From NCBI RefSeq assembly GCF_003324185.1, contig NZ_PXUP01000002.1, positions 1 through 64,000 of the forward strand: a DNA stretch of 64,000 nucleotides, in the 5' to 3' direction. The first letter of the stretch is position 1. Every line of letters starts with the position of its first letter. The notes beneath the pieces were generated by a model, which had not been told where the DNA came from, did not search any database, and saw only the letters and a program-made list of their open reading frames with translations. Positions 1 through 64,000 of the stretch are shown here, piece by piece. Source of the DNA: Faecalibacterium prausnitzii. GTDB taxonomy: Bacteria; Bacillota; Clostridia; Oscillospirales; Ruminococcaceae. A program made the translations under genes and the position numbers.

Positions 1-51
1 TAAAATACGTTCAGCATCTTCAAGCTTTGCATCTCTTACTAATATATCCAT
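1..51 (-). CDS. GNAT-type acetyltransferase, N-terminal fragment (gene runs off the left edge)
   Basis: Only the first 17 codons are in the window, reading MDILVRDAKLEDAERIL from an ATG at 51. This pattern (a strand, then an acidic 'xxxDAExI' helix) is typical of the start of GNAT N-acetyltransferases, but too little is present for a substrate guess. The start is well supported: a GGAGG ribosome site lies about 7 bases upstream on the minus strand. The codons are AT-rich, unlike the cob genes to the right, which hints at a different origin. It has its own promoter-like sequence downstream of the cob operon terminator, so it is probably a separate unit. Confidence 0.55.
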   Translation of the reverse strand, partial: MDILVRDAKLEDAERIL

Positions 52-91
52 AACTGTTCCTCCGTCAATTCCGATTTGTTGAACTAAGCCG

Positions 92-100
92 AGTATACCA
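92..100 (-). promoter_or_regulatory. Extended -10 promoter element for the left-edge gene
   Basis: On the minus strand the sequence TGGTATACT is an extended -10 (TGn plus TATACT) about 40 bases before the start codon at 51. No good -35 is visible. It lies downstream of the cob operon terminator and would let the left-edge gene be transcribed independently. Confidence 0.45.
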
Positions 101-142
101 TACCAGCCAATGAAAGAATACCCCTCTAGGGGAGAATTGGTT

Positions 143-183
143 AAAAAAAGCGTTCAAAGTGCGCCGCAGAGCACTTTGAACGC
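143..183 (-). terminator. Intrinsic terminator of the cobalamin operon
   Basis: A perfect 13-bp stem (150-162 with 171-183, loop of 8) is followed on the minus strand by a run of seven T (143-149). It lies 15 bases past the cbiC stop codon, so it ends the long minus-strand cob operon. Confidence 0.85.
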
Positions 184-197
184 GAACAATAAAAATA

Positions 198-872
198 TTA
201 TTTCCATCCCCGGTCGGTGGGGTCCAGCATCCCGGCGGCGGAATACACCAGCGCGTTGCAGATGGCAGCGGCAACATTGCTGCCGCCCTTGCGCCCCATG
301 GCAACGATAGCGGGCACACCGTGGGCGGTGCAGACGCTGAACAGCCGCTCCTTGCTCTCCACCACGTTCACAAAGCCCACCGGCACCCCGATGACCAGCG
401 CAGGGCGCAGCCCGGCGGTTTCGATCAGGTCGGCAATGGTCAGCAGCGCCGTGGGTGCGTTGCCCACCGCAAGGATGGCACCGGGGTGTTCGGCGGCGGC
501 TCTTTGCATGGACGCCACCGCCCGGGTAGTGCCGTTGGCCTTTGCCAGCGCGGCTACCTCCGGGTCTGCCATGTAGCACAGCGCTGTGCTGCTCAGCCGC
601 GCAAGGCCCGGCTTTGTAATGCCGGAAAGCGCCATGTTGGTGTCGGTAACGATGGGTGCAGCGGCTTGCAATGCCGCCACGCCCGCCGCCACCGCGCCGG
701 GGGTAAAGCGCAGGTTGCGGGCGTAGTCAAAATCGGCGGTGGTGTGGATGACCCGCTTGACCACGGCGGCAGTCTCCGGCGGTGGGGTCAGGCCCATTGC
801 GTCCAGCTCTGCGGTGATGATAGAAAGGCTCGTCCGCTCGATATCGGCGGGCAGATGGTGCTGTGGGGTCAT
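198..872 (-). CDS. cbiC: Cobalt-precorrin-8 methylmutase CbiC
   Basis: The 224-residue product matches the CbiC/CobH family in length and content. It would move the methyl group from C-11 to C-12 of cobalt-precorrin-8 to give cobyrinate, in the cytoplasm. The family's N-terminal 'I...S..II..EL' helix is followed by a segment around residues 70-95 with the DTNMALSGI motif, which contributes the ligand pocket, and a GFVNVVESKE stretch near residue 165. Its ATG overlaps the cbiP stop by 4 bases (ATGA), so the two are translationally coupled. It is the last gene of the riboswitch-led operon. Assignment is by family recognition and context. Confidence 0.93.
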   Translation of the reverse strand: MTPQHHLPADIERTSLSIITAELDAMGLTPPPETAAVVKRVIHTTADFDYARNLRFTPGAVAAGVAALQAAAPIVTDTNMALSGITKPGLARLSSTALCYMADPEVAALAKANGTTRAVASMQRAAAEHPGAILAVGNAPTALLTIADLIETAGLRPALVIGVPVGFVNVVESKERLFSVCTAHGVPAIVAMGRKGGSNVAAAICNALVYSAAGMLDPTDRGWK

Positions 873-2365
873 ACAGTGTTCCTCCCTTCCAGTCCCATGG
901 CGGCGTACAGGGCGTTCATGTCCAGCGCCCGGCGCACGCCGTCGGCCAGCAGGTCAAACTGCTGCTGACGGTACTCCTGCATGGAGAGCAGCGGTGCATC
1001 GGCAGGGGAGATGCCCTTGCGGCTGCACAGCAACTGCACCAGTTTTTCGGTCAGCTCCCCGGTATCAAACAGGCCGTGCAGATAAGTGCCCGCCACGTTG
1101 CCCTGCACGCAGCCCTCGGCGCTGCCGTCTGCAAGGCGGCAGAAGGGCACACCCTGCACGGTAGTGCGCCCGGTATGGATCTGGTAACCGGTCAGCACTG
1201 CCCCCGCCAGCTGCGGCGCGGTGACGGTGGCAGTATCCTGTGTGCGGTGCTTGGCGTCCGTAAACACAGTCTGGATGGGCAGCAGCCCCAGCCCGCGCAC
1301 GGTCTGGCTGCGTCCGCTCTCGGTGCCCTCGGGGTCGGCAAGGGTCTCGCCCAGCATCTGGTAGCCGCCGCATACGCCCAGCACCGGCGTGCCGGCAGCT
1401 GCCAGCTTTTGCACCGCAGCTTCCAGCCCGCATTGCCGCAGCCAGAGCAGGTCGTCTATGGTGTTTTTTGTGCCCGGCAGTATGACCACATCTGGTGCGC
1501 CCAGCTGCCGGGGGCTTTGCACATACCGCACGCTCAGCAGCGGGTGCTGCTCCAGCGGCATAAAATCCGTAAAATTGGAGATATGCGGCAGCCGCAGAAT
1601 GGCAGCATCCAGCGGCTTGACGGCGGTGCTGCTTTCCAGCCGGGAGGAGAGGGAGTCCTCGTCCTCGATATCTACCCGCAGGTAGGGCACAACGCCCAGC
1701 ACCGGCAGATGGGTCTTTTCCTCCAGCATGGTAAGGCCGGGTTTCAGGATGGCGGCATCGCCCCGGAACTTGTTGATGACCAGCCCCTTGATGCGTGCCC
1801 GCTCGGCGGGTTCCAGCAGCTCTACCGTGCCGTACAGCTGCGCAAACACGCCGCCCCGGTCGATATCTCCCGCCAGCAGTACCGGTGCATCCACCAGCTT
1901 TGCCAGCCCCATATTGACGATATCGTCCGCTTTTAAGTTGATCTCTGCCGGGCTGCCTGCGCCCTCGATGACGATGATGTCTACCTCTTCGGCCAGACTA
2001 TTGTATGCGGCTAAAATGTCCGGGATCAGGCTCTTTTTCAGTTTGAAGTAGGCGGCTGCGGGCATCTGTCCGCGCACCTCGCCGTTCACGATGACCTGAC
2101 TGCCCACATCGCTGCTGGGTTTGAGCAGAATGGGGTTCATGCGCACATCCGGTTCTATGCCGGCAGCCTGTGCCTGTACTACCTGTGCGCGGCCCATTTC
2201 CAGCCCATCCCGGGTGACAAAGCTGTTCAGCGCCATGTTCTGACTTTTAAAGGGGGCTACCCGGTAGCCGTCCTGTGCAAAAATACGGCACAGCGCGGTG
2301 CACAGCAGGCTTTTGCCCGCCCCGCTCATCGTGCCCTGCACCATGATACATTTTGCCCGGCTCAT
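869..2365 (-). CDS. cbiP: Cobyric acid synthase (glutamine-hydrolysing) CbiP
   Basis: The product (498 residues from the chosen ATG) amidates the b, d, e and g side chains of adenosylcobyrinate a,c-diamide using glutamine and ATP. An N-terminal P-loop (VQGTMSGAGKS) starts the dethiobiotin-synthase-like domain. The C-terminal class I glutamine amidotransferase domain carries the nucleophile motif GVCGGYQMLG and a catalytic-His region GTYLHGLFD. The frame stays open upstream to 2692, but AGGAGGTGCTTGC directly before the ATG at 2365, plus the normal N-terminus MSRAKCIMVQGT, fixes the start. It overlaps cobD by 4 bases upstream and cbiC by 4 bases downstream. Confidence 0.95.
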   Translation of the reverse strand: MSRAKCIMVQGTMSGAGKSLLCTALCRIFAQDGYRVAPFKSQNMALNSFVTRDGLEMGRAQVVQAQAAGIEPDVRMNPILLKPSSDVGSQVIVNGEVRGQMPAAAYFKLKKSLIPDILAAYNSLAEEVDIIVIEGAGSPAEINLKADDIVNMGLAKLVDAPVLLAGDIDRGGVFAQLYGTVELLEPAERARIKGLVINKFRGDAAILKPGLTMLEEKTHLPVLGVVPYLRVDIEDEDSLSSRLESSTAVKPLDAAILRLPHISNFTDFMPLEQHPLLSVRYVQSPRQLGAPDVVILPGTKNTIDDLLWLRQCGLEAAVQKLAAAGTPVLGVCGGYQMLGETLADPEGTESGRSQTVRGLGLLPIQTVFTDAKHRTQDTATVTAPQLAGAVLTGYQIHTGRTTVQGVPFCRLADGSAEGCVQGNVAGTYLHGLFDTGELTEKLVQLLCSRKGISPADAPLLSMQEYRQQQFDLLADGVRRALDMNALYAAMGLEGRNTV

Positions 2366-3414
2366 GCAAGCACCTCCTGTAAGGTTTTTAAAAGCTGCTG
2401 GTTTTCCGGCGCGGTGCGCACGGCGGTGCGGTACCAGCTGCCGTCCAGTCCGGGGTAGTTGCCGCAGCTGCGCAGCACGATGCCGCGCGGCCGCAGGGCA
2501 TCGCCCAGCGTTTCCGGCGCCTGAAACAGCAGGTAATTCGCGCTGCCATCCAGCACCCGCAGCCCCAGTGCGTGCAGCCCGTCCCGCAAAACAGGACGCT
2601 GCTGCGCGATAAGCACTTGCACCCGGGCTACATAGGCGGTCTCGTCCAGCGCCGCCAGCCCCGCCGCCTGTGCAAGGCTGGAAACTGCCCACGGCTGCCC
2701 GGCGGCCTGCATCTTATCCAGCAGGGCGATGTTGCTGCACAGGCAGTAGCCCAGCCGCACTCCGGCCATGCCGTACAGCTTTGTAAAAGCTTTCAGGATG
2801 ATGAGGTTCGGGCTTGCCAGCAGCTTTTTGGCAGACAGCGCTTCGCTTTCCGGTAAAAAGTCCAGAAAGCACTCGTCCACCACCAGCAGCGCACCGCAAG
2901 CTTCACACCGGCGCAGCAGCGCCTCTACCAGTGCTAGCGGCGTCAGCTGTCCGGTGGGGTTATTGGGCTGACAGAGGAATACCATGTCGGTGTCCTCATC
3001 CACAGCGGAAACAAACGCTTCCGTCACTGCAAAATCTTCGCTTTCACGCAGGAAATGCCGCCGGACGGTGCAGCCCGCGGTTTCCAGCGCGGCGGCATAC
3101 TCCGCAAAGGTAGGGGCGGGCAGCAGGGCAGTGCGGGGCTTTGCCGCCCACACCAGCCGGAAGATCAGGTCTGCCGCGCCGTTGCCGCACAGGATATGCG
3201 CTGCAGGCACGGTTTCGTGCACTGCCAGCTTTGCCCGCAAAGCGCGGCAGAGGGGGTCAGGATAGCGGTCTGCGGTGGCAAGCGCGGCGGTGATGGCCTT
3301 TGCCACCCCCTCCGGCAGTCCCAGCGGGCTGACATTGGCCGAAAAGTCCAGCGCGTCCTGTCCGTACTGCGCCCGGTAACCTGCCCAGTCGCCGCCATGT
3401 ACAAGCTGCATCAT
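2362..3414 (-). CDS. cobD: Threonine-phosphate decarboxylase CobD (PLP-dependent)
   Basis: This 350-residue fold-type I aminotransferase-like protein resembles histidinol-phosphate aminotransferase. Sitting between cbiB and cbiP it is best read as L-threonine-O-3-phosphate decarboxylase, which makes (R)-1-amino-2-propanol phosphate for the nucleotide loop. The N-terminus has the family's HGG and LDFSANVSPLG pattern, CQPNNPTGQL binds cofactor phosphate, and the Schiff-base lysine lies in LKAFTKLYGMAGVRLGY. CobD and HisC are close relatives, so the specific reaction rests mainly on the neighbours. Start and stop overlap both flanking genes by 4 bases. Confidence 0.88.
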   Translation of the reverse strand: MMQLVHGGDWAGYRAQYGQDALDFSANVSPLGLPEGVAKAITAALATADRYPDPLCRALRAKLAVHETVPAAHILCGNGAADLIFRLVWAAKPRTALLPAPTFAEYAAALETAGCTVRRHFLRESEDFAVTEAFVSAVDEDTDMVFLCQPNNPTGQLTPLALVEALLRRCEACGALLVVDECFLDFLPESEALSAKKLLASPNLIILKAFTKLYGMAGVRLGYCLCSNIALLDKMQAAGQPWAVSSLAQAAGLAALDETAYVARVQVLIAQQRPVLRDGLHALGLRVLDGSANYLLFQAPETLGDALRPRGIVLRSCGNYPGLDGSWYRTAVRTAPENQQLLKTLQEVLA

Positions 3415-4361
3415 AAAATACCTCGTATCACCAGCCCAAGCGCCAGCGCCAGCAGGCTTTCGGCGTACATCATGCGGTCAGCGCGGCGGATATCCTCCGG
3501 CTCAATGGGACGCACGGCATCGCCGATGGTGGGCTTAGGGTAGTATTGACCAAAATAGTAGGCAGGCCCCGCCAGCTGCACGTTTAGTGCACCGGCGCAG
3601 GCGCTCTCGGTCTGGGCACTGTTTGGGCTGGCATGGTTGCGCCTGTCCCGCCGCCAGATGCGCCACGCGCTGCGGGCATCGTTGCCGGTCAGGGCAGCAG
3701 CCGCCACCCACAGCAGGGCGGCAATGCGGCTGGGCAAAAAGTTCGCAATATCATCCAGCTTTGCCGCTGCACGCCCAAAGCGCAGATATCGCTCGTTTTT
3801 GTAGCCCACCATGCTGTCCATGGTGTTGATGGCCTTGTAGGTCAGTGCCAGCGGAGCGCCGCCCAGCAGCATATACAACAGCGGTGCGATCACCCCGTCG
3901 CTGGCGTTTTCCGCCACGGTCTCCACAGTGGCTTTGGTCACGCCTTCCGCAGTCAGTGCCTGCGTATCCCGCCCCACGATGCGGCTCACGGCAATGCGGG
4001 CGGCAGGCAGGTCGGGCTTTGTCAGCTCCTGGTAGACGTTCATACTCTCCTGCACAAGCCCCTTTGCCGCCAGGGCCTGTCCGCACCAGAACATCTGCAC
4101 TGCCAGTCCCAGCAGCGGGTGCAGGGCGGCGGCTCCCATGCAGACAAGGCTTGTGATCGCAAAGGTGCCCACCGGTAAGCAAAAGGCCAAGATGTGCCCG
4201 CCCCAAAGCTCACCCTTTGGCGTTTTGGGCAGGCGGGCACGCAGCCCTTTTTCCAGCGCAGAGATGGCTTTGCCCATATACACTACCGGGTGCGGCAGCC
4301 ACGCAGGGTCGCCGAAAACGGCATCCAGCACAAAGCCGCCCAGTACCGCGTAGCCGATCAT
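3411..4361 (-). CDS. cbiB: Adenosylcobinamide-phosphate synthase CbiB
   Basis: This 316-residue membrane protein couples aminopropanol phosphate (from CobD) to adenosylcobyric acid. The family signature LDAVFGDPAWLPHPVVYMG is at residues 12-30. Hydrophobic segments follow near residues 60-95 and 165-235, along with the conserved NTMDSMVGYKN and NFLPSRIAALL motifs. The SPNSAQTESACAGALNVQL segment near residue 245 is also characteristic of CbiB. It overlaps the cobC-like gene by 4 bases upstream and cobD by 4 bases downstream. Confidence 0.95.
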   Translation of the reverse strand: MIGYAVLGGFVLDAVFGDPAWLPHPVVYMGKAISALEKGLRARLPKTPKGELWGGHILAFCLPVGTFAITSLVCMGAAALHPLLGLAVQMFWCGQALAAKGLVQESMNVYQELTKPDLPAARIAVSRIVGRDTQALTAEGVTKATVETVAENASDGVIAPLLYMLLGGAPLALTYKAINTMDSMVGYKNERYLRFGRAAAKLDDIANFLPSRIAALLWVAAAALTGNDARSAWRIWRRDRRNHASPNSAQTESACAGALNVQLAGPAYYFGQYYPKPTIGDAVRPIEPEDIRRADRMMYAESLLALALGLVIRGIL

Positions 4362-4957
4362 GCCTGCGCCTCCTTTGTGTACTGTACGGTCTTTACCAAA
4401 TGCAGTACCCGCTTTGCCGCCCAGTCCTTAGCGTCCAGCACAAAGCCGCCGGCGTTGGGGGCGCACCATTCGTAATAATTTTTGTGGGGCAGGGCATAAC
4501 GCTCCATGGCGGCCATTTGGGTGCCGCCGTGGGCTAAGATGACCAGCATCTCTTCGCCATCCGCAAGGCTTTTGTCCACCAGCGCAGAAAAAGCCGCGCA
4601 AATGCGCTCACAGAATGCAGCCTTGGTCTCGCCGTCCGGACAGGGGCTTTCACAGTTGGCGGCTACCCATGCAAGGTAGTCCGGGTCGTGCTCCATTTCA
4701 ATATAATTTCTCCCCTCAAAGCTGCCAAAGCACATCTCCTTCAGCCCGTCTATTTCTACGAGCCTTGCGCCCGGAAACAGCACCTCAGCGGTCTGCCGGG
4801 TGCGGCAAAGCGGGGTAATATACACAGTCTTAGGGGAAATATCTGCCCGGCACAGCATAGCGCGCCCGGCGGCAGAAAGCGGGATATCCCGCTGCCCCTG
4901 ATAGCGCTTTTCGGCGTTGTATTCGGTCAGGCCGTGACGTAATAAATAGATCAGCAT
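4358..4957 (-). CDS. cobC: Histidine phosphatase, probable alpha-ribazole-5'-phosphate phosphatase (CobC-like)
   Basis: The 199-residue product starts MLIYLLRHGLTEYN, with the phosphohistidine motif RHG at residues 7-9 typical of the phosphoglycerate-mutase-like histidine phosphatases. A second active-site motif, LAHGGT, is near residue 153, and LCRTRQTAE matches the family's substrate arginine region. Within the cob operon it most likely removes phosphate from alpha-ribazole phosphate or adenosylcobalamin 5'-phosphate; the substrate is inferred. The frame is open to 5014, but a GAAAGGAGAA ribosome site and the canonical N-terminus favour the ATG at 4957. It overlaps the short cobU-like gene by 7 bases. 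Confidence 0.82.
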   Translation of the reverse strand: MLIYLLRHGLTEYNAEKRYQGQRDIPLSAAGRAMLCRADISPKTVYITPLCRTRQTAEVLFPGARLVEIDGLKEMCFGSFEGRNYIEMEHDPDYLAWVAANCESPCPDGETKAAFCERICAAFSALVDKSLADGEEMLVILAHGGTQMAAMERYALPHKNYYEWCAPNAGGFVLDAKDWAAKRVLHLVKTVQYTKEAQA

Positions 4958-5277
4958 TCCGGCAATTCTCCTTTCAAAACGGTGGGGATGCCGCAGAACA
5001 TCTGCACCACGCACTTAGCGCGTGCCGCCAGCATACAGGCCAGCCGCCCGGCGTTTTCCCGCGCGGCACGCTCGGCCGGGTCTATGGGCACCACACCGCC
5101 GCCCACCTCGGTGGACAGCACGATATCATAAGCGGATAATTTGTCCGCAAGTTTCTCAAGCTCAGCATTGTCCTTGCACCCGGCGGCAAGCTGCTGCGCA
5201 TCTGTGATGCAGCGGCCGGGCAGGGTGCGGGCAAAGGTGCGCTTGCCGCTGTACAGCGGCCCGGTGATAAAGATCAT
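4951..5277 (-). CDS. Short CobU-like P-loop protein, second copy in this operon
   Basis: This 108-residue protein has a CobU-type P-loop (MIFITGPLYSGKRTFA) and the CobU C-terminal signature EVGGGVVPIDPAERAARENAGRL, followed by a CGIPTVLKG ending. The middle part of normal CobU (about 60 residues, including the D-E-x-x-x-R-x-x-x-H block that carries the guanylylated histidine) is absent. A full-length cobU lies one gene upstream, so this looks like a shortened paralog. It may keep nucleotide binding but probably cannot do the guanylyltransferase step. The ATG at 5277 overlaps cobS by 4 bases, an arrangement that suggests the gene is maintained. The function is unknown. Confidence 0.75.
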   Translation of the reverse strand: MIFITGPLYSGKRTFARTLPGRCITDAQQLAAGCKDNAELEKLADKLSAYDIVLSTEVGGGVVPIDPAERAARENAGRLACMLAARAKCVVQMFCGIPTVLKGELPEC

Positions 5278-6026
5278 AACAGCCCTCCCCATTGGCAGGC
5301 GCACAGCGCCGCCAGCATCCACAGCTCAGTCTTTTGCAAAAACCACCCGGCGAGATCGCCGGTAATGCCGCCCAGCTGCTGTACGGCTACATGGTGATAC
5401 CACAAAAACAGCAAGATTGCAACTGCCGCCAGTGCTCCGCCGCCTAAAGCCAGCAGCGCCCCACAAAGCAGTATCGCCAGCACTGCCAGCACATTGCGCA
5501 CAGCGGTACGGTCGGCAGCGGAGGCAAAGGTGTGGGCAAGGCCGGTGTTTTTAGCCATGGGAAAGGCCGCCACCGCAAGGCCGGAAAGTGCCCGCTCCAG
5601 CACCAGCGCCAGCGTCCACAGCGCGCCCACCCGGGGGGTGAACTGCACACAGGCGGCGAGGCAGAGGTAAGCCGCAAAATAGCTGCACAGCCGGATGACC
5701 GCAAAGGCACCGCAGTGCGGGTCCTTTAAAATTTCCAGCTTCTTTTCCCGGTCGCCGTAGCTGGCAAGGGCGTCACAGGTGTCGGCATAGCCGTCCAGAT
5801 GGATGCCGCCGGTCACCCACACCGGCACAAGGCAGAACCCTGCCGCCCGCGCCGGGGCGGGCAGCGGCAGCACACCGCACACGCACCACAGTGCCCCGCA
5901 TAAAAGCCCCACCAGCGGAAAGGCGCACAGCGCGTACCGCATATTCTTTTCGTTCCACGCAAACTGCGGCACCGGCACCGCCGAAAACATGGCAAAGGCC
6001 ACCGCAATGGTCTGCAAAACGATCAT
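5274..6026 (-). CDS. cobS: Adenosylcobinamide-GDP ribazoletransferase CobS (cobalamin synthase)
   Basis: This 250-residue polytopic membrane protein joins adenosylcobinamide-GDP to alpha-ribazole (phosphate). The defining motif GGIHLDGYADTCDALAS, with metal-binding acidic residues, is near residues 73-89, followed by the DPHCGAFAV stretch. Five to seven hydrophobic helices are visible. The N-terminus has the family's 'FSAVPVP' segment. It overlaps cobU by 4 bases upstream and the short cobU-like gene by 4 bases downstream. Confidence 0.95.
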   Translation of the reverse strand: MIVLQTIAVAFAMFSAVPVPQFAWNEKNMRYALCAFPLVGLLCGALWCVCGVLPLPAPARAAGFCLVPVWVTGGIHLDGYADTCDALASYGDREKKLEILKDPHCGAFAVIRLCSYFAAYLCLAACVQFTPRVGALWTLALVLERALSGLAVAAFPMAKNTGLAHTFASAADRTAVRNVLAVLAILLCGALLALGGGALAAVAILLFLWYHHVAVQQLGGITGDLAGWFLQKTELWMLAALCACQWGGLL

Positions 6027-6544
6027 TTTTCCACTCCTTTATAATAGACAGGGATGCCGCACACCACCCGCACTACGGCGTCTGCCCGGGCGGCAAGGGC
6101 GTTGTTCACCCGTGCCAGCGCCAGCAGATAGCGGTCGGTATCCCCGGCATAGTCCGCGCCGCCGCTGAATACCTCGTTGGAGACAACGATCAAGTTTTCG
6201 CACTGCGCGGCAAGGCTCTCCAGCCCCTGCAAAATGTGCTCGGCGGCGGCATCGCCCGCTCCGGCGGGGTCGTACAGCTCGTTGGCGGTCAGGTTGCCCA
6301 AGTCCTCCAGCAGTGCGGTACCCCTGCGGGGCAAATGCACCGTCTCTAAATGCAGCGGGCACTCGAGGGTCTCAAACTGCTTTGCAGCGCGCATTTTGCG
6401 GTGCTTTTCCACCCGGGCGGCGCACTCGGCATCCCACACCTGCATGGTGGCCAGATAATACCGCGGCAAAGCACTGCGCAGCACGAGAGCTTCGGCGTAT
6501 TCGCTTTTGCCGCTGGCAGCGCCGCCCAGTACCAGCGTCAGCAT
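6023..6544 (-). CDS. cobU: Adenosylcobinamide kinase / adenosylcobinamide-phosphate guanylyltransferase CobU
   Basis: The 173-residue product has normal CobU length. It phosphorylates adenosylcobinamide and then transfers GMP. The P-loop GGAASGKSEYAE is at residues 7-18. ATMQVWDAECAARVEKHRKMR (about residues 32-52) holds the conserved region whose histidine is guanylylated. VVSNEVFSGG and the RYLLALARVN block are the C-terminal signature. The frame stays open to 6862, but MLTLVLGGAASGKS at 6544 is the canonical start. It overlaps cobT by 7 bases and cobS by 4 bases. Confidence 0.93.
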   Translation of the reverse strand: MLTLVLGGAASGKSEYAEALVLRSALPRYYLATMQVWDAECAARVEKHRKMRAAKQFETLECPLHLETVHLPRRGTALLEDLGNLTANELYDPAGAGDAAAEHILQGLESLAAQCENLIVVSNEVFSGGADYAGDTDRYLLALARVNNALAARADAVVRVVCGIPVYYKGVEK

Positions 6545-7602
6545 TGGGGCGTATACGGCGCAATGCCGCCCTCCGCAAAGGAATAGCACCCCTCGTACAC
6601 CGCCAGCGCCATGTCCCACAGTGGGATACTGGCCACTGCGCCGGTACCCTCGCCCAGATGCAGCCCGGCGGTAAGCAGGGGCGTTTTGCCCAGCGCGTCC
6701 AGCACCAGCCGGGCGGCAGGCTCGGTGGAGCAGTGGCTGGCAAACACGGCCTTGGCCGCTGCCGGGCACAGCCGCACGGCGCACAGCGCTGCCACCCCGC
6801 TGATGAAGCCATCCATCAGCACGGGCACACCCGCCAGCGCCCCGCCCAGGAACATCCCGCACAGACCGGCGATATCAAAGCCGCCCAGTTTGCCCAGTAC
6901 GTCCAATACGTCATCGGGGTCGGGGGCATTGCAGGCAATGCCCCGCCGGATGGCCTCCACCTTGCGGGCAAGCCCTGCATCGGAAAGCCCTGCACCGCGC
7001 CCAGTCATGGTCTGTACCGGCTGTGCCAGCAGCACGGCAGCAACAGCGCTGGAGGTGGTGGTGTTGCCAATGCCCATCTCACCGGTGGCCACAAGCCCGT
7101 AGCCCTCGGCGGCAAGCTGCCGGGTCAGGGCGATGCCCCGGCCAATGGCCTCCACTGCCTCGGCGCGGGTCATGGCAGGGCCTTTGGTAAAGTCCGCAGT
7201 CCCGGCGGCAATGCGGCAGTCCCGCACGCCGGGTACGGGCGCACCGACAATGCCCAAATCCACCGGCAGCACATCGCAGTGCGCCGCCTGTGCCATCCTG
7301 CATACGCTGGTGCGCCGCGCAGCAAGGTTCTCGGCTACGGCGCGAGTCACGCTCTGGTCGGTCTGGCTTATGCCCTGCGCCACTACGCCGTTGTCCGCAC
7401 AGAGCACCACCACCGCTCGGCGGGAAAAATCAAACTGCGCCGTGCCGGTCAGCGCGGCGGCATCCTCCAGCATCGTCTCCAGTGCACCCAGTCCGCCCAA
7501 GGGTTTGGCAAGGCTTGCCCAGTGGGCGTGGGCGGCGGCGCGGGCGGCTTCGTCCGGCGGGGTGATGGCAGCAAGCAGCTGCATCAGTTCAGCTTCGGTC
7601 AT
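6538..7602 (-). CDS. cobT: Nicotinate-nucleotide--dimethylbenzimidazole phosphoribosyltransferase CobT
   Basis: CobT activates the lower-ligand base by moving ribose phosphate from nicotinate mononucleotide, making alpha-ribazole phosphate. The product (354 residues) shows the N-terminal ITPPDEAARAAAHAHW and LAKPLGGLGALE motifs, GEMGIGNTTTSSAV in the middle, and the catalytic-glutamate region LGEGTGAVASIPL near the C-terminus. Two starts are possible: 7611, which overlaps the cbiA stop as ATGA, and 7602, which has better spacing from AAAGGA. The frame continues to 7731 without a convincing start. No base-synthesis genes (bza, bluB) are nearby. Confidence 0.93.
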   Translation of the reverse strand: MTEAELMQLLAAITPPDEAARAAAHAHWASLAKPLGGLGALETMLEDAAALTGTAQFDFSRRAVVVLCADNGVVAQGISQTDQSVTRAVAENLAARRTSVCRMAQAAHCDVLPVDLGIVGAPVPGVRDCRIAAGTADFTKGPAMTRAEAVEAIGRGIALTRQLAAEGYGLVATGEMGIGNTTTSSAVAAVLLAQPVQTMTGRGAGLSDAGLARKVEAIRRGIACNAPDPDDVLDVLGKLGGFDIAGLCGMFLGGALAGVPVLMDGFISGVAALCAVRLCPAAAKAVFASHCSTEPAARLVLDALGKTPLLTAGLHLGEGTGAVASIPLWDMALAVYEGCYSFAEGGIAPYTPQC

Positions 7603-7607
7603 TTTCG

Positions 7608-8948
7608 TCATCCTTTGTGTTTCAAAAAGTGCTGCGCCGCCTGCACAAAGCGGCGGGGCAGGGCAGTACCTGCCCAGTAAAGATGCGGGAAACCGGCATA
7701 CAAATGCGTGTTTGCAAAGCCGCATTCCCACTGCCTTTTTTCGGTTTTGCGCACAGAAAAGTCTGCGCCATTTTCGGAGGAATCCCAGTGGTGAAATTCA
7801 TGGATGGGCAGCGCTTCTCCGGCGTGGAAAAGCATACTGCCAGCCTTTGCCGTCATGACGGCATAGCCAAAGCGCACCAGCCGCCCGGTATTGTGCCCGC
7901 TGCCCGGCAGCACACCCGCCATGGGGTAAACCTTGCTGTCTGTACCCTCCAGCGTCTGCCCTAAGTACAGAAAGCCGCCGCACTCGGCAGCAGTGGGCAG
8001 ACCCTCTTGCACTGCGTCCCGGATAGCAGTACGCAGGGCGCGGTTCTCACTCAGCTGACGGGCGTACAGCTCTGGGTAGCCCCCGGGCAGGTACAACCCG
8101 CCGATATTTTCCGGCAGGGTGGCGTCCCGCAGCGGGCTGAAAAACACAAGTTCCGCACCCGCGTCCCGCAAGGCGTCCAATGTTTCGGCGTAGGCAAAGC
8201 AGAAGGCTTCATCCCGCGCTACGGCAATGCGAACGGAGGGCGTGCACGGCGCGGCAAGCGGCGGCGCAGCCGGGGCAGGACGGTCGGTCAACACTGCCAG
8301 CTGTGCCCAGTCCAGCACAAGGGCATCGGCAAGCTTGACCAGCTTTTGCTGTAAGTCCGATATCTCTCCAGCGGTTTTCAGCCCGAGGTGGCGGCTCTCA
8401 ATGGCGCATCCCGGCAGATGGGGCAGATACCCCACCACCGGCAGACCGGTCTCGGCTTCCAGCATCGGGCGCAGCGTTTTGTACAAGGACTCAGAGCAAT
8501 CATTGAGCAGAATGCCCACGATATGGCTGGGCGTGCGGAACTGCAAAAGCCCCTGCAGCTCGGCAGCAAGGGTGATACTTGCCCCTTTTGGCTGCACTAC
8601 CAGCAGCACCGGCAGCGTCAGCGTATCGGCCAGCTCCCAAGCGCTTGCACGGGTTGTCAGTCCCTGCCCATCGTAAAAGCCCATGGCACCCTCGCATACG
8701 GCAGCGCCGTGCCCGGCGGCATAGCGGGCGTAAAGCGTGCGCACCGTATCCGGGGCAGAGAGGTAGAGGTCTAAATTGTGGCTTTCCACCCCAAGCGCGC
8801 TGCGGTGAAACATAGGGTCGATGTAGTCCGGCCCGCATTTGAAGGCGCAAGGGTCAGTCCCGCGCCGCTGCAATGCGGTAAGCACGGCACAGGTAACGGT
8901 GGTCTTGCCGCTGCCGGAGCGCGGTGCGGCGATGAGAAACTGCATCAT
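7608..8948 (-). CDS. cbiA: Cobyrinate a,c-diamide synthase CbiA
   Basis: This 446-residue enzyme amidates side chains a and c of cobyrinate with glutamine and ATP. The P-loop APRSGSGKTTVT is at residues 8-19, followed by the conserved KCGPDYIDPMFH and EGAMGFYDG motifs. The C-terminal glutamine amidotransferase domain has LYLPGGYPEL and the nucleophile motif AECGGFLYLG. The length is typical for the family. It overlaps cbiET by 4 bases, and its stop overlaps the alternative cobT start. Confidence 0.95.
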   Translation of the reverse strand: MMQFLIAAPRSGSGKTTVTCAVLTALQRRGTDPCAFKCGPDYIDPMFHRSALGVESHNLDLYLSAPDTVRTLYARYAAGHGAAVCEGAMGFYDGQGLTTRASAWELADTLTLPVLLVVQPKGASITLAAELQGLLQFRTPSHIVGILLNDCSESLYKTLRPMLEAETGLPVVGYLPHLPGCAIESRHLGLKTAGEISDLQQKLVKLADALVLDWAQLAVLTDRPAPAAPPLAAPCTPSVRIAVARDEAFCFAYAETLDALRDAGAELVFFSPLRDATLPENIGGLYLPGGYPELYARQLSENRALRTAIRDAVQEGLPTAAECGGFLYLGQTLEGTDSKVYPMAGVLPGSGHNTGRLVRFGYAVMTAKAGSMLFHAGEALPIHEFHHWDSSENGADFSVRKTEKRQWECGFANTHLYAGFPHLYWAGTALPRRFVQAAQHFLKHKG

Positions 8949-10141
8949 GTCCGTGCCCCCGTAATGAGAAACACAGGGTTGTTAGCCATCAGCAAATGCA
9001 GACTGCCCGCCGTTTTTGTGCGGTTGACGGCAATCTGTGTCACCTCCGCAGAAAGGCCGTGGGCGGTCAGGGCAGCTACGGCAGCGCTGAGCGTTTCCAA
9101 CGCAATGGCGGTAATGCACAGCCGGGCGACTGGATTTTTGTGCAGTACGGCGTCTATAACAGCGTCCATATTGCCCTTTGTGCCGCCGATGAATACAGCA
9201 TCCGGGGCGGGCAACGTGTCCAAAGCTTCAGGGGCTTTGCCCTCAATCAAGGTCAGATTGTAAGCAGCAAATTTCTCCCGGTTTTGCTGGATCAGTGCAC
9301 AGGCTTCCGGGTCACATTCTACGGCATATACCTGTCCGGCAGGGGCGGCAAGCGCCAGCTCCACGCTCACGCTGCCGGTGCCCGCGCCCACGTCCCATAG
9401 GGTGTCCGTGGGGGTGACCGCCAGCTTTGCCAGTGCGGCGGCGCGCACCTCCTGCTTGGTCATGGGCACAGCGCCCCGGATAAAAGCATCGTCCGGCAGG
9501 CCGGGGGTGCGGCGGGACGGCAAAGCCTCCCGTTCGATGAGCAATACGCTCAGCGGTGCAAAGCTTTGCTCTGCCAGTTCCCGGGCAAGGCCAAAGCGGA
9601 TGGCTTCTGCAGGGGTGCCAAGGTTTTCGCCCACAAGGGCGTGAGCAGCGCCCAGCCCGGCGGCGGTCAGTTTGGCGCAAAGGGTGGCAGGGGTGTCCCC
9701 GCCGCCGGTGAGGAAAAACACCTGTGGATGCGCCAAAACCTCGGCTACCGGGTCGCAGGCACGGCCATGGGCCGATACCAGTTTCCAGTCCTGCCAAGGG
9801 CGTCCCACTGCTGCGGCTAAAAGCTGCACGCTGGAAAGCCCGGGCAGCACCCGGACGGAGTATCCCATGACCCGCAGCAGGGGCAGCAGCTTTGCCGCGC
9901 CGGAGTAAAACCCGGTGTCGCCGCTGTACAAAACAGCGGTGTCTGTATCCGGCTGTGCGGCAAGACACGCAAGGATTTCCTCCGGTTTATACACGGCTTT
10001 GCAGTTGTCAGTGCACCCCGCCGGTAAATGCTCCAACAGGCGATTTGCCCCAAGGATGAGCCCTGCTCCTTGCAGTGCAGCCAGTCCTTGCGCGGTCAGG
10101 CTTTCCGGGCAGCCGGAGCCCATTCCGATCAGAGAGATCAT
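8945..10141 (-). CDS. cbiET: Fused cobalt-precorrin-7 C5-methyltransferase / cobalt-precorrin-6B C15-methyltransferase (decarboxylating), CbiET
   Basis: This 398-residue protein joins two enzymes, like CobL. Residues 1-205 are the CbiE tetrapyrrole methylase with the SAM-site motif YSGDTGFYSGA (72-82) and a GLSSVQLLAA segment. Residues about 222-398 are CbiT, a Rossmann methyltransferase with DVGAGTGSVSVEL (250-262) and the FIGGTKGN loop. Together they methylate C5 and C15 and remove the C12 acetate carboxylate. The CbiE-CbiT fusion is well known. Start and stop overlap cbiJ and cbiA by 4 bases each. Confidence 0.94.
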   Translation of the reverse strand: MISLIGMGSGCPESLTAQGLAALQGAGLILGANRLLEHLPAGCTDNCKAVYKPEEILACLAAQPDTDTAVLYSGDTGFYSGAAKLLPLLRVMGYSVRVLPGLSSVQLLAAAVGRPWQDWKLVSAHGRACDPVAEVLAHPQVFFLTGGGDTPATLCAKLTAAGLGAAHALVGENLGTPAEAIRFGLARELAEQSFAPLSVLLIEREALPSRRTPGLPDDAFIRGAVPMTKQEVRAAALAKLAVTPTDTLWDVGAGTGSVSVELALAAPAGQVYAVECDPEACALIQQNREKFAAYNLTLIEGKAPEALDTLPAPDAVFIGGTKGNMDAVIDAVLHKNPVARLCITAIALETLSAAVAALTAHGLSAEVTQIAVNRTKTAGSLHLLMANNPVFLITGART

Positions 10142-10875
10142 ACCAGAACCTCCTTGCAGCGTGCCAGAATTTGTGCAGCAGTTTGTCCGTTTTCGGCCGG
10201 GCGGCGCACCACGATCAGCTGTGCACCGGTATCCTGTGCGGCCTGTGCTTTTTCGGCAAAGCCGCCCACGGCACCGCCGTCCTTGGTGACCAGATACCGG
10301 ATGGAGAATTGTTTTATCAGGGCGCAGTTCAGCGCATAGCTGAATGGCCCCTGCATGGCAATGATGTTCTTATGTGGGATACCGGCGGCCTCGCAGGCGG
10401 CAATGCCCTCCCGCGTGGGCAGCACCCGGGGGAACAGCCGCTCCGGGCTGAGCGCCGCAAAGGCGGCAAGCTCTTTCGCGCCGGTAGCCAGCAGTACATT
10501 GCCGCTGCACCCGGCCAGAAATGCAGCCGCGTGGGCGGCGGTGGCAAACACCATGCTCCCGGCAGGCAAGGGGCTTTCTTCCCGCAGCAGTCGGTGATAC
10601 TCCACCCCGGCCACGGCACATGCAGCCCGGATGTTTTTTGTGGCGTCCACCGCGTAGGGGTGGGTGGCGTCTATGCACAGGGCAGCGCCCTGTAAAAGAG
10701 CGGTCATTTCCTCGGGGGTCAGCCGCCCGCAGTGCACGGTGATGCCGTCTGCTTTGCCCTGTTCCTCTGCACCCAGCGGGGTGGCAACACTGACCAGAAC
10801 CTCTGCTCCCAGCGCCGCCAGCTGCCGGGAGAACACCCGCCCCTCGGTAGTGCCGCTAAAAACCACTGCCTTCAT
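10138..10875 (-). CDS. cbiJ: Cobalt-precorrin-6A reductase CbiJ
   Basis: The 245-residue product reduces the macrocycle of cobalt-precorrin-6A with a nicotinamide cofactor. The N-terminal FSGTTEGRVFSRQLA motif (about residues 6-20) is the CbiJ/CobK signature, IDATHPYAVDATKNI is at about residues 74-88, and a KDGGAVGGFAEK motif is near the C-terminus. The frame is open to 11220, but MKAVVFSGTTEGR at 10875 is the normal N-terminus and overlaps the cbiH stop by 4 bases. Confidence 0.93.
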   Translation of the reverse strand: MKAVVFSGTTEGRVFSRQLAALGAEVLVSVATPLGAEEQGKADGITVHCGRLTPEEMTALLQGAALCIDATHPYAVDATKNIRAACAVAGVEYHRLLREESPLPAGSMVFATAAHAAAFLAGCSGNVLLATGAKELAAFAALSPERLFPRVLPTREGIAACEAAGIPHKNIIAMQGPFSYALNCALIKQFSIRYLVTKDGGAVGGFAEKAQAAQDTGAQLIVVRRPAENGQTAAQILARCKEVLV

Positions 10876-11639
10876 CTGCGGTACCCCCGTGGGGTGACCA
10901 TTCTGCCGCCCAGCTGCTTTGTGGCGGCGTTGCCGATGTACACGGTGGTAAACATATCCACCGCAGTGTCTTTCAGCTGGGCAAGGGTCAGGATTCGGGC
11001 GGTCTGACCCTCCCGGCCGATGTTGCGCACGATGCCGCAGACGGTATCGGCACTTTTGCCGTTTTCCAGCAGGATGCACACCGCCTTTGCCAGATAGTCC
11101 GGCCTGCCCTTGGAGGAGGGATTGTACAACGCAACGCAGAAATCTCCCATAGCGGCGCAAGCCAGCCGCTTCTCGATGACCTCCCACGGGGTCAGCCGGT
11201 CGGAAAGGGAAATGACGCAAAAATCGTGCGCCAGCGGTGCGCCCAGCACTGCCCCGCCGCTGAGGGCAGCGGTCAGCCCGGGCACGACTTCCACGGCAAC
11301 ATCCGGGTAGTCCGGGGTAAGTTCCAGCAGGGGACTTGCCATGCCGTACACCCCGGCATCGCCGGAGCAGACCAGCGCCACCCGCTTGCCGGTGCGTGCC
11401 TTTTCCAGCGCCCAGCGGCAGCGGTCAAGCTCCTGCGTCATGCCGGTGGCATAGTATTCCTCGCAGGGGAATTCATCGCGGATGAGGTCAAGATAGACCT
11501 TATATCCACAAATCGCGTCAACGCTTTCCAGCGTATTCGCGGCCTGCTGGGTCATATAAAAAGGCTCGCCGGGGCCAAGCCCCACGACATAGACTATCTT
11601 CTCGGGACGGTCAATATCGATTTCCATCACGTCAAGCAT
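10872..11639 (-). CDS. cbiH: Cobalt-precorrin-3 C17-methyltransferase CbiH
   Basis: This 255-residue SAM-dependent tetrapyrrole methylase makes the C17 methylation and ring contraction step. The family motifs VVGLGPGEPFYMT, VCSGDAGVYGMASPL, VPGLTAALSGGAVLGAPL and ALYNPSSKGRPDYL are present in order. The start at 11639 is chosen because GGAGG sits 7 bases before it; an internal ATG at 11627 is an alternative, and the open frame extends to 11684. It overlaps the end of cbiG by 8 bases and cbiJ by 4. Confidence 0.94.
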   Translation of the reverse strand: MLDVMEIDIDRPEKIVYVVGLGPGEPFYMTQQAANTLESVDAICGYKVYLDLIRDEFPCEEYYATGMTQELDRCRWALEKARTGKRVALVCSGDAGVYGMASPLLELTPDYPDVAVEVVPGLTAALSGGAVLGAPLAHDFCVISLSDRLTPWEVIEKRLACAAMGDFCVALYNPSSKGRPDYLAKAVCILLENGKSADTVCGIVRNIGREGQTARILTLAQLKDTAVDMFTTVYIGNAATKQLGGRMVTPRGYRR

Positions 11640-12630
11640 TCTGCCACCTCCAGTCCGGGGCAAAGGGCCTGCACGCCAGCGCAAGGGTCACGCCGCTGCA
11701 GGCAAATTTCGGGTAAAACAGGCTGCCGTCTGCGTCCAGCACAGCCGCCCGCTCACAAACATTATCCACTCCGGTCACGCGTTGTACAAAAGGGGAGGGA
11801 GTGAACTGCCCGGGCAAGCTGCGCAGCTGTGCGGCAGAGTAAAACCGCACCGGCCAGCCACGCGCCTGACAGAAGGCCAGCAAGCCCGGTTCATTCTGCT
11901 TCAGGTCGATGCTTGCGGCGGCGGTAACTGCCTGCGCAGCAAGGCTGTGTCGGGTGCAGAAGGCGGCAAAGGCAGCTTCCAGCGTGTCGGCGCTTGTGCC
12001 CCGCTTGCAGCCGATGCCCAGCACTCCGATGCGCGGCACAAGATGCAGTGCCTGCCCGGTGGGGCAAAGGGTGAGTGCAAAGTCGGCTTTTTCCGGGGGA
12101 TCAGCGGGGAATAACCCTGCGGGCACGGTGCCTGTTACCGGGAAATCAGCCCGGTAATATACCGGCTGCCCGGCCAGTAATTTGCCGCTGACCAGCTTGA
12201 TGCGCTCCGGCTCCAGCACCATGCAGTTCTGGTGCTTTGCCCACTCGTCCACCGCAAAAATGCCGTGGGCATCGGTGGCGGTGGTGATCACCGGCACCGC
12301 ACCGCATACGGTGGCAATGGCCCGCGCCAGATCATTCGCACCGCCCAGATGTCCGGACAGAATGGGTACGGCAAACCGCCCGCATTCGTCCACCACTACC
12401 ACAGCCGGGTCGGTAGTCTTGCTCTTGCAGTGGGGCGCGATGGCCCGCACCGCAATACCCGCAGCCCCTACAAATATCAGTGCATCCGACTGCACAAACT
12501 GTGCGCTTGACCATTCTGCAAGAGAAACACCATCCCGCCCGCACCGGGCAACACTGCCGGGCAAGGCGGCGGAAAGACGCTTTGCAAGCGCAAGGCCAGT
12601 TTCCGTAAAGGCAAGGTAAGCGCGGGTCAT
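11632..12630 (-). CDS. cbiG: Cobalt-precorrin-5A hydrolase CbiG
   Basis: The 332-residue product opens the delta-lactone of cobalt-precorrin-5A, releasing acetaldehyde. The N-terminal domain has FVGAAGIAVRAIAPH (about residues 53-67) and ILSGHLGGANDLA (about 90-102), both CbiG signatures. The C-terminal domain has GIGCKRGTS (about 205-213) and the family's ending around ACSGVTLALA. CbiG marks the anaerobic, cobalt-early branch of the pathway. It overlaps cbiF by 4 bases upstream. Confidence 0.94.
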   Translation of the reverse strand: MTRAYLAFTETGLALAKRLSAALPGSVARCGRDGVSLAEWSSAQFVQSDALIFVGAAGIAVRAIAPHCKSKTTDPAVVVVDECGRFAVPILSGHLGGANDLARAIATVCGAVPVITTATDAHGIFAVDEWAKHQNCMVLEPERIKLVSGKLLAGQPVYYRADFPVTGTVPAGLFPADPPEKADFALTLCPTGQALHLVPRIGVLGIGCKRGTSADTLEAAFAAFCTRHSLAAQAVTAAASIDLKQNEPGLLAFCQARGWPVRFYSAAQLRSLPGQFTPSPFVQRVTGVDNVCERAAVLDADGSLFYPKFACSGVTLALACRPFAPDWRWQNA

Positions 12631-13385
12631 ACCGGTTCTCCTTTGCGGAATTCGGTGGTAAAGGCGGGGTCGTACAGCTTGCTGCGCTCGTACTGCGTGC
12701 CGAGAAAATCTCCCACTACGATAAGTGCCGTCTTGGTAATGCCCGCTGCACGGGTGCTCTCAGCCAAAGAACCAACTGTGCATCGCACGATTTTTTCTTC
12801 CGGCCAGCTGGCCTTGTACACCACGGCGGCGGGCGTTTCCGGTGTGTATGCGCCCTGCAAAAGCGCCGTCTGCACCTTGTCAATCAGCCCGATGGACAGG
12901 AAGATCACCATGGTCGCGCCGTGGGCGGCAAGGCTTGCCAGCCTTTCCCGCTCCGGTACGGGGGTGCGCCCCTCCATGCGGGTGATGATGACCGTCTGGC
13001 TGACCATGGGCAGGGTATACTCGGCGTTCAGCGCAGCGGCAGCGCCGCAAAAGCTGGAAACACCGGGGGTATCATCGTAACAAACTCCGTCTGCGTCCAG
13101 CGCATCCATCTGCTCCCGGATGGCACCGTACAGGCAGGGGTCGCCGGTGTGTAACCGCACAGTGTTTTTACCGGCAGCTTCCATCCGGCGCATCACGTCC
13201 AGTACCTGCTCCAGCGTCATCTCGGCGCTGTTATAGATAGCACAGCCCGGCTTTGCCAGCCCCAGCAGCGCCGGATTGACCAGACTGCCTGCGTAAATAA
13301 TACAGTCTGCGGCCTGTAAAAATGCTGCACCGCGCTGGGTGATCAGATCCGGCGCGCCGGGGCCTGCGCCCACAAAATGTACCAT
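12627..13385 (-). CDS. cbiF: Cobalt-precorrin-4 C11-methyltransferase CbiF
   Basis: This 252-residue SAM-dependent methylase acts at C11. It starts MVHFVGAGPGAPDLIT and carries IYAGSLVNP, LHTGDPCLYGAIREQM, TPGVSSFCGAAAALNAEYT and VIFLSIGL, all typical of CbiF/CobM. The ATG at 13385 is preferred over the in-frame ATG at 13403 because GGAAGGAG lies between them at correct spacing. The gene begins 5 bases past the stop of the ATPase-CbiD gene. Confidence 0.94.
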   Translation of the reverse strand: MVHFVGAGPGAPDLITQRGAAFLQAADCIIYAGSLVNPALLGLAKPGCAIYNSAEMTLEQVLDVMRRMEAAGKNTVRLHTGDPCLYGAIREQMDALDADGVCYDDTPGVSSFCGAAAALNAEYTLPMVSQTVIITRMEGRTPVPERERLASLAAHGATMVIFLSIGLIDKVQTALLQGAYTPETPAAVVYKASWPEEKIVRCTVGSLAESTRAAGITKTALIVVGDFLGTQYERSKLYDPAFTTEFRKGEPV

Positions 13386-13390
13386 GTGCG

Positions 13391-15304
13391 TTACTCCTTC
13401 CATTCGTCTAACAGGCGGGCGGCAGTCTCGGTCTGTCCCAGCGGGCCGTGCTGGTTTGAAAACAGCACCGCGCCCACCCGGAACGCCCCGCCCGCGCGGC
13501 GGTCAAGATGCAGCTGGATGGCGGCAAGCAGGCTTTGCAGCACCGGCTCCCGCAGCCCGGCTGTATCCAGAATCTCCAGACAGGCATCCGTGGTGGCTGC
13601 ATTGTACAGCGCAGTGCACACCTTCCGGTCAGCACCGCACAGGGCGGCGTGGGTGCAGAACAGCTCCGTGCGGCAGTCTGCCGTGTGGGAGTGGGTGTTC
13701 ATAATGCCGCCCGCCAGCTTGCACAGCTTGCCGATATGCCCCACCAGCAGCACCTGTTCAAAGTGTGCCGCTGCTGCCATATCCAGCGTATCTCCGATAA
13801 AGTTGGACGTTTTGACCACCGGGATAGCGGCAAACTGCGGATACGTTTCGTGCAGGTAGTCCAGCCCGTAGTTGCCCGGGGCGAGGATGAGCCGCCGGCG
13901 GTCGTTTGTCCGCAGCGCCGCCTGATTCATCTCCAGCTGGATGGTGTCCAGAATGGCCTGCTGGCTCATGGGCTCTACGATACCGCTGGTGCCCAGCACC
14001 GACAGTCCGCCCTCCACCCCGATATGGGGGTTGAAGGTGCGCCGGGCCACCTCCTCGCCGCCGGGGATAGAGATAGTCACGGCAAAGCCGCCGGGATAAC
14101 AGGCGGCTTCCGCCTCCCGGCGCAGCGCCTCGGTGATCATCTGCCGGGGCACATGGTTGATGGCGGCCTGCCCGACCGGCTGGTCCAGCCCGGGTTTCGT
14201 CACCCGGCCCACTCCCGCGCCGCCGGTAATGCGTACCTCGGGCGTGCCGGGCAGCAGCGTCACCGTGGCGGTCACCGGCAGACCGGTGGTCACGTCCACA
14301 TCGTCGCCGCCGTCCTTTTCAATGGCGCATTCCGCGCCCTCGGCAACGGTGCGGCAGAACAGGGGAGCCACCTCCACCACAATGCCTTTCGGCGTGCGCA
14401 GGGCGACGGTTTCCGGTGCAGTGTCAGTCAGCAGCAGACGAGCGGCCCCGGCAGCGGCCAGTGCCGCACAGGTGCCGGTGGTGTAGCCGCAGCGTAGCAG
14501 CTTCTGCCCGCTGCGCACATAGTGCTCAAATTGGGGCTTTTCCGGCTTTGGTGGACCAAAAACAGCGCTGTACTGTTCCTCGGTCAGGCCGTAGAGTGCT
14601 TTGATATTTTCCCGGGCAAAGGCCTGTGCCGGGGACATGGGCGCAGAAACGCCGTGCGGCGAAACGCAGACCACCGCGTCCGCGATCTTCTGCGCCATAT
14701 CCAGCTCGTGCAGGGTCACGATGACCGCAAGCTGCTGCTCATGCGCCAGCTTTTGCAAAATGGTCAGTAGTTCGATCTTGCCCTTGATATCCAGAAAAGA
14801 GGTGGGCTCGTCCAGCAAAAGCACCTGCGGCTGCTGACAGACTGCCCGCGCCAGCAGAATGCGCTGCCGCTGTCCGTCACTGACGCAGTTGAAGTCCCGG
14901 TCGGCCAGATGCGCTGCGCCCACCAGCTCCAGCGCGCTCTGTACCTGTTTTTTGTCCTCGGCGGAAAGGATACCCAGCCGCCCGGTGTAGGGGATGCGTC
15001 CTGCCGCCGCAAACTCAAAGCAGGTGGTCAGCTCGGTGCGGCGGGTGTGGGGCAGCATCAGCGCCAGCTTTTGCGCCCGGGCGTTGCCGGGGATGCGTGC
15101 CAGCTCCTGCTCGTCCAGCAGTACCGCGCCGCCCAAAGGGGCAAGCTGCCCGGCCAAGGTTTTGAGCAGGGTGGATTTGCCTGCGCCGTTCGGGCCGATG
15201 AGCGCCAGCACCTGCCCCTTGGCAGCGCCCAGCGCGATATCCCGGGCAAGGGCAGCTTTGCCGTAGCCGATGGCAAGGGCGTTGGTTTCAACAGAGTACT
15301 TCAT
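13391..15304 (-). CDS. cbiD: Fusion of a FecE/BtuD-type ABC ATPase with cobalt-precorrin-5B C1-methyltransferase CbiD
   Basis: One uninterrupted 637-residue frame joins two proteins. Residues 1-250 are an ABC ATPase of the siderophore/B12 uptake type: Walker A GPNGAGKST (37-45), a degenerate signature VSDGQ (141-145) instead of LSGGQ, Walker B VLLLDEP (161-167) and a switch histidine in VTLHE (199). A short proline-rich linker (about 251-258) follows. From about residue 262 the sequence is CbiD, with LRCGYTTGTCA (270-280), VTKPGLDQPVG, FNPHIGVEGGLSVLGTSGIVEPMS and LVGHIGKLCKLAGGIMNTHS. No internal start with a ribosome site is visible at the junction. The ATG overlaps the permease stop by 4 bases, so the ATPase half presumably energises that transporter while the other half methylates C1. 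Confidence 0.92.
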   Translation of the reverse strand: MKYSVETNALAIGYGKAALARDIALGAAKGQVLALIGPNGAGKSTLLKTLAGQLAPLGGAVLLDEQELARIPGNARAQKLALMLPHTRRTELTTCFEFAAAGRIPYTGRLGILSAEDKKQVQSALELVGAAHLADRDFNCVSDGQRQRILLARAVCQQPQVLLLDEPTSFLDIKGKIELLTILQKLAHEQQLAVIVTLHELDMAQKIADAVVCVSPHGVSAPMSPAQAFARENIKALYGLTEEQYSAVFGPPKPEKPQFEHYVRSGQKLLRCGYTTGTCAALAAAGAARLLLTDTAPETVALRTPKGIVVEVAPLFCRTVAEGAECAIEKDGGDDVDVTTGLPVTATVTLLPGTPEVRITGGAGVGRVTKPGLDQPVGQAAINHVPRQMITEALRREAEAACYPGGFAVTISIPGGEEVARRTFNPHIGVEGGLSVLGTSGIVEPMSQQAILDTIQLEMNQAALRTNDRRRLILAPGNYGLDYLHETYPQFAAIPVVKTSNFIGDTLDMAAAAHFEQVLLVGHIGKLCKLAGGIMNTHSHTADCRTELFCTHAALCGADRKVCTALYNAATTDACLEILDTAGLREPVLQSLLAAIQLHLDRRAGGAFRVGAVLFSNQHGPLGQTETAARLLDEWKE

Positions 15305-16317
15305 CGCACATCCTCCCGGTTGCGGCGCAGCAGCAGCCCAATGACCACCGGCGCGCCGAATACAGCGGTGACCGCGCTGATGGAAAGCTCCATGGGCGCA
15401 AACAAGCTGCGGGCGATCAGATCACACAGCAGGCAGAACGCCGCCCCGCCCAAGCAGCACCCGGGCAGCACATACAGCGGGCGGGCGCTGCCCAGCAGCT
15501 GCTTGACAAGGTGCGGCACGGCAATGCCTACAAAGGAGATAGGCCCGGCAAAGGCGGTAACGCAGGCGGCCAGCAGGCTGGAAAGCAGCACCAGCAGCCG
15601 GGAAAACCGCCGCACATCCACACCCACACTGCGGGCGTAGGCTTCACCCATCTGGTAAGCGGCCATGGGCTTTGCAAGGCAGAAGGCCGCCGCCAGCGCG
15701 GGCAGCACCACCAGCGCTGCCGTGCGCACGTTGCCCCACGTCATGCCGGAAAAGCTGCCCTGCGACCAATTGTGCAGGTTGACGATGCTGCTGTCCTGCG
15801 CAAAGGCCACCACAAACTCGGTGATGGCAGAGCAGATATAGCCGATCATCACGCCGCATATTACAAGAATGCTCATGCGCTGTACCCGGCGCGCAGCGGC
15901 CAGCACAAAGGCCATGGCCGCCATAGCGCCCGCAAAGGCTGCAAGGATGAGTACGGCAGAGCTTGTCAGTAGGCCGTAGTTCAAAAACAGCACCATCACC
16001 AGCGCCACCGCCAGCTTAGCCCCGCTGGAAATGCCCATCACAAAGGGGCCGGCAATGGGGTTTGCAAAAAAGGTCTGCAACAGATAGCCTGCTGCCGAGA
16101 GCGCAGCGCCCAGCAACACGGCCATCACCGCGCGGGGCAGGCGCAGCTGTGTGATAATGCCTACGCTCAGCGCGTCCTGTCCGCGTCCGGTCAGGGCTGC
16201 AAGCACGGCCTGCGGGGTAAGCGCAACGCTGCCCCAGAACAGGCTCACGGCAAACAGCATCGCCAGCAGCAGGGCAAGGCAGCAATAGGAAAAAACAAGG
16301 CGTTTGCGGCTGGTCAT
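15301..16317 (-). CDS. FecCD/BtuC-type ABC transporter permease
   Basis: This 338-residue polytopic membrane protein matches the permease family that imports iron-siderophores, heme or B12 in length and in helix distribution (about ten hydrophobic segments). The family motif FVGIAVPHLVKQLLGSARP is near residues 262-280, LGAALSAAGYLLQTFFANPIAGPF is near residues 70-93, and the C-terminal region has GAPVVIGLLL. A GGAG ribosome site lies 6 bases before the ATG. It is coupled to the ATPase-CbiD gene (4-base overlap) and follows the binding-protein gene, so the trio looks like one importer. The cargo, a corrinoid or cobalt chelate, is inferred from the operon. Confidence 0.92.
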   Translation of the reverse strand: MTSRKRLVFSYCCLALLLAMLFAVSLFWGSVALTPQAVLAALTGRGQDALSVGIITQLRLPRAVMAVLLGAALSAAGYLLQTFFANPIAGPFVMGISSGAKLAVALVMVLFLNYGLLTSSAVLILAAFAGAMAAMAFVLAAARRVQRMSILVICGVMIGYICSAITEFVVAFAQDSSIVNLHNWSQGSFSGMTWGNVRTAALVVLPALAAAFCLAKPMAAYQMGEAYARSVGVDVRRFSRLLVLLSSLLAACVTAFAGPISFVGIAVPHLVKQLLGSARPLYVLPGCCLGGAAFCLLCDLIARSLFAPMELSISAVTAVFGAPVVIGLLLRRNREDVR

Positions 16318-16327
16318 AAGCGGCTCC

Positions 16328-17470
16328 TCAGGTAATTTTGGTCAAAAAATGCAGGGTGTCGGGGTCGGCAGTCTCCCCGGTAAAAACAGCGTGGAGGTCC
16401 AGCATAAAATCTGCCAGTGCCATGCTCTGCTGGAAAAAGCTGGGCGTCGTGCACCAGATGTTCCCGCTTTGCACCGCCTTGCATTCTGCCAGCAACGCGC
16501 AGCGGGCAAGCAGTTCTTCTTTTGTGGAGATGCTGCCCTCGATGGTGCCGTTATAAATAAGCACATCGGCATCCTTGACCCCAGCGTAAAGATCCTCCAG
16601 TGGGATATTCATGGTGGAAAGACTGTTGCCGCTGTCGGCAAGGTCTGCAAAAACATATTCGCCCCCGGCCATGCCGATCATCTGCGCCACATAGTCTCCG
16701 CTTTTGCGCACAGTGGCAAGGCCGCTGGAAGTAATGGAGAAAAACGCGCAGCGTTTGCCGGTGGAGGGCTGCTCCAGCAGCGGTGCAATGCGCTGCGCCT
16801 GCCGGGCGAACACCTCCTCGGCAAGGGCTTCTTTGCCCAGCAAGATGCCGTACAGTTTGATCCATTCCATCCGCGCCAGCGGGCTGCTCTCGTAGCTGGA
16901 GCGCTCCACCAGCACCGGGATACCGAACCGTTCCAGCTGTTCCTTTACCTCCGGGGTGTGGTAGATCATGGTATTTTCCACCGCAAGGCCGCATTCTGCG
17001 GTCAGGATGCGCTCGTAGTCCGGGGCGCTGTACTTGCCCGCGTAGGCAATGCGTCCGGCCTGCATGGCCTGCTTTGCCTCATCCAGATACCAGCCCTCGG
17101 CGCGGGTGCCGGAAAGGGCAATGCTGTCCAGCGCGTCCAGATGGAGGAATAAGTCCATGGCAGAGGTGGACACCAGATAGATGTTCTGCACCGGCTGCTG
17201 TAAAACGGTCACTCCCTCGGGCACGGTGTGCAAGGTGGCAGCGCCCTCCGGCCGGACAAGAAACTTTGCCTGTGCGTCCGGGATGGTCAGCAGGGTAGAG
17301 CCGTCTGCATAGCAGTCGGCGGTAAACTGGGTGGCATAGTCCAGCGGGTAGGCGTGGTCAAACACCAACTCGTCCGTATCGGCGGGTGCGGTGGGCGCGG
17401 CGGTGCAGCCTGCAAGCACCAGCGCGGCGGCGGGCAGAGCCTTTAAAAATTGAGCGCGGGTCAGCTTCAT
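16328..17470 (-). CDS. Substrate-binding lipoprotein of a FecB/BtuF-type ABC importer
   Basis: This 380-residue protein has a short signal ending in LVLAGC, with a lipobox cysteine at residue 22, so it should be anchored outside the membrane. The remainder fits the two-lobed periplasmic-binding-protein fold of the FecB/BtuF class: VSTSAMDLFLHLDALDSIALSGT near residue 100, ILTAECGLAVENTMIYHTPE near 155, then IPVLVE, and a C-terminal lobe with GNIWCTTPSFFQ. A GGAG lies 9 bases before the ATG. It sits directly upstream of the permease gene and directly downstream of a second lipoprotein. The ligand is not readable from the sequence. Confidence 0.88.
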   Translation of the reverse strand: MKLTRAQFLKALPAAALVLAGCTAAPTAPADTDELVFDHAYPLDYATQFTADCYADGSTLLTIPDAQAKFLVRPEGAATLHTVPEGVTVLQQPVQNIYLVSTSAMDLFLHLDALDSIALSGTRAEGWYLDEAKQAMQAGRIAYAGKYSAPDYERILTAECGLAVENTMIYHTPEVKEQLERFGIPVLVERSSYESSPLARMEWIKLYGILLGKEALAEEVFARQAQRIAPLLEQPSTGKRCAFFSITSSGLATVRKSGDYVAQMIGMAGGEYVFADLADSGNSLSTMNIPLEDLYAGVKDADVLIYNGTIEGSISTKEELLARCALLAECKAVQSGNIWCTTPSFFQQSMALADFMLDLHAVFTGETADPDTLHFLTKIT

Positions 17471-17476
17471 GGAAGA

Positions 17477-18319
17477 TTACTCCAAGGTAAAAGTCAGGGT
17501 GTATTCGATCTCGTGGGGCTTGCTCATGGCAACAGTGTCGGCGGTAACAGCCAGCGGAGTGCCCAGTGCAGCTACAGGAATTTCAAAGGTGGAGTTGCCC
17601 TCGGTATTGGTGGGCAGATACTTCTCGCCGTCCACGATCATGTAGTCGTAGTTGGGGCTGCTCCACACGATGGTGGCGGTCATCTTGCCCTCTGCCACGG
17701 TCAGGGCAGCGGGGCTTTCTACGGTGGCGCGGCCGGAGCCGCCCTCCAGCACTACGGCAGCGGTGTATGCGCCGTCTGCGGGGGTCTCGACGGCCTGCTC
17801 GGTCTTGGGCTCGGCGTTGCGCACGCTCACGATATGGTCGTACCACTTGCCCTTAGTGCCAAGCAACGCCAGCTGGAAGTCGGTATCCAGTGCTTCTACC
17901 GGGATGTCGTAGCCGTACACTTCCTCAGTGGTGCCGTCTGCGTAGGTAACCGTGTCCACGGTGGGGATGAGCCAAGCGGTCTTGTTGGCCTCGGCATCGG
18001 CGGCAAGGCCGGGGTAGAGGTTCACGATCTTTTTGGAAGCCAGACTGACGTGGAAGGTCATCACGCCGTTTTCCACGGTCAGGGTGCCCTTGCCGTTGCA
18101 GGCTTCATTGGGGTGGAACATACTGCTGTCGGTCTCGAAATCAGCGGTATATACGCCATCCGGCAGGGCAGCTTCGGCCACAGCAGAGGAAGCCACCACG
18201 GAAGAAGCAACAGAGCTTGCCGCAGCGGAGGAGGCAGGGACAGCCCCGCCGCAGCTTGCCAGAGAAGCAGCCAGCACCACACCGGCCAGAGAAACGATGA
18301 TAAACTGTTTGCAACGCAT
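17477..18319 (-). CDS. Lipoprotein with two tandem similar beta-rich domains, cob-linked
   Basis: This 280-residue protein has a signal peptide ending in SLASC (cysteine 23), then a Ser/Ala-rich spacer to about residue 50. Two related segments follow: one from PDGVYTADFE (about 52-165) and one from ADGAYTAAVV (about 185-280). Each contains an 'LTVExGxMTxxxxxxS' strand pair, a 'Y..Y.IP' or 'TFEIPV' strand and a final hydrophobic strand. This recalls iron-transport-associated or NEAT-like surface domains that bind heme-type ligands, but I cannot assign a family with certainty. Its place between cbiK and the importer genes suggests capture of a metal or tetrapyrrole at the surface. Confidence 0.7.
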   Translation of the reverse strand: MRCKQFIIVSLAGVVLAASLASCGGAVPASSAAASSVASSVVASSAVAEAALPDGVYTADFETDSSMFHPNEACNGKGTLTVENGVMTFHVSLASKKIVNLYPGLAADAEANKTAWLIPTVDTVTYADGTTEEVYGYDIPVEALDTDFQLALLGTKGKWYDHIVSVRNAEPKTEQAVETPADGAYTAAVVLEGGSGRATVESPAALTVAEGKMTATIVWSSPNYDYMIVDGEKYLPTNTEGNSTFEIPVAALGTPLAVTADTVAMSKPHEIEYTLTFTLE

Positions 18320-18410
18320 AAAATAAATACCTCAGTATCCTAAATTTTTGCCCGGCGTCTAAGCTGCCGGGGCAGGGGGCACGTTCTCCTCGTGCGGGGA
18401 ATGCGCCCAT

Positions 18411-18456
18411 AAAAGAAGCCCTCTCCGTATGCTTGGCAGCGCCGGAGAGGGCTTCT
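18411..18456 (-). terminator. Intrinsic terminator between cbiK and the importer genes
   Basis: A perfect 14-bp stem (18414-18427 with 18443-18456) lies 8 bases past the cbiK stop. On the minus strand it is followed by TTTTATG, a short T run. It should separate cbiK from the rest of the operon unless transcripts read through. No strong promoter is visible between it and the next gene at 18319. Confidence 0.75.
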
Positions 18457-18463
18457 GAATCCA

Positions 18464-19699
18464 TTAGCCGTTCAGAAGATCCATAGCGGCCTTGGTATGT
18501 GCAATGTACAGCTGCTGGACATCCGCAATGCGGCCCAGACCGGAGATCTGGCAGTCCACACTCTCAAAGCAGCCTGCGGCGGTAAACTGGCTCAGCCAGC
18601 TGTCGGCGTCCTCACCGGCCATGTCGTTGTTGGCGTGGTCGCCTGCCACCACCATCAGCGGGCGCAGGATGACCTTGGTGTAACCGGCAGCCTTCACAGC
18701 CTCGATGACGGCCTCGCAGGAGGTGTCCTCAGGCTCGCCCTCCACCGTGCCGATGAACACGTTGTCGTAGCCCAGCGTCTGCATGGTGGTCTGCATCTGG
18801 CTGTAACTCACCTTGGCGGTGTGAGAGGTGCCGTGACCCATAAAGACGAAAGCGGTCTTATCGGCGGCGGCAGCAGCGGCGCTGTCGTAACCGGCTTCCT
18901 TCACAGCGGCAGCGGTAACAGCCTTGGCAACAGCTTCCTTATCTGCATTGATGACGGAAGCATCCGCGCCGACCTCGCCCAGCAGGGGCTCGGCCACAGC
19001 AACGCTCTCAAACTTGTCGCGGTACTGGTCCAGCATCTCGTTCATCTCGTCGTACTCTGCACCGTGCATCAGATGGGTGGGCTGCACGATCAGGTTCTTC
19101 ACGCCGTTTGCCACAGCGCGGTCCAGCGCCTGCTGCATATTGTCGATCTTCTCGCCATCGCGTGCCTGCACATGGTTGATGATGATCTGTGCGGTAAAGG
19201 CGCGGCGCACGCTCCAGTCGGGGTATGCGGCCTGCAAAGCGTCCTCAATGCCCTTGATGTCGGCGGCGCGGCTGTCGTTGAAGGAGGTGCCGAAGGACAC
19301 CACCAGCAGCTCGTTCTCACCGATCTCATCGGCGTTGCGGGCATCGTCCTTGGAGGCATCGCCGGTGTCGCGGCCAAAGTAGTCGGGGTCGGCGTTCTCG
19401 CCCTCCACCAGCTCCTTCTGGGCATCGGTCAAAGCGTCCCATGCAGCCTTTGCGGCTTCGCACTGGGCATCGGTGTCATCGGTGCGCTGCTGCACATAGA
19501 TGGCGTCAATCAAGTCTGCCACGTTCTGTGCGGCCAGTGCGTCAGCGTCTGCGCTGGAAGCTTCGCTGCTGGCGGCAGAGCTGGCAGCAACAGAGGAAGC
19601 AGTGCTGGATGCAGCCCCGCCGCAGCCGGTCAGTACACCGGCGCACAGAGCCAGAGCGGTCAGAGCGGCCGCCGTTTTGCGGATGTTGCGTTTTTTCAT
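18464..19699 (-). CDS. cbiK: Surface-anchored sirohydrochlorin cobaltochelatase CbiK (lipoprotein)
   Basis: The 411-residue product is longer than cytoplasmic CbiK (about 265) because of an exported N-terminus. The signal peptide ends in VLTGC (cysteine 26), followed by a Ser/Ala linker and a small helical segment (about residues 55-100: VADLIDAI ... WDALTDAQKELVE) like the repeats of Gram-positive surface proteins. The chelatase domain runs from about residue 130 (LLVVSFGTSFNDSR). PTHLMHG (His209), VFMGHGTSH (His289) and VAGDHANNDM (His355) are present; the last two match the metal-site histidines of CbiK. The enzyme inserts cobalt into sirohydrochlorin, but outside the cell its role may be metal or tetrapyrrole capture. 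It is the first gene behind the cobalamin riboswitch. Confidence 0.9.
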   Translation of the reverse strand: MKKRNIRKTAAALTALALCAGVLTGCGGAASSTASSVAASSAASSEASSADADALAAQNVADLIDAIYVQQRTDDTDAQCEAAKAAWDALTDAQKELVEGENADPDYFGRDTGDASKDDARNADEIGENELLVVSFGTSFNDSRAADIKGIEDALQAAYPDWSVRRAFTAQIIINHVQARDGEKIDNMQQALDRAVANGVKNLIVQPTHLMHGAEYDEMNEMLDQYRDKFESVAVAEPLLGEVGADASVINADKEAVAKAVTAAAVKEAGYDSAAAAAADKTAFVFMGHGTSHTAKVSYSQMQTTMQTLGYDNVFIGTVEGEPEDTSCEAVIEAVKAAGYTKVILRPLMVVAGDHANNDMAGEDADSWLSQFTAAGCFESVDCQISGLGRIADVQQLYIAHTKAAMDLLNG

Positions 19700-19767
19700 C
19701 TTGTTTTCCTTTCCTGATGTGGGTGAAATACGGCACCGAACAGAAGGGTACAGGAAAGAGAATCGGC

Positions 19768-19816
19768 AAAAAACGGGGTCTTCCGCTTGCGAAATGGCAA
19801 AGCAAAAAGACCCCGT
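19768..19816 (-). terminator. Riboswitch-controlled intrinsic terminator upstream of cbiK
   Basis: A 10-bp stem (19773-19782 with 19807-19816) is followed on the minus strand by six T. It lies between the cobalamin riboswitch and the cbiK start, the standard place for a ligand-triggered expression-platform terminator. Confidence 0.82.
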
Positions 19817-19879
19817 ATCTTACAGGCTTTTTGGTACAACCAATTCCTCGTGATCTGGGGCGGCAAAGCCCCGGTACCA

Positions 19880-20085
19880 ACAGCGGGCAGGTTTCCTGAC
19901 TGAAAGCTCAACGCCCGCTGCCGCCTTCCCAAGCCGGATGGCTCAGTGACCGGTGCAAAAGCACCCTGACAGTGGACTCCCTTATCACAGTGACGAGATC
20001 GTGCGGGATTGACACCCGCTTCCCTTTTAACGTCCCTGCCGCCGCCCGGTGGGGCAAAGTGACGGAACGCACCTGCTGTTTTCTG
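19880..20085 (-). ncRNA. Cobalamin (AdoCbl-class) riboswitch
   Basis: On the minus strand the leader contains the conserved B12 elements in order: AAAAGGGAA and GGTG near 20020-20045, a TCCACTGTCAGGGTGC segment (variant of the GCCACTG core), CACCGGTCACTGAG, GGGAAGGCGGC, and the B12 box CAGTCAGGAAACCTGCC at about 19885-19902. The order and spacing are typical of cobalamin riboswitches. A promoter lies just upstream and a terminator just downstream, so B12 binding should stop transcription of cbiK and possibly the whole cob operon. Confidence 0.93.
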
Positions 20086-20100
20086 TTCAGTTCGTCAAAA

Positions 20101-20129
20101 AGTATAGCACAGCCCTATACAAAACGCAA
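20101..20129 (-). promoter_or_regulatory. Sigma-A-type promoter of the cob operon
   Basis: The minus strand reads TTGCGT, a 17-base spacer, then TATACT. Transcription would begin near 20094, just before the cobalamin riboswitch. Confidence 0.8.
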
Positions 20130-20147
20130 GAAAAAACGGAGAAATGC

Positions 20148-20178
20148 TTGACCTTCCCCCTGCCGGAAGGTGTATACT
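20148..20178 (+). promoter_or_regulatory. Promoter of the ABC exporter operon
   Basis: TTGACC and TATACT are separated by 19 bases, a little longer than ideal, and lie 32 bases before the ATG at 20210. It diverges from the cob promoter. Confidence 0.6.
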
Positions 20179-20209
20179 TAGCTCGAAACTGAAAGCAAGG
20201 AGGCAGCCC

Positions 20210-20929
20210 ATGTTAAAGATCGAGCATCTGACCAAAACCTACGGCGGCAAGCCCGCCGTGCAGGACCTTTGCCTGCACATCCGCCCGGGGGAGTTGTGTG
20301 CCTTTATCGGGCACAACGGCGCGGGCAAGACCACTACCTTAAAATGCTGCTGCGGTATCCAGCAATTTGATGCCGGAGAAATTTATGTGGACGGCATTTC
20401 CGTGCGGGAGAACCCGCTGGAATGCAAGCGCCGCTTGGCCTATCTGCCGGATGACCCGCAGCTGTACGAGTATATGACCGGTATCCGGTACCTTGATTTT
20501 ATTGCGGATATCTTTGGCGTAAGCGCCGCACAGCGGACGCAGCGCATCCGGCAGTACGGCGATGCCTTTGGCCTGACGCAGGATTTGGCGCAGTCCATCG
20601 GGGCATACTCCCACGGCATGAAGCAGAAGCTTGCCATTATTGCGGCGCTGCTGCACGAGCCGAAGCTGATTTTAATGGACGAGCCCTTTGTCGGGCTGGA
20701 TCCGCTGGCTTCCCATCAACTCAAGACCCAGATGAAGGCCTTTTGTGCGCAAGGCGGGGCGATCTTTTTCTCCACCCATGTGCTGGAGGTGGCCGAAAAG
20801 CTTTGCGACAGGGTAGCTATTCTGCGTAAAGGTCAGCTGGTGCGCGAGGGTGCCATGGAGCAGGTACGTGGTGACGACACGCTGGAAGAGGTCTTTCTGG
20901 AACTGGAGGATAGGGGGGAAGCGCTATGA
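20210..20929 (+). CDS. ABC transporter ATP-binding protein
   Basis: The 239-residue ATPase has Walker A GHNGAGKTTTLK (about residues 36-47), a modified signature in AYSHGMKQKLAIIAALL (serine-histidine-glycine instead of LSGGQ, common in exporter ATPases of this group), Walker B LILMDEPFVGLDP and a switch histidine in FFSTHVLE. AAGGAGG is 6 bases before the ATG at 20210, which is preferred to an upstream in-frame start at 20144. It overlaps the permease gene by 4 bases, forming a two-gene exporter. The substrate is unknown; lipid, peptide or antibiotic export are all possible. Confidence 0.9.
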   Translation: MLKIEHLTKTYGGKPAVQDLCLHIRPGELCAFIGHNGAGKTTTLKCCCGIQQFDAGEIYVDGISVRENPLECKRRLAYLPDDPQLYEYMTGIRYLDFIADIFGVSAAQRTQRIRQYGDAFGLTQDLAQSIGAYSHGMKQKLAIIAALLHEPKLILMDEPFVGLDPLASHQLKTQMKAFCAQGGAIFFSTHVLEVAEKLCDRVAILRKGQLVREGAMEQVRGDDTLEEVFLELEDRGEAL

Positions 20930-22518
20930 TCCGTGCATTGCTCAAAAAACAGCTTCTGGAACTGGGTGCGGCCTTTGTGCGCAGCAGCAAGACCGGCAAG
21001 CGGCGCTCCCGGGCAGGAGCATTCGGGTATGCATTGCTGTTTGCGGTGCTGATGCTGCTGGTCATGCTCAGCTTTGGCTCTATGGCGCTGCCGCTGGCAG
21101 TGACGCTGGTGCCGCAGGGGCTGGACTGGCTCTATTTTGTGCTGATGGAGCTTTCGGCGCTGACGGTCAGTGTGCTGGCAAGCGCCTTTACCAGCTACGG
21201 GCATTTGTTCCGCTGCCGGGATAACCAGCAGCTGCTGGCGCTGCCCATCCCGCCGGGCGCTATTTTTGCGGTGCGCTGCGGCGGGGTGTACCTGACCGGG
21301 CTTATTTATCTGCTGCTGGCGTGGGTGCCCTCGGTGGTCTGCTATGCGCTGGCGGCACCCCGCCCCGGCGGAGCCCTGTTGGCGGCGCTGCCGGTAGCAC
21401 TGGCGCTGGCGGGAGTTTCCATGGTGCTGGCCGTTCTGCTGGGCTGGGCGGTGGCGCTGCTCAACCGCCGCGCCCAGCATAAAAGCCTTGTCACTGTGGT
21501 GGGTACGCTGCTCTTTCTGGCGGTCTACTATGCAGCGTTCTGCTGGGTGAGCAACGCAGTGGAGGCCCTTGCGGTGGATGCCGTACAGGCAGGCGCAACC
21601 GCCGGTCGTGTTGCTGCACCGTTGCGTCTGCTGGGTCTGGCGGCAGTGGGCAACGTCCCGGCGCTGCTGCTGTTTCTGGCGCTGGCTGCGGCCTGTATGG
21701 CGCTGTGCGGTAAGGCGCTGGCAAAGCCCTATCTGCGGCTTTTGACCCTTGAACCGGGCAGAGCCAAAGCGGAATACCGCGCAAAGACGCAAAAAAAGCA
21801 GCCCCCGCGCCGGGCATTACTGCGGCGGGAACTGCTGCATCTGGGCGCTTGCCCCATGTGGCTGCTCAACTGTGCACTGAGCAGTCTGCTGCTGCCGGTG
21901 CTGGGCGTGGTAGCACTGTGGAAGGCCGCAGACCTGCGCGCCTTTACTGCTGCTTACCTGCCGGAGAGCCTGCCCATGCTGGTGTGCGGGATGGTGTGCG
22001 CCATAGCCACCATGAACTTTATCACAGCGCCGTCGGTGTCGCTGGAGGGCGGCACCCTCTGGCTGCTGCAAAGCCTGCCGGTTGCCCCGCAGCAGGTTCT
22101 GCGGGTAAAGGTGGAGCTGCAGCTGCTGCTCACGCTGCCGGGGGCGTGGTTTTGCGCCGGGTGCGCCATGGCGGCGCTGCGCATTCCGGCAGGGCAGGGG
22201 CTGCTGGTGCTTGCTGTGCTGGCAGCTTTTGTGTGGCTGACGGCGCAAATGGGCCTTGCCTTGGGATTGTGCCTGCCCAACCTCCACTGGGTAAGTGAGG
22301 CCGCCGTGGTCAAGCGGAGCGCCGCCAGTATGCTGGCAATGTTCGGCGGGTGGCTGCTGGCGGGCGGGGTGCTGTTTTTGCCCCTGACCTTACTGGATTA
22401 TGCCGTGCCGCCGCTGGCCGCGCAAGGTGCTTGTCTGGCCGCGCTGCTGGGGCTGGACTTGCTGCTGCACCGCTGGCTATGCACCCGCGGCGCAGCCCGG
22501 TTTGCCGCCCTGCACTAA
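20926..22518 (+). CDS. ABC exporter permease, large multi-helix protein
   Basis: This 530-residue membrane protein has about twelve to fourteen hydrophobic segments arranged as two similar halves, split by a charged loop near residues 270-305 (RAKAEYRAKTQKKQPPRRALLRREL). The first half contains the 'FRCRDNQQLLALPIPPGAIFAVR' region (residues 92-114) and the second 'LEGGTLWLLQSLPVAPQQVLRVK', the same kind of motif repeated, as in the family of 'putative ABC exporter' permeases of Firmicutes. It overlaps the ATPase gene by 4 bases. The cargo cannot be inferred. Confidence 0.85.
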   Translation: MIRALLKKQLLELGAAFVRSSKTGKRRSRAGAFGYALLFAVLMLLVMLSFGSMALPLAVTLVPQGLDWLYFVLMELSALTVSVLASAFTSYGHLFRCRDNQQLLALPIPPGAIFAVRCGGVYLTGLIYLLLAWVPSVVCYALAAPRPGGALLAALPVALALAGVSMVLAVLLGWAVALLNRRAQHKSLVTVVGTLLFLAVYYAAFCWVSNAVEALAVDAVQAGATAGRVAAPLRLLGLAAVGNVPALLLFLALAAACMALCGKALAKPYLRLLTLEPGRAKAEYRAKTQKKQPPRRALLRRELLHLGACPMWLLNCALSSLLLPVLGVVALWKAADLRAFTAAYLPESLPMLVCGMVCAIATMNFITAPSVSLEGGTLWLLQSLPVAPQQVLRVKVELQLLLTLPGAWFCAGCAMAALRIPAGQGLLVLAVLAAFVWLTAQMGLALGLCLPNLHWVSEAAVVKRSAASMLAMFGGWLLAGGVLFLPLTLLDYAVPPLAAQGACLAALLGLDLLLHRWLCTRGAARFAALH

Positions 22519-22541
22519 AGTGGGAAAAACTTTATTAGAAC

Positions 22542-22574
22542 AAAATCGGGCAGCCTGCGGGCTGCCCGATTTTG
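22542..22574 (+). terminator. Terminator of the ABC exporter operon
   Basis: A strong stem (AATCGGGCAGCC with GGCTGCCCGATT, 4-base loop) ends in TTTTGCATTTT, 23 bases past the permease stop. The flanking AAAA/TTTT makes it usable from both strands. Confidence 0.8.
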
Positions 22575-22614
22575 CATTTTCACGGGAGAGGGGCGTAATG
22601 GAAAACAGCAGGAT

Positions 22615-22647
22615 GCAGTGCCTGTTTCCTGCGGAAACAGGCACTGC
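22615..22647. repeat. Perfect 15-bp hairpin downstream of cutC
   Basis: Bases 22615-22629 and 22633-22647 are perfect inverted repeats with a 3-base loop. It lies 24 bases past the cutC stop on the minus strand. Only a weak T run follows (TGCTGTTTTCC), so it could be a cutC terminator or an RNA-stability hairpin. Confidence 0.6.
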
Positions 22648-22670
22648 GGGAAGAACGATGTTTTTTGCAG

Positions 22671-23438
22671 TTACAGCGCATCCAATGCGGTACGGGCGGC
22701 GCGGATATTTGCTTCACTGGTCTGCCAGATCTCAAACTCCGAAAAGCCCGGCAGCCCCATGGGCACGCCTTCCCGCCGGAAGGTCATGCGGCTGTCCAGC
22801 ACCTGCTTGCCGGAAAGGTGGAACGCCCGGGCACCAGTCTGGGCGGCAAGGGCGGGGATGTTGGCAGCAGATACGCCTGCACCAACCAGAATCTCCACCT
22901 CCTGCCCGGCAGCTTCCACCAGCTGCCGCAGCAGGGCAGCGCCCTGTGGGGCACTTGCTGCCTGTCCGCTGGTCAGAATGGTAGCAAGCCCTAGCTGCTT
23001 TGCGGCTTCCAGTGCGGCAAAGGGGTCGCAGCAGACATCAAAAGCACGGTGCAGGGTGCAGTCCACGGTGCGGTGTGCTTTTTCTGCCGCCTGCCGGGCG
23101 GCGGCGTAGATAGGGCACAGAGCATCGGTGTCCAGTGCGCCCGCCGGGGTCAGCACACCGGTCACGATGCCGTCGGCACCGGCGGCTACCAGCTCGGCGG
23201 CGCACTCGGCCATCTGTGCAAGCTCGTAACGGTCGTAGCAGAAATCGCCGAAGCGGGGACGGATAAGCGCCCGCACCGGCAGACCGGTCTCAGCCTTGAC
23301 CTGACGCAGCAGGGCAGGGGAAGGAGTGGTGCCGCCGATGATAAGGTCGGCGCACAGCTCCAGCCGGTCAGCGCCGCCGCGTTTTGCCGCCAGTGCGCTG
23401 GCGGTGCTGTCTACGCAAACTTCCAAAGTGCAGTGCAT
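22671..23438 (-). CDS. cutC: CutC family protein
   Basis: This 255-residue TIM-barrel protein matches CutC, described as a copper-homeostasis protein though its biochemical role is unsettled. The N-terminal pattern LEVCVDSTASALAAKRGGADRLELC and the region GGTTPS are diagnostic, and VRALIRPRFGDFCYD, GIVTGVLTPAGALD, LHRAFDVC and ILTSGQAAS follow in order. It is a single-gene unit on the minus strand. A GGAGG lies 7 bases before the ATG. No copper transporter or metal regulator lies beside it. Confidence 0.93.
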   Translation of the reverse strand: MHCTLEVCVDSTASALAAKRGGADRLELCADLIIGGTTPSPALLRQVKAETGLPVRALIRPRFGDFCYDRYELAQMAECAAELVAAGADGIVTGVLTPAGALDTDALCPIYAAARQAAEKAHRTVDCTLHRAFDVCCDPFAALEAAKQLGLATILTSGQAASAPQGAALLRQLVEAAGQEVEILVGAGVSAANIPALAAQTGARAFHLSGKQVLDSRMTFRREGVPMGLPGFSEFEIWQTSEANIRAARTALDAL

Positions 23439-23610
23439 AGCGATACCTCCATCTACAAAAAACGATTTTGAATGGCCGCCGCGCTGCTTTGGCCATTTTC
23501 AGCGGAATGAATACTTTAATTTATCAATGGGAAAATCTGCGGATTTTCCCATTGATTTTTTCACAGGGGGGAGAGCAAAGGAAAAGTGCTTTTGCTCAAT
23601 GCTGTGCTCT
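23439..23610. other. Gene-free stretch between galT and cutC with hairpins
   Basis: The most striking element is a 15-bp inverted repeat (23523-23537 with 23542-23556) followed on the plus strand by six T (23556-23561), which looks like a terminator although no plus-strand gene precedes it. On the minus strand it would lie in the cutC leader. A second small hairpin (GAGCAAA...TTTGCTC) lies near 23572-23598. No coding sequence was seen. Confidence 0.5.
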
Positions 23611-23647
23611 AAAAAAGGCTGTTGCGCCATGATATGTGCAACAGCCT
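23611..23647 (-). terminator. Terminator of the galKT operon
   Basis: The stem 23617-23626 / 23638-23647 is followed on the minus strand by TTTTTTAG. It starts 15 bases past the galT stop. Confidence 0.85.
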
Positions 23648-23661
23648 CGGGGATTTATGGT

Positions 23662-25161
23662 TTATTTTACGCTTTCAAGGAAGCGGACAAAACCGGCGCG
23701 GCCTGCTTCATCCAGCTTATACACACCGGCATCGGCCAGCACCTGTGCGAACACATGGCCTACCTCGTCCTGCAAGATCAGGTGCACATTGTCGGCGTTC
23801 AGCTCCGGGTGCTTTGCAAGGATTTCCTCTGCCCACGCAGCATGCTTTTGCAGGGCTTCGGGGTACTCTGCGGTGGGCAGGTGCGCCACCAGCACATCAG
23901 CAAGGTCGAACAGCTCCTGCTTCAGGCGGCTGGGCAGCACGGCCAGACCCATCACCTCAATCAGGCCGATGTTCTCTTTTTTGATGTGGTGCAGCTTTGC
24001 ATGGGGGTGGTACACGCCCAGCGGATGCTCCGGAGTGGTGATGTTGTTGCGCAGCACCAGATCCAGCTGATACTTGCCGTCCCGCATCCGGGCGATGGGG
24101 GTAATGGTGTTGTGGGGCTCGCCGTCGGTCTCGGCAAAGATAAAGCAGCTCTCGTCGGTGTAGCTGCGCCAAGCAGCCAGCAGCTTATCGGCCAGCTCCA
24201 CAAGGCGTGCATCGTCCGCACAGGTCAGACGGATGCAGCTCATGGGCCAGTGCACGATGCCGGCCTCCACGTCCTCAAAGCCGGGGAACACCCACGTCTT
24301 TTCAATGGGAGCTTTGGCCATGGCAAACTCGTAATGACCGCCCTGGAAATGGTCATGGCTCAGGATGCTGCCGCCCACGATAGGCAGGTCGGCGTTGCTG
24401 CCCACAAAATAGTGGGGGAACAGACCCACAAAATCCAGCAGCTTGCGGAAGGTTGCCCGCTCGATCTTCATGGGGGTATGCTGGTTGTTGAATACGATGC
24501 AGTGCTCGTTGTAGTAAACGTAGGGGCTGTACTGCAAATTCCACGCGCTGTCGTTGATGGTCAGCGGGATGATGCGGTGATTTTCGCGCGCAGGGTGGTT
24601 CATGCGGCCGGCGTAGCCCTCGTTCTCCACGCACAGCTGGCACTTGGGGTAAGCACTCTGGGGTGCAAGCTTTGCGGCGGCAATGGCCTTGGGATCTTTT
24701 TCCGGCTTGGACAGGTTGATGGTGATATCCAGATCGCCGTACTCGGTCTTGGTGACCCACTTCAGATCGCGCTTGATACGGTAGCGGCGGATGTAGTCGG
24801 TGTCCTGACTGAACTTGTAGAACCAGTCGGTAGCGGCCTGCGGGCCCTCGTTTTCGTACCGCTCCTCAAAGTTGGCGCGCACGATGCTGGGGCGCGGGGT
24901 CAGCACGCCCATCAGCTTGGTGTCGAACAGATCGCGTGCGGTGGAGTTATCCTCGCACACGCCGCGGGCAACGGCATCGTCCACAAGGGTCTTGAGGATG
25001 CTTTCCAGATCGGTATAGCACACCTCGCCCTCCGGGGCGGTAAAGTCGTCCAGCTGCATGGTCATCAGCAGCTGATTGCGGATATAGATCTCGTCATCAG
25101 GCAAAATCAGCCCGGTGTCCAGCCCGTAGTTCACGAGCTGCTGGATGGCGGTGGAGATCAC
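23662..25161 (-). CDS. galT: UDP-glucose--hexose-1-phosphate uridylyltransferase, Firmicutes-type GalT
   Basis: This 499-residue enzyme belongs to the longer GalT family of Firmicutes and swaps UMP between UDP-glucose and galactose 1-phosphate. Recognisable are AIQQLVNYGLDTGLI at the N-terminus, RPSIVRANFEERY, the CQLC motif in YPKCQLCVENEGYAGR, FFNNQHTPMKIER-type substrate loop near residue 245, and the active-site region GGSILSHDHFQGG with its histidine pair. The gene overlaps galK by 4 bases, so the two Leloir enzymes are co-translated. No galE or sugar transporter lies in the window. Confidence 0.95.
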   Translation of the reverse strand: MISTAIQQLVNYGLDTGLILPDDEIYIRNQLLMTMQLDDFTAPEGEVCYTDLESILKTLVDDAVARGVCEDNSTARDLFDTKLMGVLTPRPSIVRANFEERYENEGPQAATDWFYKFSQDTDYIRRYRIKRDLKWVTKTEYGDLDITINLSKPEKDPKAIAAAKLAPQSAYPKCQLCVENEGYAGRMNHPARENHRIIPLTINDSAWNLQYSPYVYYNEHCIVFNNQHTPMKIERATFRKLLDFVGLFPHYFVGSNADLPIVGGSILSHDHFQGGHYEFAMAKAPIEKTWVFPGFEDVEAGIVHWPMSCIRLTCADDARLVELADKLLAAWRSYTDESCFIFAETDGEPHNTITPIARMRDGKYQLDLVLRNNITTPEHPLGVYHPHAKLHHIKKENIGLIEVMGLAVLPSRLKQELFDLADVLVAHLPTAEYPEALQKHAAWAEEILAKHPELNADNVHLILQDEVGHVFAQVLADAGVYKLDEAGRAGFVRFLESVK

Positions 25162-26444
25162 AGCACAGCACCTCCCTCAGGACGGATGTTCAGCACATGG
25201 CAGCGGCCAGCGCCGAGGATCTTTTCCATGTTTGCCTTAAAGTCTGCCAGCATCTCCACCGGCACAAAGGCCTGCACCGTACCGGCAAAACCGCCGCCGT
25301 GCACGCGCACAGCACCCTTGCCGCCCAGATAATGCTTGGCAGCGGCGATGGTCACAGCCACCTCCTGATGCTCCTTGTAACCGGCGGGGATGACGTTCTG
25401 CAAATACTCCCAGCTGCTGTCGCCGGAGGCAGTTACCATCTGCAAAAAGGCATCAAAATCGCCCTCGCGCAGGGCGGCCACCTGCTGGGGCACACGGTCG
25501 TTATCGGCGTAGAAGTGGAAGGCGCGCAGCACAGCGCGGTCGCCGCACTGCTTGCGGCAGGCCGGAATATTTGCAAGGAAGGTTTCAAAGGGCACGTCCC
25601 GCAGCACCTCGCCGCCGCACACAGCGGCCACAGCGCGGCACTCATTGGGGATGGCGGCGTACTCGTCGGTCAGGTCGGCATGGTCTGCGCCGGAGTCCAG
25701 AATGCACAGCGCTAGACCGGCCTTGGAAAAGTCCACCTGCACCGGCTCCACGTCGGGGTTTGCCTTGTCGGCAAAGTCGATGGTGATAATGTTGCCCACG
25801 CTGGAAGCCATCTGATCCATCAGGCCGCAGGGCTTGCCAAAGTACACATTTTCAGCCCACTGGCCGATCTGTGCAATGGCAATGGGGGAGACTTTTTCAT
25901 CCATGAAGCAGTCGTTCAGAATCACGCCGACCAGCACCTCAAATGCGGCAGAGGAAGAAACGCCGCTGCCCTTGGGCACATTGGAGGAAATGTACACGTC
26001 CAGACCGGACAGCTTTGCGCCACGCTGACGGAAAGCCTCGCACTCGCCGCGCAGCAGGGAAGCAGTGGTGTTCTCCTCCTCCTTGCGGGCGGTCAGGTCG
26101 TCAAGGTCGATAACGCACAGGTCGTAGCCCTCGCTCTGCACGCGCAGCTGGTTCAGGCTGTTGGGGGCGGCAGCAGCGATCATATCAATGTTCACGCTGC
26201 CTGCCAGCACGCGGCCATGCTGGTGGTCGGTGTGGTTGCCGCCGATCTCGGTGCGGCCAGGGGCACTATACAAACCGGCCTCGGTATGTGCGCCGAAGGT
26301 GGTCTCTAACCCGTCCAGAACAGCCGCATAGCGGGCTGCCTGTGCAGGGGTCTCGTCGGGGGTGCAGCAGTACAGCGCAGCCAGACGCGCAGCGTGTGCG
26401 CCCTTGGTCAGCTCCTGCTTCCAGGTGGAAATGGACTTCATCAT
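25158..26444 (-). CDS. galK: Galactokinase GalK
   Basis: This 428-residue GHMP kinase phosphorylates galactose at C1. The galactokinase signature is seen in APGRTEIGGNHTDHQHG (about residues 61-77). The ATP-binding motif is VPKGSGVSSSAAFEV, and the C-terminal motif is VHGGGFAGTVQAF. Compared with E. coli GalK it is about 45 residues longer, mainly at the N-terminus (a helical segment before APGR) as in several Firmicutes. AGGAGG lies 8 bases before the ATG at 26444; the second ATG is an alternative. Confidence 0.95.
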   Translation of the reverse strand: MMKSISTWKQELTKGAHAARLAALYCCTPDETPAQAARYAAVLDGLETTFGAHTEAGLYSAPGRTEIGGNHTDHQHGRVLAGSVNIDMIAAAAPNSLNQLRVQSEGYDLCVIDLDDLTARKEEENTTASLLRGECEAFRQRGAKLSGLDVYISSNVPKGSGVSSSAAFEVLVGVILNDCFMDEKVSPIAIAQIGQWAENVYFGKPCGLMDQMASSVGNIITIDFADKANPDVEPVQVDFSKAGLALCILDSGADHADLTDEYAAIPNECRAVAAVCGGEVLRDVPFETFLANIPACRKQCGDRAVLRAFHFYADNDRVPQQVAALREGDFDAFLQMVTASGDSSWEYLQNVIPAGYKEHQEVAVTIAAAKHYLGGKGAVRVHGGGFAGTVQAFVPVEMLADFKANMEKILGAGRCHVLNIRPEGGAVL

Positions 26445-26726
26445 GGAAATTTCCTCCTACTATTATGATCGGAAAAGTCGATGCAGCCGTTCGCAGCTGC
26501 AGTAGCTGCTTCTATAATAGTCAAACGCAACGCAAAAAACCATGTGTTATTGTTGCATCTCGATGAAAAGTTGCAAAAAGCGCCTGTGCAGCTCAATCGA
26601 CTGCTGTCGAACAAATAAAATAAAAGTTTTTCGGGCGAATCGAAATGCTTGGCATAAATGCACACAAATCCCGGAATTTTGAGCGCAGCGCCCAAAAAAG
26701 ACGGGATGGAAAATTGCACTTTGCAC
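26445..26726. other. galKT upstream region, gene-free
   Basis: About 280 AT-richer bases separate galK from the XpaC-like gene. On the minus strand a TATTAT box (about 26512-26517) could be a -10 element, but I see no convincing -35. A GCAGCTGC-rich inverted repeat lies in the leader near 26480-26505. No coding sequence was seen, and no known carbohydrate-repressor operator was recognised. Confidence 0.4.
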
Positions 26727-26766
26727 AAAAAAATACCCCCGCACCGATGCAGCCATCGGGTGCGGG
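26727..26766 (-). terminator. Terminator of the XpaC-like gene
   Basis: A stem of 12-13 bp (26738-26749 with 26754-26766) is followed on the minus strand by GGTATTTTTTTG, 9 bases past the stop codon. Confidence 0.85.
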
Positions 26767-26774
26767 AGTGTGGT

Positions 26775-27881
26775 TCAGCGGGTAAATTCGCTGCCGGTCA
26801 GGCCGTCGAGGTTCAGCATTCCTTCCAGTGCGGCAATGTCGGCGTTCACGTCCAGCGCATCGGCTTGGAACAGCTTGTCCAGCTGGTTTTCAAAGGCGGT
26901 CACCAGCAGGTCCATGCTGCGCTCGATGCTGTGCTTGGCCTCGGTAATGTTCGTGCCCTCCACCGCCTGCCGGGAAAGGCTGGCGTAGGTGTTCAGCAGC
27001 TTGAGCGCAGTGGGCAGATAGTAGTTCATAAATTTTTGCAGCTGTGCTTTTTTGTCCGGGTCCTTCTGCGCCAGCGCAAAGATACGCCCGCTGACTTCTT
27101 CCAGACGGGAGATCTTCTGGCTCATCACCGGGTCTGGGATGGCATCGTTCACCTCCCGCAGCTGGCGCAGCAGGGCGGCGTACTCGTCCTCTGCAGCGGG
27201 ATGAGCTTTAGGTGTCGGGGCTTGCGCGGGCTTTTTCGGCTGTGGTGCCGCACCCCGCACCACCAGCGTGTCGGTGCGGTTGTCAATATAGGCATCCGCG
27301 CCGAAGTATCCGTGCTCGATGGCACTTTTCACGGCAGCGCGTCCCCGGGCGGCGTCCACCCCGGCGGCGGCAAACAGTTCCGGCAGGGGGATATTATCGC
27401 GCTCGCCCACAACCTTATCCAGCAGCTGCTCCAGCTTGCGGGTGCGGTTCATCCGCAGACCGGTCAGCAGCGCACCGCCGCCGCCAATGGCCATGACGAT
27501 ATCGGAAAACAGCTCCCCGGGGTCAGGCAGCACCTGCCATGCGCCGATGATATCCACCGCATCCGTCATCCCGGCAAACAGGAAAACGGCACCCATGATG
27601 GTGCAGAGGACGGCAATGTTTTTATGCCATTCCTTTGCACTTTTCTGCTCTGCCGTGGGAACATCCTGCCCGGGGAAAGGCGGCGTTTTAGGCATAGGTG
27701 CGGGATTTGGGGAGGGGCGGTAGTCGCCCCGGTCACGGGCAGCCTCCTGCTCCTCCTTCTGCATCTTTTGGTCGATACCCTTCAGGATGAACAGCAGCAC
27801 CCCCAACGGCCCGGACATCGCCATGACGATAAAGATGGCAATGGTGGGGATCTTTGCAAAATAATGTTTTCTCGGCTCCAT
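26775..27881 (-). CDS. XpaC-like (5-bromo-4-chloroindolyl phosphate hydrolysis family) membrane protein
   Basis: The 368-residue protein has hydrophobic segments near residues 11-34 and 88-110 plus a probable third near 125-140. The C-terminal third (from about residue 240) has EDEYAALLRQLREVNDAIPD, ISRLEEVSGRIFALAQKDP and LQKFMNYYLPTALKLLNTYASL. This block is typical of the XpaC family, which is often found with TelA-like toxic-anion-resistance proteins; none is seen here. The central part, around PLPELFAAAGVDAARGRAAVKSAI, resembles a small winged-helix-like module. The function is unknown. It has its own promoter and terminator. Confidence 0.75.
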   Translation of the reverse strand: MEPRKHYFAKIPTIAIFIVMAMSGPLGVLLFILKGIDQKMQKEEQEAARDRGDYRPSPNPAPMPKTPPFPGQDVPTAEQKSAKEWHKNIAVLCTIMGAVFLFAGMTDAVDIIGAWQVLPDPGELFSDIVMAIGGGGALLTGLRMNRTRKLEQLLDKVVGERDNIPLPELFAAAGVDAARGRAAVKSAIEHGYFGADAYIDNRTDTLVVRGAAPQPKKPAQAPTPKAHPAAEDEYAALLRQLREVNDAIPDPVMSQKISRLEEVSGRIFALAQKDPDKKAQLQKFMNYYLPTALKLLNTYASLSRQAVEGTNITEAKHSIERSMDLLVTAFENQLDKLFQADALDVNADIAALEGMLNLDGLTGSEFTR

Positions 27882-27918
27882 GAAACAGAATTCCTTTCAC
27901 AGAAAGATAAAAATAAGA

Positions 27919-27961
27919 CCGCGTTCCACTCTATTATAGCGGAGCGCGGCCTTTTTGTTAA
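27919..27961 (-). promoter_or_regulatory. Promoter of the XpaC-like gene within an inverted repeat
   Basis: On the minus strand TTAACA (27956-27961) and TATAAT (27933-27938) are 17 bases apart, a good sigma-A promoter. An inverted repeat (CCGCGTTCC near 27920-27928 with GGAGCGCGG near 27941-27949) brackets the -10 box and might act as an operator; with the T run at 27951-27956 it also resembles a plus-strand terminator. Confidence 0.65.
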
Positions 27962-28039
27962 GGGGGTATTTCTGTTCTCGTGAAAATGCGCTTGGAACGG
28001 TCCACAGACCGTGACAAGCGCAAAATTAAAACATCTCTT

Positions 28040-28077
28040 CCACAAAGAGGCCGCTACGCAAATGCACAGCGGCCTCT
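28040..28077 (-). terminator. Probable terminator of htpG
   Basis: A perfect 10-bp GC-rich stem (28046-28055 with 28068-28077) lies 10 bases past the htpG stop. The T run is short (TTGTGG), so termination may be moderate. Confidence 0.65.
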
Positions 28078-28087
28078 CCATAAAAGT

Positions 28088-30016
28088 TTACTTCATCAGG
28101 CTGCAAACGGCCTCGGCATAAGCGGCGGGGTCATCCACGGGCAGACCCTCGATCAGCTGTGCCTGTGCGTACAGCAGGGCGCTGTACTTGTTCAGCTTCT
28201 CGGTGTCGCCAGCCTCCTGTGCGGCCTTCAGGGCGGCAAACACGGGGTGGTTCACGTTCAGCTCCAGCACCTTGTCGCTCTTCACGCCCTCGCTGCCGGG
28301 CTGCTTGGACAGCACCTTCTCCATCTCAATGGACAGCGGGCCGTCAGCGCTCAGGCAGACGGGGTGATCCTTCAGGCGAGTGGAGACCTTGACCTCCTTC
28401 ACCTTGCCGTTCAAGGCGTCCTTCATGGCATCGAACAGAGCCTTGTTCTCGGCAGTGGCATCCTCGGCGGCCTTCTTCTCCTCTTCGGATTCCAGACCCA
28501 GATCACCGCTGTTCACGTTCTTGAACTCCACGGTGCCGTCCTTGCCCTCGGCATCCTTGCGGGGGTAGCTGTGCAGGATCTGCAGGCAGAACTCATCCAC
28601 ATCCTCGGTCAGCAGCAGTACGTCAAAGCCCTTGTCCAGCACAAGCTCTGCGGAGGGCAGCTTTGCCAGACGGTCGGTGGAATCGCCTGCGGCAAAGTAG
28701 ATGTACTTCTGCTCAGCGGGCATCTTGTCGATGTACTCCTGCAGGGTGACCATCTTCTGCTCCTTGGCGGACCAGAACAGCAGCAGGTCGCGCAGCAGTT
28801 CGGCGTGCATTCCGTAGTCAGAATAAGCACCAAACTTGATCTGACGACCGAACTCCTTCCAGAACTCCTCGTACTTCGCACGGTCGTTGTTTAGCATGGC
28901 GTGCAGCTCGTTCTTGATCTTCTTTTCCAGTGCGTTATGGATCAGCTTCAGCTGGCTGTCCTTCTGCAGCATCTCACGGCTGATATTCAGGCTCAGATCC
29001 TGACTGTCCACAATGCCCTTTACAAAGCTGAAGTAATCCGGCAGCAGGTCGGCACACTTTTCCATAATGAGCACACCGGAAGCGTACAGCGCCAGACCCT
29101 TCTCGTAGTCCTTGGTGTAGAAGTCGTAGGGACGGTGGCTGGGCACGAACAGCAGGGCATTGTAGTTGGCGGTACCCTCGGTGCGGCTCACGATGACCCG
29201 GGCGGGGTCAGCGTAATCACCGAACTTATCCTTGTAGAAGCTGTTGTACTCCTCATCGGTCACTTCGCTCTTCTGCTTCTTCCAGATGGGGATCATGCTG
29301 TTCAGGGTCTCCAGCTCGGTGTAGGTCTCCCACTCGGGCTTGTAGTCCTCGGGCTTGGGGTCCGGTTCCGGCTTCTGACGGCTCTTTTCGCGCTCCATCT
29401 GGATGGGGTAGCGCACATAGTCGCTGTACTTCTTCACGATGGCCACAATGCCGTATTCATCCAGGAAGTTGTCGTATTTCTCAGTGTCGGTATCCGGCTT
29501 GATGTGCAGAATGACCTGGGTGCCCACGGTATCCTTCTGGGCGGGGGTCATCTCGTAGCCGTCCACACCGGAGGACTCCCACTGCCATGCCTCGTCCGAG
29601 CCATAAGCCTTGGAGATAACCGTCAGCTTATCGGCCACCATAAAGGCGGAGTAGAAGCCCACGCCGAACTGACCGATGATATCAATGTTCTCGTCCTTGT
29701 TGTCCTTCTTGAAATCCAGAGAACCGGAGTGTGCAATGGTGCCCAGATTCTGCTCCAGCTCTTCCTTGGTCATACCAATGCCGTTATCCTCCACGGTCAG
29801 GATGCGGTTTTCCTTATCGCGGGTGATGAGAATACGGAAATCGCCCTTGTTCATGCCCACGGAGGTGTCGGTCAGGCTCTTATAATACAGCTTATCAATG
29901 GCGTCCGAAGCATTGGAGATCAGTTCCCGCAGGAAGATCTCTTTATTGGTATAGATGGAGTTGATCATCATGTCCATCAGTTTTTTGCTCTCTGCCTGAA
30001 ATTCTTTCTTGGCCAT
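28088..30016 (-). CDS. htpG: Molecular chaperone HtpG (bacterial Hsp90)
   Basis: This 642-residue protein is the ATP-dependent Hsp90 chaperone of the cytoplasm. The N-terminal GHKL ATPase domain shows FLRELISNASDAIDK (about residues 29-43), DNGIGMT (77-83), GTIAHSGS and GQFGVGFYSAFMVAD. The middle domain has the catalytic-loop region LNISREMLQ, and the C-terminal dimerisation part is complete. A Lys/Glu-rich stretch near residue 225-245 is the usual linker. The gene is monocistronic and carries a CIRCE operator between promoter and start. Confidence 0.97.
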   Translation of the reverse strand: MAKKEFQAESKKLMDMMINSIYTNKEIFLRELISNASDAIDKLYYKSLTDTSVGMNKGDFRILITRDKENRILTVEDNGIGMTKEELEQNLGTIAHSGSLDFKKDNKDENIDIIGQFGVGFYSAFMVADKLTVISKAYGSDEAWQWESSGVDGYEMTPAQKDTVGTQVILHIKPDTDTEKYDNFLDEYGIVAIVKKYSDYVRYPIQMEREKSRQKPEPDPKPEDYKPEWETYTELETLNSMIPIWKKQKSEVTDEEYNSFYKDKFGDYADPARVIVSRTEGTANYNALLFVPSHRPYDFYTKDYEKGLALYASGVLIMEKCADLLPDYFSFVKGIVDSQDLSLNISREMLQKDSQLKLIHNALEKKIKNELHAMLNNDRAKYEEFWKEFGRQIKFGAYSDYGMHAELLRDLLLFWSAKEQKMVTLQEYIDKMPAEQKYIYFAAGDSTDRLAKLPSAELVLDKGFDVLLLTEDVDEFCLQILHSYPRKDAEGKDGTVEFKNVNSGDLGLESEEEKKAAEDATAENKALFDAMKDALNGKVKEVKVSTRLKDHPVCLSADGPLSIEMEKVLSKQPGSEGVKSDKVLELNVNHPVFAALKAAQEAGDTEKLNKYSALLYAQAQLIEGLPVDDPAAYAEAVCSLMK

Positions 30017-30076
30017 AATACAAAACCTCTTTTATCACATATTTGGTGCACCGTACCCGGTAAACTGCCGGAATAC

Positions 30077-30103
30077 TTAGCACTCATAACTTCTGAGTGC
30101 TAA
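30077..30103 (-). promoter_or_regulatory. CIRCE operator (HrcA binding site) in front of htpG
   Basis: The sequence is an exact TTAGCACTC-N9-GAGTGCTAA inverted repeat, the consensus bound by the heat-shock repressor HrcA. It begins at the -10 box of the htpG promoter and extends into the leader, where bound HrcA would block transcription. Confidence 0.95.
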
Positions 30104-30130
30104 TATACAACGACTTGCAGGGAAAATCAA
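30102..30130 (-). promoter_or_regulatory. Sigma-A-type promoter of htpG
   Basis: On the minus strand TTGATT and TATATT are separated by exactly 17 bases. The -10 box touches the CIRCE element. Confidence 0.85.
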
Positions 30131-30249
30131 GGCTTTTCATAAAAAGTTAAAATTTGTTCTCCTGTGCGCGAAGCGGCGCTCCGGATTCGTTTCTTATATG
30201 GAAAATAAAATTTCTTGCAAAGTCTTTCCCACTTTTGCGCAGACTGTGC

Positions 30250-30255
30250 TATAAT
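30250..30255 (+). promoter_or_regulatory. -10 box of the C_GCAxxG_C_C gene
   Basis: A perfect TATAAT sits 31 bases before the ATG at 30286. The -35 region is unclear. Confidence 0.5.
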
Positions 30256-30285
30256 GGAACGAGTATGCCGGAAGGATGTGAGAAA

Positions 30286-30774
30286 ATGTCAAAACAGGGC
30301 GATGCCGCCTACGCATGGTTCTTAAAGGGCTATAATTGCAGTCAGAGCGTGGTGGCGGCGTTTGCACCCCAGCTTGGCCTGACCGAAGAAACAGCGCTGC
30401 GCCTTTCTGCAGGCTTTGGCGCAGGTATTGGCCGGATGCGGGAGGTGTGCGGGGCGTTCTGCGGTGTGGTGACCGTGCTGAGCATGGTCTACGCCGACCC
30501 TGCTGACCCCAAGGATAAATCCCGGATGTACGCACTGGTACAGGAGGCTGCGGAGCAGTACCGCAGCCGCAACGGCGGCAGCATTATCTGCCGGGAGCTG
30601 CTGGCAAAGGCGGGTGCTGCTCCTACTGGGGGCACGGCGGCAGAGGACCGCACCGCAGACTATTATAAAAAGCGCCCCTGCCCGGAGCTGTGCCGCATCT
30701 GCGCCGACCTGTGTGCAGAATTTATTGCGGCGCACCCGGAGGGACGGCACGGACTATATAAGGAGGATGCGTAA
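30286..30774 (+). CDS. C_GCAxxG_C_C family protein (possible redox protein)
   Basis: The 162-residue protein has the family's spaced cysteines: YNCSQSVVAAF (about residues 16-26), EVCGAFCGVVTVLSM (about 49-63), a single cysteine near residue 108 (SIICREL), and CPELCRICADLCAEF at the C-terminus. This family is thought to be redox-active or metal-binding, but no reaction is established. The start at 30286 fits AAGGA spacing; an ATG at 30265 in the same frame is an alternative. Its stop is directly followed by the start of the esterase gene, so the two form an operon. Confidence 0.85.
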   Translation: MSKQGDAAYAWFLKGYNCSQSVVAAFAPQLGLTEETALRLSAGFGAGIGRMREVCGAFCGVVTVLSMVYADPADPKDKSRMYALVQEAAEQYRSRNGGSIICRELLAKAGAAPTGGTAAEDRTADYYKKRPCPELCRICADLCAEFIAAHPEGRHGLYKEDA

Positions 30775-31551
30775 ATGCAGCTTGAACAACTGGAATTGAC
30801 CGGCGGCGGTACGCTGACGCTCTACCTGCGGGAGAGCGTGGAGGCCATGCCGCATTTCCGGCAGCGTCCGCTGGTGCTGGTGGTGCCCGGCGGCGGCTAT
30901 ACCCACGTCAGCCCCCGGGAGGGTGACCCCGTAGCGCTGCAATTTGCGGCAGCTGGCTACCACACGGCGGTACTGCACTACGCAGTAGGGGACAGCGCCC
31001 GGGATGCGCTGCCCATGCGGCAGCTGGCACAGGCCATCGGCCTTGTGCGGCAGCACGCAGAACAGTGGAATATTTTGCCGGATAAGATCGCTTTGTGCGG
31101 TTTTTCGGCGGGCGGGCATCTGGCACTGTCCGGTGCAGTGTGGGAGATCCCCGGCATGGCAGACCAGCCGCGGCCCAATGCCTTGCTGCTGGCATACCCG
31201 GTGGTCACCGCCGGAGAATACGCCCACAGGGACAGCTTTGTGCAGCTGACCGGCACGCAGGACGTTGCCGCCCACCAGCGCTTTACGCTGGAGGATAAGA
31301 TCACCCCGGCCACACCGCCGGTGTTCGTCTGGCATACCATGGAGGACGAGACCGTCCCGGTGGAAAACACCCTGCTGTTACTGAACGCTCTGCACAAGGC
31401 GGGCGTGCCGTGCGAAGCACACTTGTTTGAAAAAGGCTGCCACGGCACTAGCATCTCCACCCCGGAGGTGGACGCCGACAGCGCCCACCGCAACCGCTGG
31501 GTCAAGCTTGCGGTGGAGTGGCTGGACGATACCTTTTCTTTCCATGCTTGA
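30775..31551 (+). CDS. Alpha/beta hydrolase, probable acetyl-esterase
   Basis: The 258-residue cytoplasmic protein has an oxyanion-hole motif VVPGGGYTHVSPREGDPVA (about residues 40-58), nucleophile motif CGFSAGGHLAL (about 108-118), an acid in HTMEDETVPVENT (about 188-200) and a catalytic-histidine region FEKGCHG. This combination resembles small carbohydrate acetyl-esterases of the BD-FAE/axe-like group. The substrate is inferred. AAGGAGG lies 8 bases before the ATG, within the end of the upstream gene. Confidence 0.87.
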   Translation: MQLEQLELTGGGTLTLYLRESVEAMPHFRQRPLVLVVPGGGYTHVSPREGDPVALQFAAAGYHTAVLHYAVGDSARDALPMRQLAQAIGLVRQHAEQWNILPDKIALCGFSAGGHLALSGAVWEIPGMADQPRPNALLLAYPVVTAGEYAHRDSFVQLTGTQDVAAHQRFTLEDKITPATPPVFVWHTMEDETVPVENTLLLLNALHKAGVPCEAHLFEKGCHGTSISTPEVDADSAHRNRWVKLAVEWLDDTFSFHA

Positions 31552-31622
31552 GATAACCGACTGAAACCGGAAAAGCGTGTGTAAATTTTAGTCATACCTA
31601 CAAAAAATTCACAAATAAACCG

Positions 31623-31651
31623 TTGACTTGCACAGGCGTATGCCGTATACT
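31623..31651 (+). promoter_or_regulatory. Strong sigma-A-type promoter of the gene at 31690
   Basis: TTGACT, a 17-base spacer and TATACT give a near-consensus promoter 38 bases before the start codon. Confidence 0.85.
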
Positions 31652-31689
31652 GTCCAACGGGGATAAAACCACGAAAGAAGGAAACAAAA

Positions 31690-32130
31690 ATGGTTATGGA
31701 TCCCACACTGCCGCGCATCAAGGTGCGCGATCTGCTCATGCAGGCATTTCTCACCGGCTGGGAGCGCTCCGATAAGAGCACCTCACAGGACGAGTACCTG
31801 CAAAGTTCCATTCAGGTCATTGAGATGCTGCAGGTAGAGCCGGAAAACCTCTACGCAGAGGAGGGTCTTGGCCTGCCGGACGGCGAAGAGGTGGATCATC
31901 TGGACGATCTGCTGCGCGCGGACGGCTTCTGGCTGTACTACGGGGTGGAAGCAGAAAACTTCTTCCTGATCCAGTGGTACCCGGACGAGGCTTCTGCCAA
32001 TGCAAAGCTTGCCCAGCTGGAAGAACTGGGCGACGGCAAGCAGTATCTGGTAGACCTGACCCTCAAGCGGGCAAACCCTTCCGAGGCTGAAAACTTCGGC
32101 AATTCCAACCCGGTGCAGCTCCGCTCCTGA
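31690..32130 (+). CDS. Conserved-looking acidic protein of unknown function
   Basis: This 146-residue soluble protein has no signal or membrane segment and many acidic residues. I do not recognise a family. The middle (HLDDLLRADGFWLYYGVEAENFFLIQWYPDEASANAKLAQLEEL) reads as alternating helices and strands, compatible with a small alpha/beta fold. AAGGAAAC lies just before the ATG and a near-consensus promoter precedes it, so it is very likely expressed. An HD-domain gene follows 40 bases later and may be co-transcribed. Confidence 0.75.
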   Translation: MVMDPTLPRIKVRDLLMQAFLTGWERSDKSTSQDEYLQSSIQVIEMLQVEPENLYAEEGLGLPDGEEVDHLDDLLRADGFWLYYGVEAENFFLIQWYPDEASANAKLAQLEELGDGKQYLVDLTLKRANPSEAENFGNSNPVQLRS

Positions 32131-32170
32131 AACAAACGTTAACGTATTGAGTTGAAAGGAAATTTTGCTC

Positions 32171-32695
32171 ATGCAGCTTTCTGTTACGGAACGCGAACGG
32201 CTTTATGCCATTTTGGAAAAATACGATCAAAACCCCAAGGTGCAGCAGATGCGGGAGTTCATCCAGCACGGGGACGTTACCACCTATCAGCACTGCAAGA
32301 ATGTGGTGCTGGTCAGCTGTTGGCTGAACCATCGGCTGCATTTGGGTGCAGACGAGACCTCACTGGCTGTCGGTGCTTTCCTGCACGATTTTTATCTGTA
32401 CGACTGGCATAAAAAAGGTACCTTCCATGGCATCCGCCGCCTGTTCGAGATGCACGGCTTCTCCCACCCGGGCTGCGCCTGCGTCAACGCAGAAAAGGTG
32501 TTCCATATCACCAAAAAGGAACAGAGCATCATTTCCAGCCATATGTGGCCGCTGACCTTCCGTCATGTGCCCAGCTGCCGCGAGGCCATCATCGTCTGCC
32601 TTGCCGATAAGTACTGCGCTGTGGTGGAAAGTATGTTCAAGCACAGCCGTGTGGCTGCCGCCCAAAACGCCAACGGCGAATACGACGAGTGGTAA
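32171..32695 (+). CDS. HD-domain protein, predicted phosphohydrolase
   Basis: The 174-residue protein contains a small HD domain: histidine in TTYQHCKNVV (about residue 41), the HD pair in GAFLHDFYLYDW (about residues 71-72), a later histidine in GIRRLFEMHGFSHPG, and the downstream aspartate in CLADKYCAVVES. Such proteins hydrolyse nucleotides or other phosphoesters; the substrate is not predictable. I prefer the ATG at 32171 because AAAGGA is about 10 bases away; a TTG six bases earlier is also in frame. A terminator follows. Confidence 0.82.
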   Translation: MQLSVTERERLYAILEKYDQNPKVQQMREFIQHGDVTTYQHCKNVVLVSCWLNHRLHLGADETSLAVGAFLHDFYLYDWHKKGTFHGIRRLFEMHGFSHPGCACVNAEKVFHITKKEQSIISSHMWPLTFRHVPSCREAIIVCLADKYCAVVESMFKHSRVAAAQNANGEYDEW

Positions 32696-32717
32696 AACTG
32701 AATCATCACAAATAACA

Positions 32718-32757
32718 GGAGCCGCTGCACCCAAAAAGTGCAGCGGCTCCTTCTGCT
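32718..32757 (+). terminator. Terminator after the HD-domain gene
   Basis: A perfect 13-bp stem (32718-32730 with 32738-32750) is followed by TTCTGCTTCT, 22 bases past the stop codon. Confidence 0.75.
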
Positions 32758-32849
32758 TCTACTCTGCAAATAAAAATGATCATTCCGCTAAAAGTGGTCA
32801 GAGCGCAGCGGAGACCATATCCAATCGTTGGCCTGCACTCGGCAGCTGG

Positions 32850-33368
32850 TCACAGCTTTTTGAACCCCTCCGGTTCGTCTGCGGCGGCGCGGCGCTCCAT
32901 CAGATAGGTGTCCAGCCAGTGGCCGTGGCAGTCCCGTGCAATGCGCTCTCGGCGTCCTACCAGCCGGAAGCCGCACTTGGCGTGCAGGGCGCGGCTGGCG
33001 GCGTTGTCCTGTAAAACGGTGGATTGCAGCGTCCAGTACCCGGCTTTTTCGGCAGCGGCGCACAGGGCGCTCAACAGCTGAAAGCCCAGTCCGTGCCCAC
33101 GAAACTGCTCGCCTACATAGATGCTTACCTCGGCCACGCCCCGGTAACACCACCGGGGGTCTACCCGGTGCAAAGCACACCACCCTGCCAGCACCCCGCC
33201 GGAAAGGATGACCAGACGGCACTCCTTTGTGTGGGAAGCGTCCCACGCGGTATAGGGCGGGCATTCGGTCTGGAAGGTGGCGTATTCCGTGGCAATGCCC
33301 TCAACATAAATTCTGGAGACCGCGCCCCAGTCCTCCGGCGTCATAGGCCGGATGATGATCTTATCCAT
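32850..33368 (-). CDS. GNAT acetyltransferase, phosphinothricin/methionine-sulfoximine acetyltransferase-like
   Basis: This 172-residue enzyme reads IIIRPMTPEDWGAVSRIYVEGI at the start and has GVAEVSIYVGEQFRGHGLGFQLL, the acetyl-CoA pyrophosphate-binding block with Q/RxxGxG. It then has LQSTVLQDNAASRALHAKCGF, typical of the Pat/YncA subgroup that acetylates small amines such as methionine sulfoximine. The substrate is inferred from this resemblance. The frame is open upstream to 33509, but a GAGGATGAAAG ribosome region and the normal N-terminus support the ATG at 33368. Confidence 0.88.
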   Translation of the reverse strand: MDKIIIRPMTPEDWGAVSRIYVEGIATEYATFQTECPPYTAWDASHTKECRLVILSGGVLAGWCALHRVDPRWCYRGVAEVSIYVGEQFRGHGLGFQLLSALCAAAEKAGYWTLQSTVLQDNAASRALHAKCGFRLVGRRERIARDCHGHWLDTYLMERRAAADEPEGFKKL

Positions 33369-33429
33369 ACTTTCATCCTCGGCGGGCCGAAAATTGCCCG
33401 CATTCTCTTTCCACTCCCGGATAAATTTC

Positions 33430-33458
33430 AGTATAGCAGAATTTGCCGCGCGGTACAA
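33430..33458 (-). promoter_or_regulatory. Promoter of the GNAT gene
   Basis: Minus strand TTGTAC, 17 bases, TATACT, lying 62 bases before the start. It is back to back with the promoter of the secreted hydrolase. Confidence 0.8.
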
Positions 33459-33482
33459 GAAGCGGACTGCACAGAAATTGTT

Positions 33483-33510
33483 TTGACATCTCACCTGTTT
33501 GTGATACAAT
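33483..33510 (+). promoter_or_regulatory. Promoter of the secreted hydrolase gene
   Basis: TTGACA, a 16-base spacer and TACAAT precede the ATG at 33560 by about 50 bases. Confidence 0.8.
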
Positions 33511-33559
33511 AAGGGAACAGGAATGCGGCGGGGAATGCGCCGTCTCTCATGGAGGATGT

Positions 33560-34627
33560 ATGAGAAAAACTGTCCGGGTACTGCTGTGTATGGTTTGGCT
33601 TATGCTTTGCGCGGCGCTGCCTGCCTTTGGCGCAGAGAGCGCACCCCATGTCACGGCAGAAACTACAATGGCTCAGCTGCGCGCAAACCCGGCGATCCAG
33701 GGAAGCGGCTATTATACATATTGCCGTGAGATGACGCCGCTGATGGTGGAACGCTGGAAAAACAAGACCTTGCACGATTATTTTGGCGACACCGACCGGG
33801 AATCCGGCATTGCTGCGCTGAACCTTATCATTGATAACTATAATAAGGGCGTCAAGGTCACCTATCAGGTCTACACGCCTGAGGAGATCGAACACAATTC
33901 CAGTCTGGGCTGTGTGCAGCTGTTTTATTATCCGGCCGAGACCCCCAACGCCAAAACCGCTATCGTAGTGCCCGGCAACGCCTTGACCGCAACCTCGGAG
34001 ATGGGTGAGGGCGGCTCCACGGCCTACGAGCTGCATAACCGGGGCTATGCCGTGTTCGTGCTGCGCTACCGCACCTTTTTGGATCTGGGCAATAACGCCC
34101 CGCTGGAGGATCTGGCAAGGGCGGTGCAGCTGGTGACAAGCCTTGACGAGGAGCTTTCCATCCATACACAGGGCTATGTGCTGGTGGGCTACTCCTCTGG
34201 CGGCCAGCTTGTGGGCGTGTTCGCAAATAAGGAGCGCGGCTACGGCTATTACGGCGCTGCAAAACCCGGTGCACTGCTGTTGGCTTATCCGGTAGTGAAC
34301 TTTTCAGAGGTAAAGATCGCGTATCAGGCGCTTATGGATACCGGCAACTATGGGTGGCACTATTACTGCTCCAGTGTGGCAGATCTTGTCACGGACGATT
34401 ATCCGCCGGTATTTTTCTGGTACGGAAAGGACGACAAGGTGCTGCCTTGGATGATCAATCAGGTGCAGGGCCCGGCGCTGCAAGCGGCGCTGGAAGCCCA
34501 CAAGGTACCTTATGTTATGAAGGTGTTTGAGTCTGCGCCGCATAGTATCGGGGTGGGCTATACCACCGATGCCGAGGGCTGGCTGACAGATGCCGTGGCT
34601 TTCTGGGAGCAGCAGACCGCTGCCTGA
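33560..34627 (+). CDS. Secreted alpha/beta hydrolase (esterase/lipase-like)
   Basis: The 355-residue protein has a signal peptide (MRKTVRVLLCMVWLML..., cleavage probably after AFGA at about residue 24). The mature part has an oxyanion-type motif VVPGNALTATSEMGEGG, a nucleophile in VLVGYSSGGQLVG (serine near residue 214), an aspartate in WYGKDDKVLPW and a histidine in ESAPHSIGVGY. It is related to the esterase at 30775 but exported. The substrate is unknown, with a dietary or host ester plausible. GGAGG precedes the ATG at 33560. The open frame from 33443 has no better start. Confidence 0.85.
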   Translation: MRKTVRVLLCMVWLMLCAALPAFGAESAPHVTAETTMAQLRANPAIQGSGYYTYCREMTPLMVERWKNKTLHDYFGDTDRESGIAALNLIIDNYNKGVKVTYQVYTPEEIEHNSSLGCVQLFYYPAETPNAKTAIVVPGNALTATSEMGEGGSTAYELHNRGYAVFVLRYRTFLDLGNNAPLEDLARAVQLVTSLDEELSIHTQGYVLVGYSSGGQLVGVFANKERGYGYYGAAKPGALLLAYPVVNFSEVKIAYQALMDTGNYGWHYYCSSVADLVTDDYPPVFFWYGKDDKVLPWMINQVQGPALQAALEAHKVPYVMKVFESAPHSIGVGYTTDAEGWLTDAVAFWEQQTAA

Positions 34628-34651
34628 CCATAAATAAAAAAGGAGTAGAAC

Positions 34652-36115
34652 ATGATGGATCAGAATACTTGTTTTGCATACCTGAACATGGAGCTGCCGG
34701 ACGATATCCGCCGCCTGAAAGAGGCCGGTTACTACGACGCCGCCATTGCGCGCATTGATGCCTGTCTGGCTGAGGACTGGACTGCCAGTCAGAACCAGCC
34801 CCTGCACCCGCAGGGCGCGCTGCCGGTAAACCCCACCCCCCACGGCGTGGACGCATGGCGGCAGGGTCTGTTGGCGCACCGGGAAATTTTGCGCCGTCTG
34901 CCGCGGGACTACACTCTCACCGCCGACCAGCTGCTGAACAAGCTGCAGGCCACCCTGCGGGACTTTACCGCAGAGGAGTTCGCCGCACTGGACGCTGCCG
35001 GGCAGATGGACTGGCGCTTTGTGGAAGGGCAGAAGCGCTATATCTACCGCGCCGCCGAAACGCTGGTGGCTACCCATCCCGACCTTGCCGCCCGTCAGCT
35101 GGACCCGCCCGTCCCGGAGCGCAGCTGGGATCGTTTTGAGCCCCAGCACGACCAGATGGTGCGCACCGGTGCAGCCAGCGCAGACATCACCCTGCGCACC
35201 AGCATCGGCATGACTGACGAGACCTTTGCCCGTGCCCTTGCCGCTGCAAAGGCTGAGGGCAGAAACACCGTGCACGTCAAGGTGTGGCTGCCGCTGCCTG
35301 CTGCCTGCCCGGCACAGAGCAACATTACGCTGGACAGCTTTACCGCCCAGCCCACTTATATTGCGCCGGAAACCGCACCCCAGCGCACCGCGTACTGGGA
35401 GGCAGACCTTGCCGAGAACTGCCGCTTTGGGGCACAGTACAGCTACCGCAGCACTGCGTACTACGCTGCCCCGCTGGAAATGCAGGCCGACCCGGTGCAG
35501 CCGGATTTTGACACCGCCGAGCAGCTGCCCCACATCGCCTTTACCCCCTATATGAAGGCACTGGCTGCGCAGCTGACCGAGGGTATCACCGACCCGGTGC
35601 AGAAGGCAAAGCGCATTTATGATTTTGTCACCCTGAATGTGCACTACCACTTCCAGCCCATGTATTTTGTGCACGAGAATATCACCGATAATTGCGCCCG
35701 CAGCCGCCGGGGCGATTGCGGCGTGATGGCCGCCACCTTCATCACCCTTTGCCGCATTGCAGGCATCCCGGCAAAGTGGCAGAGCGGCATGGTGGCACGG
35801 CCGGAGACAGCCGGCTGCCACGACTGGGCAATGTTCTATATTGCCCCCAAGGGCTGGATGTACGCCGATTGCTCTGCCGGTGCCTCCATGGCGCGTGCGG
35901 GCAACGAGAAGATGCGCCTGCACTACTTCGGCAATCTGGACACCGACCGCATGGTGGCCAACAGTGACATCTGCGCCCCCTTCGACCCGCCTATGTGCTC
36001 CTTCCGCGCCGACCCCTGTGATAATCAGGTAGGCGAGATGGAGGTAGACGGTGTGGGTCTGTACGGCCAGCAGGTGGAGACCACACAGGAGATCGTAAAG
36101 CATCAGGAAGTATAA
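34652..36115 (+). CDS. Transglutaminase-like cysteine-protease-fold protein
   Basis: This 487-residue protein lacks a signal peptide. The N-terminal half is helical and has no family I recognise. From about residue 320 it has a transglutaminase-like core: AKRIYDFVTLNVHYHF, then the catalytic cysteine in RRGDCGVMAATFITLCRIAGIPAKW (cysteine near residue 351), the histidine in GCHDWAMFYIAPKGWMYADCS, and the following aspartate in the same block. Such domains act as peptidases or amidases, or as non-catalytic modules. AAGGAG lies 6 bases before the first ATG. It probably shares a transcript with the secreted hydrolase 24 bases upstream. Confidence 0.85.
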   Translation: MMDQNTCFAYLNMELPDDIRRLKEAGYYDAAIARIDACLAEDWTASQNQPLHPQGALPVNPTPHGVDAWRQGLLAHREILRRLPRDYTLTADQLLNKLQATLRDFTAEEFAALDAAGQMDWRFVEGQKRYIYRAAETLVATHPDLAARQLDPPVPERSWDRFEPQHDQMVRTGAASADITLRTSIGMTDETFARALAAAKAEGRNTVHVKVWLPLPAACPAQSNITLDSFTAQPTYIAPETAPQRTAYWEADLAENCRFGAQYSYRSTAYYAAPLEMQADPVQPDFDTAEQLPHIAFTPYMKALAAQLTEGITDPVQKAKRIYDFVTLNVHYHFQPMYFVHENITDNCARSRRGDCGVMAATFITLCRIAGIPAKWQSGMVARPETAGCHDWAMFYIAPKGWMYADCSAGASMARAGNEKMRLHYFGNLDTDRMVANSDICAPFDPPMCSFRADPCDNQVGEMEVDGVGLYGQQVETTQEIVKHQEV

Positions 36116-36119
36116 GCAC

Positions 36120-36155
36120 ATCCGGGTCTGCCATTACCGCAAGACCCGGATTTTT
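36120..36155 (+). terminator. Terminator after the transglutaminase-like gene
   Basis: The 10-bp stem ATCCGGGTCT/AGACCCGGAT (36120-36129 with 36142-36151) runs into TTTTT, 5 bases past the stop. Confidence 0.85.
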
Positions 36156-36175
36156 GAGTTAAAAGGAGAATGTCT

Positions 36176-37513
36176 ATGGAATTTTTGGCAGGACTGTACA
36201 CGCTTCTGCTGGTGGCCATCTGCCTGCTGCAGGCGCTTTTGCTGTACCGCACCGGCAAGCCCGCCGCCCGGCAGGACGACGAAGCCCTGAAGGAGTGGCT
36301 GCGCCAGCAGCTGGAAGCGCAGGCGCGGGTGCTGGAAGAAAAGCAGGCGCAGCAGGCACAGCAGAATCTGACCGCAATGGCGCACATCAGCGATACCCTG
36401 CAAACCGCAGTGCAGGGCATGAGCAGCACCCTGACGGCAGGACAGAACACCCAGCAGCAGACCATGGAACAGCGGCTGCAGGGACTGGAAGTCTCTAATG
36501 CCCGCAAGCTGGAGGAAATGCGCAAAGCGCTGGCAGACGGTCTTGCCGCCATGCAGGCACAGAACGCCCAGAAGCTGGACGAGATCCGCCACACTGTGGA
36601 CGAGCAATTGCAGGACGCGCTGCAAAAGCGGGTGACTGAAAGCTTTAAGGCGGTCAACGACCAGCTGGAGCAGGTGTACAAGGGCTTGGGCGAGATGCAG
36701 AGCCTTGCCGCAGATGTGGGCGGACTGAAGCAGGTACTTTCCGGCGTCAAGACCCGTGGCATTCTGGGCGAGATCCAGCTGGGCGCGATTCTGGAAGAGA
36801 TCCTTGCGCCGGAGCAGTACGACACCAACGTAGCCACCATCCCCGGCAGCACCCAGCGGGTGGAGTACGCCATCCGTATGCCCGGTGTGGATGGCAACAG
36901 CGTCTGGCTGCCCATCGACTCCAAATTTCCCGGCGATACCTACGCCCACTTGCAGGACGCACAGGCTTCCGGCGATGCGCAGGCGGTGGAAAACGCCCGC
37001 CACGCGCTGGAACTGGTGCTGCGCAGCGAAGCAAAGGATATCCGGGAAAAATATGTGGAGCCGCCCTATACCACGGCCTTCGGTATCCTGTTTCTGCCCT
37101 TTGAGGGTCTGTATGCCGAGGTGGTGAACGCCGGGCTGCTGGAAGTTTTGCAGCGGGATTATCAGGTGAACGTGGCCGGCCCCAGCACCATGGCGGCGTT
37201 GCTCAACAGCCTGCAAATGGGCTTCAAGACCCTTGCCATCCAGAAGCGCTCCGGCGAGGTGTGGCAGCTGCTGGGCGCGGTCAAGACCGAGTTCGATAAG
37301 TTCGGGCAGGGGCTTTCCAAGATGCAGCAGCGCCTGCGCCAGACCGATGAAGAGCTGGATAACCTCATCGGGGTGCGCAGCCGCGCCATCAGCCGCAAGC
37401 TGCGTGCGGTGCAGACGCTGGACGAAAACACTGCCGCCACCCTGCTGGAACTGGACACCGAGCCGGGCAGACCGGTAACGGCACGTCTGCCGGAGAGCGG
37501 GGAAGAGCTTTGA
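36176..37513 (+). CDS. rmuC: RmuC family DNA recombination protein
   Basis: This 445-residue protein has an N-terminal membrane-like helix (FLAGLYTLLLVAICLLQALLL), a long glutamine/alanine-rich coiled coil (about residues 40-170) and a C-terminal nuclease-like domain. The domain shows GLKQVLSGVKTRGILGEIQLG, EYAIRMPG, WLPIDSKFPGDTY and AFGILFLPFEGLYAE. This layout is that of RmuC, linked genetically to limiting recombination at inverted repeats. The ATG at 36176 has better spacing from AAGGAG than the one at 36170. Its function here is inferred from the family. Confidence 0.92.
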   Translation: MEFLAGLYTLLLVAICLLQALLLYRTGKPAARQDDEALKEWLRQQLEAQARVLEEKQAQQAQQNLTAMAHISDTLQTAVQGMSSTLTAGQNTQQQTMEQRLQGLEVSNARKLEEMRKALADGLAAMQAQNAQKLDEIRHTVDEQLQDALQKRVTESFKAVNDQLEQVYKGLGEMQSLAADVGGLKQVLSGVKTRGILGEIQLGAILEEILAPEQYDTNVATIPGSTQRVEYAIRMPGVDGNSVWLPIDSKFPGDTYAHLQDAQASGDAQAVENARHALELVLRSEAKDIREKYVEPPYTTAFGILFLPFEGLYAEVVNAGLLEVLQRDYQVNVAGPSTMAALLNSLQMGFKTLAIQKRSGEVWQLLGAVKTEFDKFGQGLSKMQQRLRQTDEELDNLIGVRSRAISRKLRAVQTLDENTAATLLELDTEPGRPVTARLPESGEEL

Positions 37514-37539
37514 TGCGCAGAAGCTCCCCGCATTATCCC

Positions 37540-37568
37540 TTGCGAAATTTCTGACGATGTGCTACAAT
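37540..37568 (+). promoter_or_regulatory. Promoter of the flavodiiron gene
   Basis: TTGCGA, 17 bases, TACAAT, about 67 bases before the ATG. Confidence 0.8.
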
Positions 37569-37635
37569 AGGAATTGTTATCAGAAATATTTGCCAATTCA
37601 CGGCACAAGATAAACCCAAAAGGAGTCTGAACGGT

Positions 37636-38817
37636 ATGAGCATGAAAAAAATCAGCGAAGCCATCCTTGGTGTGGGCGTGGACGATACCACCATCGACCT
37701 GTTCGAGAGCCAGTATCCGGTGCCCACCGGGGTCAGCTATAATTCCTATGTTATTCTGGACGAAAAGACCACCATTCTTGATACGGTGGACGCCCGCGCC
37801 ACTGAGCCTTGGCTGGAAAATCTTGCCGAAGCACTGGGCGGCTGCAAGCCCGCCTATCTGGTGGTCTCCCACATGGAGCCGGACCACGGCGCCAACGTGG
37901 CAAAGCTGGCAGCCCTCTACCCGGAGATGCAGGTGGTGGGCAACGCCAAGACCTTCCAGTATATGGAGCAGTTCTTTGGTGCAGATGCCATTGCCCCGGA
38001 GCGCCGCGTGGTGGTAAAGGACGGCGAGAGCCTGAGCCTTGGCACCCACACCCTTACCTTTGTGTTTGCCCCCATGGTGCACTGGCCGGAGGTCATGGTC
38101 AGCTACGAGAGCAGCGAGAAGGTGCTGTTCTCCGCCGATGGCTTTGGCCGCTTTGGCGCGGTGGCAAAGTTTGACGAAAATGCCGACTGGGCAAGCGAAG
38201 CCCGCCGCTACTACCTGAACATTGTGGGCAAGTACGGCCCGCAGGTGCAGGCACTGCTCAAAAAGGCTGCGGCACTGGACATCAAGACCATCTGCCCGCT
38301 GCACGGTCCGGTGCTTACCGGTGATCTGGGCAAGTACCTGAACTACTACGATCTCTGGTCCAGCTACAAGGCCGAGGAGCCGGAAAAGGTTCTGGTAGCC
38401 AGCGCCTCCATCCATGGCCACACCCGCGCTGCCGCCCACACCATGGCTGAAAAGCTGCGCGCAAAGGGCGCAAAGGTGGTGGAGATGGACTTGACCCGTA
38501 CCGATGTTTCCTACGCCGTTACCGAAGCCTTCCGCTGCGGCAAGATCGTGCTGGCCTGTGCCACCTATGATGGTTTCCTCTTCCCGCCGATGGAAAACCT
38601 GCTGGCTCACCTCAAGACCAAAAGCTTCCAGAACCGCACCGTTGGCCTGATGGAAAACGGCACTTGGGCACCCATGGCTGCAAAGCTTATGCGTGCCGAG
38701 CTGGAGAGCATGAAGAACATTACCCTCTGCGAGAACGTGGTCACCATCCGTTCTGCTGCCAACGCCGCCGCCGAAGCACAGATGGACGCCCTTGCCGCCG
38801 AACTCGTGGCAAAGTAA
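37636..38817 (+). CDS. Flavodiiron protein (FprA/A-type, oxygen or NO reductase)
   Basis: The 393-residue protein joins a metallo-beta-lactamase-like diiron domain (1-250) with a flavodoxin-like domain (255-393). Diiron ligands are visible in VSHMEPDHGANV (H-x-E-x-D-H), MVHWPEVM (histidine), LFSADGFGRFG (aspartate) and CPLHGPVL (histidine). The FMN phosphate loop is ASASIHGHTRAA, an unusual T/S-x-x-x-G-x-T variant with a histidine, and ATYDGFLFPPM is the second flavin loop. In anaerobes such proteins reduce oxygen or nitric oxide. The start is supported by AGGAG 10 bases upstream. Confidence 0.92.
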   Translation: MSMKKISEAILGVGVDDTTIDLFESQYPVPTGVSYNSYVILDEKTTILDTVDARATEPWLENLAEALGGCKPAYLVVSHMEPDHGANVAKLAALYPEMQVVGNAKTFQYMEQFFGADAIAPERRVVVKDGESLSLGTHTLTFVFAPMVHWPEVMVSYESSEKVLFSADGFGRFGAVAKFDENADWASEARRYYLNIVGKYGPQVQALLKKAAALDIKTICPLHGPVLTGDLGKYLNYYDLWSSYKAEEPEKVLVASASIHGHTRAAAHTMAEKLRAKGAKVVEMDLTRTDVSYAVTEAFRCGKIVLACATYDGFLFPPMENLLAHLKTKSFQNRTVGLMENGTWAPMAAKLMRAELESMKNITLCENVVTIRSAANAAAEAQMDALAAELVAK

Positions 38818-38842
38818 CACGATATAAAATCAGTTGAACGCA

Positions 38843-38884
38843 AACACTCCCGGACTTTCTGCAAAAGCCCGGGAGTGTTTTTTG
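38843..38884 (+). terminator. Terminator of the flavodiiron gene
   Basis: The stem AACACTCCCGG...CCGGGAGTGTT ends in TTTTTTT, about 25 bases past the stop. Confidence 0.85.
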
Positions 38885-38963
38885 TTCCTTTGTTTGTTTG
38901 ATTATCTGCTGGATTATGAGCGAAAAACACGAATTTTTACGTCGTTTTTTGAAATGTCAACAA

Positions 38964-39007
38964 ACAAAAAAGCGGTGAAACGAACAAATTCTGAACGTTT
39001 CACCGCT
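38964..39007 (-). terminator. Terminator of the tRNA-Gly gene
   Basis: A 12-bp stem (38971-38982 with 38996-39007) is followed on the minus strand by TTTTTTG, directly downstream of the tRNA. Confidence 0.85.
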
Positions 39008-39013
39008 ATATTT

Positions 39014-39089
39014 TGGAGCAGGATACGGGACTCGAACCCGCCGCCTACTGCTTGGGAAGCAGTCGCTCTACCGGATGAGCTAACCCTGC
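39014..39089 (-). tRNA. tRNA-Gly (anticodon CCC)
   Basis: On the minus strand the 76-base cloverleaf starts GCAGGGT and ends ATCCTGC-TCCA, so the acceptor stem pairs (with one G-T) and CCA is encoded. The anticodon arm is ACTGC-TTCCCAA-GCAGT, giving CCC, which reads glycine GGG. The T arm is GGCGGGTTCGAGTCCCG. It is followed by its own terminator. Confidence 0.95.
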
Positions 39090-39154
39090 AAGTGCTCCAC
39101 TATTGTAACAAAGCAGGGCAGGAATGTCAAGGCTTTTCCGCACGAAATTTGCGG

Positions 39155-40741
39155 TCAGCTCATTTTGGCCCATGTCAGGTCCAGCACCGGGAAAAACGGG
39201 TCGAATACAAGGTCACGCACATCGTTTGCCAGCAGCAGACGCTTTTGCTGCGCCATCAGGGGCACCACGGTACAGCTTTCCAGCAGCTGCTGCTCACACT
39301 GCGCCAGCAGGGCGCAGCGGGCTTTGCCGGTCTGCTGGGCGCTCAGTGCCAGCCGGTCGGCATAAACGGGATCGGCATAGCCGGTCAGACTGCCGCCTGC
39401 GGTGGTGAACTGCTGCAGCATCTGGTACACGCTGCCGCCCTCGGCACGGATGGGCGCAAGGGCAATGGTGTATTTCCCGGCGGCAATGCGGGCGTCAAAC
39501 TCGTCCTGCTCTACCTCTTCCACCGAGAAGAACAGGGAGCACTCCTTCTGCCATGCGCTGTTGATCTGGTCGGCCAGCTCGCTCAGTCCGGCGTTCTTGG
39601 GCAGCAGCAGGGTCACGCCGGAAAAATCCGAGGTAGCCATGCCCTGCCGGGCAGCCAGATACAGGGCCTTCGGCTCCGGGATAGCGGGCAGGGGATCGCC
39701 GGCAGTTTCGCGGTAGTCCAGCCCATCCACGGTCAGTCCCTCCGGCACAAGCCCCTTTGCGGCTGTGTATAGGCCGCTGGAGGGCACATCGGCGTTTTCC
39801 CGGGCAATACCGGTCAGCGCCTGCCGCAGCTGCTGGTTCTGGAACACCGACCCCTCCGCCGCGTTGAACAGCAGCGCCCATGTGGTGTCGGAATAGCTCA
39901 CCGTCTGTAAGCTGGTGGCTTCGCCGCTCTCGTCCAGCGCGGCAGAGCATTTGCCATCGGCAATAAGCTGGGCTGCGCTCTTGCCGCTGCCGCTGGTGTC
40001 CTGCACCAGACGCAGACTGCCGACCAGCGGGCTTTCCACAGTGCGGCGCAAAAACAGGCCGTTTGCCGTCCAGTTATACAGATAAAAGCTCCCGCTGGAA
40101 AGCGTAGTCTTGTCGGTCAGCCCATAGGTGCCCCGGGTGCTCTCAAAAAAGGCCTCGTCACAGGGGGCTGCACCGGGCATGGCCAGCTTTGCTAAAAAGT
40201 TATCGTCCCGCTCGCTCAGCCGGAACACCAACGACAGTGCCCCATTGGCTGAAACGCCCAGACTGCTTTCGTCCGCCAGCCCCGCCAGCACGGCGGCGCT
40301 GTTCTGAATAGCCGAAAACTCCACCGCATAGGGCGAGGCGGTATCGGCGCGGAAAATGCGCCGGAACGCAAACACAAAATCCTCGGCGGTAATATCGTAC
40401 TCTGTAGCTGCACCCTTGGCGGCTGCATAGCGCAGGCCGTCCTTCAGGGTAAAGGTGTAGGTCAGCCCGTCCGGGGACACCGTCCACTCTTCGCAGAGCC
40501 CCGGCACAAGCTCGCCGTCCGGGTCTTTGCGCACCAGCGTGCCGTACAGATTCTCACAGGCGATCACGTCCGACGCACCGGAAGCCACCTGCGGGTCCAG
40601 ATTTGCGGGGATGCTGTCCACGAACCATGTAAAGCTAGCAGAGTTTGTGGAGCTGCCGCAGCCGGTCAGGGCAAAAAGAAACGCAGCAGCCAGCACCGCT
40701 GCGGTAAAACGCAACCATCGTTTCAAAAAGAACAACCTCAT
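39155..40741 (-). CDS. Oligopeptide-type ABC transporter substrate-binding lipoprotein
   Basis: The 528-residue protein (from the ATG at 40741) has a signal ending in FALTGC (cysteine 28) and an extracytoplasmic solute-binding domain of the OppA/DppA family. This is seen in DPQVASGASDVIACENLYGTLVRKD, GLCEEWTVSPDGLTYTFTLKDGLRY, YDITAEDFVFAFRRIF and QLRQALTGIARE. It is likely to bind peptides or similar solutes, but no permease or ATPase genes are adjacent, so it is an orphan. ATG 40750 is an alternative start; ribosome-site evidence is weak for both. Confidence 0.87.
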   Translation of the reverse strand: MRLFFLKRWLRFTAAVLAAAFLFALTGCGSSTNSASFTWFVDSIPANLDPQVASGASDVIACENLYGTLVRKDPDGELVPGLCEEWTVSPDGLTYTFTLKDGLRYAAAKGAATEYDITAEDFVFAFRRIFRADTASPYAVEFSAIQNSAAVLAGLADESSLGVSANGALSLVFRLSERDDNFLAKLAMPGAAPCDEAFFESTRGTYGLTDKTTLSSGSFYLYNWTANGLFLRRTVESPLVGSLRLVQDTSGSGKSAAQLIADGKCSAALDESGEATSLQTVSYSDTTWALLFNAAEGSVFQNQQLRQALTGIARENADVPSSGLYTAAKGLVPEGLTVDGLDYRETAGDPLPAIPEPKALYLAARQGMATSDFSGVTLLLPKNAGLSELADQINSAWQKECSLFFSVEEVEQDEFDARIAAGKYTIALAPIRAEGGSVYQMLQQFTTAGGSLTGYADPVYADRLALSAQQTGKARCALLAQCEQQLLESCTVVPLMAQQKRLLLANDVRDLVFDPFFPVLDLTWAKMS

Positions 40742-40788
40742 TCCGTTCATCTTCGCGCAGAAACGGCAAAAAACGCTCTGCAACGACA

Positions 40789-40817
40789 AGTGTAGCAGAA
40801 AGCAGCAGAAAAAACAA
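40789..40817 (-). promoter_or_regulatory. Promoter of the substrate-binding lipoprotein gene
   Basis: Minus strand TTGTTT, 17 bases, TACACT, about 48 bases before the start. Confidence 0.75.
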
Positions 40818-40870
40818 TTGCCTTTTTGTGAATTTACCGAGCTTTTTGAAGCAGACTGTGCGGTTTTCCG

Positions 40871-40899
40871 TTGCCAATTGCGCGCAAATGGACTATAAT
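40871..40899 (+). promoter_or_regulatory. Promoter of murD
   Basis: TTGCCA, 17 bases, TATAAT, 78 bases before the ATG; divergent from the lipoprotein promoter. Confidence 0.85.
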
Positions 40900-40976
40900 G
40901 GTACAGCAAAGTGATCCCCGCGCTGCCCGTGCGGCGCGGTGTTATACCATGATCCTATAGAGGAGGAACTGTTTTT

Positions 40977-42377
40977 ATGCAGAAAGATCAGCAGAAGCTT
41001 GCCCAGCTTATTCAGGGCAAAAAGGTCGCCTTTATCGGCGCAGGCGTCAGCCATAAGACCCTCATCAAGGAGTTTGTGGAACTGGGCGCTCATGTGACCC
41101 TGTGCGACCAGAAAAAGAGCGTGGAGGACTTTGGCGATTACGCTGCCACCATCCGGGAACTGGGCATCGACCTGAGCCTTGGCGAAAACTATCTGGACGG
41201 CTTCAAGGGACAGGACATCATCATGCGCACCCCGGGCTTTGTGGGCTACTTTGAAAAGCCCCTGCAGGATGCCATGGCTGCCGGCACCATGGTTACCAGT
41301 GAGGTGGAACTATTCTTCGACTTCTGCCCCTGCGAGATCGTGGCAGTGACCGGCTCGGACGGCAAAACCACCACCACCACCCTCATCTCCAAGTTCTACG
41401 AGGCTGCAGGCCGCAAGGTGCATCTGGGCGGCAACATCGGCGCAGCCCTGCTGCCCATGCTGCCGGAGGTGTCCCCGGAGGACGTGGCTGTGGTGGAGCT
41501 TTCCAGCTTCCAGCTGATCAGTATGCACGCAAGCCCCAACATTGCCGTGGTCACCAATGTGACCCCGAACCATCTGGATCACCACAAGGATATGCAGGAA
41601 TACATTGATGCCAAGCGCAATATCCTGCTGTACCAGAAGCAGCCCTGCCGCGCCGTGCTGGGGTATGAGAACGAGATCAGCCGCTCCATGCAGGCAGACT
41701 GCAAGGGCAAGCAGGTGTGGTTTACCCGCCTGCATGATACCGACAACGGTGCCTTCCTGCGCAAGGATGGGATGCTCTGCATGGCCGAGGATGGCGTCGT
41801 GACTCCCTTCCTTGCCCAGAAGGATGTCAAGCTGCGCGGTCTGCACAACATCGAAAACCTGCTGGCTGCTGCCGCTGCCGTGTGGGGCGAGGTGCCCGTA
41901 GAAGCCATCCGTCAGGTGGGCAGCACCTTCACCGGTGTGGAGCACCGCATCGAGCCGGTGCGCACTCTGGACGGTGTGCTGTACTATAACGATTCCATCG
42001 GCACCAGCCCCACCCGCACCATTGCCGGTCTGCGCAGCTTTGACCAGAAGGTTATCCTCATCGCAGGCGGCTACGATAAGCACATCCCCTACGAGCCGCT
42101 GGCACCGGAGATCATTGCCCATGTCAAGGACTTGGTGCTGATGGGCGCTACCGGCCCACGCATCGAAAAGGCTGTGCGGGAGTGCCCCGGCTTTGACGAG
42201 ACTGCGCTGCCCATTCAGCACGCAGATGATATGCAGCACGCCGTAGAGTTGGCGCGCGCCGCCGCAAAGCCCGGAGATATCATCATCCTGTCTCCGGCAA
42301 GCGCCTCCTTTGACCTGTACCCCAACTTTGAGGTGCGCGGCCGCGAGTTCAAAAAGATCGTCAACGCGCTCAAGTGA
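40977..42377 (+). CDS. murD: UDP-N-acetylmuramoyl-L-alanine--D-glutamate ligase MurD
   Basis: This 466-residue ligase adds D-glutamate to UDP-MurNAc-alanine in peptidoglycan synthesis. The N-terminal UDP-binding Rossmann part has VAFIGAGVSH and RTPGF. The ATP loop is VTGSDGKTTTTTL (about residues 125-137), VVELSSFQL is the second Mur motif, and TPNHLDHHKDMQEY and GVEHRIEPV follow. The C-terminal domain contains YNDSIGTSPTRT and ILSPASASFDLYPNFEVRG. GAGGAGG precedes the start. The gene stands apart from any dcw cluster, and its stop overlaps an acetyltransferase gene. Confidence 0.95.
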   Translation: MQKDQQKLAQLIQGKKVAFIGAGVSHKTLIKEFVELGAHVTLCDQKKSVEDFGDYAATIRELGIDLSLGENYLDGFKGQDIIMRTPGFVGYFEKPLQDAMAAGTMVTSEVELFFDFCPCEIVAVTGSDGKTTTTTLISKFYEAAGRKVHLGGNIGAALLPMLPEVSPEDVAVVELSSFQLISMHASPNIAVVTNVTPNHLDHHKDMQEYIDAKRNILLYQKQPCRAVLGYENEISRSMQADCKGKQVWFTRLHDTDNGAFLRKDGMLCMAEDGVVTPFLAQKDVKLRGLHNIENLLAAAAAVWGEVPVEAIRQVGSTFTGVEHRIEPVRTLDGVLYYNDSIGTSPTRTIAGLRSFDQKVILIAGGYDKHIPYEPLAPEIIAHVKDLVLMGATGPRIEKAVRECPGFDETALPIQHADDMQHAVELARAAAKPGDIIILSPASASFDLYPNFEVRGREFKKIVNALK

Positions 42378-43135
42378 TCGCACAGGTAAAGGATGCAAAG
42401 CGCCGTACCCGGTTTGCGAATGCCTGCCGGGGTCTGCCGGTGCTGGACGCTCTGCTGCCGCTGGACTGCGCGCTCTTTCGCAATAGCCAGCCATGGCGGT
42501 TCTATGCCGGCCCTACGCTGGCACTGGAACTTTCCGGCAGCACGGCATGGCTGGCCGGGCACGCAAACCCCGCAGAGCTGGCAAGCTTTTTATCCTTCTG
42601 CGGGTGCGAGGGTGCCATTCTGGACGAAGCCGTCTGCCCGCCGCCGGACGGCTGGCACAAGGCAGAAACGTTGACGGTGTTCGGCTTGCCGCAGGGCGGG
42701 CTGCTGCCCCTGCCTGCCGTGGACGAAGCTTTGTGGGCGCAGCTGACCCTCTGCCGGGAAGCGCCCGCCGCCCGGGTGGCACAGGCGCTTTACCCTGCAG
42801 ACTCCGCCCGGCAGGCAGACTTTTACTCAGAACTGTGCACAAAGCGCAGCCGGGGCAGGGCAGTGGCATGGACGCTGGAGCAGGGAAGTACAGTCGTCTG
42901 CACCGTAGGCGCTTATGCCCTGTGCAATGGGCAAGCCTATATGGCCTGCGGGCAGACCGCAGAGCCGCTGCGGGGCAAGGGCATCGGCGGGCTGCTCATT
43001 GTGGAAATGGCAAACAGTCTTGCCGCCGAAGGCTTGCACCCGGTATTCCTCTGTGCACCGGAGCGGGTGCGGTTTTATAGCCGTCTCGGCTTTGCAAAGC
43101 AGGCCGAGTACGCCCGCTATGTGCCCGAGAAATGA
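42374..43135 (+). CDS. GNAT family acetyltransferase
   Basis: The 253-residue protein begins with GTG at 42374, overlapping the murD stop by 4 bases (GTGA), so it is translationally coupled. The C-terminal part carries a GNAT core: VVCTVGAYALCNGQAYMACGQT, the acetyl-CoA loop PLRGKGIGGLLIVEM (Q/R-G-K-G-I-G), and CAPERVRFYSRLGFAKQ. The N-terminal 130 residues are divergent and match nothing I recognise. The substrate is unknown. Its coupling to murD could suggest a cell-wall link, but this is only context. Confidence 0.82.
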   Translation: MIAQVKDAKRRTRFANACRGLPVLDALLPLDCALFRNSQPWRFYAGPTLALELSGSTAWLAGHANPAELASFLSFCGCEGAILDEAVCPPPDGWHKAETLTVFGLPQGGLLPLPAVDEALWAQLTLCREAPAARVAQALYPADSARQADFYSELCTKRSRGRAVAWTLEQGSTVVCTVGAYALCNGQAYMACGQTAEPLRGKGIGGLLIVEMANSLAAEGLHPVFLCAPERVRFYSRLGFAKQAEYARYVPEK

Positions 43136-43152
43136 TAAAGCTTTTTACGCAA

Positions 43153-43186
43153 AATGCCAGTTCTCCCGAAAGGAAGAACTGGCATT
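43153..43186 (+). terminator. Hairpin after the GNAT gene
   Basis: A perfect 12-bp stem (43153-43164 with 43175-43186) lies 17 bases past the stop. No T run follows, so termination may be weak. Confidence 0.5.
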
Positions 43187-43232
43187 GCAATGCAAGAACC
43201 CAAAAATAACAGGAAGGAACTATCACGTTATA

Positions 43233-44501
43233 ATGTCGATTCTGAACCACTTTTTTGATTATAAGCCCGAGGTGCTGGCGCTGGACGAAAAGGCTATGGA
43301 GATGTGCCAGCCCTACTTCCGCCAGATGGAGGAGATCCGGGATTTCAACCAGCTGAAGATGCTCAAGGCTTTTGCCGATACCCAGATGTCCTCCACCGAT
43401 ATGCTGGGCACCACCGGTTACGGTCTGTGGGATACCGGCCGCGCCAAGCTGGAGCAGATCTTTGCGCAGGTCATGGGCGCAGAGGACGCGCTGGTGCGCA
43501 GCCAGTTCCAGAGCGGCACCCACACGCTGGCGGTGGCACTGTTCGGTCTGCTGCGGGCAGGGGACACCCTGCTGGCCGCCACCGGCCGCCCCTACGATAC
43601 GCTGGAGGGCGTCATCGGTCTGGACGGCAAGGGCAAGGGTACCGGCACCCTGATGGACTACGGCGTAAACTACGACGAAGCTCCCCTCAAGGCCGACTTC
43701 ACCCCGGACTACGATCTGATCGCCCAGAAAGCCCCCGGCGCAAAGGTGTGTCACATCCAGCGCAGCCGCGGTTATTTACAGCGCAACGCCTTTGATCTGT
43801 CTACAATCCGCAAGATCGCCGATACCGCCCGCGCCGCAAACCCGGAGATCATCATCTTTGTGGACAACTGCTATGGCGAGTTCACCCAGACACAGGAGCC
43901 CTGTCAGGTGGGCGCGGATATCGCCGTGGGCAGCCTGATCAAAAACCCCGGCGGCGGCATTGCACCCACCGGCGGCTACATCGTGGGACGCAGGGATCTG
44001 GTGGAGCTGTGCGCTTACCGCCTGAACGCCCCCGGCCTTGGCAAGGAGCTGGGCTGCACGCTGGAGACCCCCCGGGATATGTATCTGGGCTTCTACTACG
44101 CCCCCGGCGTGGTGTGCGAGGCCATCAAGACCGCCATCTATGCCCAGTGTATGCTGGAGCTGCTGGGCAAAAAGCCCATCCCGCGCTACTGCGAGGATCA
44201 CAACGATATCGTCACCTGCTTTGATGCCGGTACGGCAGAAGCGCTCATCGGCTTCTGTCAGGGCATTCAGGCCGCCAGCCCCGTGGACAGCTACGCCGCC
44301 CCGGAACCCAGCCCGGAGCCGGGCTACACCGACGAGGTGGTCATGGCCAGCGGCAGCTTTACGCAGGGCAGCACCATCGAGCTTTCCTGCGACGGTCCTC
44401 TGCGCGCCCCTTATACCTGTTATTTGCAGGGCGGCTTGAACTTTGCCGCCAGCCGCGCCGGTGTGCTGCTGGCTGTCCAGAAAGCTTATTTTAAGGAGTA
44501 A
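43233..44501 (+). CDS. Methionine-gamma-lyase-like PLP protein (aluminum-resistance/YnbB family)
   Basis: This 422-residue PLP-dependent protein matches the YnbB-like family annotated as 'methionine gamma-lyase' or 'aluminum resistance' (PF06838), whose true reaction is unsettled. Characteristic segments are GTTGYGLWDTGRAKLEQIFA, VRSQFQSGTHTLAVALFGLLRAGD, RSRGY, FVDNCYGEFTQTQEP and the PLP-lysine region GSLIKNPGGGIAPTGGYIVG. The frame extends upstream into the GNAT gene, but the ATG at 43233 gives the normal family N-terminus. AGGAAGG is about 15 bases away, farther than usual. A strong terminator follows. Confidence 0.88.
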   Translation: MSILNHFFDYKPEVLALDEKAMEMCQPYFRQMEEIRDFNQLKMLKAFADTQMSSTDMLGTTGYGLWDTGRAKLEQIFAQVMGAEDALVRSQFQSGTHTLAVALFGLLRAGDTLLAATGRPYDTLEGVIGLDGKGKGTGTLMDYGVNYDEAPLKADFTPDYDLIAQKAPGAKVCHIQRSRGYLQRNAFDLSTIRKIADTARAANPEIIIFVDNCYGEFTQTQEPCQVGADIAVGSLIKNPGGGIAPTGGYIVGRRDLVELCAYRLNAPGLGKELGCTLETPRDMYLGFYYAPGVVCEAIKTAIYAQCMLELLGKKPIPRYCEDHNDIVTCFDAGTAEALIGFCQGIQAASPVDSYAAPEPSPEPGYTDEVVMASGSFTQGSTIELSCDGPLRAPYTCYLQGGLNFAASRAGVLLAVQKAYFKE

Positions 44502-44533
44502 TGTTTGCCCTGCGGGCAGGATATCATTATAAC

Positions 44534-44576
44534 AAAAGGAGCTATCGCACAACACGCTGCGATAGCTCCTTTTTTC
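44534..44576 (+). terminator. Bidirectional terminator between ynbB-like gene and mgsA
   Basis: A stem of about 16 bp (44534-44549 with 44558-44574) runs into TTTTTT on the plus strand, with AAAA on the other side, so it can also end mgsA on the minus strand. Confidence 0.85.
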
Positions 44577-44609
44577 CCTCTATACACAAAGTAACACACA
44601 AATAAACGC

Positions 44610-45050
44610 TTACACGGCACGGGCCTGCATGGCGGGGATCGGCTCGATCATAGCCGGGTGCATCCCTTCGCGGTAGTCCAGATCTCCCTGATCCAGACCA
44701 CGCAGCAGCACCTCTGCAGTAGCAATGTTGGTGGCAATGGGTACGCTGTGCATATCGCACAGGCGCAGCAGATTCTGTTCGGTCAGGCTGGCGGCATCGG
44801 CCTTCAGCGGGTCGCGGAAGAACAGCACCAAATCCACTTCATCACAGGCAACGCGGGAGGTGATCTGCTGTACACCGCCCAGCTTGCCGGAGAGGTAGCA
44901 ATGCACCGGCAGACCAGTGGTCTGCGCAAGCATCCGGCCGGTGGTACCGGTGGCGATAACATTATTGCGGGAAAGGATGGCACTGTAAGCGGTACAGAAC
45001 TGCAGAGCCAGTTCTTTGCGGGAATCGTGGGCAAGAATTGCGATCGTCAT
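44610..45050 (-). CDS. mgsA: Methylglyoxal synthase MgsA
   Basis: The 146-residue product converts dihydroxyacetone phosphate to methylglyoxal and phosphate, a bypass of lower glycolysis. It has AILAHDSRK near the start, ATGTTGRML for phosphate binding, LSGKLGGVQQI, and the catalytic-aspartate region VDLVLFFRDPL. Length and motif order agree with the family. It is monocistronic with a near-consensus promoter and GGAGAG ribosome site. Confidence 0.95.
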   Translation of the reverse strand: MTIAILAHDSRKELALQFCTAYSAILSRNNVIATGTTGRMLAQTTGLPVHCYLSGKLGGVQQITSRVACDEVDLVLFFRDPLKADAASLTEQNLLRLCDMHSVPIATNIATAEVLLRGLDQGDLDYREGMHPAMIEPIPAMQARAV

Positions 45051-45156
45051 AGGATGCTCTCTCCTTTACTTATTTTTACATAGTACCAGTTGTGATGTAC
45101 GAATTTTTGAAGTTCTGTGAAACGAGAGTGAAATCGATATCAAATCTTACACTATA

Positions 45157-45185
45157 ATTTTACCGCACAAAAAAAGCTCTGTCAA
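45157..45185 (-). promoter_or_regulatory. Promoter of mgsA
   Basis: Minus strand TTGACA, 17 bases, TAAAAT. The leader to the start is about 100 bases. Confidence 0.82.
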
Positions 45186-45357
45186 GAGAAAATTTTGCTT
45201 TTTTGACCTATAAAAACATAAAAGTACTACTTTTACATTGTGAGAAACGGCGAATTCTTGGATACATACCGCTATCCAAGAACGCTCGTTTTATGGGAAA
45301 GGTGAAAAATTTTTCAGTTTTCATATTCATTTTAAAATACAGTCCATCCCGGTAAAA
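45186..45357. other. AT-rich gene-free stretch with one hairpin
   Basis: No coding sequence is visible on either strand. A clear inverted repeat (TTCTTGGATA near 45253-45262 with TATCCAAGAA near 45271-45280) could mark a small RNA or a weak terminator. A plus-strand TTGACC (about 45202-45207) lies upstream of it, but no matching -10 is clear. Confidence 0.35.
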
Positions 45358-45392
45358 CAAAAATACAGGTCGAAGCAGCTTGCATCGGCCTG
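45358..45392 (-). terminator. Terminator of the proCBA operon
   Basis: The stem 45365-45373 / 45384-45392 is followed on the minus strand by ATTTTTGTTTT, about 100 bases past the proA stop. Confidence 0.7.
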
Positions 45393-45490
45393 TACAGGAA
45401 ATTTTTTTCAACTGTGAAAAACTTGCTCTGCCGCGCCCGCAGGCCGGACAGAATTGTAAAAAAATTATGAAGAAGCCGGGGCAGGGGAGA

Positions 45491-46753
45491 TCAGCGAATC
45501 TGCCCGTCACCGTGGATAACGTACTTGTAGCTGCAAAGCTCCTCCAGCCCCATGGGTCCCCGGGCGTGCAGCTTCTGGGTAGAGATGCCCATCTCGCAGC
45601 CCAGACCAAACTCGCCGCCGTCGGTAAAGCGGGTGGAGCAGTTCACATACACAGCGGCGCTGTCTACCGCAGCGGTGAACCGGTCGGCGTCTGCCTGCGT
45701 CTGGGTCAGGATGGCCTCGCTATGGCCGGTGGAGTGCTGCGCAATGTGGGCAATGGCCTCATCTACACTGTCCACCACCTTGACGGCAAGGATGTAGTCC
45801 AAAAACTCGGTGTCAAAGTCCGCAGGGCCGGCAGGCATGCCGGGAATGATGGCGGCGGCGCGTGCGTCCAGCCGCAGTTCTACCGGCAGCTTGCCCGCAG
45901 CCACGCGGTCGGGGCCAAGACGCTGTGCAAGCTTGGGCAGAAACTCCTGCGCAATGGCAGAGTGCACTAGACACACCTCCTCGGCGTTGCACACGCTGGG
46001 GCGGCTGGCCTTGGCGTTTTCAATAATGTCCAGCGCCTTGGCCTGATCAGCGGTGTTGTCCACAAAAATGTGGCAGATGCCGGTACCGGTCTGGATGCAG
46101 GGTACCTTGGCGTTCTCCACGCAGGCGCGGATCAGCCCTGCACCGCCCCGGGGGATCAGCAGATCCACATAGCCCACGGCGGTCATCAGGGCGTTGGCAG
46201 AGGCGTGGGTGGTGTCCTCGATCAGGCAGACCGCGTTTTCCGGCAGGCTGTTCTCCCGCAGTCCCTGCCGCAGCGCCTGTACAATGGCGTTGGCGCTGCG
46301 CCATGCCTCCTTGCCGCAGCGCAAGATGCAGGCGTTGCCGCTCTTGATGGCAAGGGCAGCGGCATCGCTGGTCACGTTGGGACGGCTCTCGTAGATGATA
46401 GCAATCACACCCATGGGCACGGCGGTCTTTTCGATCACCAGCCCGTTGGGGCGCTCCACCCGCTTCAGCACCCGGCCCACCGGGTCGGGCAGGGCAGCGA
46501 CCTCTTCAATGCCCTTTGCCATGGCGCGGATGCGCTCCTCGGTCAGGGCAAGACGATCCAGCATCACCTCGCTGATGTGTCCCTTTGCGGCGGCCATATC
46601 GTCAGCGTTGGCGGCAAGGATAGCCGTCATGTTTGCCGGGCTGCACAGCTGCGCAGCCATACTGCACAGTGCCTGTGCGCGGCTGGCGCTATCAGCCAGT
46701 GCCAGCGCAGCCTTTGCCCCGCGGGCGGCTTCCAGAATTTCCTGTGTGGTCAT
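45491..46753 (-). CDS. proA: Gamma-glutamyl phosphate reductase ProA
   Basis: The 420-residue enzyme reduces gamma-glutamyl phosphate to glutamate semialdehyde with NADPH, the second step of proline synthesis. The aldehyde-dehydrogenase-like fold shows [43 protein letters not shown] and the catalytic cysteine in [11 protein letters not shown]. The C-terminal [13 protein letters not shown]-type ending (here [17 protein letters not shown]) is complete. GGAGG precedes the ATG. It follows proB by 3 bases in the operon proC-proB-proA. Confidence 0.96.
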
Positions 46754-46756
46754 AGC

Positions 46757-47554
46757 TCAAACCTCCTGTGTGGACAGCGCGGGCTGCTTGTGCCCGGCAA
46801 AGCGGGTGCCGATGGGCTTGCCCGCAGCGATATCATACAGCAGTTCCGGGTGTGCGCCGTTGGCGATGACCATATCCGCACCGCTGCCGGTCACCATGCG
46901 GGCAGCCCGCAGCTTGGTTGCCATGCCGCCGGTGCCCAGTGCAGAGCCTGCACCGTCTGCCAGCGCCATCACCTCCGGGGTGATCTCCTCCACCAGTGGG
47001 ATGAGCGCCGCATCCGGGTGGGTGTGGGGGTTGGCAGTGTACAGGCCGTCGATGTCGCTCAGCAGCACCAGCAAGTCGGCCTTGCAGCAGCAGGCCACAA
47101 TAGCGGCCAGCGTGTCGTTGTCGCCAATGGAAGTGATCTCATCGGTGGCAACGCTATCATTTTCATTGATGATGGGCAGTGCACCCAGTTCCAGCAGACG
47201 GGTCAGGGTATTCTGGATGTTCACCCGGCGCTCGGTGTGCTCCACGTCCACGCCGGTAAGCAGAATTTGCGCTACCGTGTGATCGTAGGCACTGAACAGC
47301 CGGTCGTAGGTGTACATCAGCTCGCACTGTCCCACGGCAGCGCAGGCCTGCTTGGTGGTGGTATCCTTTGGGCGTGCAGGCAGCGAAAGCTTGCCCACGC
47401 CCATGCCGATAGCGCCGGAGGACACCAGAATGACCTCGTGTCCCTCGTTCTTTAAATCGCTCAATACCTTGACCAGTTCCTCTGCATGGCGGATGTTCAA
47501 CCGCCCGGTGGGGTATGCCAATGTGGAGGTGCCCACTTTCACAACGATGCGCAT
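46757..47554 (-). CDS. proB: Glutamate 5-kinase ProB, without PUA domain
   Basis: The 265-residue kinase phosphorylates glutamate at the gamma carboxylate. Motifs: VVKVGTSTLAYPTGRLN at the start, VSSGAIGMGVGKLSL, INENDSVATDEI, LLSDIDGLYTANP and GTGGMATKLRAA. Many ProB proteins have a C-terminal PUA domain (total about 370 residues); here the protein ends after the kinase domain, as in a number of Firmicutes. The frame extends to 47611, but MRIVVKVGTS at 47554 is the family start. It lies 7 bases past the proC stop. Confidence 0.95.
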   Translation of the reverse strand: MRIVVKVGTSTLAYPTGRLNIRHAEELVKVLSDLKNEGHEVILVSSGAIGMGVGKLSLPARPKDTTTKQACAAVGQCELMYTYDRLFSAYDHTVAQILLTGVDVEHTERRVNIQNTLTRLLELGALPIINENDSVATDEITSIGDNDTLAAIVACCCKADLLVLLSDIDGLYTANPHTHPDAALIPLVEEITPEVMALADGAGSALGTGGMATKLRAARMVTGSGADMVIANGAHPELLYDIAAGKPIGTRFAGHKQPALSTQEV

Positions 47555-47561
47555 GATTCCA

Positions 47562-48368
47562 TTAACCCTTTCCCATTTCCTTTGTTTTGTCGTAAGCAGC
47601 CAGCACGGCATCCATCACCGCACCGCGCAGCCCATGTTCTTCCAGTACCCGCACGCCCTGAATGGTGCTGCCGCCGGGGCTGCACACAGCATCCTTCAGC
47701 GCACCGGGGTGCTTGCCGCTTTCCAGCACCAGCTTTGCGCTGCCCAGCACCATCTGTGCGGCGTATTCCTGTGCCTTTGCCCGGGGCAGACCGCAGGCCA
47801 CGCCGCCATCGGCCAGCGCTTCAATAAACTGGTACACCCATGCCGGGCCGCAGCCGGAGACGCAGCTTGCAGCATCGATCATGCCCTCGGCTACGGCGTC
47901 CAGACGCCCGGCGGGAGCCATCAGCCGGCAGAATGCAGCCTCTTCCTCGGCGGTCACGTTGGCAGAGCAATACTGGATCATGCCTTCGCCTACCGATGCC
48001 GGGGTGTTGGGCATGATGCGGATGACAGGGTAGTCGCCGCCCGCCATCTCCTGAATGCGTGCCACCGGCAGGCCGGCGGCCATGGTGCACAGCACGAACC
48101 GCTTGGTGCGCTCGGCAAGGATGAACCGCAGGGGCTCCAGCATGGCCTCCATCATCTGGGGCTTCACCGCCAGAAAGATCAGGTCGCAGTTCCCGGCCAC
48201 CTCGGCGTTGGTGGCTGTCTGACAGCCCAGCTCTGCAGCCAGCGCTTCGGCCTTGGCCGCCGTGCGGTTGGCCAGAAATACATTCTCAGGCTCGGTAGCC
48301 TTGCATACGGCGCGTGCAATAGCGCCGCCCATGTTTCCACAGCCTAAAAACCCAATGGTTTTCATCAT
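47562..48368 (-). CDS. proC: Pyrroline-5-carboxylate reductase ProC
   Basis: The 268-residue enzyme reduces pyrroline-5-carboxylate to proline. It starts with the nucleotide-binding motif IGFLGCGNMGGAIARA, carries IFLAVKPQMM and MPNTPASVGEGM, and ends with the family signature region DAVCSPGGSTIQGVRVLEEHGLRGAVMDAV. GGGAGG lies 9 bases before the first of two ATG codons. It is the first gene of proCBA, so all proline enzymes from glutamate are together. Confidence 0.96.
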   Translation of the reverse strand: MMKTIGFLGCGNMGGAIARAVCKATEPENVFLANRTAAKAEALAAELGCQTATNAEVAGNCDLIFLAVKPQMMEAMLEPLRFILAERTKRFVLCTMAAGLPVARIQEMAGGDYPVIRIMPNTPASVGEGMIQYCSANVTAEEEAAFCRLMAPAGRLDAVAEGMIDAASCVSGCGPAWVYQFIEALADGGVACGLPRAKAQEYAAQMVLGSAKLVLESGKHPGALKDAVCSPGGSTIQGVRVLEEHGLRGAVMDAVLAAYDKTKEMGKG

Positions 48369-48421
48369 AATAATAACCCTCCCTCGGCAGGTATGTACTG
48401 CATAAAATTCTGCTTCTTATT

Positions 48422-48450
48422 CATTCTAAGCAACCGCTGGGAGAAAATCA
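48422..48450 (-). promoter_or_regulatory. Promoter of proCBA
   Basis: Minus strand TTGATT, 17 bases, TAGAAT, about 55 bases before the proC start. Confidence 0.82.
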
Positions 48451-48547
48451 AGACTTTTGTCTTATTTTGGGCGGATATAATGTAAAAACAGCACTTTCGG
48501 GGCGGGCAGCGCACACACAAACTTCATAAAAAGGTAAGAATCTCTAC

Positions 48548-48577
48548 TTGAAATAAGGTCGTATTTTGCGGTAAAAT
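48548..48577 (+). promoter_or_regulatory. Promoter of the TetR-family gene
   Basis: TTGAAA, 18 bases, TAAAAT, about 62 bases before the GTG start. Confidence 0.65.
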
Positions 48578-48638
48578 AAACTATGGGGTATCATTTACGG
48601 AAACGGCAGAGGAGTCTGCCGGGAAAGGATGGGTTTTT

Positions 48639-49214
48639 GTGTCACAAACGACAAAACGGGCACTGGAGGCATCTTTCAAGAAGCTGCTGCTGGAAAAGCC
48701 CCTGAACAAGATCACGATCAACGATATCACCGAGGACTGCGGGGTAAACCGCATGACCTTTTATTACCATTTCAAGGATATTTACGATCTGGTGGACTGG
48801 ATCTTAGCGGAGGATGCCGCCAAGGCGATGGAAGGCCGCCGGGGCTTTGGTACATGGAGCGAAGCCTATCTGGACGTTCTGCGCCAACTGCAGGATAACA
48901 AGACCCTTGTGCTCAACGTTTACCGCTCGGTGGGCAGGGAACAGGTGGAGCAGTACCTTTATAGGCTGCTGGACCCCATCCTGAAGGATTTTGCGGACCG
49001 TGAATGCCACGATATCACCGTGCAGGACGCAGATAAGCAGTTTGTTGTCGATTTTTACAAGTATGCACTGGTGGGTATGACGCTGGAATGGACCCGCCGG
49101 GATATGAAAGGCGACCCCAAGAAGATGGTGGAGCGCGTGAGCACCATGATCCACGGAGATTTCCGCCGGGCGCTGTGCCGCCTGAGCAGCGGCAGCTTGA
49201 AAATAGAGGAATGA
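48639..49214 (+). CDS. TetR/AcrR family transcriptional regulator (DhaS-like)
   Basis: The 191-residue protein has a TetR-type helix-turn-helix at residues 20-55 (KITINDITEDCGVNRMTFYYHFKDI in two halves) and an all-helical C-terminal domain like the TetR_C_8/DhaS subgroup. That subgroup includes activators of dihydroxyacetone kinase as well as repressors. The start is GTG at 48639 with AAAGGA about 10 bases upstream. It is followed by its own terminator and then by a radical SAM gene, which is an obvious candidate target though no operator was identified. Confidence 0.87.
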   Translation: MSQTTKRALEASFKKLLLEKPLNKITINDITEDCGVNRMTFYYHFKDIYDLVDWILAEDAAKAMEGRRGFGTWSEAYLDVLRQLQDNKTLVLNVYRSVGREQVEQYLYRLLDPILKDFADRECHDITVQDADKQFVVDFYKYALVGMTLEWTRRDMKGDPKKMVERVSTMIHGDFRRALCRLSSGSLKIEE

Positions 49215-49257
49215 TGTGCTTTGTGGCTGTGCGGCTTCAATAAAATTTTATCAAAGG

Positions 49258-49294
49258 ATACGCCGTGATGGGTTTTCCATCACGGCGTATTTTC
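49258..49294 (+). terminator. Terminator of the TetR-family gene
   Basis: A perfect 14-bp stem around GGTTTT (ATACGCCGTGATGG with CCATCACGGCGTAT) is followed by TTTCTG. Confidence 0.82.
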
Positions 49295-49382
49295 TGTTTA
49301 TGGCACAAAAACGCGCAAAGTGGTAGGATGTGGTCAAGCAAAATAAGGATTTCCAAAGGAATCATTTCGGGAGGAAAAAGTT

Positions 49383-50813
49383 ATGAATACATCTCTTGAT
49401 AATCTGACTCACAAGATGCAGCGTGCTGCGCTTGGTAAAATAGTGGACGTGGCGCTTTCCCGCGCCGAGCAAGACCGTGAAAAGACGATGAACCAGCTGG
49501 TAGATGCTGCAAAGCAGTTCTACGGCAGCGGCTTCAGCGATGAGACCTACGAGAACGCCAAAAAGGTGCTGACCGACCCCGACAGCAAGTGGACGAAACT
49601 TATCAACTGCGTGCTGGATCAGACCGACCCCCATGTGGCGCGTACCACCGCGCTGAATCTGGGCTACGAAGCCTTCTTCCGCGGCACTAAGATGATCCGT
49701 GAGAACCGTGTCAAGTACCAGTGCAACATCCCCTGGCTGATCTTGTTCGACCCCACCTCTGCCTGCAATATGCACTGCGTGGGCTGCTGGGCAGGCGAGT
49801 ACGGCCACAAGAACAACCTCAGCTTTGAGGATATGGACAAGATCGTCACGCAGGGCAAGGAGCTGGGCGTGTACCTGTATATGCTGACCGGCGGCGAGCC
49901 GCTGGTGCGCAAGATGGACGTGCTCAAGCTGGCAGAAAAGCACAACGATGTGCAGTTTGCCATCTACACCAACTCCACCCTCATCGACGAGCCCTTCTGT
50001 GAAGAAGTGCAGCGTCTGGGCAATATCGCCTTTATGCTGTCCATCGAGGGTACCCCGGAGACCAACGATGCCCGCCGCGGCGAAGGCCACTATGCCGCTG
50101 TGATGCACGCCATGGATCTGCTCAAGAAGTACGGCATTATCTTCGGCACCTCCATCTGCTACACCCGCCAGAACATCGAGGCCGTCACCAACGATGCGTT
50201 CATGCGGCTCCTGTGCGAGAAGGGGGCACACTTCGGCTTCTACTTCCACTATATGCCGGTGGGCAATGAGGCCGCCCCGGAGCTGATGCCCACCCCGGAA
50301 CAGCGCAAGTATATGATTGACCGTATCCGCTATCTGCGCTCTTCTGCGTGCGATATCCCGTTCTACCCCATGGACTTCCAGAACGATGGCGAGTTCGTGG
50401 GCGGCTGCATCGCCGGTGGCCGCAACTACTTCCATATCAACTCTGCCGGTGATGCTGAGCCCTGCGTGTTCATCCACTACTCCAACGCCAATATCCACGA
50501 CCAGTCTATTCTGGAAATTCTGCACAGCCCGCTGTTCAGGGCTTACCACAACGGTCAGCCCTTCAACAAGAACCATCTGCGTCCCTGCCCGATGCTGGAA
50601 AACCCCGAGCTGCTGGAAAAGATGGTGCACGAGACCGGTGCCCACAACACCGACCTGCAGTCCCCGGAAAGCGTCGAGCACCTGTGTGAGAAGTGCAAGA
50701 GCTACGCCGCCAACTGGCAGCCCACCGCTGACGAAGTGTGGTCCCACCACAAGGTCCGCGAGAGCCGGTACGAAAACTATAAGGACTGGAAGCCCTCTCA
50801 TCCGCTGGACTGA
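49383..50813 (+). CDS. Radical SAM protein of unknown reaction
   Basis: This 476-residue protein has an N-terminal helical region of about 120 residues. The radical SAM core follows, with the iron-sulfur motif TSACNMHCVGCWAGEYG (C-x3-C-x2-C, about residues 130-138), the SAM-binding MLTGGEPLV, and LSIEGTPETNDARRG. The C-terminal portion has scattered cysteines (GGCIAGGRNYFHINSAGDAEPCVF and HLCEKCKSYAANW) that recall SPASM-type auxiliary cluster regions. No precursor peptide was found beside it. GGGAGG precedes the ATG. The substrate is unknown. Confidence 0.9.
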   Translation: MNTSLDNLTHKMQRAALGKIVDVALSRAEQDREKTMNQLVDAAKQFYGSGFSDETYENAKKVLTDPDSKWTKLINCVLDQTDPHVARTTALNLGYEAFFRGTKMIRENRVKYQCNIPWLILFDPTSACNMHCVGCWAGEYGHKNNLSFEDMDKIVTQGKELGVYLYMLTGGEPLVRKMDVLKLAEKHNDVQFAIYTNSTLIDEPFCEEVQRLGNIAFMLSIEGTPETNDARRGEGHYAAVMHAMDLLKKYGIIFGTSICYTRQNIEAVTNDAFMRLLCEKGAHFGFYFHYMPVGNEAAPELMPTPEQRKYMIDRIRYLRSSACDIPFYPMDFQNDGEFVGGCIAGGRNYFHINSAGDAEPCVFIHYSNANIHDQSILEILHSPLFRAYHNGQPFNKNHLRPCPMLENPELLEKMVHETGAHNTDLQSPESVEHLCEKCKSYAANWQPTADEVWSHHKVRESRYENYKDWKPSHPLD

Positions 50814-50840
50814 GCTGAAATCTGAATCAAAGCAATAAAC

Positions 50841-50887
50841 GACCCCCGCTTTGTGTTCCTTCCCGGAACATAAGGCGGGGGTCTTGC
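50841..50887 (+). terminator. Terminator of the radical SAM gene
   Basis: An extended stem (50841-50849 with 50875-50883, inner GTGTTCC/GGAACAT) ends in GTCTTGCTGT, 27 bases past the stop. Confidence 0.75.
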
Positions 50888-50906
50888 TGTGCATGTTGGC
50901 GGCTAT

Positions 50907-51083
50907 TTATTTCTTATCGCTTTCTTTAATTGCCTTTAGAATACAAATTCCCATAGCTAAAACAGGAAACAGCACTCTGAGAGCTAAAAAACCTTGTGGG
51001 TCTCCAAAATCGATGTTTACGTCTGCAAATAGTCCAACAAACCATGCCGCTAAAGTAGAAATGATCGCGATTGTGTAAGTCAT
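50907..51083 (-). CDS. Small membrane protein, 58 residues, low GC
   Basis: The minus strand has an ATG at 51083 preceded by GAAGG at 8 bases and an open frame ending in TAA at 50907-50909. The protein starts MTYTIAIISTLAAWFVGLFA, a clear hydrophobic helix, followed by a polar turn (DVNIDFGDPQ) and a second hydrophobic helix (LRVLFPVLAMGICIL), ending in a lysine-rich tail. It has no recognised family. Codons are AT-rich compared with both neighbours, so it was probably acquired. A related-looking short gene follows upstream at 51102-51258. Confidence 0.65.
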   Translation of the reverse strand: MTYTIAIISTLAAWFVGLFADVNIDFGDPQGFLALRVLFPVLAMGICILKAIKESDKK

Positions 51084-51101
51084 TTGTCAAACCTTCGTGA
51101 A

Positions 51102-51258
51102 TTATTTCTCGGTTGTGTTTTTGCCCCGTACAAGCATACCGGCAATTGTGATTAAAAGACCTGCGGCTCCACCAACAAAAGCAAAAATATTACTTATAGA
51201 TAAGGCAATCCCAGCCAGAATAACGGCGATACCCAATAACATCATTTTAATACCCATT
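51102..51258 (-). pseudogene. Small hydrophobic protein gene with a frameshift
   Basis: A strong ribosome site (AAAGGAG) and ATG at 51258 begin MGIKMM, but that frame then reads VIGYRRYSGWD and stops after 22 codons. From 51239 the neighbouring frame encodes a convincing small membrane protein (LLGIAVILAGIALSISNIFA, then FVGGAAGLLITIAGMLVRGKN) ending at TAA 51102-51104. One extra base near 51240-51241 would explain this. It may be a real pseudogene, a sequencing error, or a gene starting from an internal TTG at 51236. Like its neighbour it is AT-rich. Confidence 0.5.
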
Positions 51259-51301
51259 AAATCGTTCTCCTTTATATACGTTCTTATGATACGGCATGGC
51301 T

Positions 51302-51339
51302 AAAAAATACCCCGCATCGGAAGTGCTCTGATGCGGGGC
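51302..51339 (-). terminator. Terminator of the AI-2E family transporter gene
   Basis: The stem CCCCGCATC (51310-51318) with GATGCGGGG (about 51330-51338) is followed on the minus strand by TATTTTTTAG. Confidence 0.85.
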
Positions 51340-51348
51340 AGGGAAGGT

Positions 51349-52611
51349 TTACTGGTTCTCAGCAGATTGCGGTGCAGTGGGCTGTGCGGCTGCATCGTCT
51401 GCGGGGTCGCCGAACTGGTCGTGATAGCTGTTCAGCAGGGTCAGCTCCTGATGGCGCTGCAAGCCGTGGATGACCAGCTTTTTGATGACATCGTAGATAA
51501 CGGCAAACAGCGGCACACCCACGATCATGCCCACGAAGCCCCACAGGCCGCCAAACAGCAGGATGGCGAACAGTACCCAGAAGCTGGAAAGGCCGGTGGT
51601 GTTGCCCAGAATTTTAGGTCCGATGATGTTGCCGTCCAGCTGCTGCAAAACCAGCACGAACAGCACGAACCACAGCGCCTTGATGGGGCTCTGGATGAGG
51701 ATGAGCAGCGTGGCGGGAATGGCACCGATGAAGGGACCGAAGAAGGGAATCACGTTGGTCACACCAATGATCACCGATACCAGCAGCGCACTGGGGAACT
51801 TGAAAATCAGGCAGCCGATATAGCACAGCACGCCGATGATGGCAGAGTCCATGATCTTGCCGTTGATGAAGCCGCCGAACATTTTGTCTGCGTACTTCAC
51901 TTCCTCAGTGATCAGCTGCGCCCAGCGGGGGCGGACGATGCTGTGCAGCACCAGCTTGCCTTGCTGCACGAACCGCTTGCGGCTGGCCAGCATATACACC
52001 GCCACGATGATGCCGATGATCAGGTTTTTGGCCACCGTCACCACGTTCAGCACACCAATGGCTGCACCACTTACGATATTCTGCATGGAGGGCAGCAGGG
52101 TGTTCTTGAGCCATGTGTTCCATGTGTCCAGATTGGTATTCAGGGCAGCGTAAGCCGAATTGAGCAGCTCCGTGATCTGTTCGTTCTTTTCAATAAACTC
52201 CAGATGGTTTGCCCAGTTCATGAACTTTGTAATGTTGGCCTGCGCGGTGTAGTACAGGGTAGTCACGCTGGTGATCAGCTGCGGCACGATCATCATGACA
52301 AGCGCATACACCAGCAAAAGCCCGAACAGGATGGTAAGCGCCACGGACAGCGCGTTGATCAGACCGTTCATCTTTTCCGGGATGAACCGGCGCAGAAAGT
52401 TTTCGATGCTGTTGCACACCGGCTTGAGCAGATAGGCAATGACGGCACCGTAGATAAAGGGCATCAAGATGCCGGTCAGGGTAGAGATGGCCGAGCCGAA
52501 GCCGTCAAAGCGGTAAATGAGGAAAAAGAAGATGATGCTCAGTGCAATGGCACCAAACCCTGCGAGCATCCCATAGAGATACGGTTTGATGTGCGGCTTT
52601 TTGTCCATCAT
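51349..52611 (-). CDS. AI-2E family transporter (PerM/YtvI-like membrane protein)
   Basis: This 420-residue polytopic protein matches the AI-2E family (TqsA, PerM, YtvI). Members have been linked to autoinducer-2 export or to Na/Li-proton exchange, so the solute is uncertain. Visible features are helices near residues 15-35 and 45-70, a large loop with helical content (about 110-170), and the conserved block IGVTNVIPFFGPFIGAIPATLLILIQSP. GNIIGPKILGNTTGLSSFWVLFAILLFGGLWG follows. A GGAG sits 6 bases before the ATG at 52611; an earlier ATG at 52623 is possible. Confidence 0.92.
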   Translation of the reverse strand: MMDKKPHIKPYLYGMLAGFGAIALSIIFFFLIYRFDGFGSAISTLTGILMPFIYGAVIAYLLKPVCNSIENFLRRFIPEKMNGLINALSVALTILFGLLLVYALVMMIVPQLITSVTTLYYTAQANITKFMNWANHLEFIEKNEQITELLNSAYAALNTNLDTWNTWLKNTLLPSMQNIVSGAAIGVLNVVTVAKNLIIGIIVAVYMLASRKRFVQQGKLVLHSIVRPRWAQLITEEVKYADKMFGGFINGKIMDSAIIGVLCYIGCLIFKFPSALLVSVIIGVTNVIPFFGPFIGAIPATLLILIQSPIKALWFVLFVLVLQQLDGNIIGPKILGNTTGLSSFWVLFAILLFGGLWGFVGMIVGVPLFAVIYDVIKKLVIHGLQRHQELTLLNSYHDQFGDPADDAAAQPTAPQSAENQ

Positions 52612-52659
52612 GACAAACTCCATTCCTGCTGCGGGCAGCGGGAATACCCACAGCGCTTA

Positions 52660-54006
52660 TTAAATTTTGTTGCTTCTGCGCCAGATGTGCAGTTTTTCAG
52701 CCTCGCGGATCAACTCTTCACGGAAGTCCGGGTGTGCCACGCTGATCAGAGCCTCGGCCTTTTCCCAAGAGGTCAGGCCCTTCAGATTCACGCAGCCATA
52801 CTCGGTGCACAGATAGTGCACGTTGGCGCGGGTGTCGGTAACGATGCTGCCGTTCTCCAGCGTGGGACGGATACGGCTTTCCAGCTGGCCGGTCTTTTTA
52901 TTAAAGAAGGTGGAGGACAGGCAGATAAAGCTCTTGCCGCCCTTGGAAAGGTATGCGCCCAGCACGAAGTCCAGCTGACCGCCTGCGCCGGAAATGTGCT
53001 TCACACCGGCGCTTTCGGCATTCACCTGACCAAACAGGTCGATATCCACGGCATTGTTGATGGAAATAAAGTTGTCCAGTGCGGAAATGCTGCGGATGTC
53101 GTTGGTGTAGTCCACCGGGGCAGACATACACTCCGGGTTATCGTTCAGGTAATCGTACATCTTCTGGGTGCCGGCACCAAAGGCGTAGACCTGACGGCCC
53201 TTGTCCAGCTGCTTGCGGCTGCCGTTGATCTTGCCGGCCTTGGCAATATCCACAAAGGCATCCACATACATCTCGGTGTGCACGCCCAGATCCTTCAGAT
53301 CGCTCTGCGCGATCAGCCCGCCGATGGCATTGGGCATACCGCCGATGCCCAGTTGCAGGCAGGCACCGTTAGGAATCTGCGGCACGATGAGGTTGGCTAC
53401 CTTCAGGTCAACCTCGGTAGCGGCACCGGCAGCTGCCATCTGGCCGATGGGGGGATTTGTGCCCTCCACAATGCCACTTACCTGAGAAACGTGTACGCTG
53501 TTCTCCATGCCGCCAAGGCAGCGCGGCATATTGGTGTTGACCTCCACAATGATCTTCTTGGCCTTTTCGCACACAGCACCCAGATGCGAAGCGCTGGGAC
53601 CGAAGTTGAAGTAGCCATGCTCGTCCATGGGGGTCACCTGAAATACTGCCACATCCACGGGGTCGCTGCTCTCGCGGTAGTAGCGGGGCAGCTCAGAGTA
53701 GCGGATGGGGGAGTAGAAGGAGAAACCTTGCGCAATGGCCTTGCGCTCAATGCCGCCCATGTGCCAGCTGTTCCAGGTCATGTGGGCAGCAGGGTCGTCG
53801 ATCTGGAAGATCTCCGGCACCCACATCAGAATGCCGCCCCGGAAGTTGACTCCTTCCAACTCCGGCAGGCGTTTTGCTAGCTCGGCGTCCACGGCCACAG
53901 GGGTGTTCACGGCCCAGCCGTAATCCACCCAGTCGCCGCTTTTGACCAGAGCGGCAGCCTGCGCAGCAGTCATAAGCTTCTGTGCGTACAGTTCCTTGCA
54001 ATCCAT
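52660..54006 (-). CDS. but: Butyryl-CoA:acetate CoA-transferase But
   Basis: The 448-residue product has the length of But in Faecalibacterium, the enzyme that releases butyrate by moving CoA to acetate. The family features are [48 protein letters not shown] (about residues 217-232) and the catalytic glutamate in [10 protein letters not shown] (Glu245). The terminal [17 protein letters not shown] and [22 protein letters not shown] blocks also match class I CoA-transferases. The frame extends to 54033, but GAGAGGA 9 bases before the ATG at 54006 and the [10 protein letters not shown] start fit known But proteins. It stands alone, convergent in function with the operon at 55091. Confidence 0.93.
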
Positions 54007-54036
54007 TATAAACCATCCTCTCTTAAAATACATAAA

Positions 54037-54054
54037 AGAATTGTAAACAATTCT
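54037..54054. repeat. Inverted repeat AGAATTGT-AA-ACAATTCT before but
   Basis: Two 8-base arms with a 2-base centre lie 31 bases before the but start codon, between its promoter and ribosome site. This is a plausible operator for a dimeric regulator, but it does not match a known consensus I can name. Confidence 0.45.
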
Positions 54055-54183
54055 GTGCGGACAAATTATGCGGCTGTTTTACGCCTGTTTTGCGGAATGC
54101 ACACCGTTTTGCCACATCTGTATGGTAACCTTATAAACAAGGCAGCAGTGTGTGCTCCGCTCTGCGCAGAACAGCTCAACTTA

Positions 54184-54212
54184 GTTATAACATTAACAAA
54201 GTGTAGAATCAA
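54184..54212 (-). promoter_or_regulatory. Candidate promoter of but
   Basis: Minus strand TTGATT, 17 bases, TATAAC. The leader to the but start would be about 170 bases. Confidence 0.6.
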
Positions 54213-54315
54213 TAGTTTTGGCTAAAAAACAACCAGTATAGCATAATAAACAGTTTTCTTGGCTTTATGTGGGGATTGTTTGGTACGCAAAAAACAAAAA
54301 AGTTGAGAAAAAGAC

Positions 54316-54344
54316 TTGATAAAATTTTGACGATGTGCTTTACT
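54316..54344 (+). promoter_or_regulatory. Candidate promoter of the coaD leader
   Basis: TTGATA, 17 bases, TTTACT. Transcription would start near 54351, exactly where the structured leader begins. Confidence 0.5.
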
Positions 54345-54349
54345 AATAG

Positions 54350-54430
54350 CGTGGGAAGCAACTGCGGAGCAGTGCGAGATGATTCGTTTAAAATTTAACG
54401 ATAAAACGCACCGCAGCAGTTTCAGGTTGC
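54350..54430 (+). ncRNA. Candidate structured leader RNA upstream of coaD
   Basis: A nested long hairpin is visible: GCAA/TTGC at the base (54358-54361 with 54427-54430), CTGCG/CGCAG (54362-54366 with 54412-54416), GTGCG/CGCAC (54372-54376 with 54407-54411) and a terminal TCGTT/AACGA (54384-54388 with 54397-54401). It lies in the roughly 155-base leader of coaD. I do not recognise a known riboswitch or T-box consensus in it. Confidence 0.4.
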
Positions 54431-54508
54431 ACCCAAGGCTGGAAAGTGCTATCATGGCAGAACCACATCGCGCTTAATAATTGCAGCGCATAAGGAGGAC
54501 ACTGACCG

Positions 54509-55009
54509 ATGGCAACAGCAGTTTATCCCGGGTCGTTCGATCCGGTCACCAAGGGACACCTTGATATCATCAAACGCGCAGCAAAGATCAACGACCACCT
54601 CATTGTGGCGGTGCTGATCAACAGCGCCAAGCATCCGCTGTTCACAGTGGAGGAGCGGGTGGCTATGCTGCAGGAATGCTGCAAGAACATCCCCAATGTG
54701 ACCGTGGAAAGCTTCGACGGCCTGACCGTGGAGTTCGCAAAAAAGCGCCACGCATCCGTAATGGTGCGGGGACTGCGGGCAGTAACGGACTTTGAAAACG
54801 AGATCCAGCTTGCGCAAACCAACCACGCACTGATGCCCGGCATCGAGACCATGTTCCTTGCCACCAGCATCAAATGGAGTTATCTTTCCTCCACCATCGT
54901 AAAGGAAGCAGCGTACTACGGCAGTGACATCAGCAAGTTCGTCACACCCAATGTGGAAAAGGCCGTCAGCGAAAAATACGCACAGCTCCGGGAGAGGAAA
55001 GAGATCTGA
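54509..55009 (+). CDS. coaD: Pantetheine-phosphate adenylyltransferase CoaD
   Basis: The 166-residue enzyme makes dephospho-CoA from 4'-phosphopantetheine and ATP, the penultimate step of CoA synthesis. The nucleotidyltransferase motif is [19 protein letters not shown] (T/HxGH, residues 6-24), [17 protein letters not shown] is the substrate loop, and [13 protein letters not shown] is the C-terminal motif. AAGGAGG lies 9 bases before the ATG. It sits 81 bases before thl on the same strand with no terminator and no strong promoter between, so it may lead the butyrate operon. Confidence 0.95.
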
Positions 55010-55090
55010 TACCGCAAAAATGCCGCAGGGCGTTTTGATAAATGGGTAACCGATAAGTAACACACATACACAATTCAGGAGGCTATTCAC

Positions 55091-56308
55091 ATGAAAAAGA
55101 TCGTTATCGCATCTGCATGCCGCACCGCCATCGGCAAGTTCGGTGGCACTCTGGCCAACGTTCCCGCTGCTGAGCTGGGCTCCATCGTCATCAAGGAGGC
55201 TCTGAACCGTGCAAACGTCAAGCCCGAGCAGGTCGATCATGTTTACATGGGCTGCGTCATTCAGGCTGGTCTGGGCCAGAACGTCGCTCGTCAGGCTGCC
55301 CTGAAGGCTGGTCTGCCCATCGAGACCCCCGCCGTCACCGTCAACGTGGTCTGCGGCTCTGGTCTGAACTGCGTGAACATGGCTGCTCAGATGATCGAGG
55401 CAGGCGATGCTGATATCGTTGTTGCAGGCGGCATGGAGAACATGGATATGGCTCCCTTCGCACTGCAGAAGGCTCGCTACGGCTACCGCATGGGCGCTCC
55501 CATGGGCAAGAGCGAGATCGTGGATACCATGGTCAACGATGCACTGTGGGATGCCTGCGGCTTCAACAAGCACATGGGCATGACCGCTGAGAACGTCTGC
55601 ACCAACGAGACCTATCAGAAGAAGTACGGCTACAGCCCCATCACCCGCGAGATGCTGGACGAGTTCTCATACAACAGCCAGCTGAAGGCTGACAAGGCCA
55701 TCAAGGACGGCGCCTTCAAGGACGAGATCGTTCCTGTTGTCATCAAGGGCAAGAAGGGCGACACCGTGTTCGATACCGATGAGGGCCCCCGTCTGAGCGC
55801 TCCCGAGGTTCTGGCAAAGCTGAAGCCCGCCTTCACCAAAGACGGCATCGTCACCGCTGGTAACTCTTCCGCCATCAACGACGGCGCTGCTGCTCTGGTC
55901 GTCATGAGCGAGGAGAAGGCTAAGGAGCTGGGCGTGAAGCCTCTGGCAACTTGGGTTGCCGGTGCTCTGGCAGGCGTTGAGCCCGAGGTCATGGGTCTGG
56001 GCCCCATCGCTGCTACCAAGAAGGTCATGGCCAAGACCGGCATGACCGTTGCTGATATGGATCTGGTCGAGGCCAACGAGGCATTCGCAGCACAGTCCAT
56101 CGCTGTCGGCGAGGCTCTGGGCTTCGATAAGGACAAGCTGAACGTCAACGGCGGCGCAATCGCTTTGGGTCACCCGGTCGGCGCTTCCGGCGCTCGTATT
56201 CTGGTCACCCTGCTGTACGCTATGAAGCACCGTGGTGCTCACAAGGGTCTGGCTACCCTGTGCATCGGCGGCGGCATGGGCTGCGCTACCATCGTTGAGA
56301 TGGACTAA
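55091..56308 (+). CDS. thlA: Acetyl-CoA acetyltransferase (thiolase) Thl
   Basis: The 405-residue thiolase condenses two acetyl-CoA to acetoacetyl-CoA, the first step of the butyrate pathway. Nucleophile Cys88 lies in VNVVCGSG, His361 in [13 protein letters not shown], and the second catalytic cysteine (Cys391) in TLCIGGGMG. The codons are strikingly uniform (many GCT, GTT, CTG, AAG), a sign of high expression compared with the cob genes. AGGAGG precedes the ATG. It begins the gene order thl-crt-hbd-bcd. Confidence 0.96.
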
Positions 56309-56432
56309 GCACTCTTTCTCTGAATCCTGACTGAACCACAGACCCGGAGCGCCGGAGGGAACCGGAGAGCTCTCCTGCGTTCTGGGGGCTGTTTTGAAAA
56401 AAACTGAACTGTATGAAATGGAGGTTTTCACA

Positions 56433-57218
56433 ATGGCATTTGTAAAAACCGAGGTGCAGGGCGCTGTTGAGATCATTACCATCGACCGTCCCAAGGCACT
56501 GAACGCCCTGAACCCCGAGGTTCTGGCTGACCTGAAGGCTGCTTTTGAGGCAGTCGATCAGGAGACTGTCCGCTGCATCGTTCTGACCGGCGAAGGCGAC
56601 AAGAGCTTCGTTGCTGGTGCTGATATCGGTTCTATGAGCACCATGACTAAGGCAGAAGGCGAGGCCTTCGGCAAGCTGGGCAATGATGTGTTCCTGATGA
56701 TCGAGCATTTCCCCATCCCCGTCATCGCAGCCGTCAACGGCTTTGCACTGGGCGGCGGCAACGAGCTGGCTATGAGCTGCGATATCCGCATCTGCTCTGA
56801 CAACGCTGTGTTCGGTCAGCCGGAAGTCGGTCTGGGCATCACCCCGGGCTTCGGCGGCACCCAGCGTCTGGCTCGTCTGGTCGGCATGGGCATGGCAAAG
56901 CAGCTGGTCTACTCTGCGCTGAACATCAAGGCTGACGAGGCTTACCGCATCGGTCTGGTCAACGCCGTGTATCCGCAGGCTGAGCTGATGGAGAATGTCC
57001 TGAAGCTGGCCGGCAAGATCGCAAAGAACGCTCCCATTGCTGTGCGTAACTGCAAGAAGGCAATGAACGACGGCATCAGCCTGCCCATCGAGAAGGCTGT
57101 TGAGGTCGAGGAGAAGTTGTTCGGCGCTTGCTTCGAGACCCACGATCAGCAAGAGGGCATGGCTTGCTTCCTGTCCCGTGAGAAACCGAAGCCCAAGGCA
57201 GTGTTCACCAACAACTAA
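56433..57218 (+). CDS. crt: 3-hydroxybutyryl-CoA dehydratase (crotonase) Crt
   Basis: The 261-residue crotonase removes water from 3-hydroxybutyryl-CoA to give crotonyl-CoA. The oxyanion-hole motifs are VAGADIGSMSTM (about residues 61-72) and AVNGFALGGGNELAMSCD (about 98-115). The catalytic glutamates lie in GGGNELAMSCD (first) and FGQPEVGLGITPGFGGTQRL (second). GGAGG is 8 bases before the ATG at 56433; the upstream open part of the frame (from 56394) has no ribosome site. The 124-base gap to thl contains no obvious terminator. Confidence 0.96.
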   Translation: MAFVKTEVQGAVEIITIDRPKALNALNPEVLADLKAAFEAVDQETVRCIVLTGEGDKSFVAGADIGSMSTMTKAEGEAFGKLGNDVFLMIEHFPIPVIAAVNGFALGGGNELAMSCDIRICSDNAVFGQPEVGLGITPGFGGTQRLARLVGMGMAKQLVYSALNIKADEAYRIGLVNAVYPQAELMENVLKLAGKIAKNAPIAVRNCKKAMNDGISLPIEKAVEVEEKLFGACFETHDQQEGMACFLSREKPKPKAVFTNN

Positions 57219-57257
57219 TCCATTACATAATTTTTGATATTAAAGGAGAGATTTCCT

Positions 57258-58130
57258 ATGAAGATCGGTGTTATCGGCGCTGGCACTATGGGTCAGGGCA
57301 TCGCAAAGGCATTTGCACAGGTTGAGGGCAACACCGTTGCTCTGTGCGACATCAAGCAGGAGTGGGCCGAGAATGGTCTGGCAAAGATCAAGAAGGGCTA
57401 CGAGAAGCTGGTCGCTAAGGGAAAGATGACTCAGGAGAAGGCTGACGCAATCGTCGCCGCCATCACCCCGGGTCTGAAGGAAGATCTGTGCGCAGACTGC
57501 GATCTGGTCGTTGAGGCTGCTTTCGAGGATATGAAGGTCAAGCAGACCACCTTCGGCGAGCTGGATAAGATCTGCAAGCCCGAGTGCGTTTTCGCTTCCA
57601 ACACTTCTTCTCTGTCCATTACCGAGATCGGCAAGGGTCTGTCCCGTCCCCTGATCGGTATGCACTTCTTCAACCCCGCAGACCGTATGAAGCTGATCGA
57701 GGTCATCGCCGGCTGCAACACCCCCGCTGAGACCGTTGAGAAGATCAAGGAGATCGCCGTTGCCATCGGCAAGAGCCCCGTTCAGGTCAACGAGGCTGCC
57801 GGCTTTGTGGTCAACCGCATCCTGATCCCCATGATCAACGAGGCTGCCTTCATTAAGATGGAGGGCGTTTCCGATATCGCCGGCATCGACACCGCTATGA
57901 AGCTGGGTGCTAACCACCCCATGGGACCCCTGGAACTGGGCGACTTCATCGGTCTGGACATCTGCTTGGCCATCATGGACGTGCTGTACAACGAGACCGG
58001 CGACAGCAAGTACCGTGCCTGCCCGCTGATCCGCAAGATGGTGCGTGGCGGCAATCTGGGCTGCAAGACCGGTAAGGGCTTCTACGTTTACAACGCAGAC
58101 CGCACCAAGACCCCTGTTGACCAGCTGTAA
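57258..58130 (+). CDS. hbd: 3-hydroxybutyryl-CoA dehydrogenase Hbd
   Basis: The 290-residue NAD(P)-dependent enzyme reduces acetoacetyl-CoA. It starts MKIGVIGAGTMGQGIAKAF (dinucleotide motif GxGxxG) and has ASNTSSLSITEI, RLIGMHFFNPA-type substrate loop (here PLIGMHFFNPADRMKLIEV), NEAAGFVVNRI and a C-terminal GANHPMGPLELGDFIGLD region. AAAGGAG precedes the ATG at 57258. In this operon hbd acts before crt, although it is placed after it. Confidence 0.96.
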   Translation: MKIGVIGAGTMGQGIAKAFAQVEGNTVALCDIKQEWAENGLAKIKKGYEKLVAKGKMTQEKADAIVAAITPGLKEDLCADCDLVVEAAFEDMKVKQTTFGELDKICKPECVFASNTSSLSITEIGKGLSRPLIGMHFFNPADRMKLIEVIAGCNTPAETVEKIKEIAVAIGKSPVQVNEAAGFVVNRILIPMINEAAFIKMEGVSDIAGIDTAMKLGANHPMGPLELGDFIGLDICLAIMDVLYNETGDSKYRACPLIRKMVRGGNLGCKTGKGFYVYNADRTKTPVDQL

Positions 58131-58144
58131 ATTCTGATAAACAT

Positions 58145-58178
58145 TTCTCCCGGCTGCGGGGAAAGCGGTCGGGAGGAA
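58145..58178 (+). other. Hairpin between hbd and bcd
   Basis: TTCTCCCG (58145-58152) pairs with CGGGAGGAA (58170-58178), followed by TTTGTTTGC. It could reduce or process the transcript before bcd; it is weaker than the true terminators in this window. Confidence 0.4.
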
Positions 58179-58236
58179 TTTGTTTGCACCGGGCTATTCC
58201 GGTAAATGAAAAAAGACCTGTTAGGAGGATATAGCG

Positions 58237-59406
<1,170 letters not shown>

Positions 59407-59423
59407 GGGAGGCAAGAGTTACA

Positions 59424-59951
59424 ATGAAAGCAATTGTTTGTGTAAAGCAGGTTCCTGATACCTCCGGCAAGGTGTCCGTCAAGCCCGCCTTCAGCCTGAC
59501 CGCTGAGGACATCAAGACCGAAGTGCTGAGCGTGGAGAAGGCCGCTGAGAAGCTGGTCGACCTGATCGGCGCAGATGTCATTGTCTCCGTTGGTCGTGGT
59601 ATCAGCAAGGATGTCAACAAGGGCATCGAGCTGGCCGAGCAGCTGGCAGCCGCTCTGGGCGGCGGTGTCGTGGGCGCTTCCCGTGCCGTCACCGATGCAG
59701 GCTGGATGACCGCTGACCATCAGGTCGGTCAGACCGGCAAGACTGTGCACCCCAAGATCTATGTGGCTCTGGGTATCTCTGGTGCTATCCAGCACACCGC
59801 CGGTATGCAGGATTCTGAGTGCATCATCGCCGTCAACAAGAACGAGGGTGCTCCCATCTTCGGCGTTGCTGACTACGGCATCGTGGGCGATCTGTTCAAG
59901 GTCGTGCCTGAGCTGATCAAGCAGATCGAGGCAGCAAAGGCTGCTCTGTGA
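59424..59951 (+). pseudogene. In-frame chimera: etfB start joined to etfA C-terminal half (internal deletion)
   Basis: The frame encodes 175 residues. Residues 1-20 (MKAIVCVKQVPDTSGKVSVK) are the unmistakable N-terminus of EtfB. From about residue 22 on, the sequence is the C-terminal FAD domain of EtfA: ADVIVSVGRGISKDV, GGGVVGASRAVTDAGW, HQVGQTGKTVHP, LGISGAIQHTAGMQDS, AVNKNEGAPIFGVADYGIVGD. Nearly all of EtfB (normally about 260 residues) and the first ~200 residues of EtfA are missing; the junction is near 59475-59490. The ribosome site and spacing after bcd are those of etfB. The product may fold as a lone FAD domain but cannot form normal EtfAB. Either a real deletion or an assembly error explains it. 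Confidence 0.85.
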
Positions 59952-59995
59952 TCGCCTGTTCCTGAGCATTGTTCAATAGCATAGCCTGAATTGTG

Positions 59996-60034
59996 AGAGG
60001 CCGTTGCACATTTTTGTGCAGCGGCCTCTTTTTT
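59996..60034 (+). terminator. Terminator of the butyrate operon
   Basis: The 14-bp stem AGAGGCCGTTGCAC/GTGCAGCGGCCTCT (59996-60009 with 60016-60029; one G-T pair) runs into TTTTTT. Confidence 0.88.
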
Positions 60035-60048
60035 GTGTTTTTTATAAA

Positions 60049-60312
60049 GGAGCTGTTGTGCCGGCCACTGCACAGCAGCTCCGATTTGCTCCACAGGAAA
60101 GGAACGCAGAAGGGAACACAGCGAAGCGCCACAAAAACGTACACAGAAACCACGATATGCAAAGCGGTGCATATAAATACAGTGATATACAAAACGAAAC
60201 GCACCGAAGCGTCCCAAAAAGTGTGCGGAAACTGTTGCACTTGGCTTGTTTTGGCGAGAATCGCAACACAACTGTAACGTTTTCGGACTCTTTGTTACGC
60301 TTGAGTTGCGAT
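60049..60312. other. Gene-free stretch with two large inverted repeats
   Basis: A 12-bp hairpin (60049-60060 with 60071-60082) lies just after the operon terminator and may be a second stop signal. A longer imperfect one (ATCGCAAC 60260-60267 with GTTGCGAT 60305-60312, inner GTAAC/GTTAC) lies upstream of the CAP-protein promoter. No coding sequence was seen between 60035 and 60372. Confidence 0.45.
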
Positions 60313-60372
60313 AAAAAGGCGAGAATTTTTTAAAAAATCTGTATTTTTTCTGCAAATCAAGCTCTAAACCTC

Positions 60373-60401
60373 TTGACGTCTGTATGGTTTTGTGATACTC
60401 T
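60373..60401 (+). promoter_or_regulatory. Candidate promoter of the CAP-domain protein gene
   Basis: TTGACG, 17 bases, TACTCT, about 98 bases before the ATG at 60499. Confidence 0.6.
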
Positions 60402-60411
60402 TGTTACACAA

Positions 60412-60453
60412 GAGTTGCGGATGTGATACGACAGAGTTGCAAACGAGTTGCAA
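60412..60453 (+). repeat. Phased GAGTTGC direct repeats in the CAP-gene leader
   Basis: GAGTTGC occurs at 60412, 60434 and 60445, spaced 22 and 11 bases, that is two and one helical turns; a fourth copy is at 60303. Direct repeats at 11-base spacing on one DNA face are typical of response-regulator sites. Confidence 0.55.
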
Positions 60454-60498
60454 TATCCAAGATCACACTGCATAAGGCAACAGACCAGAGGCAATCTT

Positions 60499-61437
60499 AT
60501 GAAGCGTGCAATGAGTACCGTGAAGAATATCGCAGCAGCTGCAATGACGCTGGCTGTGTTTTTTGGCTTTGCAGGCTTCAAGCCCGTCACCGCAAACGCT
60601 GCACAGGCTGCCATGCCTGCCACCGCTTCTGTGGAAGAAGAGAACTCCTACTTTGAGGAAGACGCTTACCAGCGCAGCTTCCTGACCCTGATCAATAACG
60701 AGCGTGCACAGGCTGGTCTGGCTCCTGTTGCTTTGGGCGACAGCAACCACAACGCCGCTGCAATGGAGCGTGCCGAAGAGCTGGCAGTTTCTTACTCCTA
60801 CGTTCGTCCCAACGGTCAGCGCGATTTCACCGTTCTGGCAGAGAACGGTATCAGCGATGTCTCCATCGGCGAGAACTACATGGCCGGCTGCTCCACCCCC
60901 GATTCCGCAATGGATCAGTGGATGGCTACCGACTTCACCCGCGAGCGTATCCTGAACGCCGATGCTACCACCGTGAGCGTTGGCTACTATGAGGGCGGTG
61001 TTTACAATAACTATTGGGTGCTGATCTTCTCTTACCCCGAAAATTCTCACACCGAGGATTACCGTCAGGAAGTTCTGAATCTGGTCAATGCCCAGCGCGC
61101 AAAGTATGGTCTGACTGCTCTGAAAATGGGCGATGACGCTTTGACCGCCGCTGCACAGACCCGCGCCGAGGAGATCGCCGTTGTGAACTCCCACGTCCGT
61201 CCCGATGGCTCTAAGTGCTTCACCGTCCTGAAGGACTATGGCGTCACCGATACCCCCACCGGCGAGAATGCCGCATGGGGCAGCGTCTCTCCTGAAGAAG
61301 TCGTCAATGCATGGATGAACTCCGAAGGCCATCGTGCCAATATCCTGAACCCTGAGGCTCGCAAGATGAGTGTTGGTTACTACTACAACAGCAACAGCAC
61401 TTGGGGTCATCAGTGGATCCAAATCTTTACCAAGTGA
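60499..61437 (+). CDS. Secreted protein with two CAP/SCP domains
   Basis: The 312-residue protein has a signal peptide (KRAMSTVKNIAAAAMTLAVFF), probably cleaved near residues 35-37 (ANAAQA). Two CAP-superfamily domains follow. The first is at about residues 55-182, with FLTLINNERAQAGLAPVALGD and IGENYMAG. The second is at about 188-312, with VLNLVNAQRAKYGLTALKMGD, GENAAWG and WMNSEGHRANILNP. The second keeps the typical 'SEGHRxNIL' histidine motif; the first has TDFTRERIL in its place, so that half has lost the canonical residue. CAP proteins are extracellular, with varied or unknown roles. AGAGG is near the ATG at 60499. Confidence 0.88.
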   Translation: MKRAMSTVKNIAAAAMTLAVFFGFAGFKPVTANAAQAAMPATASVEEENSYFEEDAYQRSFLTLINNERAQAGLAPVALGDSNHNAAAMERAEELAVSYSYVRPNGQRDFTVLAENGISDVSIGENYMAGCSTPDSAMDQWMATDFTRERILNADATTVSVGYYEGGVYNNYWVLIFSYPENSHTEDYRQEVLNLVNAQRAKYGLTALKMGDDALTAAAQTRAEEIAVVNSHVRPDGSKCFTVLKDYGVTDTPTGENAAWGSVSPEEVVNAWMNSEGHRANILNPEARKMSVGYYYNSNSTWGHQWIQIFTK

Positions 61438-61456
61438 TTAACTGCTTTCTTCTTAT

Positions 61457-61500
61457 AAAAAGACTGGCGGGGCCGCAAGGCTTCGTCAGTCTTTTTATTT
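61457..61500 (+). terminator. Terminator of the CAP-domain protein gene
   Basis: The stem AAAAAGACTG/CAGTCTTTTT (61457-61466 with 61487-61496) carries its own T run and lies 20 bases past the stop. Confidence 0.85.
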
Positions 61501-61550
61501 GCGCCCGTTTGTGTTATACTTATTCTGAGTTATTATCAGGAGGATCTAAC

Positions 61551-62171
61551 GTGGAGGATTACCGCACCGTCCGGGGCACGGCCACCGGCGAATATGAAGA
61601 GAAAAAAAGCCGCTTTATCGCACAGCTTTCCTTTGCTGACAGTGAGGAAGCTGCGGTGGCTTTTCTGGAGCAGGTGCGGGCGGCTAACCGCACCGCGCGG
61701 CACAACGTTTACGCTTACCGCCTGCGGGCGGGCAACCGCGAGCGCTATTCCGATGACGGCGAGCCGGCCAAGACCGCCGGTACGCCCGCGCTGGAAGTGT
61801 TGCAGCACAGCGGCCTGACAGACCTGATCGTGGTGGTCACCCGCTACTTTGGCGGGGTGCTGCTGGGCACCGGCGGCTTGGTGCGCGCTTACACTACCGC
61901 CACTGCCCGTGCGCTGGAAAACGCCGAGGTGGTCACTGTGCGCAGCGTGGTGGAATTACAAGTGACAGTGGACTACGCCCTTTACGAGCGTGCATCTCTG
62001 CTCATTGACGCCGCCGGGGCAAAGCAGGCACCGCCGGAGTTTACAGACCGGGTCACCCTGCGCTGGCAGATGCCGGAGCATACCGAAGCCCCGCTGCTGG
62101 AGCAGCTGCGGGAACTGACCCGGGGCAGCGCTCAGGTAACGGTGTCTGACCCGTTCTACGCACCATTTTAA
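61551..62171 (+). CDS. YigZ/IMPACT family protein
   Basis: The 206-residue protein belongs to the YigZ/IMPACT family. The N-terminal domain shows KKSRFIAQLSFADSEEAA, TARHNVYAYRL, RYSDDGEPAKTAGTPALEVL and the signature VVVTRYFGGVLLGTGGLVRAY; a ferredoxin-like C-terminal domain follows. Bacterial members have been tied to translation or proteolysis, without a settled reaction. The start is GTG at 61551, with AGGAGG 7 bases upstream; the open frame from 61401 crosses the upstream terminator and is not used. Confidence 0.92.
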   Translation: MEDYRTVRGTATGEYEEKKSRFIAQLSFADSEEAAVAFLEQVRAANRTARHNVYAYRLRAGNRERYSDDGEPAKTAGTPALEVLQHSGLTDLIVVVTRYFGGVLLGTGGLVRAYTTATARALENAEVVTVRSVVELQVTVDYALYERASLLIDAAGAKQAPPEFTDRVTLRWQMPEHTEAPLLEQLRELTRGSAQVTVSDPFYAPF

Positions 62172-62313
62172 AAAACAAAGTCTTTTTTGCAAACCGACAC
62201 GGAACTTCCCCCTTCGACACGGCCGATGTGCTACAATTGCCGTAGCGCAGCAATTGGGATCGGCTGTGCGCAGAGGGGAGGGGAGAAGCCCGAAAAACAA
62301 AAGGAGGATCTGT

Positions 62314-63312
62314 ATGGATGTGCGCCGGAGAACCGAGGAGATCGAACACCTCACCTTTGCACCGTGGGCGACCTTCAGCGATGCAAGCCGCGGCAGAGTC
62401 GTGCCGGAGCCGCAGGACCCGCTGCGCCCGGTGTTCCAGCGGGATCGCGACCGGGTGCTGCACTGCAAGGCCTTCCGGCGTCTCAAGCAGAAAACGCAGG
62501 TGTTCCTCTCGCCGGAAGGTGACCTGTACCGCACCCGGTTGACCCATACGCTGGAAGTTTCGCAGATCGCCCGCACCATTGCCCGGGGTCTGCGCCTGAA
62601 CGAGGATCTGACCGAGGCCATCAGCCTTGCGCATGATCTGGGGCACACTCCCTTTGGCCACGCAGGCGAAAAGGCACTGAACGACCTTTGCCCGGACGGC
62701 TTCCACCACTATATGCAAAGCCTGCGTGTGGTGGATCGGCTGGAAAAGGATGGCGAGGGTCTTAACCTGACATGGGAGGTGCGCAACGGCATCGTTACCC
62801 ACACCAAGGGCACATGGGCGGCTACCCCGGAAGGGCGCATCGTGCGTCTTGCGGATCAGATCGCCTTTGTCAACCACGATATCGAGGACGCCGTGCGCGC
62901 CGGTGTGCTGGACGCTGCCACCCTGCCCAAGGACTGCACGGCAGTGCTGGGGCAGACTAAGTCCGCCCGCATCACCACTATGATCAACAGCATCCTCACC
63001 CACAGCGAGGAAGATGTCCGCATGGGCACCGAGGAATACGAGGCTTTTCTCGCTTTGCGGGATTTCATGTACGCCACCGTGTATGTGGACAAAAACGCCA
63101 AGCGCGAGGAGCAGAAGGTGGACAAGCTTATCGCGGAACTGTACGAGTACTACCTGACCCATGTGGATCAGATGTCCAACTTTTATGTGCAGCTGGCCTA
63201 TCAGGAGGGACGGGAACGCGCCGTCACCGACTACATCAGCGGTATGAGCGACGAGTTTGCCATCCGCACCTTTGAAGAACTGTTCGTGCCCCAGAAATGG
63301 CACGTCCTTTAA
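62314..63312 (+). CDS. dgt: Deoxyguanosinetriphosphate triphosphohydrolase-like protein (HD domain)
   Basis: The 332-residue protein has the dGTPase-like order: RDRDRVLHCKAFRRLKQKTQVF, the metal ligand in RLTHTLEVSQIARTIAR, and the HD motif in AISLAHDLGHTPFGHAGE. A further HH pair lies in GFHHYMQSLRVVDRL, and a downstream aspartate in IVRLADQIAFVNHDIEDA. Such enzymes split dNTPs to nucleosides and triphosphate. AAGGAGG lies just before the ATG at 62314. The gene lies 25 bases before dnaG, a neighbourhood often seen in Firmicutes (dgt-dnaG-rpoD). Confidence 0.92.
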   Translation: MDVRRRTEEIEHLTFAPWATFSDASRGRVVPEPQDPLRPVFQRDRDRVLHCKAFRRLKQKTQVFLSPEGDLYRTRLTHTLEVSQIARTIARGLRLNEDLTEAISLAHDLGHTPFGHAGEKALNDLCPDGFHHYMQSLRVVDRLEKDGEGLNLTWEVRNGIVTHTKGTWAATPEGRIVRLADQIAFVNHDIEDAVRAGVLDAATLPKDCTAVLGQTKSARITTMINSILTHSEEDVRMGTEEYEAFLALRDFMYATVYVDKNAKREEQKVDKLIAELYEYYLTHVDQMSNFYVQLAYQEGRERAVTDYISGMSDEFAIRTFEELFVPQKWHVL

Positions 63313-63337
63313 AACTGGAGAGGTCGTTTAAAACAAC

Positions 63338-64000
63338 ATGATCCCACACGAATACATCGAGGAGCTCACCCGCCGCACCGACATCGTGGAACTGGTGGGC
63401 AGCTATGTGCAGCTCAAGCGCAAGGGACGGCTGTACGGCGGTCTGTGCCCCTTTCACAGCGAAAAAACGCCGTCCTTCTATGTGTACCCTGACACCCAAA
63501 GCTTTTACTGCTTCGGCTGTCAGGCAGCCGGAGATGCCATCAGCTTTGTCAAAAAGATCAACAATATCAGCAGCGGCGAAGCTATCAAGATGCTGGCTTC
63601 CCGCGCCGGTATGCCGGAGCCGCAGGAGGACGACAAGACCGGACGTCTGCGCAGCCGGGTGCTTTCCATGAATAAGGAGGCCGCCCGCTTCTTCCACGCC
63701 TGCCTGAACTCTACCGTGGAGGAGGCACGGCAGGCGCGCGCTTACTGGCGGCGGCGCGGGCTGGACGATAAGACCATCGTCCGGTTCGGGCTGGGCTATG
63801 CCCCCAACGATGGGCAGGCACTGTACCAGTACCTGCGGGATAAGGGCTACAACCAGCAGGAACTGGACGCCAGCGGCTTGTTCAAACGCAGCCAGTCCGG
63901 GCGCATCTACTGTCTGTTCTGGAAGCGTGTCATGACCCCTATCTTTGATCTGCGCGGCAACATCATTGCCTTTGGCGGGCGCGTGATGGACGACTCCAAG
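63338..64000 (+). CDS. dnaG: DNA primase DnaG, N-terminal part (runs off the right edge)
   Basis: The first 221 codons are present. The zinc-binding domain shows LKRKGRLYGGLCPFHSEKTPSF and FYCFGCQAAGDAISFV, giving the C-x2-H...C-x2-C ligands. The start of the RNA polymerase domain (FGLGYAPNDGQALYQYL, IFDLRGNIIAFGGRVMDDSK) follows. Primase makes the RNA primers for replication. The ATG at 63338 gives the family start MIPHEYIEELTRRTDIVELV; a GGAGAGG is about 17 bases away, so initiation may rely on coupling to the dgt gene. Confidence 0.94.
   Translation, partial: MIPHEYIEELTRRTDIVELVGSYVQLKRKGRLYGGLCPFHSEKTPSFYVYPDTQSFYCFGCQAAGDAISFVKKINNISSGEAIKMLASRAGMPEPQEDDKTGRLRSRVLSMNKEAARFFHACLNSTVEEARQARAYWRRRGLDDKTIVRFGLGYAPNDGQALYQYLRDKGYNQQELDASGLFKRSQSGRIYCLFWKRVMTPIFDLRGNIIAFGGRVMDDSK

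Follow-up and report, generated by a model that had tools for sequence, protein, structure and literature searches.

An apparent in-frame etfB-etfA deletion behind an intact bcd in a Faecalibacterium prausnitzii genome, probably a young loss-of-function allele

In one genome of Faecalibacterium prausnitzii, the butyryl-CoA dehydrogenase gene bcd is followed by a single frame of 175 codons, at the very place where a close relative encodes etfB (264 aa) and etfA (364 aa) separated by a gap of 21 bp. Did this strain lose its electron-transferring flavoprotein, does the short frame encode a small flavoprotein of a new kind, or is the assembly wrong? The stretch of 64,000 nucleotides that was analyzed, hereafter the window, belongs to contig C24 (263,609 bp) of an assembly of 3.03 Mb in 76 contigs with a completeness rating of 99.85%. 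Two of the nearest relatives served for comparison, namely F. prausnitzii APC923/51-1 (genome G009, locus L032), which carries intact etfB and etfA, and Faecalibacterium sp. I4-1-79 (complete genome G029, locus L033). The features of the window on which the argument relies are the following.

52660..54033, reverse strand: intact gene of an acetyl-CoA hydrolase/transferase family protein, presumably the butyryl-CoA:acetate CoA-transferase, its role with butyryl-CoA being deduced
55091..56308, forward strand: thl, thiolase, intact
56394..57218, forward strand: crt, enoyl-CoA hydratase family, intact
57234..58130, forward strand: hbd, 3-hydroxyacyl-CoA dehydrogenase, intact
58237..59406, forward strand: bcd, acyl/butyryl-CoA dehydrogenase of 389 aa, intact, protein 100% identical to that of G029
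59407..59412, forward strand: ribosome-binding-site-like GGGAGG ahead of the ATG, the same in L032 and L033
59424..59951, forward strand: chimeric frame of 175 aa with an ATG start, joining the EtfB N-terminus to the EtfA C-terminal FAD (shuttle) domain
59424..59486, forward strand: EtfB codons 1-21, from the alignment to the L032 EtfB frame
59477..59487, forward strand: single copy, left at the join, of an 11-bp direct repeat CGTCAAGCCCG, from the comparison with L032
59487..59948, forward strand: EtfA codons 211-364, ETF_alpha FAD domain, from Pfam and the L032 alignment
59995..60030, forward strand: intrinsic-terminator-like hairpin 3' of the chimeric frame

The surroundings of the chimera are those of an ordinary butyrate operon. 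Indeed, the thl, crt, hbd, bcd and CoA-transferase family proteins are all full length and 98.9-100% identical to their counterparts in G029, and the DNA from 55861 to 59487 is about 98% identical to L032 and L033 alike. At a larger scale, the contig aligns with G029 over about 134 kb in blocks that are 93-97% identical, counting blocks longer than 300 bp. Elsewhere in the window, a 394-codon frame at 33443-34627 looks alpha/beta hydrolase-like by eye, and about 1.1 kb there does not align to G009; two CAP stretches, of the cysteine-rich secretory protein family, occur in the protein encoded at 60448-61437, downstream of the operon. A scan of two neighboring proteins for defense families gave no match.

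Compared with L032, exactly 1,383 bp are absent from the window, comprising EtfB codons 22-264 with the stop codon, the 21-bp spacer and EtfA codons 1-210, and the frame remains open since 1,383 is divisible by three. The repeat CGTCAAGCCCG occurs twice in L032, at 3617-3627 and 5000-5010, bordering the absent segment. Between 59400 and 59559, the window matches L032 at every base flanking the join, and L033 at all but one, the difference being a base change in the second repeat copy of L033. Residues V19-K20-P21 of the chimera are common to EtfB and EtfA, so that the join falls within them; residues 1-21 correspond to EtfB and residues 22-175 to EtfA 211-364 of L032. Among the 196 repeat pairs that were counted in the window, 66 have their copies in phase, so that by itself a join keeps the frame about one time in three. 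The first-pass annotation, made from the letters of the window, had rightly recognized a chimera behind bcd, with about 20 EtfB residues in phase with EtfA, and its estimate of about 1.3 kb lost in frame agrees with the exact figure obtained from the bcd-etfBA locus of L032. It had also described an intact ribosome site and a terminator, and the start region is indeed unchanged in L032 and L033 while a terminator-like hairpin is present. The shared sequence that it placed at the join, GTCAAGCCC, does mark a repeat, but the real one is slightly longer, with the 11 bp of CGTCAAGCCCG.

The retained part of EtfA is a nearly complete domain. Pfam recognizes ETF_alpha (PF00766) alone in the chimera, over residues 47-129 with 108 bits and covering positions 2-81 of the 81 of the profile, and the N-terminal ETF domain (PF01012) that a full EtfA also carries gave no match there. 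Six ETF-type models of NCBIfam match the chimera, none of which reaches its own cut-off. Residues 19-175 are 100% identical to the EtfA FAD domain of L032, and this domain is well conserved across 33 aligned sequences. The hairpin at 59995-60030 has a close counterpart in L033; it is the one hairpin found, against 0.6 expected from shuffled sequences.

The codons of the retained domain bear on the age of the event. Between codons 23 and 175, the chimera differs from L032 at 12 codons and from L033 at 20 codons, all synonymously, which argues that the frame is no chance open reading frame. Similarly, the 389 codons of bcd show 1 nonsynonymous and 19 synonymous differences with L032, and 0 and 24 with L033. 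Decay is expected in a pathway step that has long been dead. Since the retained domain shows none, the deletion either occurred very recently in this lineage or is an artefact; judging from the codons, it would thus be very recent, possibly having arisen in culture, or else not real.

Bcd could still operate if a complete ETF were encoded elsewhere, as the first-pass annotation had envisaged. However, PF01012 has no match in the whole assembly, despite its completeness rating of 99.85%, and a search of the genome for the missing 1,383 bp, in which 40 of the 89 first-look candidates were scored, returned matches at the level of chance (best 29-30 bases, E 0.012). The idea of a partner elsewhere is therefore unsupported, and a second ETF in this genome was rejected. 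Of the two components of a Bcd-EtfAB complex, the intact dehydrogenase is provided by the bcd of the window (389 aa), whereas codons 1-21 are all that remains of the EtfB subunit with its b-FAD and NAD site.

This configuration is unique among the relatives. PF00766 was found in 28 of the 31 genomes of the genus and PF01012 in 27, and among the 28 only the present genome is devoid of PF01012. Across the family, 16 of 148 genomes that are at least 95% complete encode PF00766 and 15 of these also encode PF01012, the exception being again this genome. Neither domain was found in the three remaining genomes of the genus (G004, G020 and G024), which also gave no match to hbd and bcd; G004 and G024 are rated 84% and 79% complete, and G020, with 1.9 Mb, is rated 99% complete, so that the pathway has possibly been lost in this species of the Faecalibacterium group. 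The 80 named loci that were compared are the top 80 out of 439 relatives, a set from which the genome of the window itself may be omitted; 74 of them carry an open frame of 180 codons or more ahead of the FAD domain and the other 6 are cut by the end of a contig or record, leaving no short EtfA inside a contig. The junction was not found in viral contigs either, a result that says little on deletion versus artefact, and a non-exhaustive literature search returned no title on an etf deletion in Faecalibacterium.

Apart from the chimera, PF00766 matches just one frame of the genome, of 657 codons and on contig C19, whose surroundings are as follows.

C19, locus L002 1150-3063, reverse strand: BCR-type fusion of an acyl-CoA dehydrogenase, an EtfA FAD domain and a rubredoxin
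C19, locus L002 2-1126, reverse strand: flavodiiron-like neighbor with ODP/metallo-beta-lactamase and flavodoxin domains

This protein was considered as a partner of Bcd and rejected once its acyl-CoA dehydrogenase, EtfA and rubredoxin domains identified it as a fusion of the BCR (butyryl-CoA reductase) type. Its FAD domain is 40% identical to the chimera over 124 columns. The C19 protein has all three domains of a BCR and lies beside a flavodiiron-like protein, whereas the chimera has the FAD domain alone. Frames of 657-707 codons matching both PF00766 and Bcd occur in 10 of the 31 genomes of the genus, including this one, the rubredoxin part having been checked in the copy of the present genome. 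In Fusobacterium nucleatum, a BCR and its flavodiiron partner are described as coupling butyryl-CoA oxidation to O2 reduction (PMC12288474; see also PMC12630350), and a 2026 preprint presents the BCR-FDP pair as conserved in butyrate-forming gut Firmicutes and displays an F. prausnitzii neighborhood that contains it (PMC13404960). By analogy, the BCR may be taken as a precedent for an EtfA FAD domain that works with an acyl-CoA dehydrogenase domain in the absence of EtfB. Four matches to the Rnf-Nqr family (PF02508) were also recorded in the genome, in two pairs at C6 75580-76822 and C76 84603-85858, one with 225 and 174 bits and the other with about 84 and 83; they have no bearing on the deletion. 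For the trans-2-enoyl-CoA reductase bypass, no match to PF12241 was found, which is uninformative because the control likewise matched nowhere.

What could the 175-residue product still do? In EtfAB, the N-terminal parts of EtfA and EtfB form a base, which carries the bifurcating flavin (b-FAD) and hence the site of electron exchange with NAD; a-FAD lies in the shuttle domain, which combines the C-terminal segment of EtfA and the C-terminal arm of EtfB (PMC9232219). The arm is present neither in cis nor in trans, as codons 22-264 of EtfB are gone and no EtfB was found elsewhere; a profile of 71 arm sequences scored 1.1 bits against the chimera (E 0.025 in a one-sequence search), below the inclusion threshold. 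Having neither the base for NAD and bifurcation nor the arm, the chimera is by its very architecture incapable of NADH oxidation and of bifurcation. A possible equivalent of the arm was looked for in the BCR linker, as it would make the BCR a less faithful precedent for a domain without EtfB. The local score of the linker with the EtfB arm is 29, for a mean of 20.6 (sd 4.1) in shuffled sequences, of which 99 of 2000 reach 29; with the arm profile, 9 of 10 BCR sequences are listed at E 0.13-0.61, all under the inclusion threshold, and the profile-profile probability is 1.3%. In the predicted structure of the chimera, the folded part begins at about residue 51 and extends to the last residue, with means over blocks of ten residues of 73 to 93 pLDDT, and values are below 50 at residues 1-22 and 32-44; the overall mean pLDDT is 74 and the pTM 0.67, two of the five models averaging 53 and 58. 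The best structural matches of the model are the EtfA of the Clostridioides difficile Bcd-Etf (5ol2) and the caffeyl-CoA reductase subunit CarE (6fah).

The chimera is most likely a dead, inert remnant. It is improbable, on the contrary, that the 175-aa protein has been kept as a small FAD protein docking on Bcd as a shuttle domain, with a Bcd that would no longer bifurcate and single electrons that would pass between Bcd and a carrier such as a rubredoxin or a flavodoxin. The precedent of the BCR, present here as a fusion and described in Fusobacterium (PMC12288474) with an EtfA FAD domain working without EtfB, means that such a proposal is not absurd. Also in its favor, the ETF_alpha match is almost full length (2-81 of 81), and the model, with its fold beginning near residue 51, resembles 5ol2 and 6fah. 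This intact domain and the BCR precedent make up the positive evidence for a possible small flavoprotein, whose FAD binding would be putative. However, the EtfB arm of the shuttle domain is gone, the low-confidence residues 1-22 and 32-44 and the two poorly scored models weaken the structural argument, the domain is not fused to a rubredoxin or any other carrier, and nothing points to selection for a short form, given that none recurs among the 80 named relatives (74 long, 6 cut). The novel small flavoprotein imagined by the first-pass annotation thus fares poorly. Still less credence is due to its broader version, in which a natural Faecalibacterium lineage would have given up its bifurcating Etf for a free-standing FAD shuttle domain of 175 residues that docks on Bcd and acts with a soluble carrier and without bifurcation, perhaps together with the BCR-FDP oxygen system, so that butyryl-CoA formation would no longer conserve energy. 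At the very bottom of the scale we place a real deletion compensated by the C19 fusion, which would form butyryl-CoA by running in reverse with reduced rubredoxin. The fusion and its flavodiiron-like neighbor are present, and bcd, hbd, crt, thl and the CoA-transferase are intact and conserved, but the described system oxidizes butyryl-CoA with O2 (PMC12288474), its reversal is speculation, and the fusion frame is also found in 9 other genomes of the genus that have PF01012, which argues against any special compensation here.

There remain the two explanations in which the chimera has no function. We consider it rather likely that the locus is a young and probably strain-specific loss-of-function deletion allele of an ordinary bcd-etfB-etfA operon. 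An artefact of assembly or library, in which the strain would possess an intact bcd-etfB-etfA and the 1,383 bp would have been dropped between places sharing 11 bp by the assembler, a gap closer or chimeric molecules, appears unlikely, although it deserves serious consideration. A short exact repeat stands precisely at the join, the absence of any amino-acid change in codons 23-175 fits an artefact equally well, all the 27 other genomes of the genus with PF00766 have PF01012, and the Bcd-Etf function is presumably central to the genus; as butyrate formation is presumably important there, a natural loss of etf should be costly. However, the repeat is just 11 bp long, while 196 exact direct repeat pairs of 11-16 bp with a spacing of 500-3000 bp stand uncollapsed in the window and the etf segment of L032 itself holds a longer pair of 13 bp. 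Moreover, no contig was found with the missing piece, even though contigs as small as 517 and 572 bp were kept (among the 40 of 76 lengths that were read), so that an orphan of 1.4 kb should have been kept as well. Finally, the other stretches that do not align with G029 over the roughly 134 kb measure at most 328 bp, save one of 865 bp that is apparently intergenic, judging from its flanking letters (a TGA before and a ribosome-site-like stretch after). Taken together, the uncollapsed repeats, the lack of an orphan contig and the scarcity of unaligned stretches favor a slippage-type deletion over an assembly collapse, although a similar pattern could also arise from gap closing or from chimeric molecules. 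The collapse across a short shared sequence proposed by the first-pass annotation as the main alternative is consistent with the repeat found at the join, but is less likely than a deletion.

If the deletion is real, template slippage or short-homology recombination between the in-phase 11-bp repeats of etfB and etfA would have removed the 1,383 bp, and with them EtfB with its arm and the EtfA base domain, leaving only the part of the FAD shuttle domain that EtfA contributes. The bifurcating Bcd-Etf would then no longer oxidize NADH, Bcd would be deprived of its electron donor and the reduction of crotonyl-CoA through Bcd-Etf would stop, with the corresponding phenotype, whereas the chimera would persist as a non-functional remnant that is probably still transcribed with the operon.

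Should the living strain carry this deletion, it would offer, without any engineering, an Etf-null representative of a gut genus that produces butyrate, with which one could ask whether Faecalibacterium grows without a bifurcating Bcd-Etf, which alternative products it excretes and whether the BCR-FDP pair carries the flux between crotonyl-CoA and butyryl-CoA. It would also imply that butyrate production can be misjudged when the genes from thl to bcd are counted as its marker. If, on the other hand, the assembly is in error, a pathway step is missing from a genome that is possibly used to predict the butyrate production of the species.

Among known systems, the locus is closest to the Bcd-EtfAB of C. 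difficile (5ol2) and of other Faecalibacterium, where bcd is likewise followed by etf, in the order seen in L032, and the Bcd of the window is intact; the chimera differs by the loss of EtfB 22-264 and EtfA 1-210, and hence of the b-FAD base and of the EtfB arm. The best sequence match among solved structures is CarE (6fah; E 1.6e-44, chimera residues 14-169), a protein of 396 residues of which the chimera matches residues 241-392 only. The base and a ferredoxin domain make up the rest of CarE, which works together with CarD. In the BCR, the FAD domain is covalently linked to an acyl-CoA dehydrogenase on one side and to a rubredoxin on the other, and has a flavodiiron protein as partner; the chimera has neither the linked domains nor the partner, but the BOOR pair (F. 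nucleatum FN1423-FN1424) and its homologue on C19 share with the chimera an EtfA C-terminal FAD domain that stands without EtfB.
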